The position numbers and the translations under genes are program-made. Shown piece after piece: positions 1 through 52,913 of a stretch of 52,913 bases of DNA. The notes below the pieces were generated by a model. It searched no databases. It saw only the letters and a program-made list of their open reading frames with translations, and was not told the DNA's origin. Origin of the DNA: Candidatus Latescibacterota bacterium. Its GTDB lineage: Bacteria; Krumholzibacteriota; Krumholzibacteriia; WVZY01. Position 1 is the stretch's first letter. Each line of letters begins with the position of its first letter. The stretch is from the NCBI GenBank assembly GCA_011772205.1, contig WVZY01000040.1, forward strand, positions 1 through 52,913, given 5' to 3'.

Positions 1-100
1 GACGGTCGAGCTTGAGATCGCGCGCCTCGTAGACCACACCCATCCCGCCTTCGCCGAGTTTTTTGAGAATCTTGTAATGGGAGATGGTTTCGCCAATCAT
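1..100 (-). CDS. Serine/threonine protein kinase, N-terminus only (runs off the window)
   Basis: Only the first 33 codons are present, read leftward from the ATG at 100-98. The peptide contains the glycine-rich ATP-binding loop [12 protein letters not shown] (about residues 15-26), which is characteristic of bacterial Hanks-type (PknB/Stk) kinases. Such enzymes phosphorylate Ser/Thr on proteins and often carry C-terminal sensor or repeat domains, which cannot be seen here. The ATG follows a weak purine-rich stretch (GGGAAG). It is divergent from the AhpD-like gene. The family call is firm; substrate and architecture are unknown. Confidence 0.85.
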
Positions 101-387
101 AACTTCCCCAAGGAATGTGCAATTGGCAAAAAGGAGGTCTGATAACTCGAACCTCCAGATGAATCAATATTCTAGCAAGGATAGAACCGGGGATCAAACA
201 GGATATTGGGAGAACTAACATCGAGTTGTGCTTCATCTATTCGCTTTCTCCATCACAATACAACGGCTATTCAGATATTCGGAGTGAGCTAACGATCTCA
301 CGCCCGAAAACAATGTCGACGATCCTTCTTCGATTCTGATAAGATGAACACGAAATCGATGGCTCAACAGAAACGGAGGCACGTCAC

Positions 388-936
388 ATGGCATGGATCA
401 AAATGATCAAAGAAGACGAAGCCCATGATTACTTGAGGACACTTTACAAGAAGTACGGAGATCCCTTCGAGGGGGTAGCCAACATTTGGAAGATTCACAG
501 CTTTAATCCCGAAGCGTTGAGATTCCACTACGACTTTTACAAGCACCTATCCACCGGTAAATCCGGGCTAAGCCGCATGCAGCGCGAGATGATAGGCCTG
601 GTGGTATCGACCGTGAACCAGTGTGAGTATGCAATTGTTCACCATGGGGAGAGCCTCTTCCAATTGACAAAAAACGGTTCCCTCATCGATGGCATCAAAA
701 AAGATTTCCGCAAGCTCAATATTGGCGACAAAGACATCGGGATGCTCGAGCATGCCGAGAAACTCACCAAGTGCCCATGGGATATCGAGAAAGCAGACAT
801 CGACAAGCTCCGGGACCTCGGATTCAAGGAGTCGGATATCTTGGACATCACATTGGTTGCTGCTTATTTCGCTTTCGTCACGAGAATAGCCAGCGGCCTG
901 GGCGTTGAGCTGGAGGAATACTGGAAAGATAAATAG
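388..936 (+). CDS. AhpD-like / carboxymuconolactone decarboxylase family protein (peroxidase-related)
   Basis: A 182-residue alpha-helical protein of the AhpD-like superfamily, closest in layout to the 'uncharacterized peroxidase-related enzyme' subgroup. AhpD proteins reduce peroxiredoxin partners or peroxides through a CxxC pair plus a nearby His. Here the active-site region reads NQCEYAIVHHGESL: Cys79 and His85/His86 are present, but the second cysteine position is Ala82, so the classical two-Cys relay is absent. The start is supported by GGAGG at 374-378, nine bases before the ATG. The gene is monocistronic, divergent from the kinase and convergent with top6A. The family is fairly sure; peroxidase activity is doubtful, and a one-Cys or non-redox role is possible. 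Confidence 0.8.
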   Translation: MAWIKMIKEDEAHDYLRTLYKKYGDPFEGVANIWKIHSFNPEALRFHYDFYKHLSTGKSGLSRMQREMIGLVVSTVNQCEYAIVHHGESLFQLTKNGSLIDGIKKDFRKLNIGDKDIGMLEHAEKLTKCPWDIEKADIDKLRDLGFKESDILDITLVAAYFAFVTRIASGLGVELEEYWKDK

Positions 937-1129
937 CAACGGAGTTGTCCAAGAAAGAACGTATGCGAGACACTCTCGCCCATTCTGTAAGCGGGCCTCG
1001 ATAGCCCTGAGGCGATTTCCGCAGCGCGCTATAACTTTAGACGCGCGCGAGGACCATGAGCCGAGGGGCGATCGAGGCCGCTACCATTGAAGGAACATTT
1101 CCTTGATCCAGCAAATCTCAAGTGCAAGC

Positions 1130-2254
1130 TCAGGGCAGGAAATGCTCGGGGTGTTTCAATTTCTCGGGGAGATATGTGTCTATAACATAGTTCAATCCGT
1201 GCTTCGCCAGTGCCTGCTGCTCCGCTCTCACACCCATCTTGATGAGCTGCGACAGCGCTTTCTGCCAAGTTTTATGGTGCAGCACAAACGGATCGTTCTT
1301 CAAGGCATCCTTCGCGCGCTTCACGTCCACGTCTTTCAAGGGGTGCGTGGGGAGCTTGTAGTTGACGATGTCCTGAGGGGTGATTCCCAGAAACTTCGCC
1401 TGGGGTACGCAGAAGAATTCGTTCAGGTGCGCGGCATTGCCGCTGCCCACCTTGAGCGTCCGGTAGATATTGCTGATCCCATAGGGATCCCCGTCCACGA
1501 ACACATACACGGGAAGCTTCTTGCTGTCCGAAAGCCTCCGTATGAAGCGCCGGCACGCCCGCGTCGGCACCCCTCCCATTGAAACGAGGATGCAGTTCGC
1601 TTTTTTCCAGTAAGCATGCTTGACGAGGCGCTGGAACATCCCGGCCGTTTCGATGACAAGAATGAATTTCGCATTCGTTTCGAACTCGAGCTCTTCGACC
1701 GAGATGGGGATCGAGTACGCACCGCTTCCGAACTTCGTGCAGTCGATCTTGATGCGTTTTCCCGTTTCCCGATCCCTGTCGATAACCACGAGCTTGCCCG
1801 CCACATCGCCGCCCTTTTCTTCCGGGATAAAACCGAGCTGCTCCCGATTCAATGAGAAAAATGCCTCCACGTCGTCTATCACGGTGTCCGACTCGGTTTG
1901 ATCGTCGAAACGCGCCGCTTCCCAGTTTTTCGACACGTAGTATGCCTCACGTTTCGTGGCGATGTCGTCCGTCTCGAGCAGCTCTTTTGATAAGGCCATC
2001 ATCCGGAGCGTTTGGGCAAACGTTTTCACCGTGTTCACGGTGAGCGTCCGCTCCTTTTTTTTACCGCGCATTTCGAAAAAGCCGAGCTTCGGGTGATAGC
2101 GGACATTCGACAGCGACCGCAGCGGAAATTTCATGGACGGTTTCTTGCCCGTCGTGATCGATCCTTTGATCCGTTTCGCTTCCTGCTTGATCTTCTGGAC
2201 CACATGCTTGTTTTCTTTCACCGCGTCCTCCTTCGAGAAACTCTTTGGATCCAT
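1130..2254 (-). CDS. top6A: DNA topoisomerase VI subunit A (Spo11-like)
   Basis: The catalytic subunit of type IIB topoisomerase, which makes the transient double-strand break in an A2B2 complex with Top6B. The 374 residues match the usual length. The winged-helix domain contains KREAYY (101-106), where Tyr106 is the likely DNA-attacking nucleophile. The Toprim domain shows Glu202 in LVIETAGMFQ and the metal-binding FVDGDPYG (Asp254/Asp256). It lies 57 bp downstream of top6B in the same direction, so the two are very probably cotranscribed. Topo VI is standard in Archaea and plants but sporadic in Bacteria. Nothing in the sequence suggests decay: both catalytic centres are intact. Confidence 0.95.
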   Translation of the reverse strand: MDPKSFSKEDAVKENKHVVQKIKQEAKRIKGSITTGKKPSMKFPLRSLSNVRYHPKLGFFEMRGKKKERTLTVNTVKTFAQTLRMMALSKELLETDDIATKREAYYVSKNWEAARFDDQTESDTVIDDVEAFFSLNREQLGFIPEEKGGDVAGKLVVIDRDRETGKRIKIDCTKFGSGAYSIPISVEELEFETNAKFILVIETAGMFQRLVKHAYWKKANCILVSMGGVPTRACRRFIRRLSDSKKLPVYVFVDGDPYGISNIYRTLKVGSGNAAHLNEFFCVPQAKFLGITPQDIVNYKLPTHPLKDVDVKRAKDALKNDPFVLHHKTWQKALSQLIKMGVRAEQQALAKHGLNYVIDTYLPEKLKHPEHFLP

Positions 2255-2311
2255 GACCGGCTTGGATCGCAGCGCCGCTCCGGCCCGCCAATGCCGGCAG
2301 ATCGGTCGCGT

Positions 2312-4150
2312 TTAGAGTTTCCTGCTTCGCTCCAGTGTTGTCTTCAGTTTATCAACGACGCGCGTTTCTTCCTTTTCGGACATCGACAGGATTTCCCTCA
2401 GCGCAATCCCGATGTGGGGGATGTACCGTTCGATGTAAGAGCGTTTTTTCGCCTCGTCCCGCTCGCGAACACCCCTTCTTATGAAACGCGAAAGTCCCCT
2501 CCCGCACTCCTGCAGGGCGAGCTTGATCTCCTTGATGATCTCCGGGTAATGCGCGATCGACTCTTTGCTTTCCGACGTGAACGGCACCCACACCGATGCG
2601 ATATGGATGACGATTGCCAGAGGACCTGAAGGAAGGGCGCCCCTGGCCTGCTGCAATCCGTAATTCCGCCATGCGGTGGCGTTCACCGCATGGGTCATCG
2701 CGCATCCCGCCTGCTGGTAGATGAGGGGGGCCCTGTTTGCATAGCGGTAGAGCTTGACAATCTCATCGTCCGGCAGGGTTCCACCATATGCGAACGCGAT
2801 TTCGACCTGGAACGGGTTCCCCCTGTAAACGGCCGGCGGTCGTGTCACCGCCGTGTAATAGTCCGCTTCGATTTCGCGCGCAACGCTCCTCTCGAGCAGT
2901 TCTCCTCCGATTACCGAAAGACAGTTCGTGGGCGGCTTCATGATTTTCGCCCGGCCGAACGCATTGATGATCGATTCGGCACCCTCCCGCGTCACGCGCT
3001 TGGGGGACATGGAGCTGGGAAGACCGGCCGCTTCGAGCACGTCCCCAGCAAGCCGGGAGCTCATCCTGGTAAACTCCGTCGTGAGGAATCCCCTGATGTT
3101 CCTGGACTTTGTGGTTTTGAGCATATCCAGCAATACGCCGAGCTCCACCCCGTGAGGATGCGGCTTGATTGCCAGTGGCTCCGGCGGGAGGGACTCCGTA
3201 ACCCTGGGGTAGATCACTTCAGCATCTTTTGGCGGCCTGTATACGATATGGGCGTGAGGATTCGCCATCGCAACCTGGTGCATGTAGGTATCGACCGATC
3301 GCTGGCCCTTTTTATACGTGGCCATGATCTCCATTTCGATGCGGGTGCCGTGATCGTTCGACCATTCGGAAGCCCCTTCACTGATGATCACGGGCATGTT
3401 CTTCTTCGTGTCGATCTGGAGTTCGTAGACATGTGCCTGCTGGCGCGGCCCCGTCCGGGTAATCACTCTGACGGGCTTGCCGGTGGTGAGCTGTGCGTAC
3501 ATTCCTGCGGCCGAAATGCCGATACCCTGCTGGCCTCTCGCCTGCTTGAGCGTGTGAAACTTCGATCCGTAAAGGAGCTTCCCAAAGATCTTCGGGACCT
3601 GAGACTTGACGATCCCGGGACCCGAATCTTCCACGACGATTTTATAGCGATTCTCCGACAACTCGAGAATTTCCACCAGCAAATCGGGCAGGAGGCCCGC
3701 CTCTTCGCACGCGTCCAACGAATTGTCCACCGCTTCCTTGATCGCTGTTAGAAGTGCTTTCGTGAGGCTGTCGAAACCAAGGAGATGCCGGTTCTTTGCA
3801 AAAAATTCGCTGACGGAAATCTCCCGCTGGCGCAGAGCCAATGTCTGGGCGGTTTGATAGGCCGGCTGGCGGCGTACCGGCTTTCCACGAGCCTCCTTTT
3901 CACTCGCCGCCGCCGATGCTTCACTTGCTACCGTCGATTTCTTTCTATCTATCGTTGATTTCCTGCGTGCACGTTTTTTTCTCGCACTGGGCTGGTTCTT
4001 TTTCACAGTACTTGGTTTCTTCTTGGAAGCTGCTTCAATGATCCCAGCCTTTTTCGAATCGGCATCGAAGAGGGGAAGATCTTCAAATGAACCTGACTCG
4101 CTTACCGGCTTGGAGGTTTCAGCTTCGAGGATCCGCTTCGATGTGGCCAT
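2312..4150 (-). CDS. top6B: DNA topoisomerase VI subunit B (GHKL ATPase)
   Basis: The ATP-driven clamp subunit of topoisomerase VI. The GHKL ATPase has the N-box EAVDNSLDA (139-147), the DSGPGI motif (175-180) and the GQQGIGIS loop (207-214), followed by the H2TH and transducer regions. Canonical Top6B proteins begin close to the sequence matching [18 protein letters not shown], which here starts only at residue 109. The first ~108 residues are therefore an extension, rich in Lys/Arg/Ser/Ala (especially 43-95) and probably disordered. This explains 612 residues against about 530 in typical members. The ATG at 4150 follows a purine-rich GGGACAGGA. It is the first gene of a two-gene operon with top6A. 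Confidence 0.95.
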
Positions 4151-4591
4151 ATCCTGTCCCTTCCGGAGTTCATACGTATGTCCGAGGCCTTCCAGCGCTC
4201 ACGACCTTTTCGACAAATCGGCATGGTAATGACTCCTCGATATGATGACAAGAAAAATGTCCTTTCTTACGGGCAGAACGCCCTCATCTCGAATTTGCCG
4301 ACCTGATGTCTCGGGGAACCGGCGTCGCCGGACGGCCCGGTGCGGATCTTGCACGTGGAACCGCTGGCAGGTTGGCGCATGTCGGGTAAGAACGCCACCC
4401 AAAGCGAAATGCAAGGAAACGGCTTCTATGATGCCAAATGTCCAAAATCCCTTTGCGGACGGGGACTCTATCGTTACTTGTGACAACCATTTGGGTTGCG
4501 TCACGCCTGGCACATTTTTTGCGGATTTACGCGCTGTCGTACTCCGGCCGCTATTCACGTGCGGTCTGGATTCTATCCTTGGAGACAGGAT
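4151..4591. other. Divergent intergenic region between top6B and the pilus operon
   Basis: 441 bp without a convincing gene; the short frames here encode arginine-rich low-complexity peptides in both directions. It must hold the promoters for top6BA (leftward) and the pilin operon (rightward). There is a perfect inverted repeat CCGGCG-T-CGCCGG at 4319-4331 and an imperfect hairpin at 4480-4504 (GTGAC/GTCAC outer arms, AACC/GGTT inner arms), followed by six T's at 4515-4520. I could not match it to a known riboswitch; the conserved c-di-GMP-I (GEMM) motifs are absent. Confidence 0.5.
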
Positions 4592-5035
4592 ATGACATCA
4601 GCTTCTTCGATCAATGGATGGCCGCCACGAGGAGGGGCCGGCTTCACATTGGTGGAGCTGGCAGTCATTTTCGTGGCCATCGGCTTGCTGGTAGGTATCG
4701 GCATTCCTTCGTTTCAGCGATACGCGGCGAACTCCAGGATAGAAGGCTCCGCCAACGAGCTCATGATGGACATCCAGCATGCTCGCTCCCTTGCCATCAC
4801 TAGACAGCAAACCTACGTCATCCAGTTTCAAGCGAATCAATACCAGGTTATAGAGGCGAGCACCGGTACGGTCATTCGCCAAAAGAGCCTCCCCAACCGG
4901 GTGGCCCTGGCTGCGACAGGGAATCCCCAGTTCTACTCCTGGGGCAGGGCTGACCCAGTAAACATCACCCTGACAGGGCCGTACTATTTCCGGATTTTGA
5001 CGGTGCTCCCAACGGGGACTGTGCGACGCCAGTAA
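4592..5035 (+). CDS. GspH/FimT-family minor pseudopilin
   Basis: A 147-residue type IV pilin-like protein. The class III signal shows GGAG|FTLVELAV, with prepilin peptidase cleavage expected after Gly17, the invariant Glu at mature position 5 (Glu22), and a hydrophobic N-terminal helix (residues 18-38). The periplasmic part contains the GspH-like stretch with the 'ARSLAITRQ' pattern. I chose the ATG at 4592 because GGAG at 4581-4584 sits seven bases upstream and the leader is then normal length. It is the first gene of the minor-pilin operon; FimT, PilV, PilW, PilX and PilY1 form the tip/priming complex in type IV pili. A type II secretion pseudopilin is possible, but the PilY1 neighbour favours a pilus. 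Confidence 0.88.
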   Translation: MTSASSINGWPPRGGAGFTLVELAVIFVAIGLLVGIGIPSFQRYAANSRIEGSANELMMDIQHARSLAITRQQTYVIQFQANQYQVIEASTGTVIRQKSLPNRVALAATGNPQFYSWGRADPVNITLTGPYYFRILTVLPTGTVRRQ

Positions 5036-5057
5036 ATTCGGCATTTTGGAGGAACGT

Positions 5058-5411
5058 ATGTGCAGAAGCGATAGACGTGGATTCAGCCTTCCAGAGCTCA
5101 TGATCGTGATCGTGATTCTCACTATCGCCCTCTTGCCCCTCGCGCTCGTCCAGACGAGATCCAACCGGTCCGTCTTCGAATCAGGCCAGCTGACAGAAAC
5201 CATCCAAATCGCGCAATTGCAGCTGGAGAGGACGAAGAGCATGGGCTTTGCAAATGCGGTCTCTGACTCTGGAACGATAGACAATTATACGTGGCAGATG
5301 AATGTTCAGAATGTGTCCTTCGGATTGAACCGCCTGCAAGTCACCGTTCAGTGGCAGGAAGGTGGAACTCAGAGATCCGTTGTGCTGTCAGACTTGATCT
5401 CATTTCGGTGA
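5058..5411 (+). CDS. pilV: PilV-like minor prepilin
   Basis: A 117-residue prepilin. The leader is very short and the cleavage motif RRG|FSLPELMIV places Gly8 before the cut and Glu13 at mature position 5, followed by a hydrophobic helix. An upstream in-frame ATG at 5046 overlaps the ribosome-binding site; GGAGG at 5048-5052 sits five bases before the ATG at 5058, so the latter is the start. It lies 22 bp after the FimT/GspH gene and 9 bp before the PilW-like gene. The body is poorly conserved, as usual for these pilins, so the name rests on N-terminus and gene order. It probably acts in the tip complex that primes pilus assembly in the inner membrane. Confidence 0.82.
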   Translation: MCRSDRRGFSLPELMIVIVILTIALLPLALVQTRSNRSVFESGQLTETIQIAQLQLERTKSMGFANAVSDSGTIDNYTWQMNVQNVSFGLNRLQVTVQWQEGGTQRSVVLSDLISFR

Positions 5412-5420
5412 GGGAATCCC

Positions 5421-6020
5421 TTGAAACGTCTGCAAAGCAGCTACCATCAGATGGGCCTTGAAAATTCCAAAGGATTGACGCTCGTCGAATTCATGGTGAG
5501 TGTCTTGATATTAGGCTTGGTGTTGGCCGTTCTCTTCAGCGTTTTTACTACGACCAACAGAATGTACTGGAGAACTTCAGAACGCTCGTACCTTCAGATG
5601 AACAGTAGAGCAGCTATCGAGGTCATGGCACAGGAAATTCGCTCCGCTGGTTGCGATCCGTCGGGAGTTGGCCTCGGCGGGATCCTCATGGCCGATTCTG
5701 ACAGCATTCGGATCCAGGCAGACTTGAACGGCGACGGCGCCATCCAGACGAACGAGCCTTCAGAAGACGTACTCTATTTCTTTGACTCCGCCAACCAAAC
5801 GCTCGTACGTGACCCTGGTACGGGCCCGCAAATAATAGTCGATAACGTAACAAACGTTACCTTTTCTTACTTCGACTGGGCGAATAATTCTATCAGCATG
5901 TTTCCTCTCCCCGCCGATTCGATCGCCCAAGTCAGATCGATTGGAGTTGTGATCACAACGGAAATGCAGCGTGGGGGACAAGTGAACTATGCGACAAGAG
6001 TAGGTTTGCGGAACTTATAA
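5421..6020 (+). CDS. pilW: PilW-like minor prepilin
   Basis: A 199-residue prepilin with the motif SKG|LTLVEFMVS (Gly18, Glu23) and a hydrophobic helix. The downstream part has the PilW pattern of a globular domain containing 'RAAIEVMAQEIRSAGCDPSG' and a DLNGDGA-like acidic loop that could bind calcium. The start is a TTG at 5421 with AGGGA at 5411-5415; an internal ATG at 5451 would shorten the leader by ten residues and is the alternative. Positions 3-5 of the operon in many bacteria are PilV-PilW-PilX-PilY1, exactly as here. Confidence in the exact start is moderate. Confidence 0.85.
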   Translation: MKRLQSSYHQMGLENSKGLTLVEFMVSVLILGLVLAVLFSVFTTTNRMYWRTSERSYLQMNSRAAIEVMAQEIRSAGCDPSGVGLGGILMADSDSIRIQADLNGDGAIQTNEPSEDVLYFFDSANQTLVRDPGTGPQIIVDNVTNVTFSYFDWANNSISMFPLPADSIAQVRSIGVVITTEMQRGGQVNYATRVGLRNL

Positions 6021-6087
6021 CCATATGGAGAGCATTCTCGAGGCCTGGGGGCTCCATCTGCTCAGATCGGAAGGAGAGAACAGCAAC

Positions 6088-6534
6088 ATGACAATTTTGA
6101 AAAACAGCAACAAAGGATTTGCTCTAGTCTCCGCCCTCGTATTCATTACAATTCTCGCGGTGATCGCAACCGTTTCCATCTGGATCGCCAGCTCGGAAAA
6201 GAGGGTGACGTTCAATGAACAGATTCATCAAAGCGCCTTTTATGCGGCCGATGCCGGCGGAGAAGCTGGTATCAATTGGGTTCGAATACAAAATTCTCCT
6301 CCATCCATCATCGCACCTGGAAACGTGGTATACGATCAGATCAACTACACAGCGCTGGACAGCAAACAGGACTACAAATTCAACGCCACATTCCTGCAAA
6401 AAAGGCTGCGGCCGGGATGGAGCACAGAATACAAGGACTTCGATTATTTGATCATTTCGGATGGCTCCAGCGTAAGGGACACCAGAAGCCAATTGGAACT
6501 GTCGCTTAGCAGACTCTTCAAAGAAGGGTACTAA
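6088..6534 (+). CDS. pilX: PilX-like minor prepilin
   Basis: A 148-residue prepilin. The motif NKG|FALVSALVFI (Gly10 before the cut) lacks Glu at mature position 5 (Ser instead), which is normal for PilX proteins. The segment 'HQSAFYAADAGGEAGINW' matches the PilX 'A.yaAeAG...a' region that follows the transmembrane helix. An ATG at 6025 is in frame, but AAGGAG at 6071-6076 marks the ATG at 6088 as the start. It ends two bases before pilY1, so translation of the two is probably coupled. PilX is part of the minor-pilin tip complex with PilV, PilW and PilY1. Confidence 0.85.
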   Translation: MTILKNSNKGFALVSALVFITILAVIATVSIWIASSEKRVTFNEQIHQSAFYAADAGGEAGINWVRIQNSPPSIIAPGNVVYDQINYTALDSKQDYKFNATFLQKRLRPGWSTEYKDFDYLIISDGSSVRDTRSQLELSLSRLFKEGY

Positions 6535-6536
6535 AT

Positions 6537-9251
6537 ATGGCGGGAACGAGAAAGGACAGCTGCACAGCTGTTATGGTCCTGACTCTGCTTCTGCTTGCGA
6601 CAGGAGGTCCAAATCGATCGACCGCCCAAACCAAGGCGTGCGACTATCCACTGTTCATACAGCAGACCAATGCCGAGGCGAATGTGTTGTTCGTTTTCGA
6701 CAACTCTGGGAGTATGAACGAGGCAATGTATCATGATGATTATGACCCGCAAGCAGAATACTCCGGTGTATTCGTTTCAACGAAAACTTACTACGCTGCA
6801 AATAGCGGATGGAGGGCCCCACGAAGCTTCGATAACGATTGGCCCTCGTCACCATATGCCTATCTCGTGGCCAGCGACCACGACAAGGCCGGGCGCTACA
6901 GCGGAAATTATTTGAACTGGATCTATTTCCATGCGACCAAAGAGCAGCGTGAATCGATTCCCACAGTAACCCGGATCCAGGTGGCCAAGCCCGCCGTAGC
7001 CGCTATAATCAACAATACGAACAATATTCGATTCGGCATTATGGAGTTCAACCACGATGAGGGCGGTCACGTCATCGCTCCGCTTGGCTCCAGCAAGAGC
7101 CATCTTTCCTCGAAGCTCAACGAGATTGTAGCGACGACATGGACTCCGCTCGCCGAGACGATGGTTGACGCTTTCGAATATCTGAGAGACGAAAACGGCG
7201 GAGCTCCAATACAGTATTGGTGCCAGAAAACTTTTATCGTTGTGGTCACGGATGGATTCCCCACAATGGACCGGAACGTTCCTGAGCACATCGGAGACTA
7301 CGATCGTGACGCCAAAGATCCTGGAAATTGCGCAAGTATCGGAGCGCCATATCCAGCCTCCAATGATTGCTCCGATTACCTCGACGACGTAGCCCTCTAC
7401 GTTCGTGACCAGGATTTGAGGAGCGACCTCAAAAAGATCCAGAACGCCGTTACGTATACGATAGGCTTCAACATCGATGCCGGAATCCTCCGTGAGACGG
7501 CGGACAACGGAGGCGGTGTTTACTTGAGCGCATTCAACGCGCAACAGCTGCAGGAGACGCTCCAGAATGTGATCAATGACATCACCAACCGACTCTCATC
7601 CGGCTCCGCAGTCGCAGTGATATCTCAGGAAACAAAAGATACGGACCGGCTCTTCAGGGCGAAGTTCGCTCCTCTCACTTGGAGAGGTTACCTCGAAGCT
7701 TTCGCTCTGCCCTTCTCTGAAAATTCCTCACCAATTTGGGAGGCCGGAGCCTTGCTGCAGAAGAGGGATCCGGATTCGAGAATGATCTTTACGGCCGTCA
7801 ACGGGCAGATGCTGGAATTCACCGCTGCAAACGCTCATATTCTCGAACGGCATCTCGGCACGGCGGATAGAGATACGGTGAAGGCCATCATCGAATACAT
7901 TAGAGGGAAAGACATTTCCGGCTTCAGGGGCAGATTGGGATGGAAACTAGGTGACATCGTAGATGCCTCGCCAGTGGTGGTAGGAGAACCCAAACACTTC
8001 TACAAACGTCTCGACTACCATGAATTTCGAAGCGCAAATGCACACCGCAAGGAAGTGATCTACATCGGCGCCAACGATGGGATGCTCCACTGTTTCGGGG
8101 CGTCCGACGGTTGCGAGAAATGGGCGTTTATCCCAGGAGCGGTTCTGAGCAAGCTAAAAAACCTTACCCGTCCCGATTACTGCCATAACTACTATGTGAA
8201 CCTCACCCCAAAAGTAGCGGATGCGTTCATACAAGGTCACTGGAGAACCATTTTGCTCGGAGGAGAGAAAGAAGGTGGAGACTCGTACTTCTGCCTCGAT
8301 ATAACGCACCCGGATTACCCCTTTCTTCTTTGGGAGAAGTCCGTTCCCGAGCTCAAGAACTCCTGGAACAAGCCCGTGGTAGCGAGGATTAAATCTGATG
8401 GTACTTTCTTGGGATTCTTCACTTCGGGCCCGGATGAGAAAGGCAATGCCTACATCGTTGCAGCTGATCTTGCTACGGGCAAGCCATTATGGACGCAACT
8501 CCTCAGTTCCTCCGGGTCTTTGAACATGGCCACGTCACCATCCGTTATCGACCTGGACATGGATGGTTACGACGATATCCTTTACGTATCCGATCTCGCC
8601 GGTCACGTCTGGAGAATAGATATCGCCGAAGCTCCGTTCAAGAAGACGCTGCTCTTCCAAACAACCCAGCCCATACAGGTGGAGCCGATTCTCACAGTAG
8701 ATCCAAAAGACAATGTTTATCTCTATTTTGGAACAGGCCAATACTTATTCCCTGAGGACATATCGAATACAGACCGGCAAACTTTTTATTGCATCATAGA
8801 CGACCACTCGGGCAAGAAGCTGACCCGGTCGGAGCTTGTGGACCAGACTCATCAGATCAATCCGATACTCTCGAATATGAAGGGGTGGTTCATAGACCTC
8901 GTCCTCGCCCCCGGAGAGCGCGTGGTGAAGCCGGATGCCCTCGTGGCCGGCGTGGTTTACTTCACATCATTCCAGCCCACTTCAGAGGCGTGCTCGGCCG
9001 GCGGTCGATCCTGGCTCTATGCGGTGGACTATCTGGACGGCTCGGCACCGGACACCGAGGAAGGTTCAGAGATCAACACGACCGAAGGCAGGTATGAGAA
9101 CCTGAACGAGGGCATCACTTCGAGACCAGTGATCGATATCGTCAACGAAAAGGTCATCGTTCAATCCAGCGATGCGAAGATAAGCACAATCGATGCAAAA
9201 ACAGCCATCCGGCACCTCATCGTGCGCTCGTGGCGCCCAATTTACAAGTGA
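6537..9251 (+). CDS. pilY1: PilY1-like type IV pilus tip/adhesin protein
   Basis: A 904-residue secreted protein. A signal peptide (about residues 1-31) precedes a von Willebrand factor A-like domain with the MIDAS-type sequence FVFDNSGSM (52-60). The C-terminal half is the PilY1 beta-propeller: GANDGMLHCFGASDG and the acidic loop DLDMDGYDDILYVSD, which resembles the EF-hand-like calcium loop that controls pilus retraction in known PilY1 proteins. PilY1 sits at the pilus tip, primes assembly with the minor pilins and mediates adhesion and surface sensing. The ATG lies two bases after the pilX stop. Length is within the family range. Adhesive specificity cannot be inferred. Confidence 0.93.
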   Translation: MAGTRKDSCTAVMVLTLLLLATGGPNRSTAQTKACDYPLFIQQTNAEANVLFVFDNSGSMNEAMYHDDYDPQAEYSGVFVSTKTYYAANSGWRAPRSFDNDWPSSPYAYLVASDHDKAGRYSGNYLNWIYFHATKEQRESIPTVTRIQVAKPAVAAIINNTNNIRFGIMEFNHDEGGHVIAPLGSSKSHLSSKLNEIVATTWTPLAETMVDAFEYLRDENGGAPIQYWCQKTFIVVVTDGFPTMDRNVPEHIGDYDRDAKDPGNCASIGAPYPASNDCSDYLDDVALYVRDQDLRSDLKKIQNAVTYTIGFNIDAGILRETADNGGGVYLSAFNAQQLQETLQNVINDITNRLSSGSAVAVISQETKDTDRLFRAKFAPLTWRGYLEAFALPFSENSSPIWEAGALLQKRDPDSRMIFTAVNGQMLEFTAANAHILERHLGTADRDTVKAIIEYIRGKDISGFRGRLGWKLGDIVDASPVVVGEPKHFYKRLDYHEFRSANAHRKEVIYIGANDGMLHCFGASDGCEKWAFIPGAVLSKLKNLTRPDYCHNYYVNLTPKVADAFIQGHWRTILLGGEKEGGDSYFCLDITHPDYPFLLWEKSVPELKNSWNKPVVARIKSDGTFLGFFTSGPDEKGNAYIVAADLATGKPLWTQLLSSSGSLNMATSPSVIDLDMDGYDDILYVSDLAGHVWRIDIAEAPFKKTLLFQTTQPIQVEPILTVDPKDNVYLYFGTGQYLFPEDISNTDRQTFYCIIDDHSGKKLTRSELVDQTHQINPILSNMKGWFIDLVLAPGERVVKPDALVAGVVYFTSFQPTSEACSAGGRSWLYAVDYLDGSAPDTEEGSEINTTEGRYENLNEGITSRPVIDIVNEKVIVQSSDAKISTIDAKTAIRHLIVRSWRPIYK

Positions 9252-9264
9252 GAAAGGTGTAAAA

Positions 9265-9732
9265 ATGTCCCGTCGCCTGTCAGGTGTTTTCATCCGTGTT
9301 CTGCTGATCGTATTCCTTTGTGGATTCATCACACAGCCCTCCGCAGGAGACGATCGCATCCAGACCCAAAAAGATAAAAAAGAAAGGTCTTCGGTAAAAG
9401 GGTCCACAAGCTTTTCCATATCTGGCTTGTTTTCGGGAAAGCTGGACGGGCTCATCAAAATTGGGAGCAAAGAAGTCCTTATCACGGGAAACACTTGCCT
9501 GTATAAGACGGAAACAGGGCTCCTGAATAGGGGGACGCATGTCACCAACGCGTCTCTTTTCGCGGCAGGAATTGTTAAAACGCGCATCCCGACGGCGAGC
9601 TTCATCATCGTTCGCTCCGATAAAGATTCCAGCGGGAAAAAAGCGAAAACGAACGATCGCGATGCATCATTTCGGATACCAAGTACCAGCGATTCCAGTG
9701 TAGGTGAGCTCGATGAAAAAACCCCAGAATAA
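9265..9732 (+). CDS. Exported protein of unknown function in the pilus operon
   Basis: A 155-residue protein I do not recognise. A signal peptide (about residues 1-28: basic start, then VFIRVLLIVFLCGFI) precedes a short beta-rich central part with 'KEVLITGNTCLYKTETG', and a charged, Ser/Lys/Asp-rich tail from about residue 120. The start is the ATG at 9265 with AAGGTG at 9254-9259; an upstream in-frame ATG inside pilY1 is unlikely. It follows pilY1 by 13 bp and overlaps the next gene by 20 bp, so the three are almost certainly cotranscribed. It may be an accessory of the pilus tip or of outer-membrane passage; this is inferred from position only. Confidence 0.65.
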   Translation: MSRRLSGVFIRVLLIVFLCGFITQPSAGDDRIQTQKDKKERSSVKGSTSFSISGLFSGKLDGLIKIGSKEVLITGNTCLYKTETGLLNRGTHVTNASLFAAGIVKTRIPTASFIIVRSDKDSSGKKAKTNDRDASFRIPSTSDSSVGELDEKTPE

Positions 9733-10819
9733 CAAGTACAGAAGGCCCCAAAAAAATCTCAATCACGAGGATTCGGAATCCAGGAAATCCATAGAGAATC
9801 CTGCTGAAAATCCTCTGGATCAATTCTACATCGAGGCGCAAGCCGCTCCAGATCCATGGAGCATTAGCTGGCGGAGGCCATCCCGCCTTTTCCTCCTCGG
9901 ATTCTTTGCGGTAATGATCGGATACGCCCTGTGGCTGAGAAGTCCGAGCCAAAACGTCCAAGTGTCTCACTATGTGGACCGGCAGATCGCGCTCCGGTCA
10001 GCCCGGATCTACCCGAATCTCGCTTATGCGCTCAACACATTGAAGATCCGGTTGGAGGACCGTTACTGGACGCTCCAGGACTCCTTCACGTGCCAGTGGT
10101 TTCGAAACGGTCAGCCTATTATCGGTGGTTCCGGAAGATCCCTCGGCCCCGAAAACTTTAGAAAGGGAGACGAAATCTGGGCGGAAGTCCGCCTCATGGG
10201 GCCGACGGATTCAGACAAGCCCTATACGATTCCGCGCATGAAGATTTCGAATACACCGCCACAGATTCTTTCAGCCGCTACTCTGGTTCAAGGGGATCCA
10301 AACCATGTCATCGGAGCGGACGTCCAGAGTCGCGACGTCGATGGGGATTCGCTGAGGTACATCTTTACGTGGTTCAAGAATGGCAAAAGGATTCCTGATG
10401 CGACCCGTCCAACAATGGATGCTTCACTGTTCCAGAGAGGTGACAAGATATATGCGGAAATCGTTGCGGATGATGGAGATGACAAATCTTCTCCAACGAG
10501 AAGCGATCCTCTCAAAGTCGAAAATTCATCCCCTCGAATTCTTTCCAAGCCCCCGCAGAGCACGGAAGAGGGCAATCTCTTCGTCTACCATCTCCAAGCG
10601 GAGGATGCCGATGGAGATCCACTTTCGTACAAGCTCGTGCAATCGCCTTCAGGGATGACGATCGATCGGACCGGCAAAATCCTTTGGACTTTCCCGATGG
10701 AGGAAAGGAAGGTTCGCTCCTATCGAGTGGAAGTGAGAGTCAGCGACGCCAAGGGTGCTGCAGCCACACAGACTTTCGAGATCACACTTGCTGCTGTGAA
10801 ACAAGAGGAGGCAAATTGA
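9713..10819 (+). CDS. Single-pass membrane protein with Ig/cadherin-like repeats
   Basis: A 368-residue protein with a cytoplasmic Asn/Lys/Glu-rich N-terminus, one transmembrane segment (about residues 59-75) and a long extracytoplasmic part. The latter has cadherin/Ig-like modules: repeated 'DVDGDSLRY' and 'DADGDPLSYKL' motifs, and a C-terminal putative Ig domain (He_PIG type) with 'PSGMTIDRTGKILW'. The ATG at 9713 follows AGGTGA at 9702-9707; a GTG at 9704 is the alternative. It is the last gene of the pilus operon and ends 31 bp from the convergent glycosyltransferase gene. A structural or docking role for pilus or surface proteins is plausible but not shown. Confidence 0.7.
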   Translation: MKKPQNNKYRRPQKNLNHEDSESRKSIENPAENPLDQFYIEAQAAPDPWSISWRRPSRLFLLGFFAVMIGYALWLRSPSQNVQVSHYVDRQIALRSARIYPNLAYALNTLKIRLEDRYWTLQDSFTCQWFRNGQPIIGGSGRSLGPENFRKGDEIWAEVRLMGPTDSDKPYTIPRMKISNTPPQILSAATLVQGDPNHVIGADVQSRDVDGDSLRYIFTWFKNGKRIPDATRPTMDASLFQRGDKIYAEIVADDGDDKSSPTRSDPLKVENSSPRILSKPPQSTEEGNLFVYHLQAEDADGDPLSYKLVQSPSGMTIDRTGKILWTFPMEERKVRSYRVEVRVSDAKGAAATQTFEITLAAVKQEEAN

Positions 10820-10850
10820 ATCCCCTCAATGCGCGATCAGCACATGGAGC

Positions 10851-12089
10851 TCACTGGGTTCCACTGGTCAACAGCGTTTGATAAATCCCGAGGTACTTCT
10901 TCCCTTCACGTTCCCAGCCATATGTCGTGCAGATTTCTCTTGCGGCCTGGTTGCGATGCTCTATCTCTTCCGGATGCGCAAAGAGATAGTGAATCTTGTC
11001 TGCAAGGTCCTTGTCGTTTCCGGATTCGAAGTACACAATGGCATCCTCCGGAAAGTACGCAGCGACTGATTCGAGCCTCGACGCGATCACGGGTATGCGC
11101 ATGGCGATAAGTTCATATATTTCAGGTGGATGCACCAGATTGGAGTGAGGATTCTCTCTCGTTGGAATGATTCCGGCGTCGGCGGCAAGTACCTCCTCGA
11201 TGATGCGATCATTTGATGCGAATTCGATGTTCTCCACTTGCCCTTCCACTTTGAGCGTTTTTGCCAGCTCGCGAATCCCAACTGAATAATTCCCTTTGCC
11301 GGATATGCGGAACTGCACCCCGGGAAGCCGCTGCTTCAGATTGGCGATTGCTTTAACGACGACATCGAGACCGCTGTTCTCCTCTACGGGGCCGCGGAAG
11401 AGAATACGAAACATGCCCTTCCGCCGTTCCTCTTTCTTGATCGCGGCAATTTTTTCGTAGAGCTTTTCATAATCTTCAGGATGGAAAGAGCTCTCGTCGG
11501 GCATGTTCACCACAACGCTGATCTTGTTCACATCAGCACCTTTTCTCCCGAGGTTGTCGCGCATCTCCCGGGAACCGGTCAACGCGTGATCGGCGAAGCG
11601 GAGACTGAGTTTTTCCACTAGGTTGATCAATGGAACAAGCAACTTCCCATACCAGCTCCGAGACGTCGCTTCGAAAAATTCGGGTGCCGGCTTGCGCATC
11701 GAAAAAATCAATCGCGTGCCCGTGAGTTTGGGAATGCCGGCTATGAATATGAGACAGCCCGGTGCCGTGTTGACCTGGACGGCATGAAAATGCTTCATAA
11801 TGTGCAAGGCAATAAGCTGAAGGGAAGAAAGTGCGAAGAAAGCGCCGTATTCGAACAGATACCGGTTAATGGCGCGCTCGAAGCGTTTGACCGGCATCCG
11901 ATAAATGTCTATATCATCACGCTTCTCGTGAATCGGCTCTCCTTTGCCTCGTTGGCAGATCACCGAAATCCTGCAGCCGCTGCTTGCCAGCGATTCCGCC
12001 TCGCGCCTCATGTAGAGGTCGGAAGGATAGCGACTGCGGCCGACGAGACAAACGCGACGCCCCTCCAGGGATACCCGCCCCGGCTTCAT
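10851..12089 (-). CDS. Glycosyltransferase family 4 protein
   Basis: A 412-residue GT-B fold glycosyltransferase that probably transfers an activated sugar to a surface-polysaccharide intermediate at the inner face of the membrane. The N-terminal Rossmann half begins RRVCLVGRSRYPSDLYMRRE. The C-terminal half has the donor-binding region with 'NPHSNLVHPPEIYELIAMRIPVIAS', where the GT4 E-x7-E site is modified to PPEIYE. The start is decided by a strong AAGGAGG at 12101-12107, ten bases before the ATG at 12089; a GTG at 12137 would overlap the upstream gene and has no such site. It is the last gene of the leftward cluster. The sugar cannot be told. Confidence 0.85.
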   Translation of the reverse strand: MKPGRVSLEGRRVCLVGRSRYPSDLYMRREAESLASSGCRISVICQRGKGEPIHEKRDDIDIYRMPVKRFERAINRYLFEYGAFFALSSLQLIALHIMKHFHAVQVNTAPGCLIFIAGIPKLTGTRLIFSMRKPAPEFFEATSRSWYGKLLVPLINLVEKLSLRFADHALTGSREMRDNLGRKGADVNKISVVVNMPDESSFHPEDYEKLYEKIAAIKKEERRKGMFRILFRGPVEENSGLDVVVKAIANLKQRLPGVQFRISGKGNYSVGIRELAKTLKVEGQVENIEFASNDRIIEEVLAADAGIIPTRENPHSNLVHPPEIYELIAMRIPVIASRLESVAAYFPEDAIVYFESGNDKDLADKIHYLFAHPEEIEHRNQAAREICTTYGWEREGKKYLGIYQTLLTSGTQ

Positions 12090-12133
12090 CCTGAGAGCGC
12101 CTCCTTTTTCCAATCCCGGCAGCCAGTCCACAC

Positions 12134-13951
12134 TCACTCGCGCCAGCGGCCGGGATTCAACTGGGTCGGATTGACCACGAGCAGCGCGTTCAGAAACGTC
12201 CTGTATCTTTTATAATACTCCGAAAGGCTCTCCAGAGCGATATTTTCGTGCACGGTTCCTTTGGATGCGTCAAGCGGGACAACAACCATCCCCCCTTTTC
12301 TCGCTATCTCCAAAAACATTTTCCTGGCCTCAGTGAGATGCTCGGAGCTCCCCTCATCCGGTTTTCGTCTGAGCGCTTCGTCCGGATCGACATCGAGGAC
12401 AAACGACAGATTCGGCTTCGGAGAGAGGAATTCGAGGATTCTCAAGGCTTTTGGAGAGATTTCCAACGTTCTCCCCGAGGATACAGCGAAGTCGACACGC
12501 GCATCGGCTACATAACGATCGCAGATCACGACATTGCCAAAAAGGAGGTACAACCTTGCTTTGATGCAGTAGGCGGCCGCCAAATCGATGCCGTATAGCA
12601 CAGAGAAGAAGAAACGAAAAACCGGGTTCCTGAGGCGTTCCCGCCGGAACTGCACTTTTTCCTTTTCGGTCACTACATGACCGCTGCGATTTTGTGCGCC
12701 TCCGGAACGGGTATCCTCCTCTGAGCGAGCCGGCTGCAACCGCTTGGCCATTCGAATAAAGAAGCCGATAAAAGGGGAAGATCCGCCTCGCGACCAGATG
12801 ACTTTGGTCCTGAGCGCGCAGGTTTCGAACGCATCTTTGAGGCTGTTTGCCTGCAGCGTCTTTCCCGAACCATCGCAGCCGCTGATCCCGATTAGAAACG
12901 GTTTCTGGCTCCGGATTCGGGCCTTCAGGTGAAACGCCCAGAGCAGTGTCACGAGCACGTCTCGGAGTCTCGAGGAAACGGTTTTGTTCCTGTCGGCCAT
13001 CACCTTTTTATAATAGATGAGCTTGTCCGCCGCAAAAGGAACTCTGGCCGGGCAGCGGTCGAGATAACGCACCTTCGGGAGAATTGTCCATCGGATCAGC
13101 CTCCACTTGAACAGGCGCTCATCGATAAGGGCGGTTGTCTCTGCGTCGAAGAACTCCTCTCCGAAGATCCTTTTCCAGGATTCCGAGAAAATCTTGATCG
13201 CCCCATAGAACCCATCTTCCCAACCTCGTTCGAAAGCACCGCGGGCCGCTTCTTCCAGCCCGCATGGGAGATTCCGCAGCGCATGAGCGGTGAGAAACAT
13301 ATTTCCAAGGGAGAGGATTTTATCTTCGTAGAACCAATGAGCCAACGTGATCAATAGCGCTTCAACGGCCCCGGGCACCTTGATATCGCCATCATCCGCC
13401 GCGTCCTGTGCATGTTTCCAGATGGCTTCCGTATCGACAAACGGGACTCCCCATCCTACCTCTTCATGTAGATGAAATGTGAAGCTCGGAATTCCCCAGA
13501 CAAACCTTCGGAATAAAAACTTTCTTGGCTCCTCGGCGTTGAGGAGTTCGACATATCCCAAATCCCGAAGTGTTTTCCTCGCGGCATCCCCTCGATCGAA
13601 TGGTACCAGAACGTCCAAGTTACTCGATAGATGCGGGAAAGACGGATAGAGGCCGGTCGATTTGATAAAGACCGTTTCGACACCCTTTTCTTCGAAGGCG
13701 ATGCGAACTCTTTCGAATTCACCGCGGAGACGGCGGTAGATCGCTTCCTCTTCCTCGATGAACGGCATCAGCGACGAGCCGGAGAGCGCTTGACCGTGCC
13801 GTTTACTGAGTGGGAGAAGCGAAGCGCTGTTTTCTTTTAGGACGGCCACCAGATCCGAGGCCGCGTGACTCTCCAGGTCGGGGGGAGGTTCAGTGCTCCA
13901 AGGATTCGAAATCTCGGCGCCCAGTCTTAGCCGGTCCAGGGATGCCTTCAC
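12134..13951 (-). CDS. Nucleotidyltransferase-like / thymidylate-kinase-like fusion protein
   Basis: 605 residues in two parts. The N-terminal ~270 residues resemble the NTP_transf_5 family (PF14907): 'VFIKSTGLYPSFPHLSSNLD' fits the 'LKG..l...yp....R...DiD' nucleotidyltransferase core. The C-terminal ~250 residues are P-loop kinase-like, with GISGCDGSGKT at about residue 360, VICDRYVAD and LSFVLDVDPDEALRR, as in thymidylate kinases. A GTG at 13951 overlapping the upstream TGA is the likely start, after a GGGGGG stretch; the longer frame upstream only shadows the glycosyltransferase gene. Such fusions occur in polysaccharide clusters and may modify or activate a nucleotide-linked substrate, but the reaction is unknown. 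A related nucleotidyltransferase-like gene lies at 47295-48476. Confidence 0.75.
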   Translation of the reverse strand: MKASLDRLRLGAEISNPWSTEPPPDLESHAASDLVAVLKENSASLLPLSKRHGQALSGSSLMPFIEEEEAIYRRLRGEFERVRIAFEEKGVETVFIKSTGLYPSFPHLSSNLDVLVPFDRGDAARKTLRDLGYVELLNAEEPRKFLFRRFVWGIPSFTFHLHEEVGWGVPFVDTEAIWKHAQDAADDGDIKVPGAVEALLITLAHWFYEDKILSLGNMFLTAHALRNLPCGLEEAARGAFERGWEDGFYGAIKIFSESWKRIFGEEFFDAETTALIDERLFKWRLIRWTILPKVRYLDRCPARVPFAADKLIYYKKVMADRNKTVSSRLRDVLVTLLWAFHLKARIRSQKPFLIGISGCDGSGKTLQANSLKDAFETCALRTKVIWSRGGSSPFIGFFIRMAKRLQPARSEEDTRSGGAQNRSGHVVTEKEKVQFRRERLRNPVFRFFFSVLYGIDLAAAYCIKARLYLLFGNVVICDRYVADARVDFAVSSGRTLEISPKALRILEFLSPKPNLSFVLDVDPDEALRRKPDEGSSEHLTEARKMFLEIARKGGMVVVPLDASKGTVHENIALESLSEYYKRYRTFLNALLVVNPTQLNPGRWRE

Positions 13952-14994
13952 CTCATCCCCCCGAGAACAGCGACCACCCGATCGGCGATGGCGTCCCATG
14001 AATACGAGTTGACGCTTCTCACAGAGGGAGAATGGCCGGTGCGCACTTTTTCGGCTGAGAGGACCAACTCTGCCTCTGATCTCCAGAAACGAACGTCGTC
14101 CCCTTCGGAAAGGAAATCGACCAAACCACCAAACGGCGTGGTCAAAACAGGGAGCCCCGAGGCGAGAGCTTCCAAGACGCTCAGCGGCATTTCCACACAT
14201 CCGTCCGCATCTTCGACTGGAAATACGTAGCAGTCGGACAACCTGTAGAGTTCCTCGACAAGGACGTACTCCCGGATCACCCTCACTCCCCTGGATTCCA
14301 GATGATTGCGGAGCTGGCGGTCTTCGTACGTACTCGTGCTCCCCACGAGAATGATCTCGGAATCCGGTATCTCGAGCAGCCGTGATAGAGCGAGGAGATT
14401 CCGCCTCGGACTCAAGTGCCCGACATGCAGGAACACAAAAGCTCGTTCATCGATCTTGTGGCGCTTTCGGAGCGCGGTTTTTTCCGCACTCCCGGCCGGA
14501 CGAAAGCGCTTGCGATCCACTCCAACGGGGAGCAGTTCCGCGTTGATCGACAGTCGCTTGAAAAAAAGCAGCGACTTGTACGAAGGAACGAACAGCACGT
14601 GGGGAGCAAGTCTTTTCAGGAACGGTTTGATGAAGCGTGCGTGTCGTCTCGGCATCAGTCCGACCATTCCCACAACCGCTCCGGGGACGTGGCGCCGCAA
14701 CGCAAAGGACCGCAGGAAACTGGACGAAGTGGCCGATGGCGACGGTACGTACAGGATCGTGTCGGGTGAGAATTCGCGGAGGGCCTTGCGGAGCGTTGGA
14801 TTAAAAAAAGTTTTCGTTCCCGGAATGCGAAGAGCCGTTTCACTACCTATACCGCTCCGGTCGACGTTTACCAGGAGGACGTCGCTTTCTTTCTTGAAGG
14901 CTTCACCGATCGAATAGGCAAAATTTTTGATCCCCTCATCCCAAGGCTCCGCCAGATCCTCGGATATTACGACGATTCTTGAACCGGCTTTCAT
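13948..14994 (-). CDS. Glycosyltransferase family 4 protein
   Basis: A 348-residue GT-B glycosyltransferase. The start region 'RIVVISEDLAEPWDEGIKNF' is the usual N-terminal Rossmann strand and glycine/acidic loop. The C-terminal domain has 'VFLHVGHLSPRRNLLALSRL' and the donor-site helix 'EMPLSVLEALASGLPVLTTP', with the E-x7-E type Glu pair (E-M-P-L-S-V-L-E). The ATG at 14994 is preferred; a TTG at 15039 is possible. Ribosome-binding sequence is weak at both. It overlaps the following fusion gene by four bases, indicating coupled translation. Part of the leftward polysaccharide cluster; donor and acceptor are unknown. Confidence 0.85.
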   Translation of the reverse strand: MKAGSRIVVISEDLAEPWDEGIKNFAYSIGEAFKKESDVLLVNVDRSGIGSETALRIPGTKTFFNPTLRKALREFSPDTILYVPSPSATSSSFLRSFALRRHVPGAVVGMVGLMPRRHARFIKPFLKRLAPHVLFVPSYKSLLFFKRLSINAELLPVGVDRKRFRPAGSAEKTALRKRHKIDERAFVFLHVGHLSPRRNLLALSRLLEIPDSEIILVGSTSTYEDRQLRNHLESRGVRVIREYVLVEELYRLSDCYVFPVEDADGCVEMPLSVLEALASGLPVLTTPFGGLVDFLSEGDDVRFWRSEAELVLSAEKVRTGHSPSVRSVNSYSWDAIADRVVAVLGGMR

Positions 14995-15045
14995 CGTATT
15001 CGTATTCCAAAACCTCGCACAATCCAAGCAGTAGAGCAAGAGGTC

Positions 15046-16317
15046 TCATGCACCTCTCAGGCGGTGCAGAAAATCCCATATTGTCATGGCGTCGATATCA
15101 CCCGTAACTGAGAGGGCGCTCCTCTTCCCATAAGGCCAAGTGCCATAACGCAGCAGCGGACCCTCGAAACTGTCCAGCCTCCTGACGAGCTGCCTCATTT
15201 CACTGGGGTCGCTGCTGTCGATTTTGCCAACGTGGACCGCGTAGTCCTCCGGCGGTTCTCCCACCTCTATTATATATCCTCTGTCCCGCAGCAGTCCTAT
15301 GGCACCCCGATTGCTCCCGGGGCTCATTCCGACGCATGGGCGCAGTGGGCTTTCGATTTTGATCACGCCGGGCTCAAGCGCACGCTCGACGCCGCCCATC
15401 CTGTGGTACACGGTCGTTCCCTTGCACGCTTTGAGCGCCACTCGGTATGCGCCGTTTTCTCGGACGAACTCCGCGCTATTCTGCGCTTTGGCGGCCCACC
15501 ACACGGCGATCTCTTCAAGGGTAGCAATCCATACACCCTGTTTCTTCGCGCGGCACGAAGAGAGAAGGTTCGCCAACGGCTCTGCGAAATAATCGACACG
15601 CTCGGGGTGGAGCTGCAACGTGAAGATCTCCTCTCTATCATATGTTCGTTCGAGGATTGCCTCCCAAGCAACTGATAGATGTTCGGGATCCTTGAGGTAC
15701 ATCCGATCGACGAGGGTCTCGTCGTCCGGAAGCGAAACAGGGATTTCGACGAAGCCTCTTTTTCTGAAGGGAATGACAAACGCCGATTCCGCCTCGAGCG
15801 GCCGGTAAAATTCCCTCGATTTCTCCCACCCGGTCACTTGTGAAGGTTCCAAGCTCTTGAGGTCGACCACGTCCCACAGCACCGTTAGGTTGCTGCTGTA
15901 ACGGAACTGATATGACTCGACGAGCGACATGGTGTCCTCGTTCCAATGAAGATATGGTGCGCGGAAACCGGCGAACGGCACACCAAGGTGGCGGAACAGC
16001 CGGATTGCCTTCCCGATGTTCTCCGACTGGCCCTCTTTGTCCAATGCAGTGAGATCCACGTGCGTGTAACCATGTACAGCCAGCTCCGCTCCCCGCGACA
16101 GAAGCATTCTGGCCAATTCCGGGTGGCGGCTCATGGGAAGGGCCGTGATGGGAAACGTTGGCCGGCAGCTGTGTCGATCGAGAAGATCCATGAATCGGTC
16201 GAAACGCTTGTTCATGCGACCGGGAGAGGCGCCGAAGCGTGCGACGACCTGACCCGTTCGCTTGAGGAGATTCGCTTTTCCCCGAGATTTGAGAACGAAT
16301 TTGAATAGATTTCTCAT
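15046..16317 (-). CDS. Polysaccharide deacetylase (NodB homology) family protein
   Basis: 423 residues. Family hallmarks are the metal-site motif HGYTH in 'AELAVHGYTHVDLTA', the FRAPYLHWNED motif and a C-terminal LHPER. The first catalytic motif (T-F-D-D) is not seen in the N-terminal ~50 residues, where a basic FGASPGRM segment is found instead. The enzyme may therefore lack the catalytic base or be a divergent esterase-4 member. The C-terminal end carries 'ALSVTGDIDAMTIWDF', often present in deacetylases encoded among glycosyltransferases. It probably removes N-acetyl groups from a nascent surface polysaccharide. It is separated from neighbours by about 50 bp on each side in the same orientation. 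Confidence 0.82.
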   Translation of the reverse strand: MRNLFKFVLKSRGKANLLKRTGQVVARFGASPGRMNKRFDRFMDLLDRHSCRPTFPITALPMSRHPELARMLLSRGAELAVHGYTHVDLTALDKEGQSENIGKAIRLFRHLGVPFAGFRAPYLHWNEDTMSLVESYQFRYSSNLTVLWDVVDLKSLEPSQVTGWEKSREFYRPLEAESAFVIPFRKRGFVEIPVSLPDDETLVDRMYLKDPEHLSVAWEAILERTYDREEIFTLQLHPERVDYFAEPLANLLSSCRAKKQGVWIATLEEIAVWWAAKAQNSAEFVRENGAYRVALKACKGTTVYHRMGGVERALEPGVIKIESPLRPCVGMSPGSNRGAIGLLRDRGYIIEVGEPPEDYAVHVGKIDSSDPSEMRQLVRRLDSFEGPLLRYGTWPYGKRSALSVTGDIDAMTIWDFLHRLRGA

Positions 16318-16369
16318 GGCATATTTTTAGCTGATCCACCCGAGCCGCGTTTTCAAAAAACTGTTGCTT

Positions 16370-17530
16370 CTAGTCAGCTCGCCTCGAGCGGGATAGAACA
16401 TGCTCATACAACCGTTCCATCCTAATGCTCATTTGATCCAGTGTGAATCGTTCGACAGCGACTTCCCTACCCTTCATCCCAAAAACGCGAGCTTTTTCCT
16501 CATTTGTAAGCAAGATCTCGATTGCCTGTGCGAGGGCTTCGGCGTTTTCTGGGGGCACGACGATGGCACTCTCGCCGTCAACCACGAGCTCTCGAACGCT
16601 TCCCACATCTGTAGAAACGACAGGAAGCCCCGAGGCCATCGCTTCGAGGAGCACAAGAGGAAAGGTCTCCGTCCCCCGCATTGAAGCAAGCACGAAGAGG
16701 TCACTAGCGCGCAATATAGCAGGGGTGTCATCACGGATACCAGTAAATGTTACATTCTTTTCGATGCCGAAGTAACGAGTCAAATGCTCCAGCCGATTTC
16801 TCTCCGGTCCTCCCCCGACGATCAAAAAGCGAACATGCCTGCGCTTTTCGAGCACGATCGATGCCGATTGCAGCAGCAGATCAATCCGTTTTCGCCGATT
16901 CAGCGAAGCGACGGTCGTTACCACTTGTTCACCTTCCGAGATGCCCAATCCTTTCTTGAAATCGGGATCAGAGGGGCCTGGGTGAAATTTATCGACGTCC
17001 ACACCGTTGTTGATCACATCTATCTTTTTCTCAGGGAGGCCTTCCACATCGACCAAATAGCGCTTGTGTGCATCAGCTAGAGCGACATACCGACTTACAC
17101 GAGAGAGAAATAGTTTTTGAAAACGTCCAATCAGCCGCCCCCCGGCCGGGGAACCAGAAGCATGGATCGCCAAGACCCACGCTTTGACAGACCGAGTGAG
17201 CATTGCCATGTGTGAGAAAAAGACCGTATTCGGGTGGATAAATGAATGGATCAGATCCACCTTTTCTTTGGCGAGAATTCGAGACACCTTTCTATAAGCA
17301 AGAGCATCGTACTTATGAGAGAGAAGTTCCTCATAGAAGCCAAAACCCAACTTCTTGAACGCATCTTTCAGGTAGCCGCCTCGCTTCAAGCAGCAGATTA
17401 CAGCATCGAAACGCCCTCTGTCGATTCGCGAAAGAAAATCATACAGGAGTTTCTCCTGACCTCCAACATCGAGCGTGTTGTCCAAGAACAGGATCTTATG
17501 GGATTTTTTGTTCTGCAAACGATTCGACAT
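16370..17530 (-). CDS. Glycosyltransferase family 4 protein
   Basis: 386 residues with a textbook GT4 layout. The N-terminal 'KILFLDNTLDVGGQEKLLYD' has the GGxE acceptor/donor loop. The central 'VVTTVASLNRRKRIDLLLQ' opens the C-terminal Rossmann domain. The E-x7-E donor motif is ETFPLVLLEAMASGLPVVST. The enzyme is a retaining transferase acting on a lipid-linked or polymeric acceptor at the membrane. The ATG at 17530 is chosen because it starts just before the conserved first strand; a GTG at 17572 overlapping the preceding gene would add 14 residues. Neither has a good ribosome-binding site. Cotranscribed with its neighbours. Confidence 0.88.
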   Translation of the reverse strand: MSNRLQNKKSHKILFLDNTLDVGGQEKLLYDFLSRIDRGRFDAVICCLKRGGYLKDAFKKLGFGFYEELLSHKYDALAYRKVSRILAKEKVDLIHSFIHPNTVFFSHMAMLTRSVKAWVLAIHASGSPAGGRLIGRFQKLFLSRVSRYVALADAHKRYLVDVEGLPEKKIDVINNGVDVDKFHPGPSDPDFKKGLGISEGEQVVTTVASLNRRKRIDLLLQSASIVLEKRRHVRFLIVGGGPERNRLEHLTRYFGIEKNVTFTGIRDDTPAILRASDLFVLASMRGTETFPLVLLEAMASGLPVVSTDVGSVRELVVDGESAIVVPPENAEALAQAIEILLTNEEKARVFGMKGREVAVERFTLDQMSIRMERLYEHVLSRSRRAD

Positions 17531-17562
17531 GATTGCTAAGAATTTCGGGTCGAAGAAGACAG

Positions 17563-18675
17563 TCAGTTGCACCGTATGCGATTTTCAAGTAGTTCGCTAA
17601 AATAAGCTAAGTATCTTTTAGAAAGGACTGCTGGAGAGAACTTCGATGAAATAAGCTCAGCCGCCTTCCTTCCCATCGAAGCACGACGCTCTTCCTCGCC
17701 AAGAAGCGCCCGCATGGCTTGCTCCATATCCTTTACACTATTGCACAAAATCCCGACTCCTTCGCCGGCGATGAGCCCATCGACGTCAGTGAATGAAATG
17801 ACCGGCACGCCACACTTCCATGCTTCGAGAAACACATTGGGAAAACCTTCCACACTGGAAGTGTTCACGAGAATGGCAGCTGTTTGGAGATGATGTATGA
17901 CCTCGTCACGCGGTATCCGACCCATGTACGCAAGATTTGGCACCTCCTGAGCTTGCCTCCGAACGTCATTAGCGAAGGCAAGCTCCGTGCTAATACTCCC
18001 GCCAATCAGGACGAACTCGCGGTCCGGAAAACGTCGTGCTAATTCGAGAAACATCTCAGGGCGCTTGACTTTTCGTATCGGGCCAATCCACAGCACCTTT
18101 CCTCCAGAGGAGAGCCTATCCTTCTCACTCACGTCGATCACCATGGGAATCACCCTCGCGGTTTTATTCACTTTCTTTTTACAGAGGCCTTTCTGTATTT
18201 GGTTTTGCGCGACGATCCCATCGGCAAGCTTCAGTCCAAGGAAATACAGAATCTTATCCCGCAGCCCGGTTATGAGCAGTTCCGAGAAAGAAAAATCGGA
18301 GTTACTTCCCGCACCGTAGACGAATACCTTCTTCTTTCTCCGGCAGAAGACAGCCGTGACACCGGTAATCGATCCTGCACAATGTTGATAGTAAACGTCC
18401 GCATCAGCGCGTTCGAGAGCCCTATAAATACCGGAAAGCCGCGGATGAAAAAACCGGACCCCCCAAATACCGCGTTCCGAATAATACGCGTTCTCGGCAG
18501 GAAACGGAAGATGGACATTCTCAGGGAGGTTCGAAACGACGAGACTGACATCCGCGCCACCAGAAGCGAACGCGCGCGCAAGAGCAGCCGCTTGAACCTC
18601 AGCACCGCCAAAACGGGTGCTGGTTTCATCCTGAAAATAGGGCACAATGTCGAGGGCGACGATACAAATCTTCAT
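17563..18675 (-). CDS. Glycosyltransferase family 4 protein, first gene of the leftward cluster
   Basis: 370 residues. N-terminal 'MKICIVALDIVPYFQDETST' and the FGGAEVQ loop (the GGAE form of the donor loop) begin the GT-B fold. 'GGKVLWIGPIRKVKRPEMFL' starts the second domain and 'VEGFPNVFLEAWKCGVPVIS' is the E-x7-E donor motif. The likely role is addition of one sugar in the surface polysaccharide made by this cluster. The promoter for the whole leftward run should lie in the AT-rich 18676-18780 interval, shared with the divergent membrane-protein gene. Confidence 0.88.
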   Translation of the reverse strand: MKICIVALDIVPYFQDETSTRFGGAEVQAAALARAFASGGADVSLVVSNLPENVHLPFPAENAYYSERGIWGVRFFHPRLSGIYRALERADADVYYQHCAGSITGVTAVFCRRKKKVFVYGAGSNSDFSFSELLITGLRDKILYFLGLKLADGIVAQNQIQKGLCKKKVNKTARVIPMVIDVSEKDRLSSGGKVLWIGPIRKVKRPEMFLELARRFPDREFVLIGGSISTELAFANDVRRQAQEVPNLAYMGRIPRDEVIHHLQTAAILVNTSSVEGFPNVFLEAWKCGVPVISFTDVDGLIAGEGVGILCNSVKDMEQAMRALLGEEERRASMGRKAAELISSKFSPAVLSKRYLAYFSELLENRIRCN

Positions 18676-18813
18676 GGTTTCAGAATAGACAGCTGAAAAA
18701 ATCTTAAACTTTATTATATTATCACAGAAGCACTTATGATATAAAGAGGAAAACCTTACGGGCTCATCGGTTGATCATTGATTGGTCAATCTTGTATACG
18801 ATGCGCCCAACAG

Positions 18814-21396
18814 ATGAACCGAAGATCGCCATCGGTTGAACCCTATCTTCGAATGCAGCGTTTTCTCCAGAAAAATCGCTTATTGCAACCCGTCCTCCTA
18901 GCTGCGCTGACACCTGCCTATTACGCAATGCCCTGGGAACGTCTCCCCGGCTCTGCAGAAGCATGGGGAATCCCCTTTCTTTTCGTGTATGCGCTTCTGC
19001 TCCCCGGCGCCATTGTTCGCAGGGCCCTGGTGCCGCGCTGCGAGGAACTTATTACGCGCATATCGCTGAGTGCGCTGTGTGGCCTCCTCTACTTTCTCTT
19101 CGTTTCCTTCATATGGGCGCTTTTCGCGGCTTCGATCGGTTCCCTCGAGACTTACTTTCCTGTAACACTGATCCCCATCGTTTCTCTCCCCTTTTTCGCG
19201 GGAGAAAGCGCATCAGGCTTTACAAAACGAGAAAAAGCGCTCCGGGCCGGGACCCTGGTCACTCTGATCGTTTGCGCCGTCGTTTTCTTTCTCGTATGGA
19301 GAAGCGGCGTTCCTATCAGCTACTTGATGGATACCTTCGACCACGTCGGTTACGTGAGCGAGATGCAGGAAACGGGAGAGATATTTCCCACCAGCGCATT
19401 CTACGTGGACGCGGGAGAAAACGGAAAAGACATCCGAAAAGGATTGCTCCACGTTTTATACGCGTTCTCGACCGGTTATCTCGGCATCGAAGCGCTTGCG
19501 TGCCTCGAGGCATGGAACGCATTCTTTGCCGTGCTGCTCTTTCTCTCCATTTATGCGGTGGCGTTCGCCTTTTTCGGAAACACATGGATCGCCACGATTT
19601 CGTCGGCGTTCCTGCTCCTGTGGCTCGAAGGCGGCATCAGCGAGGAGTCCATCCGCGAATCGTTTTATTCCAACCGATTTGGCCTGGTGTTTTTCCTATT
19701 CCTTCTCGTATTCATATTCAGATTCTTGGAGAAGCGGGAGAAACGTGCACTCGTTCTCTGCGCCTTTTTCGGCTTTGCCGCTTCTGCGGTACACATCTTC
19801 TACGCCGTGCTCGTGGCGTTCGCGGTTGCCTTGATCGCCGTTTGGAAAGTGTGCTTTTCCTCGCCGTCGATCCGTGCGCATCTTTCCCGCACATTTTTAT
19901 GCGGAACGGCCGCAATGATCGGCATCGCCCCATATGCAATCTTTCGGTTCTTTACCGCTTACCGTCAGCCAAACGAACTCCATAAGGAGATTCAGAGAAT
20001 CGTTTATGTGGGCGGAGGTCTGTTCATTGCGGACCCTTCTAAGCTCTTTCTGTGGTCCGGACCGTTGGGATTGGCCGCTTTTCTTACCGCTTTCGCGTTA
20101 TGGAAGTACCGCAAGCAATATGCCGGTCTTGGATACCTCCTAGCCGCCTGCTTTACGATCCCTCTCGTGCTCATGAATCCGATCCTCCTCCCACCGCTCC
20201 ACAAGGCGATGACATATCTTGTCCTTCGTCTACCTAGTCTCTTTCCCTTCTACATGCTGCTTGCGTACTTCCTCGTCGATTTCATTCGTCCAAACAACGC
20301 ACGGGTGCGACGATCGGCCCTGGAGTGGACTGTCTTCTCGGTCTTGTCCGCCGCCATTCTCCTCCAGCTCATACCCGCCTTCAAGGGCACGGCGCTTTCG
20401 GGATCGGCTCTCCGCGAGGAACGGGCGAAAAGCTACCTTGGGTGGAAAACCGGTCTGGATTTCCTCCACAAACGCCTTCCTCCAGGCTCCGTTATTGCCA
20501 GTGATCCGATCACCTCTTATACGATCACGGCGTTCACGCCGCACTACGTCGTTTGTACGCTCGACCAGCACGCACCACCGGGAGACCAGCTCTTGGAAAA
20601 ACGCATGCAGGCGGGTAGGGACATCCTGAGCCCCTTTGTTTCTTTGAGCGAGACGGCTTCCATTCTGGAAGAGACGAATGCAAAATACGTGGTTCTCAAT
20701 AATCGGATTCCCCCGCAATTCATTCTCAATTTCTGGTCGGTCAGCCGGGATGTCTTTCCGCTAGTGCATAATAAATTCGCCTCGCATCCGGATCTTTTCG
20801 AGCTCCTATACGACAAAGACAACTTTTTCGTTTACCAATGGAGGGGGAATCGGCCCGCCGGGCTCGACACAATACCGTACCGGTTCACCGTTGACAGTAT
20901 CCCGGATACCTTCGTCCACTTCGGGAGCCAAGCTGGAGACGCCGTCCTCAGCGCCTTTCGTTTCGAAAAGCAGACAACAGAAAGGGGGAAAACATTTGCG
21001 ATTTCCCTCCTCTGGAGGGGCGACCGTGATTATCCATTCCGAAATTACGTCGTATCGATTCGCTTCGATCATGAAGAACCCGGGCTTCCCTTTGGCGGAA
21101 AACCATTTCCAAAAATAGTACGGAAAGCGAAAGAGGCGCTCTCATCCATGCGCCTCCGTTTCAGGCAGGGTCACAAGATTCAAAATGGTTTTCTCAATCC
21201 CGACGCATGGCCGGACGGAATGCTCGTGTTGGACGAGGCGTCTATAAGAGTTCCCGGGGATATTACTCCCGGCAGCTATACGGTCTCGGTAAAGCTGCAC
21301 GCACTGGCGGCCAAACCGAACTACTACTTGAGAGACATTTTTTTCGACGACGACATCTACCAAGGCGTGGCAATCGGATCCGTCACGATCCAATGA
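18814..21396 (+). CDS. Large multi-pass membrane protein, GT-C-like, of the polysaccharide cluster
   Basis: About 860 residues. The first ~520 residues contain roughly a dozen hydrophobic segments with short loops, including LFVYALLLPGAIV and FFLFLLVFIFRFLEKRE. An acidic 'MDTFDHVGYVSEMQETGEIF' sits after the fifth or so segment, where GT-C glycosyltransferases carry catalytic Asp residues in the first large loop. The remaining ~340 residues are soluble and beta-rich, with strand patterns such as 'ITPGSYTVSVKLHA'. I infer a lipid-linked-sugar-dependent glycosyltransferase, but a polymerase or structural protein is possible. The start is uncertain: ATG 18814 is used, with TTG 18778 and ATG 18853 as alternatives, none with a clear ribosome-binding site. 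Confidence 0.65.
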   Translation: MNRRSPSVEPYLRMQRFLQKNRLLQPVLLAALTPAYYAMPWERLPGSAEAWGIPFLFVYALLLPGAIVRRALVPRCEELITRISLSALCGLLYFLFVSFIWALFAASIGSLETYFPVTLIPIVSLPFFAGESASGFTKREKALRAGTLVTLIVCAVVFFLVWRSGVPISYLMDTFDHVGYVSEMQETGEIFPTSAFYVDAGENGKDIRKGLLHVLYAFSTGYLGIEALACLEAWNAFFAVLLFLSIYAVAFAFFGNTWIATISSAFLLLWLEGGISEESIRESFYSNRFGLVFFLFLLVFIFRFLEKREKRALVLCAFFGFAASAVHIFYAVLVAFAVALIAVWKVCFSSPSIRAHLSRTFLCGTAAMIGIAPYAIFRFFTAYRQPNELHKEIQRIVYVGGGLFIADPSKLFLWSGPLGLAAFLTAFALWKYRKQYAGLGYLLAACFTIPLVLMNPILLPPLHKAMTYLVLRLPSLFPFYMLLAYFLVDFIRPNNARVRRSALEWTVFSVLSAAILLQLIPAFKGTALSGSALREERAKSYLGWKTGLDFLHKRLPPGSVIASDPITSYTITAFTPHYVVCTLDQHAPPGDQLLEKRMQAGRDILSPFVSLSETASILEETNAKYVVLNNRIPPQFILNFWSVSRDVFPLVHNKFASHPDLFELLYDKDNFFVYQWRGNRPAGLDTIPYRFTVDSIPDTFVHFGSQAGDAVLSAFRFEKQTTERGKTFAISLLWRGDRDYPFRNYVVSIRFDHEEPGLPFGGKPFPKIVRKAKEALSSMRLRFRQGHKIQNGFLNPDAWPDGMLVLDEASIRVPGDITPGSYTVSVKLHALAAKPNYYLRDIFFDDDIYQGVAIGSVTIQ

Positions 21397-21541
21397 CCGT
21401 ATTGTCCGGTTCGAAGCGCAAACGGTTCATCGAGACCGAATGGGACGAGAGGGCGCTCCCATTGCGTTTCACGCGAAAAGGATGTAAAATATTCGAAGTA
21501 CACCTTCGGATAGGCACTTCAGAACAAATGAGGCAGGAGAG

Positions 21542-21922
21542 ATGCCGACGAGACCGTCAGAGGAAATCGAGGTATTTCCCAATCCGCGACCGGAGCGGGA
21601 TTACATGATCACTATGGAATGTCCCGAGTTTACCTGTTTATGCCCGAGAACGGGTCAGCCTGATTTTGCCACTATCCATATCCGTTTTGTCCCCGACGAA
21701 CTATGCATCGAGCTCAAGTCGCTGAAACTCTATCTGTGGTCATATAGAGACAAGGGGGCCTTCCACGAAGCGGTGATCAATGAGATCCTCGATGACCTCG
21801 TTGGGGCTTGCAAACCGCGCTTTATGGAGATCGTTGGAGATTTCTATGTGAGAGGCGGGATTTACACCACTGTAAAAGCCACGCACGGACAGCTGCCTTC
21901 AGGCATCGGCGAAGACGGATAA
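21542..21922 (+). CDS. queF: NADPH-dependent 7-cyano-7-deazaguanine (preQ0) reductase, unimodular QueF
   Basis: 126 residues, the size of the short type I QueF. It reduces the nitrile of preQ0 to preQ1 in the queuosine tRNA-modification pathway. The tunnelling-fold sequence shows [12 protein letters not shown] with the thioimide-forming Cys34 and the general acid Asp41. The QueF substrate/NADPH motif is [20 protein letters not shown] (56-75). The ATG follows AGGAG within GGCAGGAGAG, six bases upstream. No other que genes are nearby, and it has its own start region after the membrane protein. Reading as QueF rather than GTP cyclohydrolase FolE is secured by the ELKSLKLY motif and length. Confidence 0.96.
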
Positions 21923-21927
21923 GCGAA

Positions 21928-22683
21928 TCAGTCCTTTCCGTTTCCCTTTTTCGGCTCACTCACCATGGGAACAAAACGCACGCTCGCCACCGAGTGCTTT
22001 TTGACCTTGCCATCCTTTTTCGTGACGAGAACCAACTCCTGGAAATACGATCCTACGGGGATCACCATCCGCCCCCCATCCGCCAGCTGGTCGATGAGAG
22101 GTTGCGGGATCGTCTCAGGAGCAGCAGTCACAATGATCGCATCAAACGGGGCTTCCTCCGGCCAGCCTTTGTAACCATCGCCGATCCGAACCTCTATATT
22201 CGAATAGCCCAGTTCTTTCAGACGTTTCTCGGCAGACCGCCCCAGCGGTTCGACGATTTCGATGGTGTATGTCTTCTCGACGATTTTCGATAGAATCGCC
22301 GCCTGGTATCCCGAGCCCGTGCCAATCTCGAGTACCCGGTCGTCCGGCTCGAGCTGCAGGCACTCGGTCATTAGGGCAACGATGTAAGGCTGCGATATCG
22401 TCTGGCCGAAGCCGATGGGCAATGGGTGGTCCTCATAAGCGGCAGGAACCTGGTCTTGGGGAACGAAAAGATGCCTGGGCACGTCCTCCATCGCTTTGAG
22501 AACGCGGTCGTCGGATATCCCCCGACTCCGGATTTGCGCGTCCACCATCCGCATTCTTGCAATATAGTAACGATCGTCCACGACGTTTTCCCCCGCTGGC
22601 CTCCCACATCGTGAATCCCCCCCAGGCATTGGAAAGTGGGTCCACGAGAGAGAAAGCGCTAGGATAAAGAGTAGCAAGTTCAT
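21928..22683 (-). CDS. pcm: Protein-L-isoaspartate O-methyltransferase with an export signal
   Basis: 251 residues. The enzyme uses S-adenosylmethionine to methylate isoaspartyl residues in aged proteins and start their repair. The methyltransferase core shows 'VPRHLFVPQDQVPAAYEDHP', the family motif GQTISQPYIVALM, and SAM motif I RVLEIGTGSGYQ. Ordinary Pcm proteins are ~210-residue cytosolic enzymes; this one has a hydrophobic N-terminus (MNLLLFILALSLSWTHF) that looks like a signal peptide or anchor, so it may act in the periplasm. It is convergent with queF (5 bp apart) and divergent from the lipoprotein gene. Start ATG at 22683. Confidence 0.93.
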   Translation of the reverse strand: MNLLLFILALSLSWTHFPMPGGDSRCGRPAGENVVDDRYYIARMRMVDAQIRSRGISDDRVLKAMEDVPRHLFVPQDQVPAAYEDHPLPIGFGQTISQPYIVALMTECLQLEPDDRVLEIGTGSGYQAAILSKIVEKTYTIEIVEPLGRSAEKRLKELGYSNIEVRIGDGYKGWPEEAPFDAIIVTAAPETIPQPLIDQLADGGRMVIPVGSYFQELVLVTKKDGKVKKHSVASVRFVPMVSEPKKGNGKD

Positions 22684-22916
22684 ATCTTAGATACGAAAGG
22701 ATTTCTCTGTCTCCCCGAGCGATGGCGACTTTTTTCCGGCAGTCCAATCCGGGCGTGAAGAATTATAAGCGATAGAGTAAATCCTTTCTACCCAATCCTT
22801 CGTTTGCCCGGCGGAATCCCTTGGAAGCTCCAACATTTCAAGCAGCTAGGTGCTTCCGGTGGGATCGTTCGGCTGCATTTCCAGACCATCGAATTGCATT
22901 TGCCCAGGATTATCGA

Positions 22917-23507
22917 ATGAGCCGCTCACCTTTATTCCCAACAGGCCCCTGGCCGCTCATTATAATCACCTCTTGGATGGCCGTTGGATGCGGCGAAAGA
23001 ACACCCGTGACCAGCGGGCGGTCTCTGTGCCAAGGCAAATCCGGTCTCGCAGCATCGATTACCGGGATCACACCAACAGTGTCCCTCTGCATTCCAAACG
23101 ACTCGATCGTCGGCGATACCGAATTTGGAGTCGAAACCACCTATTCAAAGCAAAACAATTGGTACCTCATCTCCGCCTCAAGTGCTTTCGATAGTGTCAC
23201 TTACGAATTCCGAATCGGCTTTCACGGACAGTCCGTCGCACCCGTCGCGCTTCGTATAACGGGGGATGAGGCCGAAGCGCTCTTCTTCCCCGAAGCAGCC
23301 TGGTTTTCCTACAGTGAAATCAGAGGGTCCAATCTCATTTATCTCTCGAACTCGGCATCAGGCGAATGCAAGGTGACGTTCAACGATTCGAAGATCGCAG
23401 TGGGCACATTTTCCAACATCCTGGTGGAGCTTAGCGACCCAGAAGACAATCCTGTTGGCCAGAGGACCTTACAGAAGGGCTTTTTCAATGTGTCCGTCGA
23501 TCGGTAA
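22917..23507 (+). CDS. Putative lipoprotein of unknown function
   Basis: 196 residues, not recognised. A lipoprotein signal is visible: basic start, hydrophobic PLIIITSWM, then AVG|C with the lipid-carrying Cys at about residue 25. The mature part is rich in Ser, Thr, Val and aromatic residues with alternating hydrophobic strands, consistent with a beta-sandwich. The ATG at 22917 has AGGA about eight bases upstream and places the lipobox at normal distance; a frame-extending ATG at 22821 would bury it. Between divergent pcm and the DUF362 gene. No cofactor or catalytic motif is seen. Confidence 0.6.
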   Translation: MSRSPLFPTGPWPLIIITSWMAVGCGERTPVTSGRSLCQGKSGLAASITGITPTVSLCIPNDSIVGDTEFGVETTYSKQNNWYLISASSAFDSVTYEFRIGFHGQSVAPVALRITGDEAEALFFPEAAWFSYSEIRGSNLIYLSNSASGECKVTFNDSKIAVGTFSNILVELSDPEDNPVGQRTLQKGFFNVSVDR

Positions 23508-23630
23508 GCGCAGGCACGCTTGGAAGGCATGCCACAAGTTTCCGAAAACCGGACACCAAATATCGACTTTTCAGCTTGTATTCCACCGGCCCTCTCCTCT
23601 ACTTTTCCCCGTATGAGGAAACCAGCCACC

Positions 23631-24836
23631 ATGTTCAATAAGCGGCCAAGAGACAGTGCATATCAGAGAGCTTCCCTCTATTCCCCTCAAGCCATGGACC
23701 CTGCTCTCGCAGCGCCCATTGTGTCCGTTTCACAGTGCCGGTCGTATGACCACGAAATGGTCCAGGTGGCTGTTCGTTCCGTTCTCGAGCCGTTGGGGGG
23801 CATGCGTGAGTTCGTCAAGCGAGGAGATACGGTGCTTCTCAAAGTCAACATGCTTGCCGCGAAATCGCCCGAGAAAGCGATCACAACACATCCCGTGTTC
23901 CTCAAAGCGGTTGCCCACGAAGTTGCATCGGCTGGGGGGAAGATCATCGTCGGGGACAGCCCCGCCGGGGCGATCAAAGGAGTCGAGCGCTATTGGGAAA
24001 ACACCGGTATCGGCAGAGCAACCGCTGCATTCGGCGGCGAACTGGTGAAGTTCGAGGGGGCTGGCACGAGCCCTATCGGTATCAACGGGAGGGTCTATCA
24101 TCTCACGTCGATTCTGGACCAGGTAGACTGCATTATCAATCTTCCCAAGCTCAAGACCCATAATCTCACCCTCTTTACCGGCGCTTTAAAGAATTGCTTC
24201 GGGCTGCTCCCTGGTCTCCAAAAAGCGAACTTCCACAAAGCTGCCCCCAAGGTCGACCGATTTTCGGAAATACTCGTGGACATCTTTTCTCTCGTAAAGC
24301 CACGGCTGCACATCATGGACGCGATCGTGGGCCTCGAAGGTAATGGCCCGTCAGCAAGTGGTTCGGCGCGAGAAATCGGCCTTGTCCTCGCTTCTCCCGA
24401 CGCAGTCGCCATGGATTCGATCGCCAGCCGAATCATCGGCTTCGAAGAATCGGCGATCGCGACAACGAGGATTGCCATGGAGCGCGGGCTTGGAGAGGGA
24501 CGGATCGAGCGCGTCCGGCTGGAAGGATTACCCCTGTCCGAAATTTGCATTCCGGATTACGCATTGCCTTCGAATTCCCTCCTCCGCTTCGTTCCAATGC
24601 GGCTGGCGGAGTTCGTCGGACGTTTTTACTGGGTCCACCCAAAAGCGGTCGCTGCTCAATGCGACGGATGCGGTATCTGTATTGAAGGCTGCCCGGTAGA
24701 CTGCATGTCTCCCGATAAAAGCGGCGTCCCGGTCATCGACTACAACAGTTGTATCAATTGCTTGGGCTGCGACGAATCCTGCCCCAACGGCGCGATTATC
24801 CAGGAGATGAGCTGGCTGGCCAAAAAGCTTCAGTGA
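23631..24836 (+). CDS. DUF362 domain protein with C-terminal two-[4Fe-4S] ferredoxin domain
   Basis: About 401 residues. The DUF362 domain occupies most of the protein, with recognisable 'DTVLLKVNMLAAKSPEKAIT', 'KIIVGDSPAG' and 'NLPKLKTHNLTLFTGALKN'. The C-terminal ~50 residues hold two 4Fe-4S motifs: CDGCGICIEGCP and CINCLGCDESCP. Such proteins are common in anaerobes as electron carriers or scaffolds of unknown partner; no direct function is proven. The ATG at 23631 has GAGGAA 11 bases upstream; starts at 23613 or 23694 are possible. It stands alone between the lipoprotein and mscS. Confidence 0.88.
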   Translation: MFNKRPRDSAYQRASLYSPQAMDPALAAPIVSVSQCRSYDHEMVQVAVRSVLEPLGGMREFVKRGDTVLLKVNMLAAKSPEKAITTHPVFLKAVAHEVASAGGKIIVGDSPAGAIKGVERYWENTGIGRATAAFGGELVKFEGAGTSPIGINGRVYHLTSILDQVDCIINLPKLKTHNLTLFTGALKNCFGLLPGLQKANFHKAAPKVDRFSEILVDIFSLVKPRLHIMDAIVGLEGNGPSASGSAREIGLVLASPDAVAMDSIASRIIGFEESAIATTRIAMERGLGEGRIERVRLEGLPLSEICIPDYALPSNSLLRFVPMRLAEFVGRFYWVHPKAVAAQCDGCGICIEGCPVDCMSPDKSGVPVIDYNSCINCLGCDESCPNGAIIQEMSWLAKKLQ

Positions 24837-24887
24837 TCTTTCACCGTAGTGGAGTCAATCCGCCTTTCATAACACCACCGTTTTTGA

Positions 24888-24903
24888 TATAAGTGAGACA
24901 CTT
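24888..24903 (+). promoter_or_regulatory. Possible extended -10 element just upstream of mscS
   Basis: TGATATAAG at 24885-24893 fits an extended -10 (TGnTATAAG). Transcription would begin around 24900, only a few bases before the ATG at 24904, giving a nearly leaderless mRNA. No convincing -35 is seen and the Shine-Dalgarno is poor. Weakly supported. Confidence 0.3.
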
Positions 24904-25941
24904 ATGGAATGGTCCTTGAGCGAAAACACGAAAAACCTGCTAATCGCCCTTGGGATTACCGTTGCGGGTTTCCTGATCGGCCTGATCCTGGAGACGCTTA
25001 TCTTCAGGAGACTCAAAAAGATCGCCAGCAAGACCAAATGGCGTTTCGATGACGTGGCCAGCGAGGCGCTCCGCGGAATGGCGATATTTATCGGCACGCT
25101 TATCGGCCTGCGCATCGCACTCCCTTATCTGCCTGTATCTCAAGGAGTTACAGACATTCTGACCAAGTTGATCCTGGCATTCGCTCTCCTCGCGGTGACG
25201 GTAGTCGCCGCGCGCTTTCTCCGGGGAGTGGTGAGCTATTATGCCGGCACTGCCATCCCGGCCACCACGAGCATTTTCAGGAGCCTGATCAACATCTTGG
25301 TGATGGTTATTGGCCTCCTCGTCATCTGCCAGACACTGGGAATCAACATCACCCCGGTCATTACCGCGTTGGGCATCGGAGGCCTCGCTGTCGCGCTCGC
25401 ACTCCAGGATACGCTTGCCAACCTTTTCGCCGGCCTGCATATACTTGCCGTAAAACAAATCAATCAGGGCGACTACATCAGGCTCGAATCCGGCGAAGAG
25501 GGGTATATCACCGACATCGGTTGGAGGAATACGACCATTCGGATGCTGCAGAACAATCTCGTCGTCATCCCCAACACGAAAATCGCCTCATCGATCGTGA
25601 CCAACTTCTTTCTGCCAGAAAAAGAGATGTCGGTTCTCGTCCAGGTGGGCGTGAGTTACGCCAGCGATCTCGAAAAAGTCGAGCGGGTGACCATTGAAGT
25701 GGCCAAAGCGGTTATGACCGATATGTCCGGAGGTGTTACGGAGTTCGATCCGTTCATCCGCTATCACACCTTCGACGATTCCAGTATCAACTTTTCCGTC
25801 ATTTTGAGAGGCAAGGAGTTCGTCGATCAGTATCTCATCAAGCACGAATTCATCAAAAGACTCCACAAGCGCTACCACGAGGAGGGAATCGAGATTCCCT
25901 TCCCGATCCGAACCGTCCATTTAATGCAGGGAGAGTCATGA
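24904..25941 (+). CDS. mscS: MscS-family mechanosensitive ion channel
   Basis: 345 residues. Four N-terminal hydrophobic helices are followed by the pore-lining TM3 and beta domain: 'ALGIGGLAVALALQDTLANL' is the Gly/Ala-rich TM3, then FAGLHILAVKQINQGDYIRL and the beta-domain signature 'GYITDIGWRNTTIRM'. It opens on membrane tension during hypo-osmotic shock to release solutes. The stop overlaps the treT start (ATGA at 25938-25941), so channel and trehalose synthase are cotranscribed, which links release and synthesis of a compatible solute. Confidence 0.93.
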   Translation: MEWSLSENTKNLLIALGITVAGFLIGLILETLIFRRLKKIASKTKWRFDDVASEALRGMAIFIGTLIGLRIALPYLPVSQGVTDILTKLILAFALLAVTVVAARFLRGVVSYYAGTAIPATTSIFRSLINILVMVIGLLVICQTLGINITPVITALGIGGLAVALALQDTLANLFAGLHILAVKQINQGDYIRLESGEEGYITDIGWRNTTIRMLQNNLVVIPNTKIASSIVTNFFLPEKEMSVLVQVGVSYASDLEKVERVTIEVAKAVMTDMSGGVTEFDPFIRYHTFDDSSINFSVILRGKEFVDQYLIKHEFIKRLHKRYHEEGIEIPFPIRTVHLMQGES

Positions 25942-27152
25942 AAGCAACCATCGTCAACTACCGGAACATCGTTGGGGATCAGCTCATCGCCGAGATATTC
26001 AAAAAAGCCAGAGCCTTATATGGAAAGCGGATTGTCCACATCAACTCCACCTACATGGGTGGCGGAGTCGCCGAGATCCTCAACTCGGTTGTTCCACTGA
26101 TGAACGACATCGGAATCGAAGCCGGCTGGCGAATCCTCCACGGCAATCCGGACTTTTTCACGATCACTAAAAAATTCCACAACGCACTCCAGGGTGCCCA
26201 GATCAACCTCTCCCAGATGAAAAAAGATCTGTACGCGAGAACGAACCAGAATTTTGCGGTATACACGCACATTGACGACCTTGACTGCGTCATCATACAC
26301 GACCCGCAGCCCCTTCCGTTGATCAAATTCGCCTGCAAATGTCAGCCCTGGATCTGGCGCTGCCACGTGGATATGTCCGAGCCCAATGCGGACTTGTGGG
26401 AATTCCTGAAGACCTTCCTCCTCCGCTACGATCTGGCCATTTTCTCCAGCGAAAAATATCTGCAAAAAGAACTGCCCCTCGACCAGAAAATCATTTTTCC
26501 GGCTATAGACCCCATTTCGCTGAAGAACAAAGCGCTATCGGAAAATGACATCAAAAAGTACATCAAACGGGCTCAGATCCCTTTTGACAAACCCATCATT
26601 ACGCAGGTGTCCAGAATGGATAAGTGGAAAGATCCTGAAGGATTACTCAAGGTGTTCAAGCAAGTGAAAAAGAAAGTCGATTGCAGGCTTGTCTACTGCT
26701 ATAACGTTGCCACGGATGATCCGGAATCGCTGCAGATCTTCGAACGTGTGTTCCAAAAGGCCGCGGATTTCAATGAGAAGGGTGATGTTCTTTTCGTTAT
26801 GGGTAACAATGAGATCCTTGTAAATGCCATTCAGAGCGCCTCTTCCGTCATCGTCCAGAAATCGACCAAAGAGGGATTCTGTTTAGCTGTGACAGAGGCT
26901 CTATGGAAGTCAAAACCCGTTGTCGCTACAAACGTTGGCGGGATTCCGCTACAAGTCGTGGACGGTGAAACCGGATTTCTCACAGATCCCGATGATGTGG
27001 AAGGATTCGCCGATCGCATCGTCGAGTTACTCAAAGATCCCGATCTATCGCAGAGACTGGGCGGAAATGCTAAAGAATACATACGAAAGAGATTTCTCAT
27101 TACAAGACTTCTGTCCAATTATTTGGACGTATTGAACGAACTCGTTCGCTGA
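25938..27152 (+). CDS. treT: Trehalose glycosyltransferring synthase (TreT)
   Basis: 404-residue GT4 enzyme of the TreT/trehalose synthase type. It makes trehalose from an NDP-glucose and glucose in one reversible step. Family-specific N-terminal motifs are 'IVHINSTYMGGGVAEILNSV' and 'CVIIHDPQPLPLIKF'. The GT-B donor site shows 'KEGFCLAVTEALWKSKPVVA' with the E-x7-E pair, and 'ITQVSRMDKWKDPEGLLKVF' opens the second domain. TreT is best known from Thermococcales, Thermoproteus and some thermophilic bacteria. The start overlaps the mscS stop by four bases. Osmoprotection is the likely role, though TreT can also work in trehalose breakdown. Confidence 0.92.
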   Translation: MKATIVNYRNIVGDQLIAEIFKKARALYGKRIVHINSTYMGGGVAEILNSVVPLMNDIGIEAGWRILHGNPDFFTITKKFHNALQGAQINLSQMKKDLYARTNQNFAVYTHIDDLDCVIIHDPQPLPLIKFACKCQPWIWRCHVDMSEPNADLWEFLKTFLLRYDLAIFSSEKYLQKELPLDQKIIFPAIDPISLKNKALSENDIKKYIKRAQIPFDKPIITQVSRMDKWKDPEGLLKVFKQVKKKVDCRLVYCYNVATDDPESLQIFERVFQKAADFNEKGDVLFVMGNNEILVNAIQSASSVIVQKSTKEGFCLAVTEALWKSKPVVATNVGGIPLQVVDGETGFLTDPDDVEGFADRIVELLKDPDLSQRLGGNAKEYIRKRFLITRLLSNYLDVLNELVR

Positions 27153-27398
27153 TTTCTTTTCGAACACCGATCGAGAAAATCTCTGGCAATACGCTAACCT
27201 TTGTACTATCATATTAAAAAAGGTTGATCTCCAGCGCCATCAGGCAGCCAAACGATCCGATTTCTCCAACGCTGCCCTGCCCAACTGCTCTCTTCACTTG
27301 ACTGCTCTCCCGGCTTTTCGTAGGGTGGCGCTCTTTGCATGGCGCTTACAAATTACTATCATAAATCCATAGTAACATCTCTCCCAAAAACGATTGAT

Positions 27399-29720
27399 AT
27401 GAACCGGCTGATAATCGTATCCAACAGACTTCCCTTCACAGTAATCAAAAAACAGGGTGGATTCGAACTGCAGCCGAGCAGTGGAGGGCTTGCCTCCGGA
27501 TTGGGTTCGATCTATACACATTTCAATTCACTCTGGATCGGCTGGCCCGGAATTGCCTCCGATAAAATCGCCCTCCACGAACGAAACCGCATCCGCGGAA
27601 TGCTCGCCGAGAAAAAATGCTACCCGGTTTTTCTCTCGCAAAGAGAAGTTGAGCGCTATTACAACGGATTCTGCAACAAAACGCTTTGGCCGTTGTTCCA
27701 CTATTTCATGCAGCACGCCACTTACAATGACCAGCTTTTCGAGTCTTACCTCCGGGCCAGCGAAGTCTTCAGGGATGCGATTCAAAGAGTTGCCGAGCCG
27801 AACGACGTGATCTGGATCCACGACTATCATTTATTGATGCTTCCAAGACTCCTGCGAGAAAAGGCGAGGGATGCAATGATTGGATTTTTTCTGCACATCC
27901 CCTTCCCAAGCTTTGAGGTATTCCGACTCCTGCCGTGGCGTGAAGAAGTTTTGCGCGGTGTGCTCGGTTCCGATTTCATCGGTTTTCACACGTACGATTA
28001 CGTCCTGCATTTTCTCGAGAGCGTTCACCGCCTGCTCGGATACGAGCACAGTGTCGGCCGCATCAGCACGGATGATCGGTTGGTGCAGGCCGATGTCTTC
28101 CCGATGGGGATAAACTTCGATCGTTTCTCCCAGGCCGTCGAGTCCCCCCCGGTAAAAAGGGAAATCGCGAGAATCCGGAGAAAAACCCAGGAGCGCAAGA
28201 TCATTCTCTCCATCGACCGACTGGATTATTCGAAAGGTATCCCGGAAAGGCTGGAAGCGTTCGATTTATTCCTCGATAAATACCCCGAATTCAAAGAAAA
28301 AGTTACGCTTGTCCTGCTTGCCGTCCCGTCGAGAACGCGGATCGACCATTATTCTCAGCTAAAAAGACAGATCGAGGAACTTATCGGTAAGATCAACGGG
28401 AAACACGGAACGATGGGATGGATACCGATTTGGTACCTCTACCGTTCCCTGCCTTTTTCGAGCCTCGTGGCGTTGTACAAGATGGCCGATGTGGCGTTGA
28501 TAACGCCGATGAGGGATGGAATGAACCTCATTGCCAAGGAATTTCTTGCAGTAAAGACAGACGGAATGGGCGTCTTGATACTCAGCGAAATGACGGGAGC
28601 AGCGCAGGAAATGGGCGAAGCCATCATCATCAATCCGAACAACAAAGCGGCAATCGCCGAAGCGATTAAAGAAGCTTTGATTATGCCGGCCGAAAAACAG
28701 ATCGATAGAAACAGGCTTATGCGAAAAAGGCTCCAGCGCTATGACGCAGGCAACTGGGCGAATGACTTCATCGCAAGGCTCCTGGCTACCAAAACGCTCC
28801 AGCGGAAGCTGACGATGAAACAGCTGACGCCAGCGATCTGGCATATGCTGAGGAGACGCTATGCGAACAGCAGCAAGCGGCTTCTGCTCCTCGATTACGA
28901 CGGAACAATGGTTCCTTTCGCCCAAAAACCGGACGAGGCATATCCTCCCAGTGACCTGCTGGAATTGCTGGAAAAGCTCGCATCGGATCCAAACAATACA
29001 GTGGTGCTCGTTAGCGGAAGGGATAGAGCTACAATGGAAACCTGGTTCGAGGACATCGGCGTGGACCTCGTTGCGGAACACGGCCTGCTGGTAAAGGAGA
29101 AGGACAAGGAGTGGGTGATCTCGGAACCGATACGTACGGACTGGAAGGAGAGCATCAGGCCGATTTTGGAGCTCTATTCCGACCGTACACCAGGATCATT
29201 CGTCGAGGACAAGGAGTTCTCACTCGTCTGGCATTACCGCAAAGCGAGTCAGGAACTTGCCGCCGCCGTATCGAACGAACTCAAGGACGTCCTTCACCAG
29301 CTCACCTCGAGACTGAACCTCGACATTCAGGAGGGGAAAAAGGTCATAGAAGTCAAGAATATCGGTGTCAACAAAGGCAGGGCCGTGTTGAGGTGGATCA
29401 CGAAAACCTCTTGGGACTTCATTATGGCCATCGGGGATGATGCCACGGACGAGGACGTTTTCTCTGTAGTTCCCGACACTGCATTTTCGATCAAAGTGGG
29501 TATCGGAAGATCCAAAGCGAAATATCAGATGGAATCCCCAATCGAGGTGAGGGCGCTTTTAAGTGATATAGCATCCGCCCGGCCGGAAGAGCCCCTTGCA
29601 GCATCAGAGAAAGAAGAAATTCCCAAATCCGTTAGCCCGGGACTTCCTTCCAGCGGGGAGCGCTCAGCGCTCGAACCTCCCGATAACTCTGCTTCAATCA
29701 ATCCCCAGCGCCAAGATTGA
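27399..29720 (+). CDS. otsA-otsB: Bifunctional trehalose-6-phosphate synthase/phosphatase (OtsA-OtsB fusion)
   Basis: 773 residues. Residues 1-~480 are OtsA (GT20): RLIIVSNRLPFTV at the start, 'SSGGLASGLGSIY' for the glucose-6-phosphate site, 'DVIWIHDYHLLMLPRLLREK' and the DRLDYSKGIPERL nucleotide-sugar loop. Residues ~500-740 are OtsB (HAD family): LLLLDYDGTMVPFA with the nucleophilic Asp, and GDDATDEDVF with the Mg-binding Asp pair. It makes trehalose from UDP-glucose and glucose-6-phosphate in one polypeptide, as in Cytophaga-like bacteria and eukaryotes. The last ~40 residues are a Pro/Ser/Glu-rich tail overlapping the convergent dehydrogenase by 23 bp. The ATG at 27399 fits family N-termini; 27339 is an alternative. 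The 246 bp upstream show a weak TTGACT-17-TAGGGT. Confidence 0.95.
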   Translation: MNRLIIVSNRLPFTVIKKQGGFELQPSSGGLASGLGSIYTHFNSLWIGWPGIASDKIALHERNRIRGMLAEKKCYPVFLSQREVERYYNGFCNKTLWPLFHYFMQHATYNDQLFESYLRASEVFRDAIQRVAEPNDVIWIHDYHLLMLPRLLREKARDAMIGFFLHIPFPSFEVFRLLPWREEVLRGVLGSDFIGFHTYDYVLHFLESVHRLLGYEHSVGRISTDDRLVQADVFPMGINFDRFSQAVESPPVKREIARIRRKTQERKIILSIDRLDYSKGIPERLEAFDLFLDKYPEFKEKVTLVLLAVPSRTRIDHYSQLKRQIEELIGKINGKHGTMGWIPIWYLYRSLPFSSLVALYKMADVALITPMRDGMNLIAKEFLAVKTDGMGVLILSEMTGAAQEMGEAIIINPNNKAAIAEAIKEALIMPAEKQIDRNRLMRKRLQRYDAGNWANDFIARLLATKTLQRKLTMKQLTPAIWHMLRRRYANSSKRLLLLDYDGTMVPFAQKPDEAYPPSDLLELLEKLASDPNNTVVLVSGRDRATMETWFEDIGVDLVAEHGLLVKEKDKEWVISEPIRTDWKESIRPILELYSDRTPGSFVEDKEFSLVWHYRKASQELAAAVSNELKDVLHQLTSRLNLDIQEGKKVIEVKNIGVNKGRAVLRWITKTSWDFIMAIGDDATDEDVFSVVPDTAFSIKVGIGRSKAKYQMESPIEVRALLSDIASARPEEPLAASEKEEIPKSVSPGLPSSGERSALEPPDNSASINPQRQD

Positions 29721-31131
29721 CGGCAAGAATTTTTATTTCGGTCATTTCCTCGATCGCGAAGCGCAACCCCTCACGACCCATACCCGACTCTTTGACGCCT
29801 CCGTAAGGCATTTGATCGGCACGGTAAGTTGGCACATCGTTCACAACAACACCTCCCGTCTCGACCCCCTCGAATACGCGCCAGATATCATTAAAGCGAT
29901 TGGTGAAAATACCCGCCTGCAGCCCGTATCTCGAATCATTCACCGCTTCCACGGCTTCTCCCAACTTGTCGTATTTGGCGACAACGACGAGAGGCGCAAA
30001 GACTTCACTGCAACTCACATCGCATGACGGATCCACATCCGCTAGCACCGTTGGATGAAACATCCTTCCATCTGCATGTCCACCGGTCAGGATCTTGGCT
30101 CCTTTCGCTTTCGCGTCGTCGATCCATCGGAGAACCTTCGAAACCGCTTCATCATCAACCATAGGACCAATATCGGTTCGTTCGTCGAGTGGATCTCCCA
30201 TTTCCAACGCATCGACCTTCGGGAGAAATCCTTCGAGAAATGCTTCATACACGCCTGACTGGATGTATATGCGCTGCACGGAGATGCACGATTGACCGGC
30301 TTGTGCAAAACCGCCGAATACGATTCTGGTGATCGCATAACCAAGATCCGCGTCATCCGCAACAATTACACCTGCGTTTCCTCCGAGTTCCAACGCCACC
30401 CGTTTCCCCTTCGACTGATGCTGGAGACCCCATCCGACCTCGCCGGACCCGGTGAACGTAAGAAGCTTGACCCGTTCATCTTCAACCAGAGGGGAGGCCG
30501 CGCCGCCTGGGGCGGGGAGTACGCTGAAAGCGCCCTTCGGAAAATCCGTCTCGTCTACGAGCTCGGCGAGCATCAGCGCTACGATTGGGGTTTTAGACGC
30601 GGGTTTGAGAACGATCGTATTGCCGGATGCGATCGCAGGAGCGACTTTATGCGCAACGAGATTCAGAGGAAAGTTGAAGGGGGCTATTCCACCGATTACT
30701 CCCAGCGGAAATCGCCGGATAATCCCAAGCCGTCTATCGTGACCTGGGATCCAGTCGAGGTCCATCAGTTCGCCGCCGATGCGCTTGGTTTCTTCCGCCG
30801 CTATGGCAAATGTTGATACGGCTCTGCCAACCTCTCCCCTCGCCTCACGAATGGTTTTACCCATTTCCATTGTGAGCATCCGGGCAAACGACTCTTTTCG
30901 CTCGTCGATCCCGCTAGAGATCGCGCTGCAAATCTGGGCCCTTTTGTATGAAGGGAGCCGCTTTGTTTCATCGAATGCTTTCTCGGCGAGATCGATCGCA
31001 TGGGTGAAATGCTCGGCTTTCGCCAGATGTACAACGCCAGTCAAGCTGTTGTCATAAGGATTTGTAACGGAAAGCGTGTTTCCACTCTCGACCCACTCAC
31101 CCCCAAGGTACATTCTCCATGCGTCGGCCAT
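29698..31131 (-). CDS. NAD(P)-dependent aldehyde dehydrogenase
   Basis: 477 residues of the ALDH superfamily, oxidising an aldehyde to an acid. Catalytic residues are in place: Asn153 in APFNFPLN, Lys176 in VLKPASKTP, Glu248 in VALELGGNAG and the nucleophile Cys282 in GQAGQSCIS-like 'AGQSCISVQRIYI'. The sequence resembles lactaldehyde/glyceraldehyde-3-phosphate (non-phosphorylating) and archaeal ALDHs, but substrate cannot be fixed. The ATG at 31131 has AAGGCGG about eight bases upstream; earlier in-frame starts at 31152 or 31194 are less likely. The 3' end overlaps otsA-otsB by 23 bp in the opposite direction. Confidence 0.9.
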   Translation of the reverse strand: MADAWRMYLGGEWVESGNTLSVTNPYDNSLTGVVHLAKAEHFTHAIDLAEKAFDETKRLPSYKRAQICSAISSGIDERKESFARMLTMEMGKTIREARGEVGRAVSTFAIAAEETKRIGGELMDLDWIPGHDRRLGIIRRFPLGVIGGIAPFNFPLNLVAHKVAPAIASGNTIVLKPASKTPIVALMLAELVDETDFPKGAFSVLPAPGGAASPLVEDERVKLLTFTGSGEVGWGLQHQSKGKRVALELGGNAGVIVADDADLGYAITRIVFGGFAQAGQSCISVQRIYIQSGVYEAFLEGFLPKVDALEMGDPLDERTDIGPMVDDEAVSKVLRWIDDAKAKGAKILTGGHADGRMFHPTVLADVDPSCDVSCSEVFAPLVVVAKYDKLGEAVEAVNDSRYGLQAGIFTNRFNDIWRVFEGVETGGVVVNDVPTYRADQMPYGGVKESGMGREGLRFAIEEMTEIKILAVNLGAGD

Positions 31132-31379
31132 ATTCTGCCGCCTTTCACTCATCTGTCGAGCAGGGGATTCTTTATTTGAATTCGTACTTGGCAATACGAT
31201 TACGAGAACCGAGCGCTGTCAGTGTATGCGGACCAATGGATTTATTCAAGGAGGAAACAAAATATTCCTGCTATGATAGAGACTCTATGCAACGCCGACT
31301 TTCGGAGGCGCAGCACAGGGCGATTGGAGCAGACGACGTCCCGTCACAGCTCAATCACCCTTCATAGAAGGAGGAAGTA

Positions 31380-31835
31380 ATGGAAAGAAAGCCGCTCATC
31401 GGCGTCATCGGATCGGGCGAGTGTGACGAGGAAACAGAGCGACTCGCCTATGAAGTCGGCCGGAAGATCGCAGAGGCAGGGTATGGTCTCGTTTGCGGTG
31501 GACTGGGTGGAGTTATGGAAGCGGCTTGCCGAGGGGCAAGCGAAGCCGGTGGGCTCACTGTTGGCATCCTTCCATCTGATTCCCCCAACACGGCGAATCC
31601 CTTCGTTGGAGTGGCAGTCGCGACGGGCATGGGCATCGCGAGAAATGCAATTATCATTCGCTCTGCCCTCGCTGTAATCGCCATACGCGGTGGTCCCGGC
31701 ACTCTTTCAGAAGTTGCATTCTGCCTGCAGCTGGGCGTGCCCATCGTGAGTTTGAAGAGTTTCACCCTGGACCCCAAGATCATCCAGGTCCAAACTTCTG
31801 AAGAAGCTTTAAAGGAAGTCATCAATCGAATCTAG
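31380..31835 (+). CDS. TIGR00725 family (LOG/DprA-like Rossmann) protein
   Basis: 151 residues with a single nucleotide-binding Rossmann fold: GVIGSGECDEETERLAYEVG, 'GYGLVCGGLGGVMEAACRG' and 'IRGGPGTLSEVAFCLQLGVP'. The GG-x-GT-x-x-E loop is shared with LOG phosphoribohydrolases and molybdenum-cofactor carrier proteins, but the canonical PGGxGT is GGPGT, as in the TIGR00725 subgroup. Function is likely nucleotide or cofactor binding. AAGGAGGAAGTA directly precedes the ATG. It is followed after 112 bp by the macrodomain gene in the same direction, possibly one operon for nucleotide-metabolite handling. Confidence 0.85.
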   Translation: MERKPLIGVIGSGECDEETERLAYEVGRKIAEAGYGLVCGGLGGVMEAACRGASEAGGLTVGILPSDSPNTANPFVGVAVATGMGIARNAIIIRSALAVIAIRGGPGTLSEVAFCLQLGVPIVSLKSFTLDPKIIQVQTSEEALKEVINRI

Positions 31836-31947
31836 ATCCAGGCAACTAGGATCAAGCAGGCCACATGATACACCGCTTATTGATAAGGGCGTCGCGACAG
31901 GATGATCCCGTGAATCTGCCTGCGCACTGAAATAGGAGGATTGGAAT

Positions 31948-32517
31948 ATGACAGAAAAAATGTATGTCCAAAGGAAGATCGGCCATGCAACGCTCACTCT
32001 GACTCAGGGGGATATCACCAAAGAGAGTGTAGATGCCATTGTGAATGCGGCAAACTCATCACTTATGGGGGGGGGCGGCGTCGATGGCGCGATTCACAGA
32101 GCGGGAGGCCCCAAGATCCTCGAGGACTGCAAGCGAATCGTGTCGAAAATCGGCTCCCTGCCAACCGGAGAAGCGGTCATCACAACCGGTGGAAACTTGA
32201 AGGCCTGCAAAGTAATCCATACCGTCGGCCCCATCTGGTACGGGGGGAATCAAAACGAACCGGCGCTACTGGAAAATGCGTATCGCAACTCTCTCGCCCT
32301 CGCAAAAGAAGAAGGTATCAGAACGGTTGCCTTCCCATCGATCAGCACGGGCGCCTACCGGTTCCCCATCGAAAAAGCTTCAGACGTCGCGCTTTCGACG
32401 GTGATTGAGTTTCTCCGCGAGCATCCGCTGGACGAGGTACGCTTCGTTCTCTTCTCGCCAAAGGATTTTGAAACGTACAACAAAGTATTGAACAGGATCC
32501 TCCCCTCTCCGGAATAG
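31948..32517 (+). CDS. Macrodomain protein, probable O-acetyl-ADP-ribose deacetylase (YmdB/MacroD type)
   Basis: 189 residues covering one macrodomain. Motifs are 'GDITKESVDAIVNAANSSL', 'GGGGVDGAIHRAGG' (substrate-binding Gly-rich loop with the conserved Asp) and 'FPSISTGAYRFPIEKA'. These are the MacroD-type catalytic landmarks, so hydrolysis of O-acetyl-ADP-ribose or mono-ADP-ribose from proteins is likely. The start has AGGAGG about seven bases upstream. Convergent with mrfA, 63 bp from its end. Confidence 0.94.
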   Translation: MTEKMYVQRKIGHATLTLTQGDITKESVDAIVNAANSSLMGGGGVDGAIHRAGGPKILEDCKRIVSKIGSLPTGEAVITTGGNLKACKVIHTVGPIWYGGNQNEPALLENAYRNSLALAKEEGIRTVAFPSISTGAYRFPIEKASDVALSTVIEFLREHPLDEVRFVLFSPKDFETYNKVLNRILPSPE

Positions 32518-32580
32518 CCATCTTTGCGTGGATGGTGGGGGATTCTCTTTTGCTTTTTCACCGACAATGAGGGAACGGGA

Positions 32581-35046
32581 CTATCTGGTATAGGGGCTCC
32601 GCATTCTCTTTAGCTTGCTCACTTTTTCGCGAAGCTTTTTTTCGAGCGGCAACGGAAGCGGTTTTGTGTCCGGGAGCGGGGATAATGATTGTTCAATGTC
32701 GGCTGACAGATCCGTTTCTCTTTTGCTCGGTACGTAGGGCTCCTTTTCGAGCAACGCGTGAAGTATCGACTTCGCCGATTCCTTGTCGGGAATAAGGCCC
32801 CTGGCACCCACATCCGGATCGAGCTGAGAGAACGGCGGAAGCGGAGATCCGACACAAGAGGGACAGCCGTTTTCGCAGGGACAATTATCAATGAGTTCCA
32901 GAGAGGCTTCCATAATCTCCTCGAGCAGCTCGAATGCCTTGTGAGCGAAACCCAGCCCCCCTGGATACCGATCGAATACAAAAATCCCTGGAGCATTGGC
33001 GGCGGATGAATCCACCGCAGCTCCGACATCCATTGTGTCGCACATCGCGAAAATCGGTATCACCTCTTTTATCACGTTTGCAATGCCGAGGAGCCCTTCC
33101 CGTGGGATGCGGCCGGATTTCCTCACGTGTAAGTAAGTTTCTTCGGATGGCAGCAGCCACATGCCGGTTGTGAGTAGCGTCTGTGCTGGCAGATCGAGAG
33201 CACCGAATCCGAGCGAATCCCTGCTTCCAAACTTGATCTTTTTGAACATGAAAGTCAGCGACGTCACCGAGAGATCACCCCAGCATACCTGGCTTACGCG
33301 CCACTTCTTTTGGAGTTCCTCCCCTTCGATCTTGATTTTCACTTCGGTGATCGACTGCGTGTAATAATCGATGTCCTCCTTCTCAACGTACGCGATTTTC
33401 TTATCGATATCGAGGGTGCCGACGAAGTACGTCTCTTCGTTGTGAAGATAGATTGCTCCGGGGTGAACCTGCATGAACGCGCTGGCCTCATCGATCGTAC
33501 CGATCACGCGATTCTCTTCACCCCGCTCGATAATTGTATATACATCATCACCTATGTTCCGAAGGGGCACATCGGCCGAAGGATAGCTCCCGCCGCACCA
33601 GTAAAACTTGTCCCCTTTCCGCTTCACCTGACCATCTTCTTCGAGGATTCTCAGGATCGAACCACAGTATTCACCGAAGCCTTCCCAGTCGGTGGGCACG
33701 ATGGGAAGCTCAAATGCGGCCGATCGCATGTGGGAAAGAACAATGTGAGGATTGTGTGGATCGACGACGGCGCTCTCTGGCGTCCGCCCGAAGAAATAAT
33801 CCGGATGCTGAACCATGTACTGGTCGATCGGGCTGTCATAGGGAATGAGGAAAACGAGCGAAGGCTCGCTCCCCCTTCCAGCCCTACCCGCCTGCTGCCA
33901 TGTGGATGCGATGCTGCCAGGATAGCCTACGAGAACAGCGCATTCCAGCGCGCCGACATCGATTCCTAATTCGAGGGCGTTGGTGCTTACCACGGCTTTG
34001 AGCTCACCGTCGAACAGCCCCCGCTCGATCCTACGCCTCTCCTCAGGCAGATAACCGCCGCGGTAGGCCTTTACGGCCCGAGAGAGTGAAGGGGCTTCGT
34101 GAGAGAGCATTTCCTTTGCGTATTTGGTAATGACTTCGCTCACCACGCGAGCGCGGACAAAAGCGATCGCCTGACGGCCATCCTTCACCACGTCCGTAAG
34201 CAGCCGGGAGGCCTCGATATTCGCACTCCTCCGTTCCATCACATTATCTCCCAGGAACGGCGGGTTCCAGAAAACGACCGTTTTTTCACCCCGTGGCGAA
34301 CCGTCTTCGTCGACGAGCACCATGGACCCTGCAGTGAGTTTCTCCGCTAACTCCAGCGGATTCCGGATGGTGGCGGAGCAGCAGATATAAACAGGCTCCG
34401 CGCCGTAATGCGCGCAAATGCGATTCAGCCGGCGGAGAACGTGGCAGATATTCGAACCGAATACTCCCCGATAGGCGTGAATCTCATCGATCACTACATA
34501 CCGAAGCCTCTCGAAGAATCGTGCCCAGATTCCGTGATTGGGAAGTATCCCGGAGTGAAGCATATCGGGATTTGTGAGAAGGACATTTGCCTCGTTCTTG
34601 AGCTTTCTTCTGGTCGAAGGCGGTGTATCCCCATCGTACGTTCCGGTCCTCAATGGAAGTGCCGGATCGACGGAACGGTACCTATTGAGCGTACGAAGTT
34701 GATCCTGGGCGAGCGCTTTTGTCGGATAAAGGTACAGGGCGCAGCATTCCGGATCTTCGACAATGCTTTCGAGAACCGGAAGATTGTAACAGAGCGTTTT
34801 GCCGCTGGCAGTGCCGGTGACTACGACCACGTTGATGCCCGAGCGTACTTTTTCCACGGCCCGTGCCTGGTGAACGTACAATTTGTCGATGCCTTCCGCG
34901 GCAAGGATTCTCTGGAGCCTTTCCTGAGGTGGCGGGCTCAAAAGGGCGTAGTCCGCCTCCCTTGGGGACAGCGTCTCCGCATGGACAATCTGCCCGTCAT
35001 AGGAGCCGGATGACCGGATGAGCGATAAGAACCTGTTTACGTCCAT
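32581..35046 (-). CDS. mrfA: DEAD/DEAH-box helicase with C-terminal DUF1998-type domain (MrfA-like)
   Basis: 821 residues. SF2 helicase motifs: Walker A 'VVVTGTASGKT', 'YLYPTKALAQDQ', DEIHAYRG in the Walker B position, and motif VI 'WQQAGRAGRG'. The C-terminus carries the MrfA (YprA/Z1-like) four-Cys zinc motif NCPCENGCPSCVG. In Bacillus, MrfA with the exonuclease MrfB repairs mitomycin-C-type DNA damage outside the Uvr pathway. Here mrfB lies immediately upstream, in the same direction. The ATG at 35046 is preferred; TTG at 35097 is the alternative. The 188 bp between mrfB and this gene contain no recognisable gene. Confidence 0.9.
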   Translation of the reverse strand: MDVNRFLSLIRSSGSYDGQIVHAETLSPREADYALLSPPPQERLQRILAAEGIDKLYVHQARAVEKVRSGINVVVVTGTASGKTLCYNLPVLESIVEDPECCALYLYPTKALAQDQLRTLNRYRSVDPALPLRTGTYDGDTPPSTRRKLKNEANVLLTNPDMLHSGILPNHGIWARFFERLRYVVIDEIHAYRGVFGSNICHVLRRLNRICAHYGAEPVYICCSATIRNPLELAEKLTAGSMVLVDEDGSPRGEKTVVFWNPPFLGDNVMERRSANIEASRLLTDVVKDGRQAIAFVRARVVSEVITKYAKEMLSHEAPSLSRAVKAYRGGYLPEERRRIERGLFDGELKAVVSTNALELGIDVGALECAVLVGYPGSIASTWQQAGRAGRGSEPSLVFLIPYDSPIDQYMVQHPDYFFGRTPESAVVDPHNPHIVLSHMRSAAFELPIVPTDWEGFGEYCGSILRILEEDGQVKRKGDKFYWCGGSYPSADVPLRNIGDDVYTIIERGEENRVIGTIDEASAFMQVHPGAIYLHNEETYFVGTLDIDKKIAYVEKEDIDYYTQSITEVKIKIEGEELQKKWRVSQVCWGDLSVTSLTFMFKKIKFGSRDSLGFGALDLPAQTLLTTGMWLLPSEETYLHVRKSGRIPREGLLGIANVIKEVIPIFAMCDTMDVGAAVDSSAANAPGIFVFDRYPGGLGFAHKAFELLEEIMEASLELIDNCPCENGCPSCVGSPLPPFSQLDPDVGARGLIPDKESAKSILHALLEKEPYVPSKRETDLSADIEQSLSPLPDTKPLPLPLEKKLREKVSKLKRMRSPYTR

Positions 35047-35234
35047 TGTGCTAGACTTGTTGTGAGCAATCCGGGCGTTCCTTACCCTCTGTCTCAATAC
35101 ATCATTGCGCGATCACCATAGAATGCGCAGTTGGCGTGCTTCTCCTCGAAAACAATATCGAGCCATTCTACCATTTCCAGTTTTCGAATTCCAGCAACGG
35201 TGCAATTCGGGATGTCCGGGATCACCGCACACAG

Positions 35235-36215
35235 TCATGAACGCCGTTTTCGGGGCCACAATTGGTTGTACAGAATCGCCATGCTGAGAAGATCCATGCG
35301 GTTGTGGTACAGGACACGCTTTACGAGGGCCGCTTCCCCCGTCATCACGTACGCGTGATACGCATTGGGTATTTGGCTTCCAGGAATGTCTCCAACACGA
35401 TCCCGGGAGCGGAGATGCCGTTCGACCGTTTCAAGCCTGCAGTTCTCGAGAAACCCGGAATAGGCTCGCCGGGCAAAGCTTAACAGATCAAGGTGAAAAA
35501 AGTTCTCGTCAAAACCGATTCGGTTCACCGCCATCCGCGCCCGCACGAAAGGGAGGTCGAATGTCCGGCCGTTATATGTGACTATGGCGTCGAATGCCCC
35601 AAATCGATTTTGGATGTAACGAAGAACTCCGCCTTCTTCTTCGTAGTCCCTTGCAAAAGCCTGTTCCACAAGGAATTTATCTCCATCAAGAAACATCATG
35701 CCACCGAGAAAAATATACGTGCTCGTGGATAAGCCAGTGGTTTCGATATCGAAAAAGCATACCCGCTCCCTCGGTGCTTCAAGTGGATTCGGCCCAACCT
35801 GTCTCCCGCCAGCGCGAATCCCGGCCCCGTTGTATCGCCCCCGGTCCACCGATAGGAACTCCAGCGCTTCTCGTCCTGCACAAGGGTCGATTTCGGAATC
35901 CTTCTGCCGCACGAGATAAAAATTCCAACCCCCGACCTCTCGTTCCTCACCTTTCACGAGGTCTTCGAGTGGGCCGCTTTCCCAATCATCCGCATCGCTT
36001 TGATCGACATCCGATTCGATAAACCTTGGATCCTTCAGTCTTTGGCGAACCAAGGTGTTATCCGACGGTCCGCTGCTGATAAGGTCCGAGCGTGAATCAA
36101 TAGGCGCGCTGCCGGATTCCGCGCGACCGTTGGTTTCTATGGATAGATGAAGTCGCCGCAGGCGTTTCGCCCGGGCTTTGATAATGGCGAGACGTTTCTT
36201 GAGGATGTTTTCCAA
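35235..36215 (-). CDS. mrfB: RNase H-like DEDD exonuclease (MrfB/YprB-like)
   Basis: 326 residues. The C-terminal ~180 residues are a DEDD-type 3'-5' exonuclease: FFDIETTGLS with Asp156 and Glu158, IVTYNGRTFDLPFV with Asp at about 220, and 'HNRMDLLSM' with a final Asp at about 310. The N-terminal ~110 residues are basic then acidic (many D/E between 60 and 95), which fits MrfB-like proteins. No ATG is available; a TTG at 36215 after GGAG is the start. It is transcribed before mrfA, and the pair corresponds to the MrfAB repair module. The enzyme would trim DNA around crosslinks or adducts after MrfA unwinding. Confidence 0.88.
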   Translation of the reverse strand: MENILKKRLAIIKARAKRLRRLHLSIETNGRAESGSAPIDSRSDLISSGPSDNTLVRQRLKDPRFIESDVDQSDADDWESGPLEDLVKGEEREVGGWNFYLVRQKDSEIDPCAGREALEFLSVDRGRYNGAGIRAGGRQVGPNPLEAPRERVCFFDIETTGLSTSTYIFLGGMMFLDGDKFLVEQAFARDYEEEGGVLRYIQNRFGAFDAIVTYNGRTFDLPFVRARMAVNRIGFDENFFHLDLLSFARRAYSGFLENCRLETVERHLRSRDRVGDIPGSQIPNAYHAYVMTGEAALVKRVLYHNRMDLLSMAILYNQLWPRKRRS

Positions 36216-36302
36216 TGCTGTCTAGCTCCATTCAGGAAGTGAATCGGCCTTCAGTAACGTTTACCAATACAGTCTAATTAAGCACTTCAGATTTCTCAAA
36301 CG

Positions 36303-36330
36303 AAAAACCCCCGGACAGTGGCGCCGGGGG
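36303..36330 (-). terminator. Rho-independent terminator after the radical SAM gene
   Basis: Reading leftward, the 7-bp perfect stem CCCCCGG...CCGGGGG (36324-36330 with 36308-36314) and 9-base loop are followed by five T's (36307-36303). It lies 39 bp downstream of the radical SAM gene's stop and closes that transcript before mrfB. Confidence 0.85.
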
Positions 36331-36368
36331 ATTACACCAAAACGCTGTGTGTTGATTGCACCCTCGCC

Positions 36369-37982
36369 TCAGCGCTCGCCGAGCGGTTTCGAGAATTCTC
36401 CTTCTACTCGTTCTCTGAAGAGAGGCCCCGAATTGTAAGCGCAGAACGGATAGATCCGACCGTTCGGTGCTGCGTAATGAATTACGCAGCGCTTGACCCT
36501 GTGGATGTTGAAATTATAAACATCCTGGAAATGCATACCCAGAAGGATGAGAAACCGCCATCTGCGCATTTTGCCTATATGACTGCGGGTACGAAACAGC
36601 GTTGGACCGAGAGCTCCAAGGAGATCGCCGAAAGATAATCCTGGCGGTGCGAGCTGTGGTTTGTAGTACTTCCTGAAAATCCGGATCGCTTGAGCAAAAA
36701 AGATCGGTCTCTGGAAAATGCTCCTAAGCTTCTCAGACAGGATATTCAGCTCGGTCATCGCGCCTTCGAGATCGACGAATTGCGTGATCGGATATGCCTC
36801 ACCATCTCTATTGATGACCAAATAGCACCCAATTCCACAGTCCGAATGGCAGCTGATCGTCATGATGTCTTTGCCGCTCAACGTCTCCATCAAACGCGAC
36901 AGCGGTGAGACGAAGGACAGTGGATACCAGTCTCTCATCGGATGGGCAATGCCCGTTTGATCGTATATCTCCCAGGCAAGATCGGAGATGGTAAACCGTT
37001 GCTGGAGGCGTTCCTCATATGAAATGCGACCCGTAAACGAGACCGGCTGAAACGAGACACCGTTCACCACATCCAGATGATCGATGGCTGTTCGGATGAT
37101 CCCGCCGATCTGATCCTCGTTGACACCCTTGACAAGCGTGGGGACGAGTACAACACGGATACCGGCTCTCTCACAGTTTCGGATGCAGCGCATTTTGAGC
37201 TTCCCGAGGTCCGCCGCTCGGGTTTCCCTGTAGACATCGTCGCTGTCTCCGTCGAACTGGAGGTAAAGCGCATCCACCCCTGCAGCTTTTGCCTGATGAG
37301 CAAACTCGAGGCTCTTCCCGAAGGTAATGCCGTTGGTTGCGATTATCACATAAGGGAATCCAACCCTTTTGGCTTCAGAAACGGCCCATAAAAAATCTGG
37401 ATGGATTGTCGGCTCTCCTCCCGCAAATTGTATCGTTTTGCAGCGCTGAGGTCGGATAGCTCTGACGTTTTGCAGCATCTCCGTGATCTGTTTTCGACTC
37501 ACCGTATATTCGAATCCAGCGACATTTGCATTTGCGAAACAATAAGGGCAGGTGAGATTGCATCTGTTCGTGAGGTCGATGATCGTCATACACGCCGTGC
37601 TGATATGCATGTTGCAGAGACCGCAATCGGAAGGGCAGTTCGTAGCATTCTTGACAATGGGATTGTTGATTCCCTCGGCGTCTTGGAAGGTCCATTTCTC
37701 CATTTTCAGGTACATTTCAACGTCGCTGTAAATCAGATCCTCGTATACGCCGTGAGATGGGCAAGATTTCCTCATGAACACCTTGCCCTCTTTTTCGAAG
37801 AGTATCGCATCGATCTGCTCCCGGCATTCGGGACAGATCGAAGGCACCTGTTTCGGCAAGCCTTTTGGAGTCTCATGAAGAGGTATCTCGGCTTTTTCCG
37901 GTGCAGGTTGGGATATCAATTTCATGACCGCGTTTGCCCACCTTCGGGGCGCGCCAAGTCTCTCCGCATGGGCCTCTCTCAT
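36369..37982 (-). CDS. tes: Radical SAM protein of the tetraether lipid synthase (Tes/MJ0619) family
   Basis: 537 residues. N-terminal Cys50/Cys53 and Cys74 with His77 form a likely metal site. The family-specific NCPSDCGLCNMH (115-126) should bind an extra 4Fe-4S cluster, and CNLTCPYC (141-148) is the radical SAM CxxxCxxC. A further CHSDCGIGC near residue 400 suggests another cluster. This arrangement matches archaeal Tes, which couples two lipid chains head to head, and its methyltransferase-annotated homologue MJ0619. Bacterial members may make membrane-spanning lipids. GAGGGGGTG lies just before the ATG at 37982; the alternative is 37925. It is monocistronic with a terminator. The precise substrate is unproven. 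Confidence 0.8.
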   Translation of the reverse strand: MREAHAERLGAPRRWANAVMKLISQPAPEKAEIPLHETPKGLPKQVPSICPECREQIDAILFEKEGKVFMRKSCPSHGVYEDLIYSDVEMYLKMEKWTFQDAEGINNPIVKNATNCPSDCGLCNMHISTACMTIIDLTNRCNLTCPYCFANANVAGFEYTVSRKQITEMLQNVRAIRPQRCKTIQFAGGEPTIHPDFLWAVSEAKRVGFPYVIIATNGITFGKSLEFAHQAKAAGVDALYLQFDGDSDDVYRETRAADLGKLKMRCIRNCERAGIRVVLVPTLVKGVNEDQIGGIIRTAIDHLDVVNGVSFQPVSFTGRISYEERLQQRFTISDLAWEIYDQTGIAHPMRDWYPLSFVSPLSRLMETLSGKDIMTISCHSDCGIGCYLVINRDGEAYPITQFVDLEGAMTELNILSEKLRSIFQRPIFFAQAIRIFRKYYKPQLAPPGLSFGDLLGALGPTLFRTRSHIGKMRRWRFLILLGMHFQDVYNFNIHRVKRCVIHYAAPNGRIYPFCAYNSGPLFRERVEGEFSKPLGER

Positions 37983-38578
37983 TAACTACACCCCCTCGTT
38001 GTTGCCTTCCTAAACACCTTGAATACCGCATACAGCTTCGCTGCTCAACTGATCTTTGCACGATCGTCGTCAATGAATAGGTCTATGGAGGAACAAAGAA
38101 TTGAGGGGAGAAGAACTTGTTTATGCTCTACCGATGTGAAAACGAAGGGATGCCACCCTATTCTTCGATCCTCCATTGCGAAATTTGATATTTCTTCACA
38201 ACGGTTCGGTTCCGGCTGACTCGGATTATTCTGCAACTGTCCTCCTGAACTTGTAAAGCGATTTTTGTGACCTTCTTTATACGAATTTTTTAAGACAGAG
38301 ATGCAGGTGGCCTTCCCTGTCATGTGAAAAATCGAGCAAGACTCCCTGACTGCCTTCGCCGTTCAGGAGCGAAGGTGCGCCATACCTATCTGACCCTTTT
38401 CATTCGAAATTCCGAAATGTTTCCCACAAAACTGGACGGCTCATCAAGCATGCCCACCTCATTTCCTGTTTGAAGTAAGCGCTTTTATTTGTTATAATTA
38501 AGAGATTTGCAAAAGGCTCTAGCACTACCGGACATCATCTGTTGTGCCATCGCTCCCAACCACAAGGAGATCAGAACC
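37983..38578. other. Divergent intergenic region between tes and the M14 peptidase gene
   Basis: 596 bp. The right end holds the promoter at 38470-38498 and the leader of the peptidase mRNA. The left end must contain the tes promoter; a weak candidate reads TTGAGC-17-TATTCA leftward of about 38047. The remaining ~350 bp contain no gene I can support; short frames there lack ribosome-binding sites and coding character. Confidence 0.5.
38470..38498 (+). promoter_or_regulatory. Sigma70-type promoter of the M14 peptidase gene
   Basis: TTGAAG (38470-38475), a 17-base spacer and a perfect TATAAT (38493-38498). Transcription would start near 38505, leaving about 74 bases of leader before the GTG at 38579. 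Confidence 0.8.
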
Positions 38579-40897
38579 GTGAAACGTTTTGCCTCGAACC
38601 TGGCATGGGTCTTTATTTTTTTTAGCATCTTCTGGCTTTGCCCTAACTTGGCGTCGTCGAACGAGAAAAACACTCACCTTGTAAGAATCCCCTATAAGAG
38701 TCCCGCGCAAATTCGCTCGTTGTTCGAACAGGGCATGGACGTTTTGAGCTTTTCACCCAAAGGATATATCGACGTGGCGGCCAATCCCAAACAGCTGGAG
38801 GACCTTTTGTACATGGGCGTCCCTTTGTCGGTTATTGGCACACCGGAGATGACATTTGCCTCACCGGCCTTGGATGAAAACCTCGGTGATTACCATACAT
38901 TCGATGAAATGAAAACCGCTCTTCTCACCCTCGAATCCACTTATCCAACCCTGGCCTCACTTCAGTCCCTCGGGTTGAGTCATGAATTGAAGCCAATTTA
39001 CGCGCTGAAGGTATCCGATAATGTGGCAGTCGATGAAAGCGAGCCCGAAGTGCTGATTATGGGCTGCCACCATGCCCGCGAGCTCATGAGCGTGGAGATT
39101 CCGCTGCGTTTTGCCGAGTACTTGCTGGCAAATTATGGAGCGCTTCCCGAGGTGACGGCCCTTGTCGACGCGCGAGAGATCTATTTCGTGCCCATGGTCA
39201 ATCCCGACGGGCATTATTACGTCCAGCAAAACCACGGGGGAGCCTGGTGGACATGGTGGCGCAAGAACCGCAGAGACAACGGGGATGGCACTTATGGAGT
39301 TGATCTGAATCGCAACTACAGCTACCAATGGGGCTATGATGATATCGGCTCATCTCCCAGCACTTCCAGCGACCTTTACAGAGGCCCCGCACCCTTTTCG
39401 GAACCCGAAACCCAAGCGATCCGAGATTTGTGTATCGCACGGGATTTCGTCTTTGGATTCAGCTATCACAGCTACGGTGAGCTGCTTCTCTACCCGTGGT
39501 CGTACTATCCCGGGTACACGCCCGATCACGAGCTGTTCTACGAGCTCGGCGACTCCCTATCCTCCTCCAACGGCTATCTTCAGGGAAACGCAGCCATGGG
39601 AGCGATCTACATCGTCAACGGGGATACGGATGACTGGGCTTATGGAGAGGATACGGAAAAGAATTCATTTCTAAACTTCACGCCGGAAGTGAACACCTAC
39701 GAAGAGGGTGGCTTCGGTCCACCGGATACGCTGATCGTACCGACTTTCAACAAACTTCTAATGATGAACATGCTCTTGCTCGAACTGGTCGATAACCCGC
39801 ACCGCGTTCTCGGCCCGTACGCGCCCACCATGTACCCAATCGACGATCCGTTCCATCCGATCTTCACACTGAGTTGGAGCGGCAACGACCCATCCGACCC
39901 GAATCCGGCGGTGAGCTACGAGCTGATCGAGTACAAAAACTTGTCCGCCGTTCCGCAGGACGCTGCGGAAAGCCTCTCCCCCCTGTGGAATTTCAACGGG
40001 TTTCAGATAGGCGGCAGGGCTTATGAAGGATTTGGAAGCTACTACTCGGGCAGCGGCGATAACCTCTATAACGATATTGAAACTGCAATGTTTTACCAGG
40101 TGACAGAGGATACAGACTCTTTTTCCTGCTGGGTATGGTATGACATCGAATCGAATTACGATTACGCTTACTGCGAAGTAAGCACGGATGAAGGTCTTAT
40201 CTGGACCCCGATACCTGGCAACATCACCACGGACTACGACCCGTACGGGTCGAATCGCGGGAATGGAATTACCGGCTCGAGCGGCGGTTGGATTCAGGCG
40301 ATTTTCCCCATGGATGATTACTTAAACAGCGATATCCGTTTCCGCTTTACATATATTACCGACGGATTCCTTTTCGGCGAAGGCATCTATTTCGATTTGC
40401 TGGGACCACTGCCGACGAGCGAACGGGCTACTTTACTGGGATCCAGTATTCCCGATACGACCTACATGGTCATTCCCAGTGAAATAGGCGAGTATACCTA
40501 CCGCGTGAGGGCAAATGATCTCGAAGGTCAGGTGAGCCGGTGGAGCAGCACCGTTTCGATCATGATCGACGATGTCTCGGCGGCATCTTCGGGACCGCCG
40601 CTGACAAGCTACCTCGGAGCCAACTATCCCAATCCTTTCAATCCGTTTACACAGATCCCGTTCGCCGTTGGCGAAGAAATTGCGGCCGCATCCGTCCGTG
40701 TAACCCTGAAGATCTACTCCGCTTCCGGGAGCCTCGTCGCGACGCTCGTCAATGATTCCTTCCCATCTGGGTATCATTTAGCTACATGGATGGGAAGGGA
40801 CGATTCAGGTCAACCTGTGGCAAGCGGCGTCTATTTCGCCCGCCTAACCGTGGGGGCAAGCAAGGCGTTCACAAGGAAGCTCGTGTTGCTAAAATAA
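38579..40897 (+). CDS. Secreted zinc carboxypeptidase (M14) with FlgD/Ig-like sorting domain
   Basis: 772 residues. Signal peptide (1-26, FIFFSIFWLCPNLASS). M14 catalytic domain: HARE (His165/Glu168) binds zinc, then 'NPDGHYYVQQNHGGAWW', DLNRNYSYQWG with the substrate-binding Arg, 'GFSYHSYGELLLYPWS' with the third zinc His, and FTPEVNTYEEGGFG with the catalytic Glu. A middle beta-rich region is followed by the last ~90 residues starting NYPNPFNPFTQIPF and ending 'GVYFARLTVGASKAFTRKLV', the FlgD/Por-type sorting domain of FCB-group secreted proteins. GTG at 38579 with AAGGAG upstream. It likely digests proteins or peptides outside the cell. Confidence 0.94.
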   Translation: MKRFASNLAWVFIFFSIFWLCPNLASSNEKNTHLVRIPYKSPAQIRSLFEQGMDVLSFSPKGYIDVAANPKQLEDLLYMGVPLSVIGTPEMTFASPALDENLGDYHTFDEMKTALLTLESTYPTLASLQSLGLSHELKPIYALKVSDNVAVDESEPEVLIMGCHHARELMSVEIPLRFAEYLLANYGALPEVTALVDAREIYFVPMVNPDGHYYVQQNHGGAWWTWWRKNRRDNGDGTYGVDLNRNYSYQWGYDDIGSSPSTSSDLYRGPAPFSEPETQAIRDLCIARDFVFGFSYHSYGELLLYPWSYYPGYTPDHELFYELGDSLSSSNGYLQGNAAMGAIYIVNGDTDDWAYGEDTEKNSFLNFTPEVNTYEEGGFGPPDTLIVPTFNKLLMMNMLLLELVDNPHRVLGPYAPTMYPIDDPFHPIFTLSWSGNDPSDPNPAVSYELIEYKNLSAVPQDAAESLSPLWNFNGFQIGGRAYEGFGSYYSGSGDNLYNDIETAMFYQVTEDTDSFSCWVWYDIESNYDYAYCEVSTDEGLIWTPIPGNITTDYDPYGSNRGNGITGSSGGWIQAIFPMDDYLNSDIRFRFTYITDGFLFGEGIYFDLLGPLPTSERATLLGSSIPDTTYMVIPSEIGEYTYRVRANDLEGQVSRWSSTVSIMIDDVSAASSGPPLTSYLGANYPNPFNPFTQIPFAVGEEIAAASVRVTLKIYSASGSLVATLVNDSFPSGYHLATWMGRDDSGQPVASGVYFARLTVGASKAFTRKLVLLK

Positions 40898-41423
40898 TTA
40901 TCCCTGCGCTGCTGCGCGATGAGAGTTCCTCACCTGCCCGCGCGCCACTCAATTCCGCGCCTTCGACGGGTGGTCCTCTTATTGGTCGGCTCCGTGGGGG
41001 GCGAACCCTTACGCGGAGCGAGCGAGGATACTCCGCCGAAGGCGGGAAGCCCGAGCGGAGCGGGAGCGTGGTGAGGAATCCCTCTTGGAGCGGACCGCAA
41101 CAGGCAAATCCGCGCTACAGGCGGCAAGCCGAGCGAAGCAGATGCCAGCCCGGAAAACTCATCACATAGCGCCTAACTCGTTACCTGCTTTTACGTTAAC
41201 CGGATGGAGGATTATCCCATGGCTCCGCCGGGCTGAGTTAAATTCCCTTCGTGCGCCTTGGAACCTCGCTGGCTCCACAAAACCCAAAAAAAGCCTTGCA
41301 CCCAATCCTGACCCGGCTGATGATAGACCGATCTTCCGGAGCGCTGGTGTCGACCGCAAGCAGATCCTGACGGCCAGACCCGGACACTAGTCCATATCGG
41401 ACAACGGCACTCAGGGCGGCACA
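40898..41423. other. Intergenic region with a dispersed repeat copy
   Basis: 526 bp between the M14 and M23 peptidase genes. It holds copy A of the palindromic repeat (40990-41060), and further GC-rich, degenerate material to about 41150. The overlapping frames on both strands are Arg/Pro/Ser-rich and not credible genes. No terminator or promoter with good consensus was found. Confidence 0.5.
40990..41060 (+). repeat. Dispersed palindromic repeat, copy A
   Basis: About 70 bp sharing CTCCGTGGGGG, TTACGCGGAGCGAGCGAGGA, CTCCGCCG, AGGCGGGAAGCCCGAGCG with copy B at 52831-52901, in the same orientation. Its core folds as CCGCC-GAA-GGCGG, and CTCCG near the left end pairs with CGGAG at 41013-41017. 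Confidence 0.75.
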
Positions 41424-42785
41424 ATGTTGATGAGACGGCTTTTCCCCCTAATCGTCATTCTCGCAGCGAGCCTTCTCTACCTGAAAAGGGAGACAATTCT
41501 CCATCCCTTCCAGCAAATAGAACACAGTGGCCGCGTGGCTTCGAAGAAATACACCGCAACCGCACTCGATACGACATACATCGATCGCTCTCAGATAACC
41601 GTTCAAGCAGTCCTGGATACCCTCTCACCACCCATCGTTACTCATGGTTCGATCCGTCCGGGGAGTTCGTTTTTCATCGAAATGCGCAGCGTCGGATTCC
41701 TGCCGACGGAGATCGATCGGATCGTTCGGGCCAGTCGCAAAATGTTCAATTTGAAAAAGGTTCATCCAGGACAGAAGTACGCCATCTACAAGACGCCGGG
41801 GGGTTCCCTGGACAGCCTCGCCCTGTCGCTCCGGGGAGATAGGCTGCTCAAGGTCCGGAGAGACGGCGATCAGTTCCACGCGGTCATCGATACGCTTCCC
41901 TATGTGCTCACCTATCACGTGACCAGCGGCACCATCGGCCAGTCGCTCTTCGTTTCTCTTCAATCCGAGGGGGCCGATCCGGAGCTCGCCACCCATCTGG
42001 CGCATATTTTCGGATGGGAAATCGACTTTTTTACTGATATTCGCATGGGCGACCACTATGCGATTTTATATGAAAAGAAGAGTTACGAGAACGGTCGGTC
42101 GATTCTGGGGAGAATTCTATCCGCACGGATCTTCACTCGCGGAAAGGAATATTACGCTTTCGGTTATGAGGCGCCAAACAGACCAAGGTCTTATTACGAT
42201 CTCCACGGGAAATCGCTTCAGAAATCTCTTTTGAGAGCGCCTCTCAGCTACTCCCGGATTGCATCGAATTTCAGCTGGAAGCGTCTCCATCCGATCACCC
42301 GTCACTATGCGCCTCATCTAGGGGTCGACTATGCCGCACCGTACGGGACCCCTGTGAAAGCCACGGGGGATGGAGTCGTGGTAGCGGCCACCCGCGGCCG
42401 GGCGAACGGCAAATACATAAAGATCCGCCATAACCGCAGCTATACGACTTACTACCTTCACTTATCGAGGTTTGCCAAGGGGATTCGGAAAGGCAAGTCG
42501 GTCCGGCAAGGACAGGTTATCGGTTACGTTGGTTCCACGGGGCTTGCAAAAGGGCCCCACTTGGACTATCGGATCAAGGTCAACGGTCGTTTCGTCAACC
42601 CAAGGACGATCAATCTGCCATCGAAAGATCCGATACGCAAAAGGGATATGGTATCTTTCGGTCGAATCCGGGACGCCTGCCTCGTAAAGCTGTACGAGGG
42701 AACTCTTGACGGTGATAGGGCAAAAACGATTATGGTCAGCGAGCCGACTATCTATTACGAGGATCAGCTGCCAGCGTTATTTTGA
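41424..42785 (+). CDS. M23 (lysostaphin-type) metallopeptidase, probable peptidoglycan endopeptidase
   Basis: 453 residues. An N-terminal signal or anchor (residues ~5-20) is followed by a Csd3/MepM-like region and an M23 domain at ~285-400. Zinc site: His298 and Asp302 in HLGVDYAAP, and GPHLDYRI, where the usual HxH is H379-L-D381; His346 (LHLSRF) is the catalytic histidine. The HLD form is, to my knowledge, frequent in Bacteroidota-type M23 enzymes, so it need not mean inactivity. The enzyme would cut peptidoglycan crosslinks in growth or division. ATG at 41424; a second ATG at 41430 is equivalent. Convergent with selD, 35 bp apart. Confidence 0.88.
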   Translation: MLMRRLFPLIVILAASLLYLKRETILHPFQQIEHSGRVASKKYTATALDTTYIDRSQITVQAVLDTLSPPIVTHGSIRPGSSFFIEMRSVGFLPTEIDRIVRASRKMFNLKKVHPGQKYAIYKTPGGSLDSLALSLRGDRLLKVRRDGDQFHAVIDTLPYVLTYHVTSGTIGQSLFVSLQSEGADPELATHLAHIFGWEIDFFTDIRMGDHYAILYEKKSYENGRSILGRILSARIFTRGKEYYAFGYEAPNRPRSYYDLHGKSLQKSLLRAPLSYSRIASNFSWKRLHPITRHYAPHLGVDYAAPYGTPVKATGDGVVVAATRGRANGKYIKIRHNRSYTTYYLHLSRFAKGIRKGKSVRQGQVIGYVGSTGLAKGPHLDYRIKVNGRFVNPRTINLPSKDPIRKRDMVSFGRIRDACLVKLYEGTLDGDRAKTIMVSEPTIYYEDQLPALF

Positions 42786-42820
42786 TGGTCAGGCGGGATT
42801 CCTACTGATTCCCCGGATTC

Positions 42821-43864
42821 TCATTTTACGATCAGAGCGTTTGTCCCCCTCTTTTTGACCCTTCCGATGATGGAAGCATGGGGATACACCGGTCTCAGCG
42901 AATTGACGAGGTCGCTGCCCGCATCCCCGGGTAAGGCAATGAGGAGCCCTCCGGATGTCTGTGGGTCGTATAGAAGATGCTGGAGCGGCTCGTCTAACTC
43001 CGAGTTTGCAGAGATATTCCCTTCAACAAACGCTCGGTTCGTGCCCCCGCCCGCCGTGAGCAACCCTTGCCCGGCAAGTTCGAGCGCCCCATCCAACAGA
43101 GGTACATCCTGAGATGATATCTCGCACGTGACCTCGCTCGCCAACGCAAGTTCCAGCGCGTGCCCGAGCAATCCATAACCGGTGATGTCCGTGCACGCGT
43201 GAACTCCATATTCGAGCATCCTGCGCGAGGCTTCCCGGTTTAGCTGCGCCATGATTTCAACGAGTGCCCCTTCACTGTCGGCCCCGAGCTTATCCGCTCT
43301 CAAGGCCGTCGAAAGCACACCGGAGCCCAGGGGTTTCGTCAGGATGAGAACATCTTCAGCCTTCGCTCCAGCATTGGTCACCACCGCGTCCGGGGTGACC
43401 CTGCCGACGACGGCCAAACCGTATTTCAGCTCTTTATCCTTGACCGTATGCCCCCCGACAATGACAACGCCGGCATCTTCCGCAGCCCGCAGGCCGCCCT
43501 TGAAAATTTCACTAAGAATTTCCGAAGGGAGTTCTCCTTCCGGGAAGCCAGCGATATTCAGAGCCGCAAACGGCTCACCGCCCATTGCATAGACATCGCT
43601 CAGCGAGTTGGCCACGGCCACTCGTCCAAAATCGAAGGGATCATCTACCACCGGCTGGAAAAAATCCACCGTCAGCACGAGAGCCGAATCCGAGCCAATC
43701 CGGTATACTCCGGCGTCATCGGCGGTATTGTGACCAACAATTAGATTTGGATGCATCTGGCGCGGCAGTTCCCTGAGGGCCTCACGCAAACCCGTTGCGC
43801 TGAATTTGGATGCTCACCCGGCACAGGTGGCATATTTCGTGAGCCGTACCTTTTTCCTTTTCAT
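42821..43864 (-). CDS. selD: Selenide, water dikinase (selenophosphate synthase) containing selenocysteine at an in-frame TGA
   Basis: SelD makes selenophosphate from selenide and ATP for selenocysteine and selenouridine synthesis. The body (from codon 26) shows 'TADDAGVYRIGSDSALVLTV', 'FGRVAVANSLSDVYAMGG', 'VVIVGGHTVKDKELKYGLAV' and 'LLYDPQTSGGLLIALPGD', all canonical. A conventional start at TTG 43789 would remove the active site. Reading upstream in the same frame gives an ATG at 43864, then KYATCAG-[TGA]-ASKFSATGL: TGA at 43816-43814 falls where Cys/Sec stands in SelD, followed by the conserved Lys20. The full product is 347 residues with Sec17. AAAGGGAA lies 12 bases before the ATG. It is last in the leftward run after a TusA-like gene. 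Confidence 0.88.
43784..43816 (-). promoter_or_regulatory. SECIS-like hairpin for selenocysteine insertion in selD
   Basis: Directly after the TGA (43816-43814), 14 bases precede a stem CGCAA (43799-43795), a five-base loop CGGGT and TTGCG (43789-43785), extended by a G-U pair. The position (loop about 20-24 bases beyond TGA) and GGU-containing apical loop resemble bacterial SECIS elements such as that of fdhF. Folding was done by eye. Confidence 0.6.
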
Positions 43865-43883
43865 GTCGAACCGCATTCCCTTT

Positions 43884-43918
43884 AAAAAGTGCTCAAGGAG
43901 ACATTGACATTCGAGCAC
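43884..43918 (-). terminator. Terminator- or attenuator-like hairpin between tusA-like gene and selD
   Basis: Reading leftward: GTGCTC (43918-43913), 18-base loop, GAGCAC (43894-43889), then TTTTT (43888-43884). It sits in the 70-bp gap before selD and could reduce readthrough or be a regulated attenuator. The six-base stem is short and the loop long. Confidence 0.4.
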
Positions 43919-43934
43919 CCATCCTGCAGTTTTT

Positions 43935-44162
43935 TTATTTCTTCTGAACGAAGTATCTGTACACCTTTCCTTCCTTAGTCATTGACTTTATTTCATGTCC
44001 CTTACTTTTACACCAAGCAGGCATGTCATGCTCTATCGCCGGATCATCCGAAATGACCTCAACAATGCCTCCGCTGTCGAGATTCTTTATCGCCTCAGCA
44101 GTTTTGATGACAGGGATGGGACAAAAGAAGCCCCTTGCGTCTACGACAATGTTAATTTTCAT
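43935..44162 (-). CDS. TusA/SirA-family sulfurtransferase-like protein, probably selenium-related
   Basis: 75 residues covering one TusA domain: VVDARGFFCPIPVIKTAEAI holds the reactive Cys14 in the family's CPxP motif, followed by the beta-alpha-beta fold and 'DDPAIEHDMPAWCKSKGHE'. TusA family members carry sulfur as a persulfide; those beside selD (YedF-type) are thought to act in selenium trafficking. Here the gene directly precedes selD in the same direction, with a hairpin between. A second Cys (about residue 51) in AWCKSKGHEI is typical for the group. Start ATG at 44162 without a good ribosome-binding site. Confidence 0.88.
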   Translation of the reverse strand: MKINIVVDARGFFCPIPVIKTAEAIKNLDSGGIVEVISDDPAIEHDMPAWCKSKGHEIKSMTKEGKVYRYFVQKK

Positions 44163-44196
44163 CAGATCTGTAATAAACGGAAGAATGCAGGTGCGA

Positions 44197-44631
44197 CTAG
44201 TCCAGATCCATGAGATTCAATCCGATAGCCTCGTCCATCTTTCGCTCGATGACACCGGGAAATTGCGTGATCAATACTTCGAGAGTCACACTCACCGTTG
44301 CGGAAAATAGGTGCCCGGCACTCACCTGGTGGTTTCTGTCAGCGATCGTAGCGTGAATATGCAGCATCTCCTCGCCACCCAGCGTAGAAACGCTTCCACA
44401 GATATTGGCAATTTCATAGCTGCCCATGAATATTTCTTTATGGTATTCCTTTGTCTCCGGATCATAAAACCCAAGGGTGACGTCGGCAACAGCCCCGATT
44501 CCCGATACCGATCCGGCCTTGACCGCTTTTTCCCGCACGAACGCGGTAATCGTTTCGACAACTTCCTCGCCCCGTTCCAACCTCAGTACGTGATTATCTC
44601 CAAACTTCGCATACTTCATCTGATCCACCAT
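44197..44631 (-). CDS. PPC/DUF296-domain protein
   Basis: 144 residues, one PPC (DUF296) domain. Visible motifs are 'VREKAVKAGSVSGIGAVADV', the His-rich 'LHIHATIADRNHQVSAGHL' that could coordinate metal, and a final 'ATVSVTLEVLITQFPGV'. In plants PPC domains accompany AT-hook DNA-binding proteins; in bacteria single-domain forms form trimers with unknown function. It is 34 bp upstream of the TusA-like gene and 16 bp after the M16 gene in the same direction. No DNA-binding motif is visible, so a regulatory role is not asserted. Confidence 0.88.
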   Translation of the reverse strand: MVDQMKYAKFGDNHVLRLERGEEVVETITAFVREKAVKAGSVSGIGAVADVTLGFYDPETKEYHKEIFMGSYEIANICGSVSTLGGEEMLHIHATIADRNHQVSAGHLFSATVSVTLEVLITQFPGVIERKMDEAIGLNLMDLD

Positions 44632-44647
44632 CCTTGCTGTTCGACTC

Positions 44648-47242
44648 TTACTCCGCAGGTCCCGCGATCGCGATCACACCGTCTTCCGCGGAAATGCACC
44701 GCCTGGCCGCACGGTTCACCTCATCCACAGTTACTGTTTTGAGGTTTTCCAAGAAAGTCTCGTCAAAGCGATACCCAAATCCTCGAAATTCATTGAGACC
44801 CATGTAATAGGTTTGGTTTATTCTCGCCAACCGTCTCATCAAAGCTCTTCCCGAATAGCTGCTTCGGAAAGAAGCAACATCATCTTCCGTGATCTCATCC
44901 CGCAGTTGCCCTACGATCTCGAGCAATCCCCGCTTCGCTTCCTCCAAGTGCTGCCCGCCCGTTCCCATTGAAATCACGATGTAGGCGTAATCCTTGCCGA
45001 AATATATGGAGGAACCAACACTGTATGCAAGCCCGCGCTTCTCGCGGAGCTCCTCTCCCAACCTACTGGAGAGAACACCGTTTGCGACCGTCAGGGGGAT
45101 CACATCATCCTTTGTCACATCAGGAATTAGATTCCCTACATAGATATAGTTCTGGGCTGATTCGACGGGAGCTGTCACCTCCACAATACCGCGGACGGGC
45201 TTTGGTACCGGGTAGCTGCATCCATCCGCGCGACCGCCCGGCAAATTCCCGAAGATCTCCTCGATCTTCGACTGCACGCGATCCGGATCCACACTCGTAG
45301 CGATCGTTACGATAATATTTTCGGGAGAGAAGTACCTCGAATGAAAATCCTTCAGATCCTCGATCGTGACCGATTCGATGCTCTCCACGCTACCGAGCAC
45401 ATCCTGACCCGAGGGATGTCCCTGAAAAAGCCTCTGCAGGAAGAGCTGTCGGCCGAGCTTCGAAGGAGTCATATCGCGCTGTGCGATCAGCGATTTCAAC
45501 TCCTCCTTGATTTGTTCGAGATGTTCTCCCTGCAGTGCGGGATTGAACACGATCTCGTTTAGAAGGGCGAGTCCCTTTTCATAATAATCGTCCACTGTTT
45601 CAAACCTCAAGAACGAGTAATCTCCTCTCGTCCGGTAGTCGTCATAAGGAATGTATGGATTGTCCGTATACTCGACCTTCGCGCCAATGCTCCGCAGGGC
45701 TCTTTCGAGCGCCTCTTCATCCATTGTCATCGTTCCCGTGAGAAGGGCACGAGAGAGCACTTCGACTATTCCCTGTTTTCCGGAAGGCTCGCAAGCCAGC
45801 CTGTTCTCAAAAAGGAAATGCGCGGCAAAAACCCTAGAGTCCTCGTTATGTTTGACGATGAAACGCATACCATTCGCCATCGTCCAATCCCTGTAGAGGG
45901 GGGCAATGGGATGTTTTTCGATGGAAGCGAATTCGGATTCGGGAATCAAAGCCGCAGCTGAATAGTCAGGATTCTTCAGATATTGCTTTGCAACCCGCTT
46001 CACATCCGAGCGCTTCACCTTTTTCAGACCGGGCACCTTTTCATTGAGAAATTCTACGCCCCTGATCGCCATACCCTGAGCTTTGTAAAGACCGTAATAA
46101 TGATACTTCTCCTCGTTGTAAATCTCCTCTGTTACCAGAGACACCTTTACCCCATCGATTGTGTCGTCGCTTGGAATATGTTTCGATACGGCATTCAATG
46201 CACGTAGCGCTGTATCGACGATCCTTTCCACGTTCTCTGACTTCGCTGTCAGTTCTATTGTCGCCGCGGAAAACCCACGATGGTGATCGTAAGAAATGAA
46301 GGCAGAGATCAAGCCGATCTTCGGGTCGGCTTTGAGCCGCTTATTCAGCTCCGAAGTCGGGCTGTTAATGAGGGTGCACAGCACTTCGAATGCATAGTAC
46401 TCGTTCGAACCGAGAGGAGGGGCAGCAATGTTGATTCCCACGTACGTCTTTTCCGCGTTCATTGAAGTTTGGTGAATCCGATTTTCTCGGATGATAACTG
46501 GAGTCTCCTTTTGTACAGCACTTCTCGTATACCGCTCGACACCGAAGTGACGATCGAGCATCCTTTTTATCTCCCCTTCCCGAAAATCCCCAACGAACAG
46601 AGCCCTCATATTCGAAGGGAAGAACCGGGCCTTGTAATAATCGATGATTTCTTCTCTCCGGATCGAGTTGATGATGTTTTTCTCCCCGAGGATGGGCCTG
46701 GCATATGGAGTGCCTGCATAGAAGATTTTCGCTGCAAATTTTTCGAACCGGTATTGGATGGAGTCCTCATCTTTGTTGATTTCCTCGACGACGACTTTGC
46801 GCTCTTTGACGAGCTCGTCCTGCGGGAAAATCGAATGAAATAGCATTTCCGCGAGCACCTCCACACCCTCCTCGAGATGCTCCGAGGGAACGAGCAGGAT
46901 GAAAGTCGTATAATCCTTTCTCGTGAAGGCGTTGAGATAGCCGCCGATCGAGCGCATCCGCTCCGTGATTTCCTGGCGCGAAAACCGTTCTGTCCCGTCG
47001 AACAGAAGGTGCTCCAGCAGATGTGAAGTGCCGCTGATCTCCGGTGATTCCACATACGTGCCCGCATCCACTGTCAGCAGGCATGCAACCATGGGACTCG
47101 AATGATTCGAACGGAGAACGATCTGCATACCGTTGTGGATAGAATAAGAGGTAAACTGCGTATCCGATGAGGTGCTGCCCAGTGGAGCAGACGCGATCAA
47201 GACGATCGTCAGGCAGAGAATCAAAGGCATTTTTTCCCGCAA
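44648..47242 (-). CDS. Secreted M16 (insulinase/pitrilysin) family zinc peptidase
   Basis: 864 residues with a signal peptide (1-~23, LILCLTIVLIASAPLGS). Two M16 modules: the active one has the inverted zinc motif HLLEH (His74, Glu77, His78) with a distal Glu in 'ERKVVVEEINKDEDS'. The second half repeats the fold without HxxEH, as usual in fused M16 enzymes ('NGMRFIVKHNEDSRVFAAHF' marks its start). It would degrade peptides in the periplasm or outside. It is transcribed between the NTP_transf_5-like gene (52 bp upstream) and the PPC gene (16 bp downstream). Confidence 0.92.
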   Translation of the reverse strand: MREKMPLILCLTIVLIASAPLGSTSSDTQFTSYSIHNGMQIVLRSNHSSPMVACLLTVDAGTYVESPEISGTSHLLEHLLFDGTERFSRQEITERMRSIGGYLNAFTRKDYTTFILLVPSEHLEEGVEVLAEMLFHSIFPQDELVKERKVVVEEINKDEDSIQYRFEKFAAKIFYAGTPYARPILGEKNIINSIRREEIIDYYKARFFPSNMRALFVGDFREGEIKRMLDRHFGVERYTRSAVQKETPVIIRENRIHQTSMNAEKTYVGINIAAPPLGSNEYYAFEVLCTLINSPTSELNKRLKADPKIGLISAFISYDHHRGFSAATIELTAKSENVERIVDTALRALNAVSKHIPSDDTIDGVKVSLVTEEIYNEEKYHYYGLYKAQGMAIRGVEFLNEKVPGLKKVKRSDVKRVAKQYLKNPDYSAAALIPESEFASIEKHPIAPLYRDWTMANGMRFIVKHNEDSRVFAAHFLFENRLACEPSGKQGIVEVLSRALLTGTMTMDEEALERALRSIGAKVEYTDNPYIPYDDYRTRGDYSFLRFETVDDYYEKGLALLNEIVFNPALQGEHLEQIKEELKSLIAQRDMTPSKLGRQLFLQRLFQGHPSGQDVLGSVESIESVTIEDLKDFHSRYFSPENIIVTIATSVDPDRVQSKIEEIFGNLPGGRADGCSYPVPKPVRGIVEVTAPVESAQNYIYVGNLIPDVTKDDVIPLTVANGVLSSRLGEELREKRGLAYSVGSSIYFGKDYAYIVISMGTGGQHLEEAKRGLLEIVGQLRDEITEDDVASFRSSYSGRALMRRLARINQTYYMGLNEFRGFGYRFDETFLENLKTVTVDEVNRAARRCISAEDGVIAIAGPAE

Positions 47243-47294
47243 TGCTTACTCCTCCTTAAAATTGATCTCCTGACACACAGCAATTCTCCATAAT

Positions 47295-48476
47295 TCAAGC
47301 AGATTTATGCGCCTCGCGCATTTCCACGCCATCCTCCCATTTTGCACCGAGCGCCCGCCCGATAAACTCGATTCTGAGCCGACCATTGCATTGACGGCCG
47401 AAAAATGCGTTGACCCAATTCGAGTTTGGGAAGAGGATCCTGCGCATCACCGATATGCGCTCGGCCAGCCCCTGACGTTCGATCATGTGAAACACCAAAG
47501 GCGTTCTGGCTGATCTCCCTGGATTGTAGAAATCCTTATTTCCCAGTCCCCACACATTTTCAAAAATGCGCTGCCGGATTCTCCCGGGGTGGCGAAGGAC
47601 CTCCCATAGGCGCGGAACCTTCAGGAAGTCTCCAACATGCTGTATCGTAAAATAGACCGCCGGGTAAAGACCGCTCGAACGCAGCCTTTCCTCTAGATAC
47701 CCCCAGTCCGTTTGCCGTCCAAATTTGACCAGCAAAAGAGCGACGTCAGTAATAAGGAGTAAATTGCCAAACCCGAGTATGTTCAATTCCATTGCCGCCC
47801 GGATCAGCTCATCCTCAACACCCAGAATCTTCCCACCGCCGGCCAGCGCCCCGGCTTCACGTGCGCGGTTCCAGGCTTTTTCATTTGCTTCCGGACGGCC
47901 AAAATCGAATACGCGGAAAAACACCCGGATCCGGTCTCCATCAGCGTCGCGGTAGACGCACGGGGCGTAAAACTGATGAAATTGAAGCGCCTCGTCTGGC
48001 GTTTTGATTGCGCCGCGGCCGATTGCTTTCTCGAATCGAACTGTCCTAAGACATTCTTCGATGCCTACCCAATCACCTTCACGCACCAGCAGATCGATTT
48101 TCTCGACCGCGCGGAGATTCGAAAGCGGGTAGAGATCAGTTGCATAGACCGCCTCACCACAGGCCATACATGGAATTCCCTTCTTGCGGAATGAGGAGAC
48201 AATCAGCCCCAGCTTTTCGCTGAGCCGGGCATTGTTATCGTCGATATGGACCGCTTCATCATTTAGCCGCTGCAAAGCGATCCGGGAGAGACCTGGTGGG
48301 AGAGCGAGGTGCATGAGCGAATTGGCAACGATGGGCGAGAGCTTCTGTCGCCTGCAGAGCCTCAGCAGATCTCGTTCGAATTCTCCCTCCGCGTATGCGG
48401 GAACACCGGGCGGGGGACTCTCGTCGAGCTTCACGAAATGCGATAATGTCTCCAGTACGAATTCAAGAGCCAGCAT
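47295..48476 (-). CDS. NTP_transf_5-like nucleotidyltransferase family protein
   Basis: 393 residues, related to the N-terminal half of the 12134-13951 fusion. The relevant stretch is 'KGIPCMACGEAVYATDLYPL' followed by LRAVEKIDLLVREGDW, where the DxD-type acidic pair of active members reads EKID, i.e. one Asp may be missing. Downstream helical repeats with 'GVEDELIRAAMELNI' also match this family. Function unknown; such genes occur in surface-polysaccharide and peptide-modification loci. 29 bp downstream of the ABC exporter pair and 52 bp upstream of the M16 gene, same direction. Confidence 0.7.
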   Translation of the reverse strand: MLALEFVLETLSHFVKLDESPPPGVPAYAEGEFERDLLRLCRRQKLSPIVANSLMHLALPPGLSRIALQRLNDEAVHIDDNNARLSEKLGLIVSSFRKKGIPCMACGEAVYATDLYPLSNLRAVEKIDLLVREGDWVGIEECLRTVRFEKAIGRGAIKTPDEALQFHQFYAPCVYRDADGDRIRVFFRVFDFGRPEANEKAWNRAREAGALAGGGKILGVEDELIRAAMELNILGFGNLLLITDVALLLVKFGRQTDWGYLEERLRSSGLYPAVYFTIQHVGDFLKVPRLWEVLRHPGRIRQRIFENVWGLGNKDFYNPGRSARTPLVFHMIERQGLAERISVMRRILFPNSNWVNAFFGRQCNGRLRIEFIGRALGAKWEDGVEMREAHKSA

Positions 48477-48505
48477 GTCTAGAGAAGCATAGCAAAAGAG
48501 GGGCT

Positions 48506-50311
48506 TCAGTAAATCCCTTTCTCTTGGTCTTTGTATTGGAGCTCGTACAGTTTCGAATAGAGCCCGCCCCTGGAAAGCAGATCCTTGTGAGTACCTTCTT
48601 CAACGATTCTCCCGTGATGCAGGACGATAATACGGTCTACATACCGTATGGTAGAGAGCCGGTGTGCGATTACGATCGAAGTCCGTCCGGCCATAAATTT
48701 CTTCATTGCATCTTGAATGAGATGCTCTGTCTCCGTATCAACGCTCGAGGTCGCCTCATCGAGCACGAGAATCCTTGGTTCATATACGAGAGCGCGAGCA
48801 AAAGATAGGAGCTGTCTTTCGCCAACGGACAGCGTCTTGCCTCGCTCTCCCACTTTTTCATGATAACCTCCTGGGAGCCGCTCGATGAACTTCTCTGCAT
48901 TGATATGCCGTGAAATCTCCCTCACCTTTTGTTCACTGATGGACTCCTCTCCGAGATCGATGTTATAAGCAATATCTCCCGAAAAAAGAAAAACATCCTG
49001 CAGCACCGTTGCGACATGCCCTCGCAGATCACTGAGTGCGTGATTGCGGATGTCCTCGCCGTCGATGAGGATTCGACCCTTTCCCACGTCGTAAAACCTC
49101 GAAAGGAGGTTGATGATCGTGGTCTTGCCCGCCCCCGTATATCCTACTATTGCAACCTTTTCACCGGGTGCGACACGGAAAGAAACATCGTGAAGCACTT
49201 CCTCACCGGGATTGTAGGAAAAGCTCACATTTTCGAACACGACCTCACCGGATTTTGCAGGAATCGGTGCTGGTTTCTCAGGATCCGTAATGCGCGGCGA
49301 CGTGTCGAGGAGACCGAAGATCCGCTCCGAGGAAGCCATCGCCGACTGCAGGATGTTGTATTTTTCGCTCAGATCACTGATCGGCCGGTAGAAGCGCTGC
49401 GCGTACTGGATGAACGCCACGAGAGCTCCGAAGGTCAACGTTTCCTCGATGACGCCCGAGCCCCCAAACCATAGAATCAGCGCGATAGCTATCGAGCTCA
49501 GGATCTCGATCGTGGGGAAAAAGACCGCATAGGCCATGATCGATTGGATATGCGCATCGTAGAGTTTCTTATTCAGGCCCGTAAACTTTTCGAACTGACG
49601 CTTCTGCCGGTTGAAAATTTGAACGATGGGCATTCCCGTGATGTTTTCCTGGAGAAATGCATTGATCGCCGCCACCCGCTTCCGCACGAGACGATACGAC
49701 TTTCTCACCTTTGCGCGAAACACAAGTGCGCTTGCGAACAAAAGCGGTAGCAGGAGAAACGTGATGAGAGCCAGGCGAAGGTTCAGATAACAGAGGACTG
49801 CCATGATACCCAAGAGCGTGAAAACATCCAGAAAAATCGCTACCACACCCGAAGTAAACGTCTCATTGAGAACCTCGACATCACTGGTCAAACGGGTCAT
49901 CAGGCGCCCCACGGGATTTTTGTCGAAGTACGACAATTCCATCCTCTGCAGGTGCGAAAAAATCTGCATCCGGAGGTCGAACATCACGCGCTGGCCGACG
50001 AAACTCATCAAATAATCCTGAGCGTAGCTGGCCGCGAAACCAAGCATGAGCACGATGACGAAAACACCAGCTATCTTGAACAGACCGCCGTAACGCGCGC
50101 CCATCGTCAGCGGCGAATCCGGATCGAGATAATTGTCAATGGCCAGCTTCACCAGATAGGGGGGTGCGAGCTGGAAAGCGGACACGAGAAGCAGGAGCGC
50201 GATGCTGATTCCAACGAGTTTCTTGTAAGGAGTCAGATAGGTGAGAATTCGCCTCATCAGCGCGCTGTCGTAAGCTTTCCCCTGTACCTCGTCTGCCTCT
50301 GAATACCTCAT
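48506..50311 (-). CDS. ABC exporter half-transporter (consensus Walker B subunit)
   Basis: 601 residues: six transmembrane helices (residues ~25-310) and an ATPase domain. Walker A GYTGAGKTT, signature LSVGERQ (degenerate against LSGGQ), Walker B ILVLDEATSSVDTETE with catalytic Glu, and H-loop IVIAHRLSTIRY. With the gene just upstream it forms a heterodimer of the YheHI/BmrCD or TM287/288 kind, in which one ATP site is degenerate. It exports drugs, lipids or peptides from the inner membrane. Three bp separate the two genes, so they are co-translated. Confidence 0.92.
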   Translation of the reverse strand: MRYSEADEVQGKAYDSALMRRILTYLTPYKKLVGISIALLLLVSAFQLAPPYLVKLAIDNYLDPDSPLTMGARYGGLFKIAGVFVIVLMLGFAASYAQDYLMSFVGQRVMFDLRMQIFSHLQRMELSYFDKNPVGRLMTRLTSDVEVLNETFTSGVVAIFLDVFTLLGIMAVLCYLNLRLALITFLLLPLLFASALVFRAKVRKSYRLVRKRVAAINAFLQENITGMPIVQIFNRQKRQFEKFTGLNKKLYDAHIQSIMAYAVFFPTIEILSSIAIALILWFGGSGVIEETLTFGALVAFIQYAQRFYRPISDLSEKYNILQSAMASSERIFGLLDTSPRITDPEKPAPIPAKSGEVVFENVSFSYNPGEEVLHDVSFRVAPGEKVAIVGYTGAGKTTIINLLSRFYDVGKGRILIDGEDIRNHALSDLRGHVATVLQDVFLFSGDIAYNIDLGEESISEQKVREISRHINAEKFIERLPGGYHEKVGERGKTLSVGERQLLSFARALVYEPRILVLDEATSSVDTETEHLIQDAMKKFMAGRTSIVIAHRLSTIRYVDRIIVLHHGRIVEEGTHKDLLSRGGLYSKLYELQYKDQEKGIY

Positions 50312-50314
50312 TAC

Positions 50315-52114
50315 CTAACCGCCTTCCAGCTCCGACATGATCAGCTGCTTGCGGTAAATATTGGCATAAAGGCCCCGCTTTTTGACGAGCTCATCATGGG
50401 TTCCAGCCTCGACGAGCTCACCGTCATCCAGAACGAGAATCCGATCGGCAATTCTCACCGTTGAGATCCTGTGAGAAATGAGGATCGACGTCCGCTCCTT
50501 CATCAAGGATCTGAGGGAAACAAGAATGCGCTCTTCCGTATCGGTATCTACGCTGGAGAGTGCATCATCGAGGATGAGTATATCCGGATTCTTGGCCAAC
50601 GCCCTCGCGATCGCCACCCTCTGCTTCTGCCCGCCGGAGAGATTGATTCCCCGCTCTCCGATCCATGAATCGTACTTTTCGGGGAACGCTTCGACTTCAT
50701 CCTCAATGGATGCCCCGCGGCTTATTTCTCGGAGCTCCTTTTCGCTCAACTCGGGTGCGCCGAAGGACATGTTCTCGCGAATCGTGTCGGAAAACAGAAA
50801 AATATCCTGGGGAACGACACCCATGATCCTGCGGAGATCCTCGATTGGAACTTGCTGAATGGGGATGCCGCCTACGAGAATCCTGCCTTCGGTAGGTTCG
50901 ATCAATCGAAGGATGAGAGAGACGAGCGTTGTTTTTCCGGAACCCGTCGGGCCAATGATCGCCACGGTCTCTCCTTCTCCAATAGTAAAACTCACATTCT
51001 TGAGAACGAGCTTTCTATCGGAAGGATGATCGTAGGAGAATGAAACATTCTCGAAGCTAATCGTATGGCCACGTCTTGGGGGTGGTAGGCGCTTGATCTG
51101 CTCCGGAGAAGCGTCTCGGATCTCGGGTTTTTCATCCATCACTGCGTTGATCCGCTCCATGGAAGCAAGGCCACGCTGTGTGACGTTCATCACCCACCCC
51201 AGCGCGATCATCGGCCAGATCATCATGGCAAGATAACCGTTGAAGGCGACGAATGATCCGAGAGTCAGGCGCCCATCGATGACTTCCCTCCCTCCCAACC
51301 AGAGGATAAAAAGCGCCCCGAGGCCAGCAACCGTCGCCAAAAGCGGATGGAGGAGGCTCTGCACCTTGAATAGCTTCATGTTCTCTTGGACGTATGTGAG
51401 GCTCGTAATTCTGAACGTATTCAGCTCGCTCTGTTCCCGTGCGTAGGCTTTCACCACACGGATTCCGCTAAGATTTTCCTGGGCACGCGAATTGAGCTCC
51501 CCAAATCGCTTCTGGACGGACTCGAAAAGCCCGTGGATCACTTTGACACTGTGGTAAACCGCGACAGTCAGGAGCACCATCGGGAGGAGGGATACAATGG
51601 TAAGTTTCACGGAAAGATAGAGCATCAAGAAGATAGCGAGACTGCCAACCACCACCGTATTGAGCGAATACATGACTCCGGGTCCCACCAGCGCACGAAC
51701 AGCATTGAGATCGTTCGTCGCAAGCGCCATTAAATCGCCCGTATGATGCCGGTTGTAGAAGTAAGGGTTCAATGTCTCGAGGTGGGAGAAGAAATCCCCT
51801 CTGATATCAAATTCGATTCTTCTCGAAACACCGATCATGATCCGCCTCATCAGGAAGCGGAATACGCCGCTTACAATCGTAACGACCACAAAAAAAAGCG
51901 CGAAGAAGAGGAGCCGGTTTCGGGTGATGCCCGTTTTGAGTGCATCAATGGTCAGCTTCAATAACCAAGGATTGATCAAGAGCAGCATGTCGGTGACAAC
52001 GAGACACAACCCACCGATGACCAGGCGCTTGCGGTATCTCCTGAGATAGGAGAATACCGTGCGGGTCGCATGCGCTCTTGCTATTTTGGAATTATTGTCT
52101 TTTCCCACAAGCAA
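50315..52114 (-). CDS. ABC exporter half-transporter (non-consensus Walker B subunit)
   Basis: 599 residues with six transmembrane helices then an ATPase domain. Walker A GPTGSGKTT, canonical signature LSGGQKQ, but Walker B ILILDDALSSVDTDTE has Asp instead of the catalytic Glu, and H-loop ILISHRISTVRI. Its non-consensus Walker B pairs with the variant LSVGERQ signature of the partner, the usual asymmetric arrangement in heterodimeric exporters. It is the first gene of the long leftward run to selD. The promoter is in 52115-52264, shared with the divergent HD gene. Confidence 0.92.
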   Translation of the reverse strand: MLVGKDNNSKIARAHATRTVFSYLRRYRKRLVIGGLCLVVTDMLLLINPWLLKLTIDALKTGITRNRLLFFALFFVVVTIVSGVFRFLMRRIMIGVSRRIEFDIRGDFFSHLETLNPYFYNRHHTGDLMALATNDLNAVRALVGPGVMYSLNTVVVGSLAIFLMLYLSVKLTIVSLLPMVLLTVAVYHSVKVIHGLFESVQKRFGELNSRAQENLSGIRVVKAYAREQSELNTFRITSLTYVQENMKLFKVQSLLHPLLATVAGLGALFILWLGGREVIDGRLTLGSFVAFNGYLAMMIWPMIALGWVMNVTQRGLASMERINAVMDEKPEIRDASPEQIKRLPPPRRGHTISFENVSFSYDHPSDRKLVLKNVSFTIGEGETVAIIGPTGSGKTTLVSLILRLIEPTEGRILVGGIPIQQVPIEDLRRIMGVVPQDIFLFSDTIRENMSFGAPELSEKELREISRGASIEDEVEAFPEKYDSWIGERGINLSGGQKQRVAIARALAKNPDILILDDALSSVDTDTEERILVSLRSLMKERTSILISHRISTVRIADRILVLDDGELVEAGTHDELVKKRGLYANIYRKQLIMSELEGG

Positions 52115-52168
52115 GCCTGTCGCTTCATATTGCGTCGCTCACGAGGCATACCGACGCCGGCTTAGCCA

Positions 52169-52197
52169 TTGACTCGTCCCTCCAGAACAGGCATAAA
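52169..52197 (+). promoter_or_regulatory. Candidate promoter of the HD-domain gene
   Basis: TTGACT (52169-52174), a 17-base spacer and CATAAA (52192-52197), about 65 bases before the GTG at 52265. Five of six and four of six matches to consensus. An AT-rich tract follows (ATATATAG). Confidence 0.45.
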
Positions 52198-52264
52198 TAT
52201 ATAGAATATCGATGAATGGATCAAACCTATCTATTTCATAGTACCTGACGGAATGGAGAGTGCC

Positions 52265-52825
52265 GTGAAAATCCCGGACAGGAATGAAGCTCTTGCGCTC
52301 CTCAAGGAGTACACCGAGAACGAAAACCTTATCAAACACGCTCTTGCCGTGGAAGCGGCTATGCGAAGCTACGCAAAGCGCTTTGGCGAGGACGAAGCGC
52401 TTTGGGGTGTGATCGGGCTTCTCCATGATTTCGATTATGAAAAATACCCCACCGCCGAGGATCACCCTTTCAAAGGTGCGGAGATCCTCCGCTCACGTGG
52501 GTACGACGAACCGATGATCGAAGCGATCCTATCGCATGCATCTCGCACGAATATCCCACGCGACACCCCACTTAAAAAGACGTTGTTTGCCGTCGATGAG
52601 CTCTGCGGCCTGATTACAGCGGTCGCCTTGGTGAGACCTTCGAAGAAGATTGCTGAGGTCGAGGTAAAGTCCGTCAAAAAGAAAATGAAGGACAAAGCGT
52701 TTGCCCGAAACGTCAGCAGGGATGAGATCCGCGAGGGCGCTGCACTCCTTGGAATCGAGCTCGACGACCATATCGGCACGGTCCTCGGCGCGATGAAGGA
52801 TATCGCCGAAATCCTGGATCTCTAG
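52265..52825 (+). CDS. HD-domain (HDIG-type) phosphohydrolase-like protein
   Basis: 186 residues. HD motif: His25 in LIKHALAVE and His54-Asp55 in LLHDFDYE, with further metal-ligand candidates in 'DHPFKGAEILRSRGY' and 'ILSHASRTN'. These metal-dependent enzymes hydrolyse phosphate esters of nucleotides or similar. Substrate unknown. The GTG at 52265 has GGAGAG just five bases upstream; an ATG at 52253 overlaps it. Immediately followed by repeat copy B. Confidence 0.88.
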   Translation: MKIPDRNEALALLKEYTENENLIKHALAVEAAMRSYAKRFGEDEALWGVIGLLHDFDYEKYPTAEDHPFKGAEILRSRGYDEPMIEAILSHASRTNIPRDTPLKKTLFAVDELCGLITAVALVRPSKKIAEVEVKSVKKKMKDKAFARNVSRDEIREGAALLGIELDDHIGTVLGAMKDIAEILDL

Positions 52826-52830
52826 GCCAA

Positions 52831-52901
52831 CTCCGTGGGGGTGACGGACCGTTACGCGGAGCGAGCGAGGATCCTCCGCCGGAGGCGGGAAGCCCGAGCG
52901 A
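52831..52901 (+). repeat. Dispersed palindromic repeat, copy B
   Basis: Same orientation and order of blocks as copy A at 40990-41060; it lies 6 bp after the HD gene's stop. The core stem is CCGCC-GGA-GGCGG: arms identical to copy A, loop differing by one base. The window ends 12 bases later, so the right limit is uncertain. Confidence 0.75.
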
Positions 52902-52913
52902 AGGTATCATATG

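Follow-up and report, generated by a model that had tools for sequence, protein, structure and literature searches.

The window, that is, the whole 52,913-nucleotide stretch of contig WVZY01000040.1 (Candidatus Latescibacterota bacterium) analysed here, carries on its minus strand a selD gene for selenide water dikinase at 42821–43864. The gene starts with ATG at 43862–43864 and stops with TGA at 42821–42823, and its 347-residue translation contains a single internal TGA (43814–43816), read here as selenocysteine (Sec) at the catalytic position 17. The full frame matches the TIGR00476 selD profile at 366.6 bits (cut-off 125) over model positions 1–309 of 311, and its alignment with the E. coli-type SelD 3u0o begins at residue 2 (E=3e-70, residues 2–325), with DDAGVY, SDVYAMGG and TDITGYGLLGH aligned and the Asp-rich motifs retained. 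In the same alignment U17 lies opposite the active-site Cys (Cys17 of E. coli-type SelD; 'CAGUASK' vs 'AGCGCK') and Lys20 is retained; the motif around the TGA, C14-A-G-U17-A-S-K20, thus comprises CxxU and the catalytic Lys. Table-11 gene calling yields only a 322-residue form (42821–43789) that starts at TTG 43789, within the 3′ arm of the hairpin described below, and loses the active site, whereas the ATG at 43864 is supported because the RLT-YA-CAGU segment of relatives is preceded, at a similar distance, by a Met. The initial annotation had placed the gene, TTG 43789, TGA 43816–43814 and ATG 43864 correctly, as translation confirms; its reading of YATCAG-U-ASKF as the SelD active-site segment, with Sec for Cys and Lys three residues on, agrees with the 3u0o alignment, and its expectation that standard calling would delete the active site is borne out by the gene-calling output.

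Directly upstream of selD, at 43935–44162 on the minus strand, lies a 75-residue ORF of the TusA/YedF-like sulfurtransferase family (PF01206, 83.5 bits) with a Cys-containing CPIP motif; its score does not reach the equivalog cut-off for either YedF or TusA. YedF-type proteins are named selenium-metabolism proteins in NCBIfam. As the same kind of ORF stands directly upstream of selD in four loci of the same family (L046, L062, L063 and L065), it is a probable partner gene of selD, and its product might carry selenium or sulfur to SelD.

Conservation of the catalytic codon

SelD loci were collected from named genome contigs and 146 whole genomes and aligned with the TGA marked. A single alignment column holds TGA in 34 distinct loci (the window gene and 33 others, from independent assemblies) and TGT or TGC in 19 distinct loci, and the RLTxYAxCAG segment that precedes it is conserved as protein. 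The TGA form is found in all same-family genomes and in the same-order genome searched (L046, L062, L063, L064, L065, L042). The nearest named relative, from a Candidatus Krumholzibacteriia MAG (L046), is 62% identical, and in the gene tree the window SelD groups with the same-family and same-order Sec-SelDs with a support of 97/89. Within the class, a SelD match over the cut-off with one TGA is present in 66/80 genomes (G000–G079; counted by hand), the position of the TGA having been checked residue by residue in the 34 aligned loci; selA is present in every one of the 66 except G040 and G058. Three genomes of one genus (G041, G051, G055; assemblies 80–84% complete) have selA and no full-length SelD match, which may reflect gaps in the assemblies or else another source of selenophosphate.

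A SECIS hairpin supported by covariation

A bacterial-type SECIS hairpin, GCGCAA-CGGGU-UUGCGU with a G in the apical loop, is predicted at 43784–43800 on the minus strand, 16–32 nt downstream of the first UGA base. Counting from the TGA as position 0, bases 16–21 pair with bases 27–32 around the CGGGU loop. Folded freely, the 51-nt segment from the TGA is no more stable than its shuffles (z +1.1), and because the minimum-energy fold of this segment is uninformative a comparative test was used; the hairpin is supported by comparison between loci and not by its folding energy. All six pairs are formed in 9/9 members of the clade that includes the window gene (54/54 cells), with two-sided changes in four of the six, and the covariation score of this nine-locus clade was reached by 1/500 shuffles, versions slid along the sequence being 13–48% paired. 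Over all 34 Sec-SelDs, 76% of cells are paired and no shuffle reached the covariation score, the same six pairs being incomplete in the more distant members. A seven-pair version is 73% paired in the Sec genes versus 35% in the 19 Cys-SelD controls. These covariation counts come from unselected sets (A2 and A3), the pre-selected set of 17 hairpins (A1) having served the covariance model only; their weight is limited by the protein constraint on the hairpin codons, for which the Cys paralogues, coding a similar segment, serve as the control. Run over the 4.1-Mb genome, the covariance model hit this gene only (E 7e-9; next best 0.6), a score that arises by construction as the window's own sequence is in the model, and found no other convincing hairpin site in the whole genome.

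Selenocysteine machinery and a second likely selenoprotein

The genome, a Krumholzibacteriota-like draft MAG of 4.13 Mb that is 96.5% complete, contains selA on contig C8 (474 bits), selB on contig C12 (384 bits) and a tRNA-Sec gene on contig C34 (72.6 bits, over the cut-off), which ARAGORN calls as tRNA-SeC with the anticodon tca (UCA). The initial annotation had predicted SelA, SelB and SelC elsewhere in the genome and had held that their absence would speak against a Sec reading; all three genes are present.

Further selenoproteins were sought by family searches, as a sample of the selenoproteome. A thioredoxin-domain frame on the minus strand of contig C47 (L084) holds one TGA, at contig position 126783, in the context WFPT-U-GGC. 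The frame corresponds to a TPR-type lipoprotein with a C-terminal TlpA/ResA-like thioredoxin domain, and standard calling splits it into two ORFs. Its homologues in seven genomes (G001, G005, G009, G018, G048, G075, G085) share the TGA position, downstream of which lies a hairpin of GCGUGG-AGUUG-CCACGC type or a version of it altered by matched changes. The C47 lipoprotein is thus, as judged from this conservation, a likely second selenoprotein, so that Sec use in the genome would not depend on SelD alone. Formate dehydrogenase gave no match over the cut-off in the genome search, and no TGA was present in its weak matches.

A second SelD fused to NifS

A second SelD match (404.6 bits) is encoded on the minus strand of contig C25 (L058:9417–11636), in a stop-free frame of 739 residues whose SelD active site has Cys. 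Both domains lie in this one frame: PF00266 (Aminotran_5/NifS; 267 bits) at residues 4–366 and SelD (402 bits) at residues 397–704. The N-terminal part aligns with IscS, GHKLY corresponding to the PLP-lysine segment and GAACHADD to the active-site-cysteine segment, and the SelD part carries its Cys in the motif GLGCACKLRPQ. The common NADH-dehydrogenase fusion was considered for this protein and rejected, the N-terminal domain being NifS.

Related NifS-SelD fusions occur in 14–15 of the 80 genomes of the class and also in G080, G108 and G123, three genomes that are more distantly related. In the gene tree the fusion SelDs cluster together (98/91) and are separated from the group of Sec-SelDs that surrounds the window gene, which argues that the C25 SelD is an old paralogue and not a recent copy; on this phylogeny it is a separate paralogue and not a Cys version of the window gene. 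The initial annotation had regarded an alternative selD copy with Cys as a refutation of its Sec reading. Such a copy does exist, but the Sec reading stands, because this copy is a paralogue distinct from the window gene, both forms occur together in six further genomes of the class (the pair being found in G000, the present genome, and in G004, G005, G009, G013, G023 and G031) and most genomes with a TGA-SelD show no Cys copy. In some nearly complete genomes (G020, G029) the fusion is the only SelD and occurs together with selA, a pattern which suggests that it can supply the Sec pathway alone. Neither the selenouridine marker selU (TIGR03167) nor the Se-cofactor marker yqeB (TIGR03309) was found in the present genome, and both SelDs therefore probably feed the Sec pathway. 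Given the Cys-SelD, the window gene need not be the sole selenophosphate source of the genome.

Alternative readings of the TGA

If the TGA were a real stop, selD would be a pseudogene or would encode an N-terminally truncated SelD from TTG 43789, with the NifS-SelD fusion doing all the work. The retention of the active-site motif in the Cys-SelD of the same genome would allow this, but such a stop is difficult to reconcile with a TGA that recurs at the catalytic codon in numerous genomes and phyla, with protein conservation on both sides of it and no other stops, and with a covarying hairpin alongside complete Sec machinery; the TTG start, moreover, deletes the catalytic residue and falls inside the hairpin. 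We consider a real stop highly improbable. In selenoproteinless Hymenoptera, SPS1 is reportedly read through without Sec insertion (PMC4561486), and the UGA of the window gene could on this precedent be decoded as Cys or Trp by reassignment or suppression. However, selA, selB and tRNA-Sec are all present, TGA is also the normal terminator of the same ORF, and the residue aligned with the TGA elsewhere is Cys, the usual counterpart of Sec, all of which makes such decoding very unlikely. As the genome is a metagenome-assembled draft, a sequencing or assembly error that changed TGC or TGT to TGA was also weighed, the initial annotation having itself raised an error at 43814–43816. An identical TGA stands in 33 further, independently assembled loci, together with a hairpin that the Cys genes lack, which leaves this a negligible probability; the recurrence of the TGA at one codon, together with conservation of the preceding protein segment, excludes chance or base error.

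The window gene is hence read as a SelD selenoprotein, by family membership and by all the sequence-level defining features tested. Its product is almost certainly an active selenophosphate synthetase and a selenoprotein in its own right, with Sec inserted at UGA codon 17 by SelA, SelB and tRNA-Sec; we infer both insertion and catalysis from the sequence. Sec-SelD is a well-known kind of gene to which the window gene adds one more member. The reading corrects a gene from which automatic calling removes the catalytic residue, and it adds a little-studied phylum to the Sec users.

Comparison with known SelD systems

The SelD of Aquifex aeolicus (PDB 2yye/2zod) and metazoan SPS2 are examples of Sec-containing members of TIGR00476. 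The window SelD resembles them in family, in carrying Sec as the catalytic residue of the N-terminal loop, in the Lys three residues on and in the hairpin right after the UGA, and differs from this reference in the TusA-like gene directly upstream. Sec was present in 19% of prokaryotic SelDs in a 2015 survey (PMC4561486). Unlike most Sec-SelDs, the window protein has CxxU (Cys14-Sec17), which is the rule in same-family loci, whereas an ocean survey (PMC2398784) reported it for only some 5.6% of the single-domain Sec-SelDs.

NifS-SelD fusions also occur in Acanthamoeba and Naegleria. Among prokaryotes, the fusion was known from Geobacter FRC-32 only as of 2008 (PMC2398784) and from two instances as of 2015 (PMC4561486). 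The C25 protein shares with the fusion of Geobacter sp. FRC-32 an N-terminal NifS and a C-terminal SelD, and differs in having Cys (GLGCACK) where the FRC-32 fusion has Sec and in coexisting with a stand-alone Sec-SelD. One Sec-SelD and one Cys-SelD in a single bacterium were noted in 2005 for Photobacterium profundum, in which the Cys copy adjoins ybbB (selenouridine) and the Sec copy adjoins selAB (PMC1273633); the present genome likewise has one of each, but no selU or yqeB match, and its Cys copy is a NifS fusion. The literature covered here is that of open papers, so more recent descriptions of a Sec-SelD paired with a NifS-Cys-SelD may exist. This pairing is the part of the analysis that goes beyond routine, and the addition is modest.

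Proposed mechanism and a possible division of work between the two SelDs

In the proposed mechanism, tRNA-Sec(UCA) would be charged with serine and then converted by SelA, and SelB would bind the hairpin just 3′ of the UGA and bring Sec-tRNA, such that codon 17 is read and translation goes on. Within the flexible N-terminal loop, Sec17 together with Lys20 would bind and activate selenide, and ATP would be split to give selenophosphate, which feeds SelA; the product of SelD would therefore be needed for SelD's own synthesis. The Cys-type NifS-SelD fusion plausibly makes selenophosphate independently of Sec, with selenium handed over from the NifS active site. It is conceivable, although rather doubtful, that the two SelDs split the work, the fusion recycling selenocysteine selenium by covalent hand-over from NifS and, requiring no Sec, starting or restarting the Sec system, and the Sec-SelD, with its TusA-like neighbour and a possible resolving Cys in CxxU, using free or carrier-bound selenide. 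If true, this would be a bacterial answer to the chicken-and-egg problem of a Sec-SelD that is needed to make Sec. The recurrent pair bears on the priming of Sec-dependent SelD and on the channelling of recycled selenium, and allows one to test whether selenocysteine recycling and selenide use fall to different enzymes.

For human SPS1 and SPS2, separate roles in selenocysteine recycling and in selenite assimilation are given as a proposal in a reference-list entry (Tamura 2004, as listed in PMC6770646), and one account reports that human SPS1 does not make selenophosphate (PMC3218224). The two cases share the presence of two SPS paralogues in one organism, and a comparable split in the bacterial pair is hypothetical; unlike the C25 fusion, human SPS1 is not fused to NifS.

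As a separate observation, genome G024 has beside its NifS-SelD fusion a third, stand-alone SelD without TGA (L077; Cys motif EYGGCSAKLP), and G037 has a similar match; a second SelD therefore recurs even where the stand-alone copy is without Sec.
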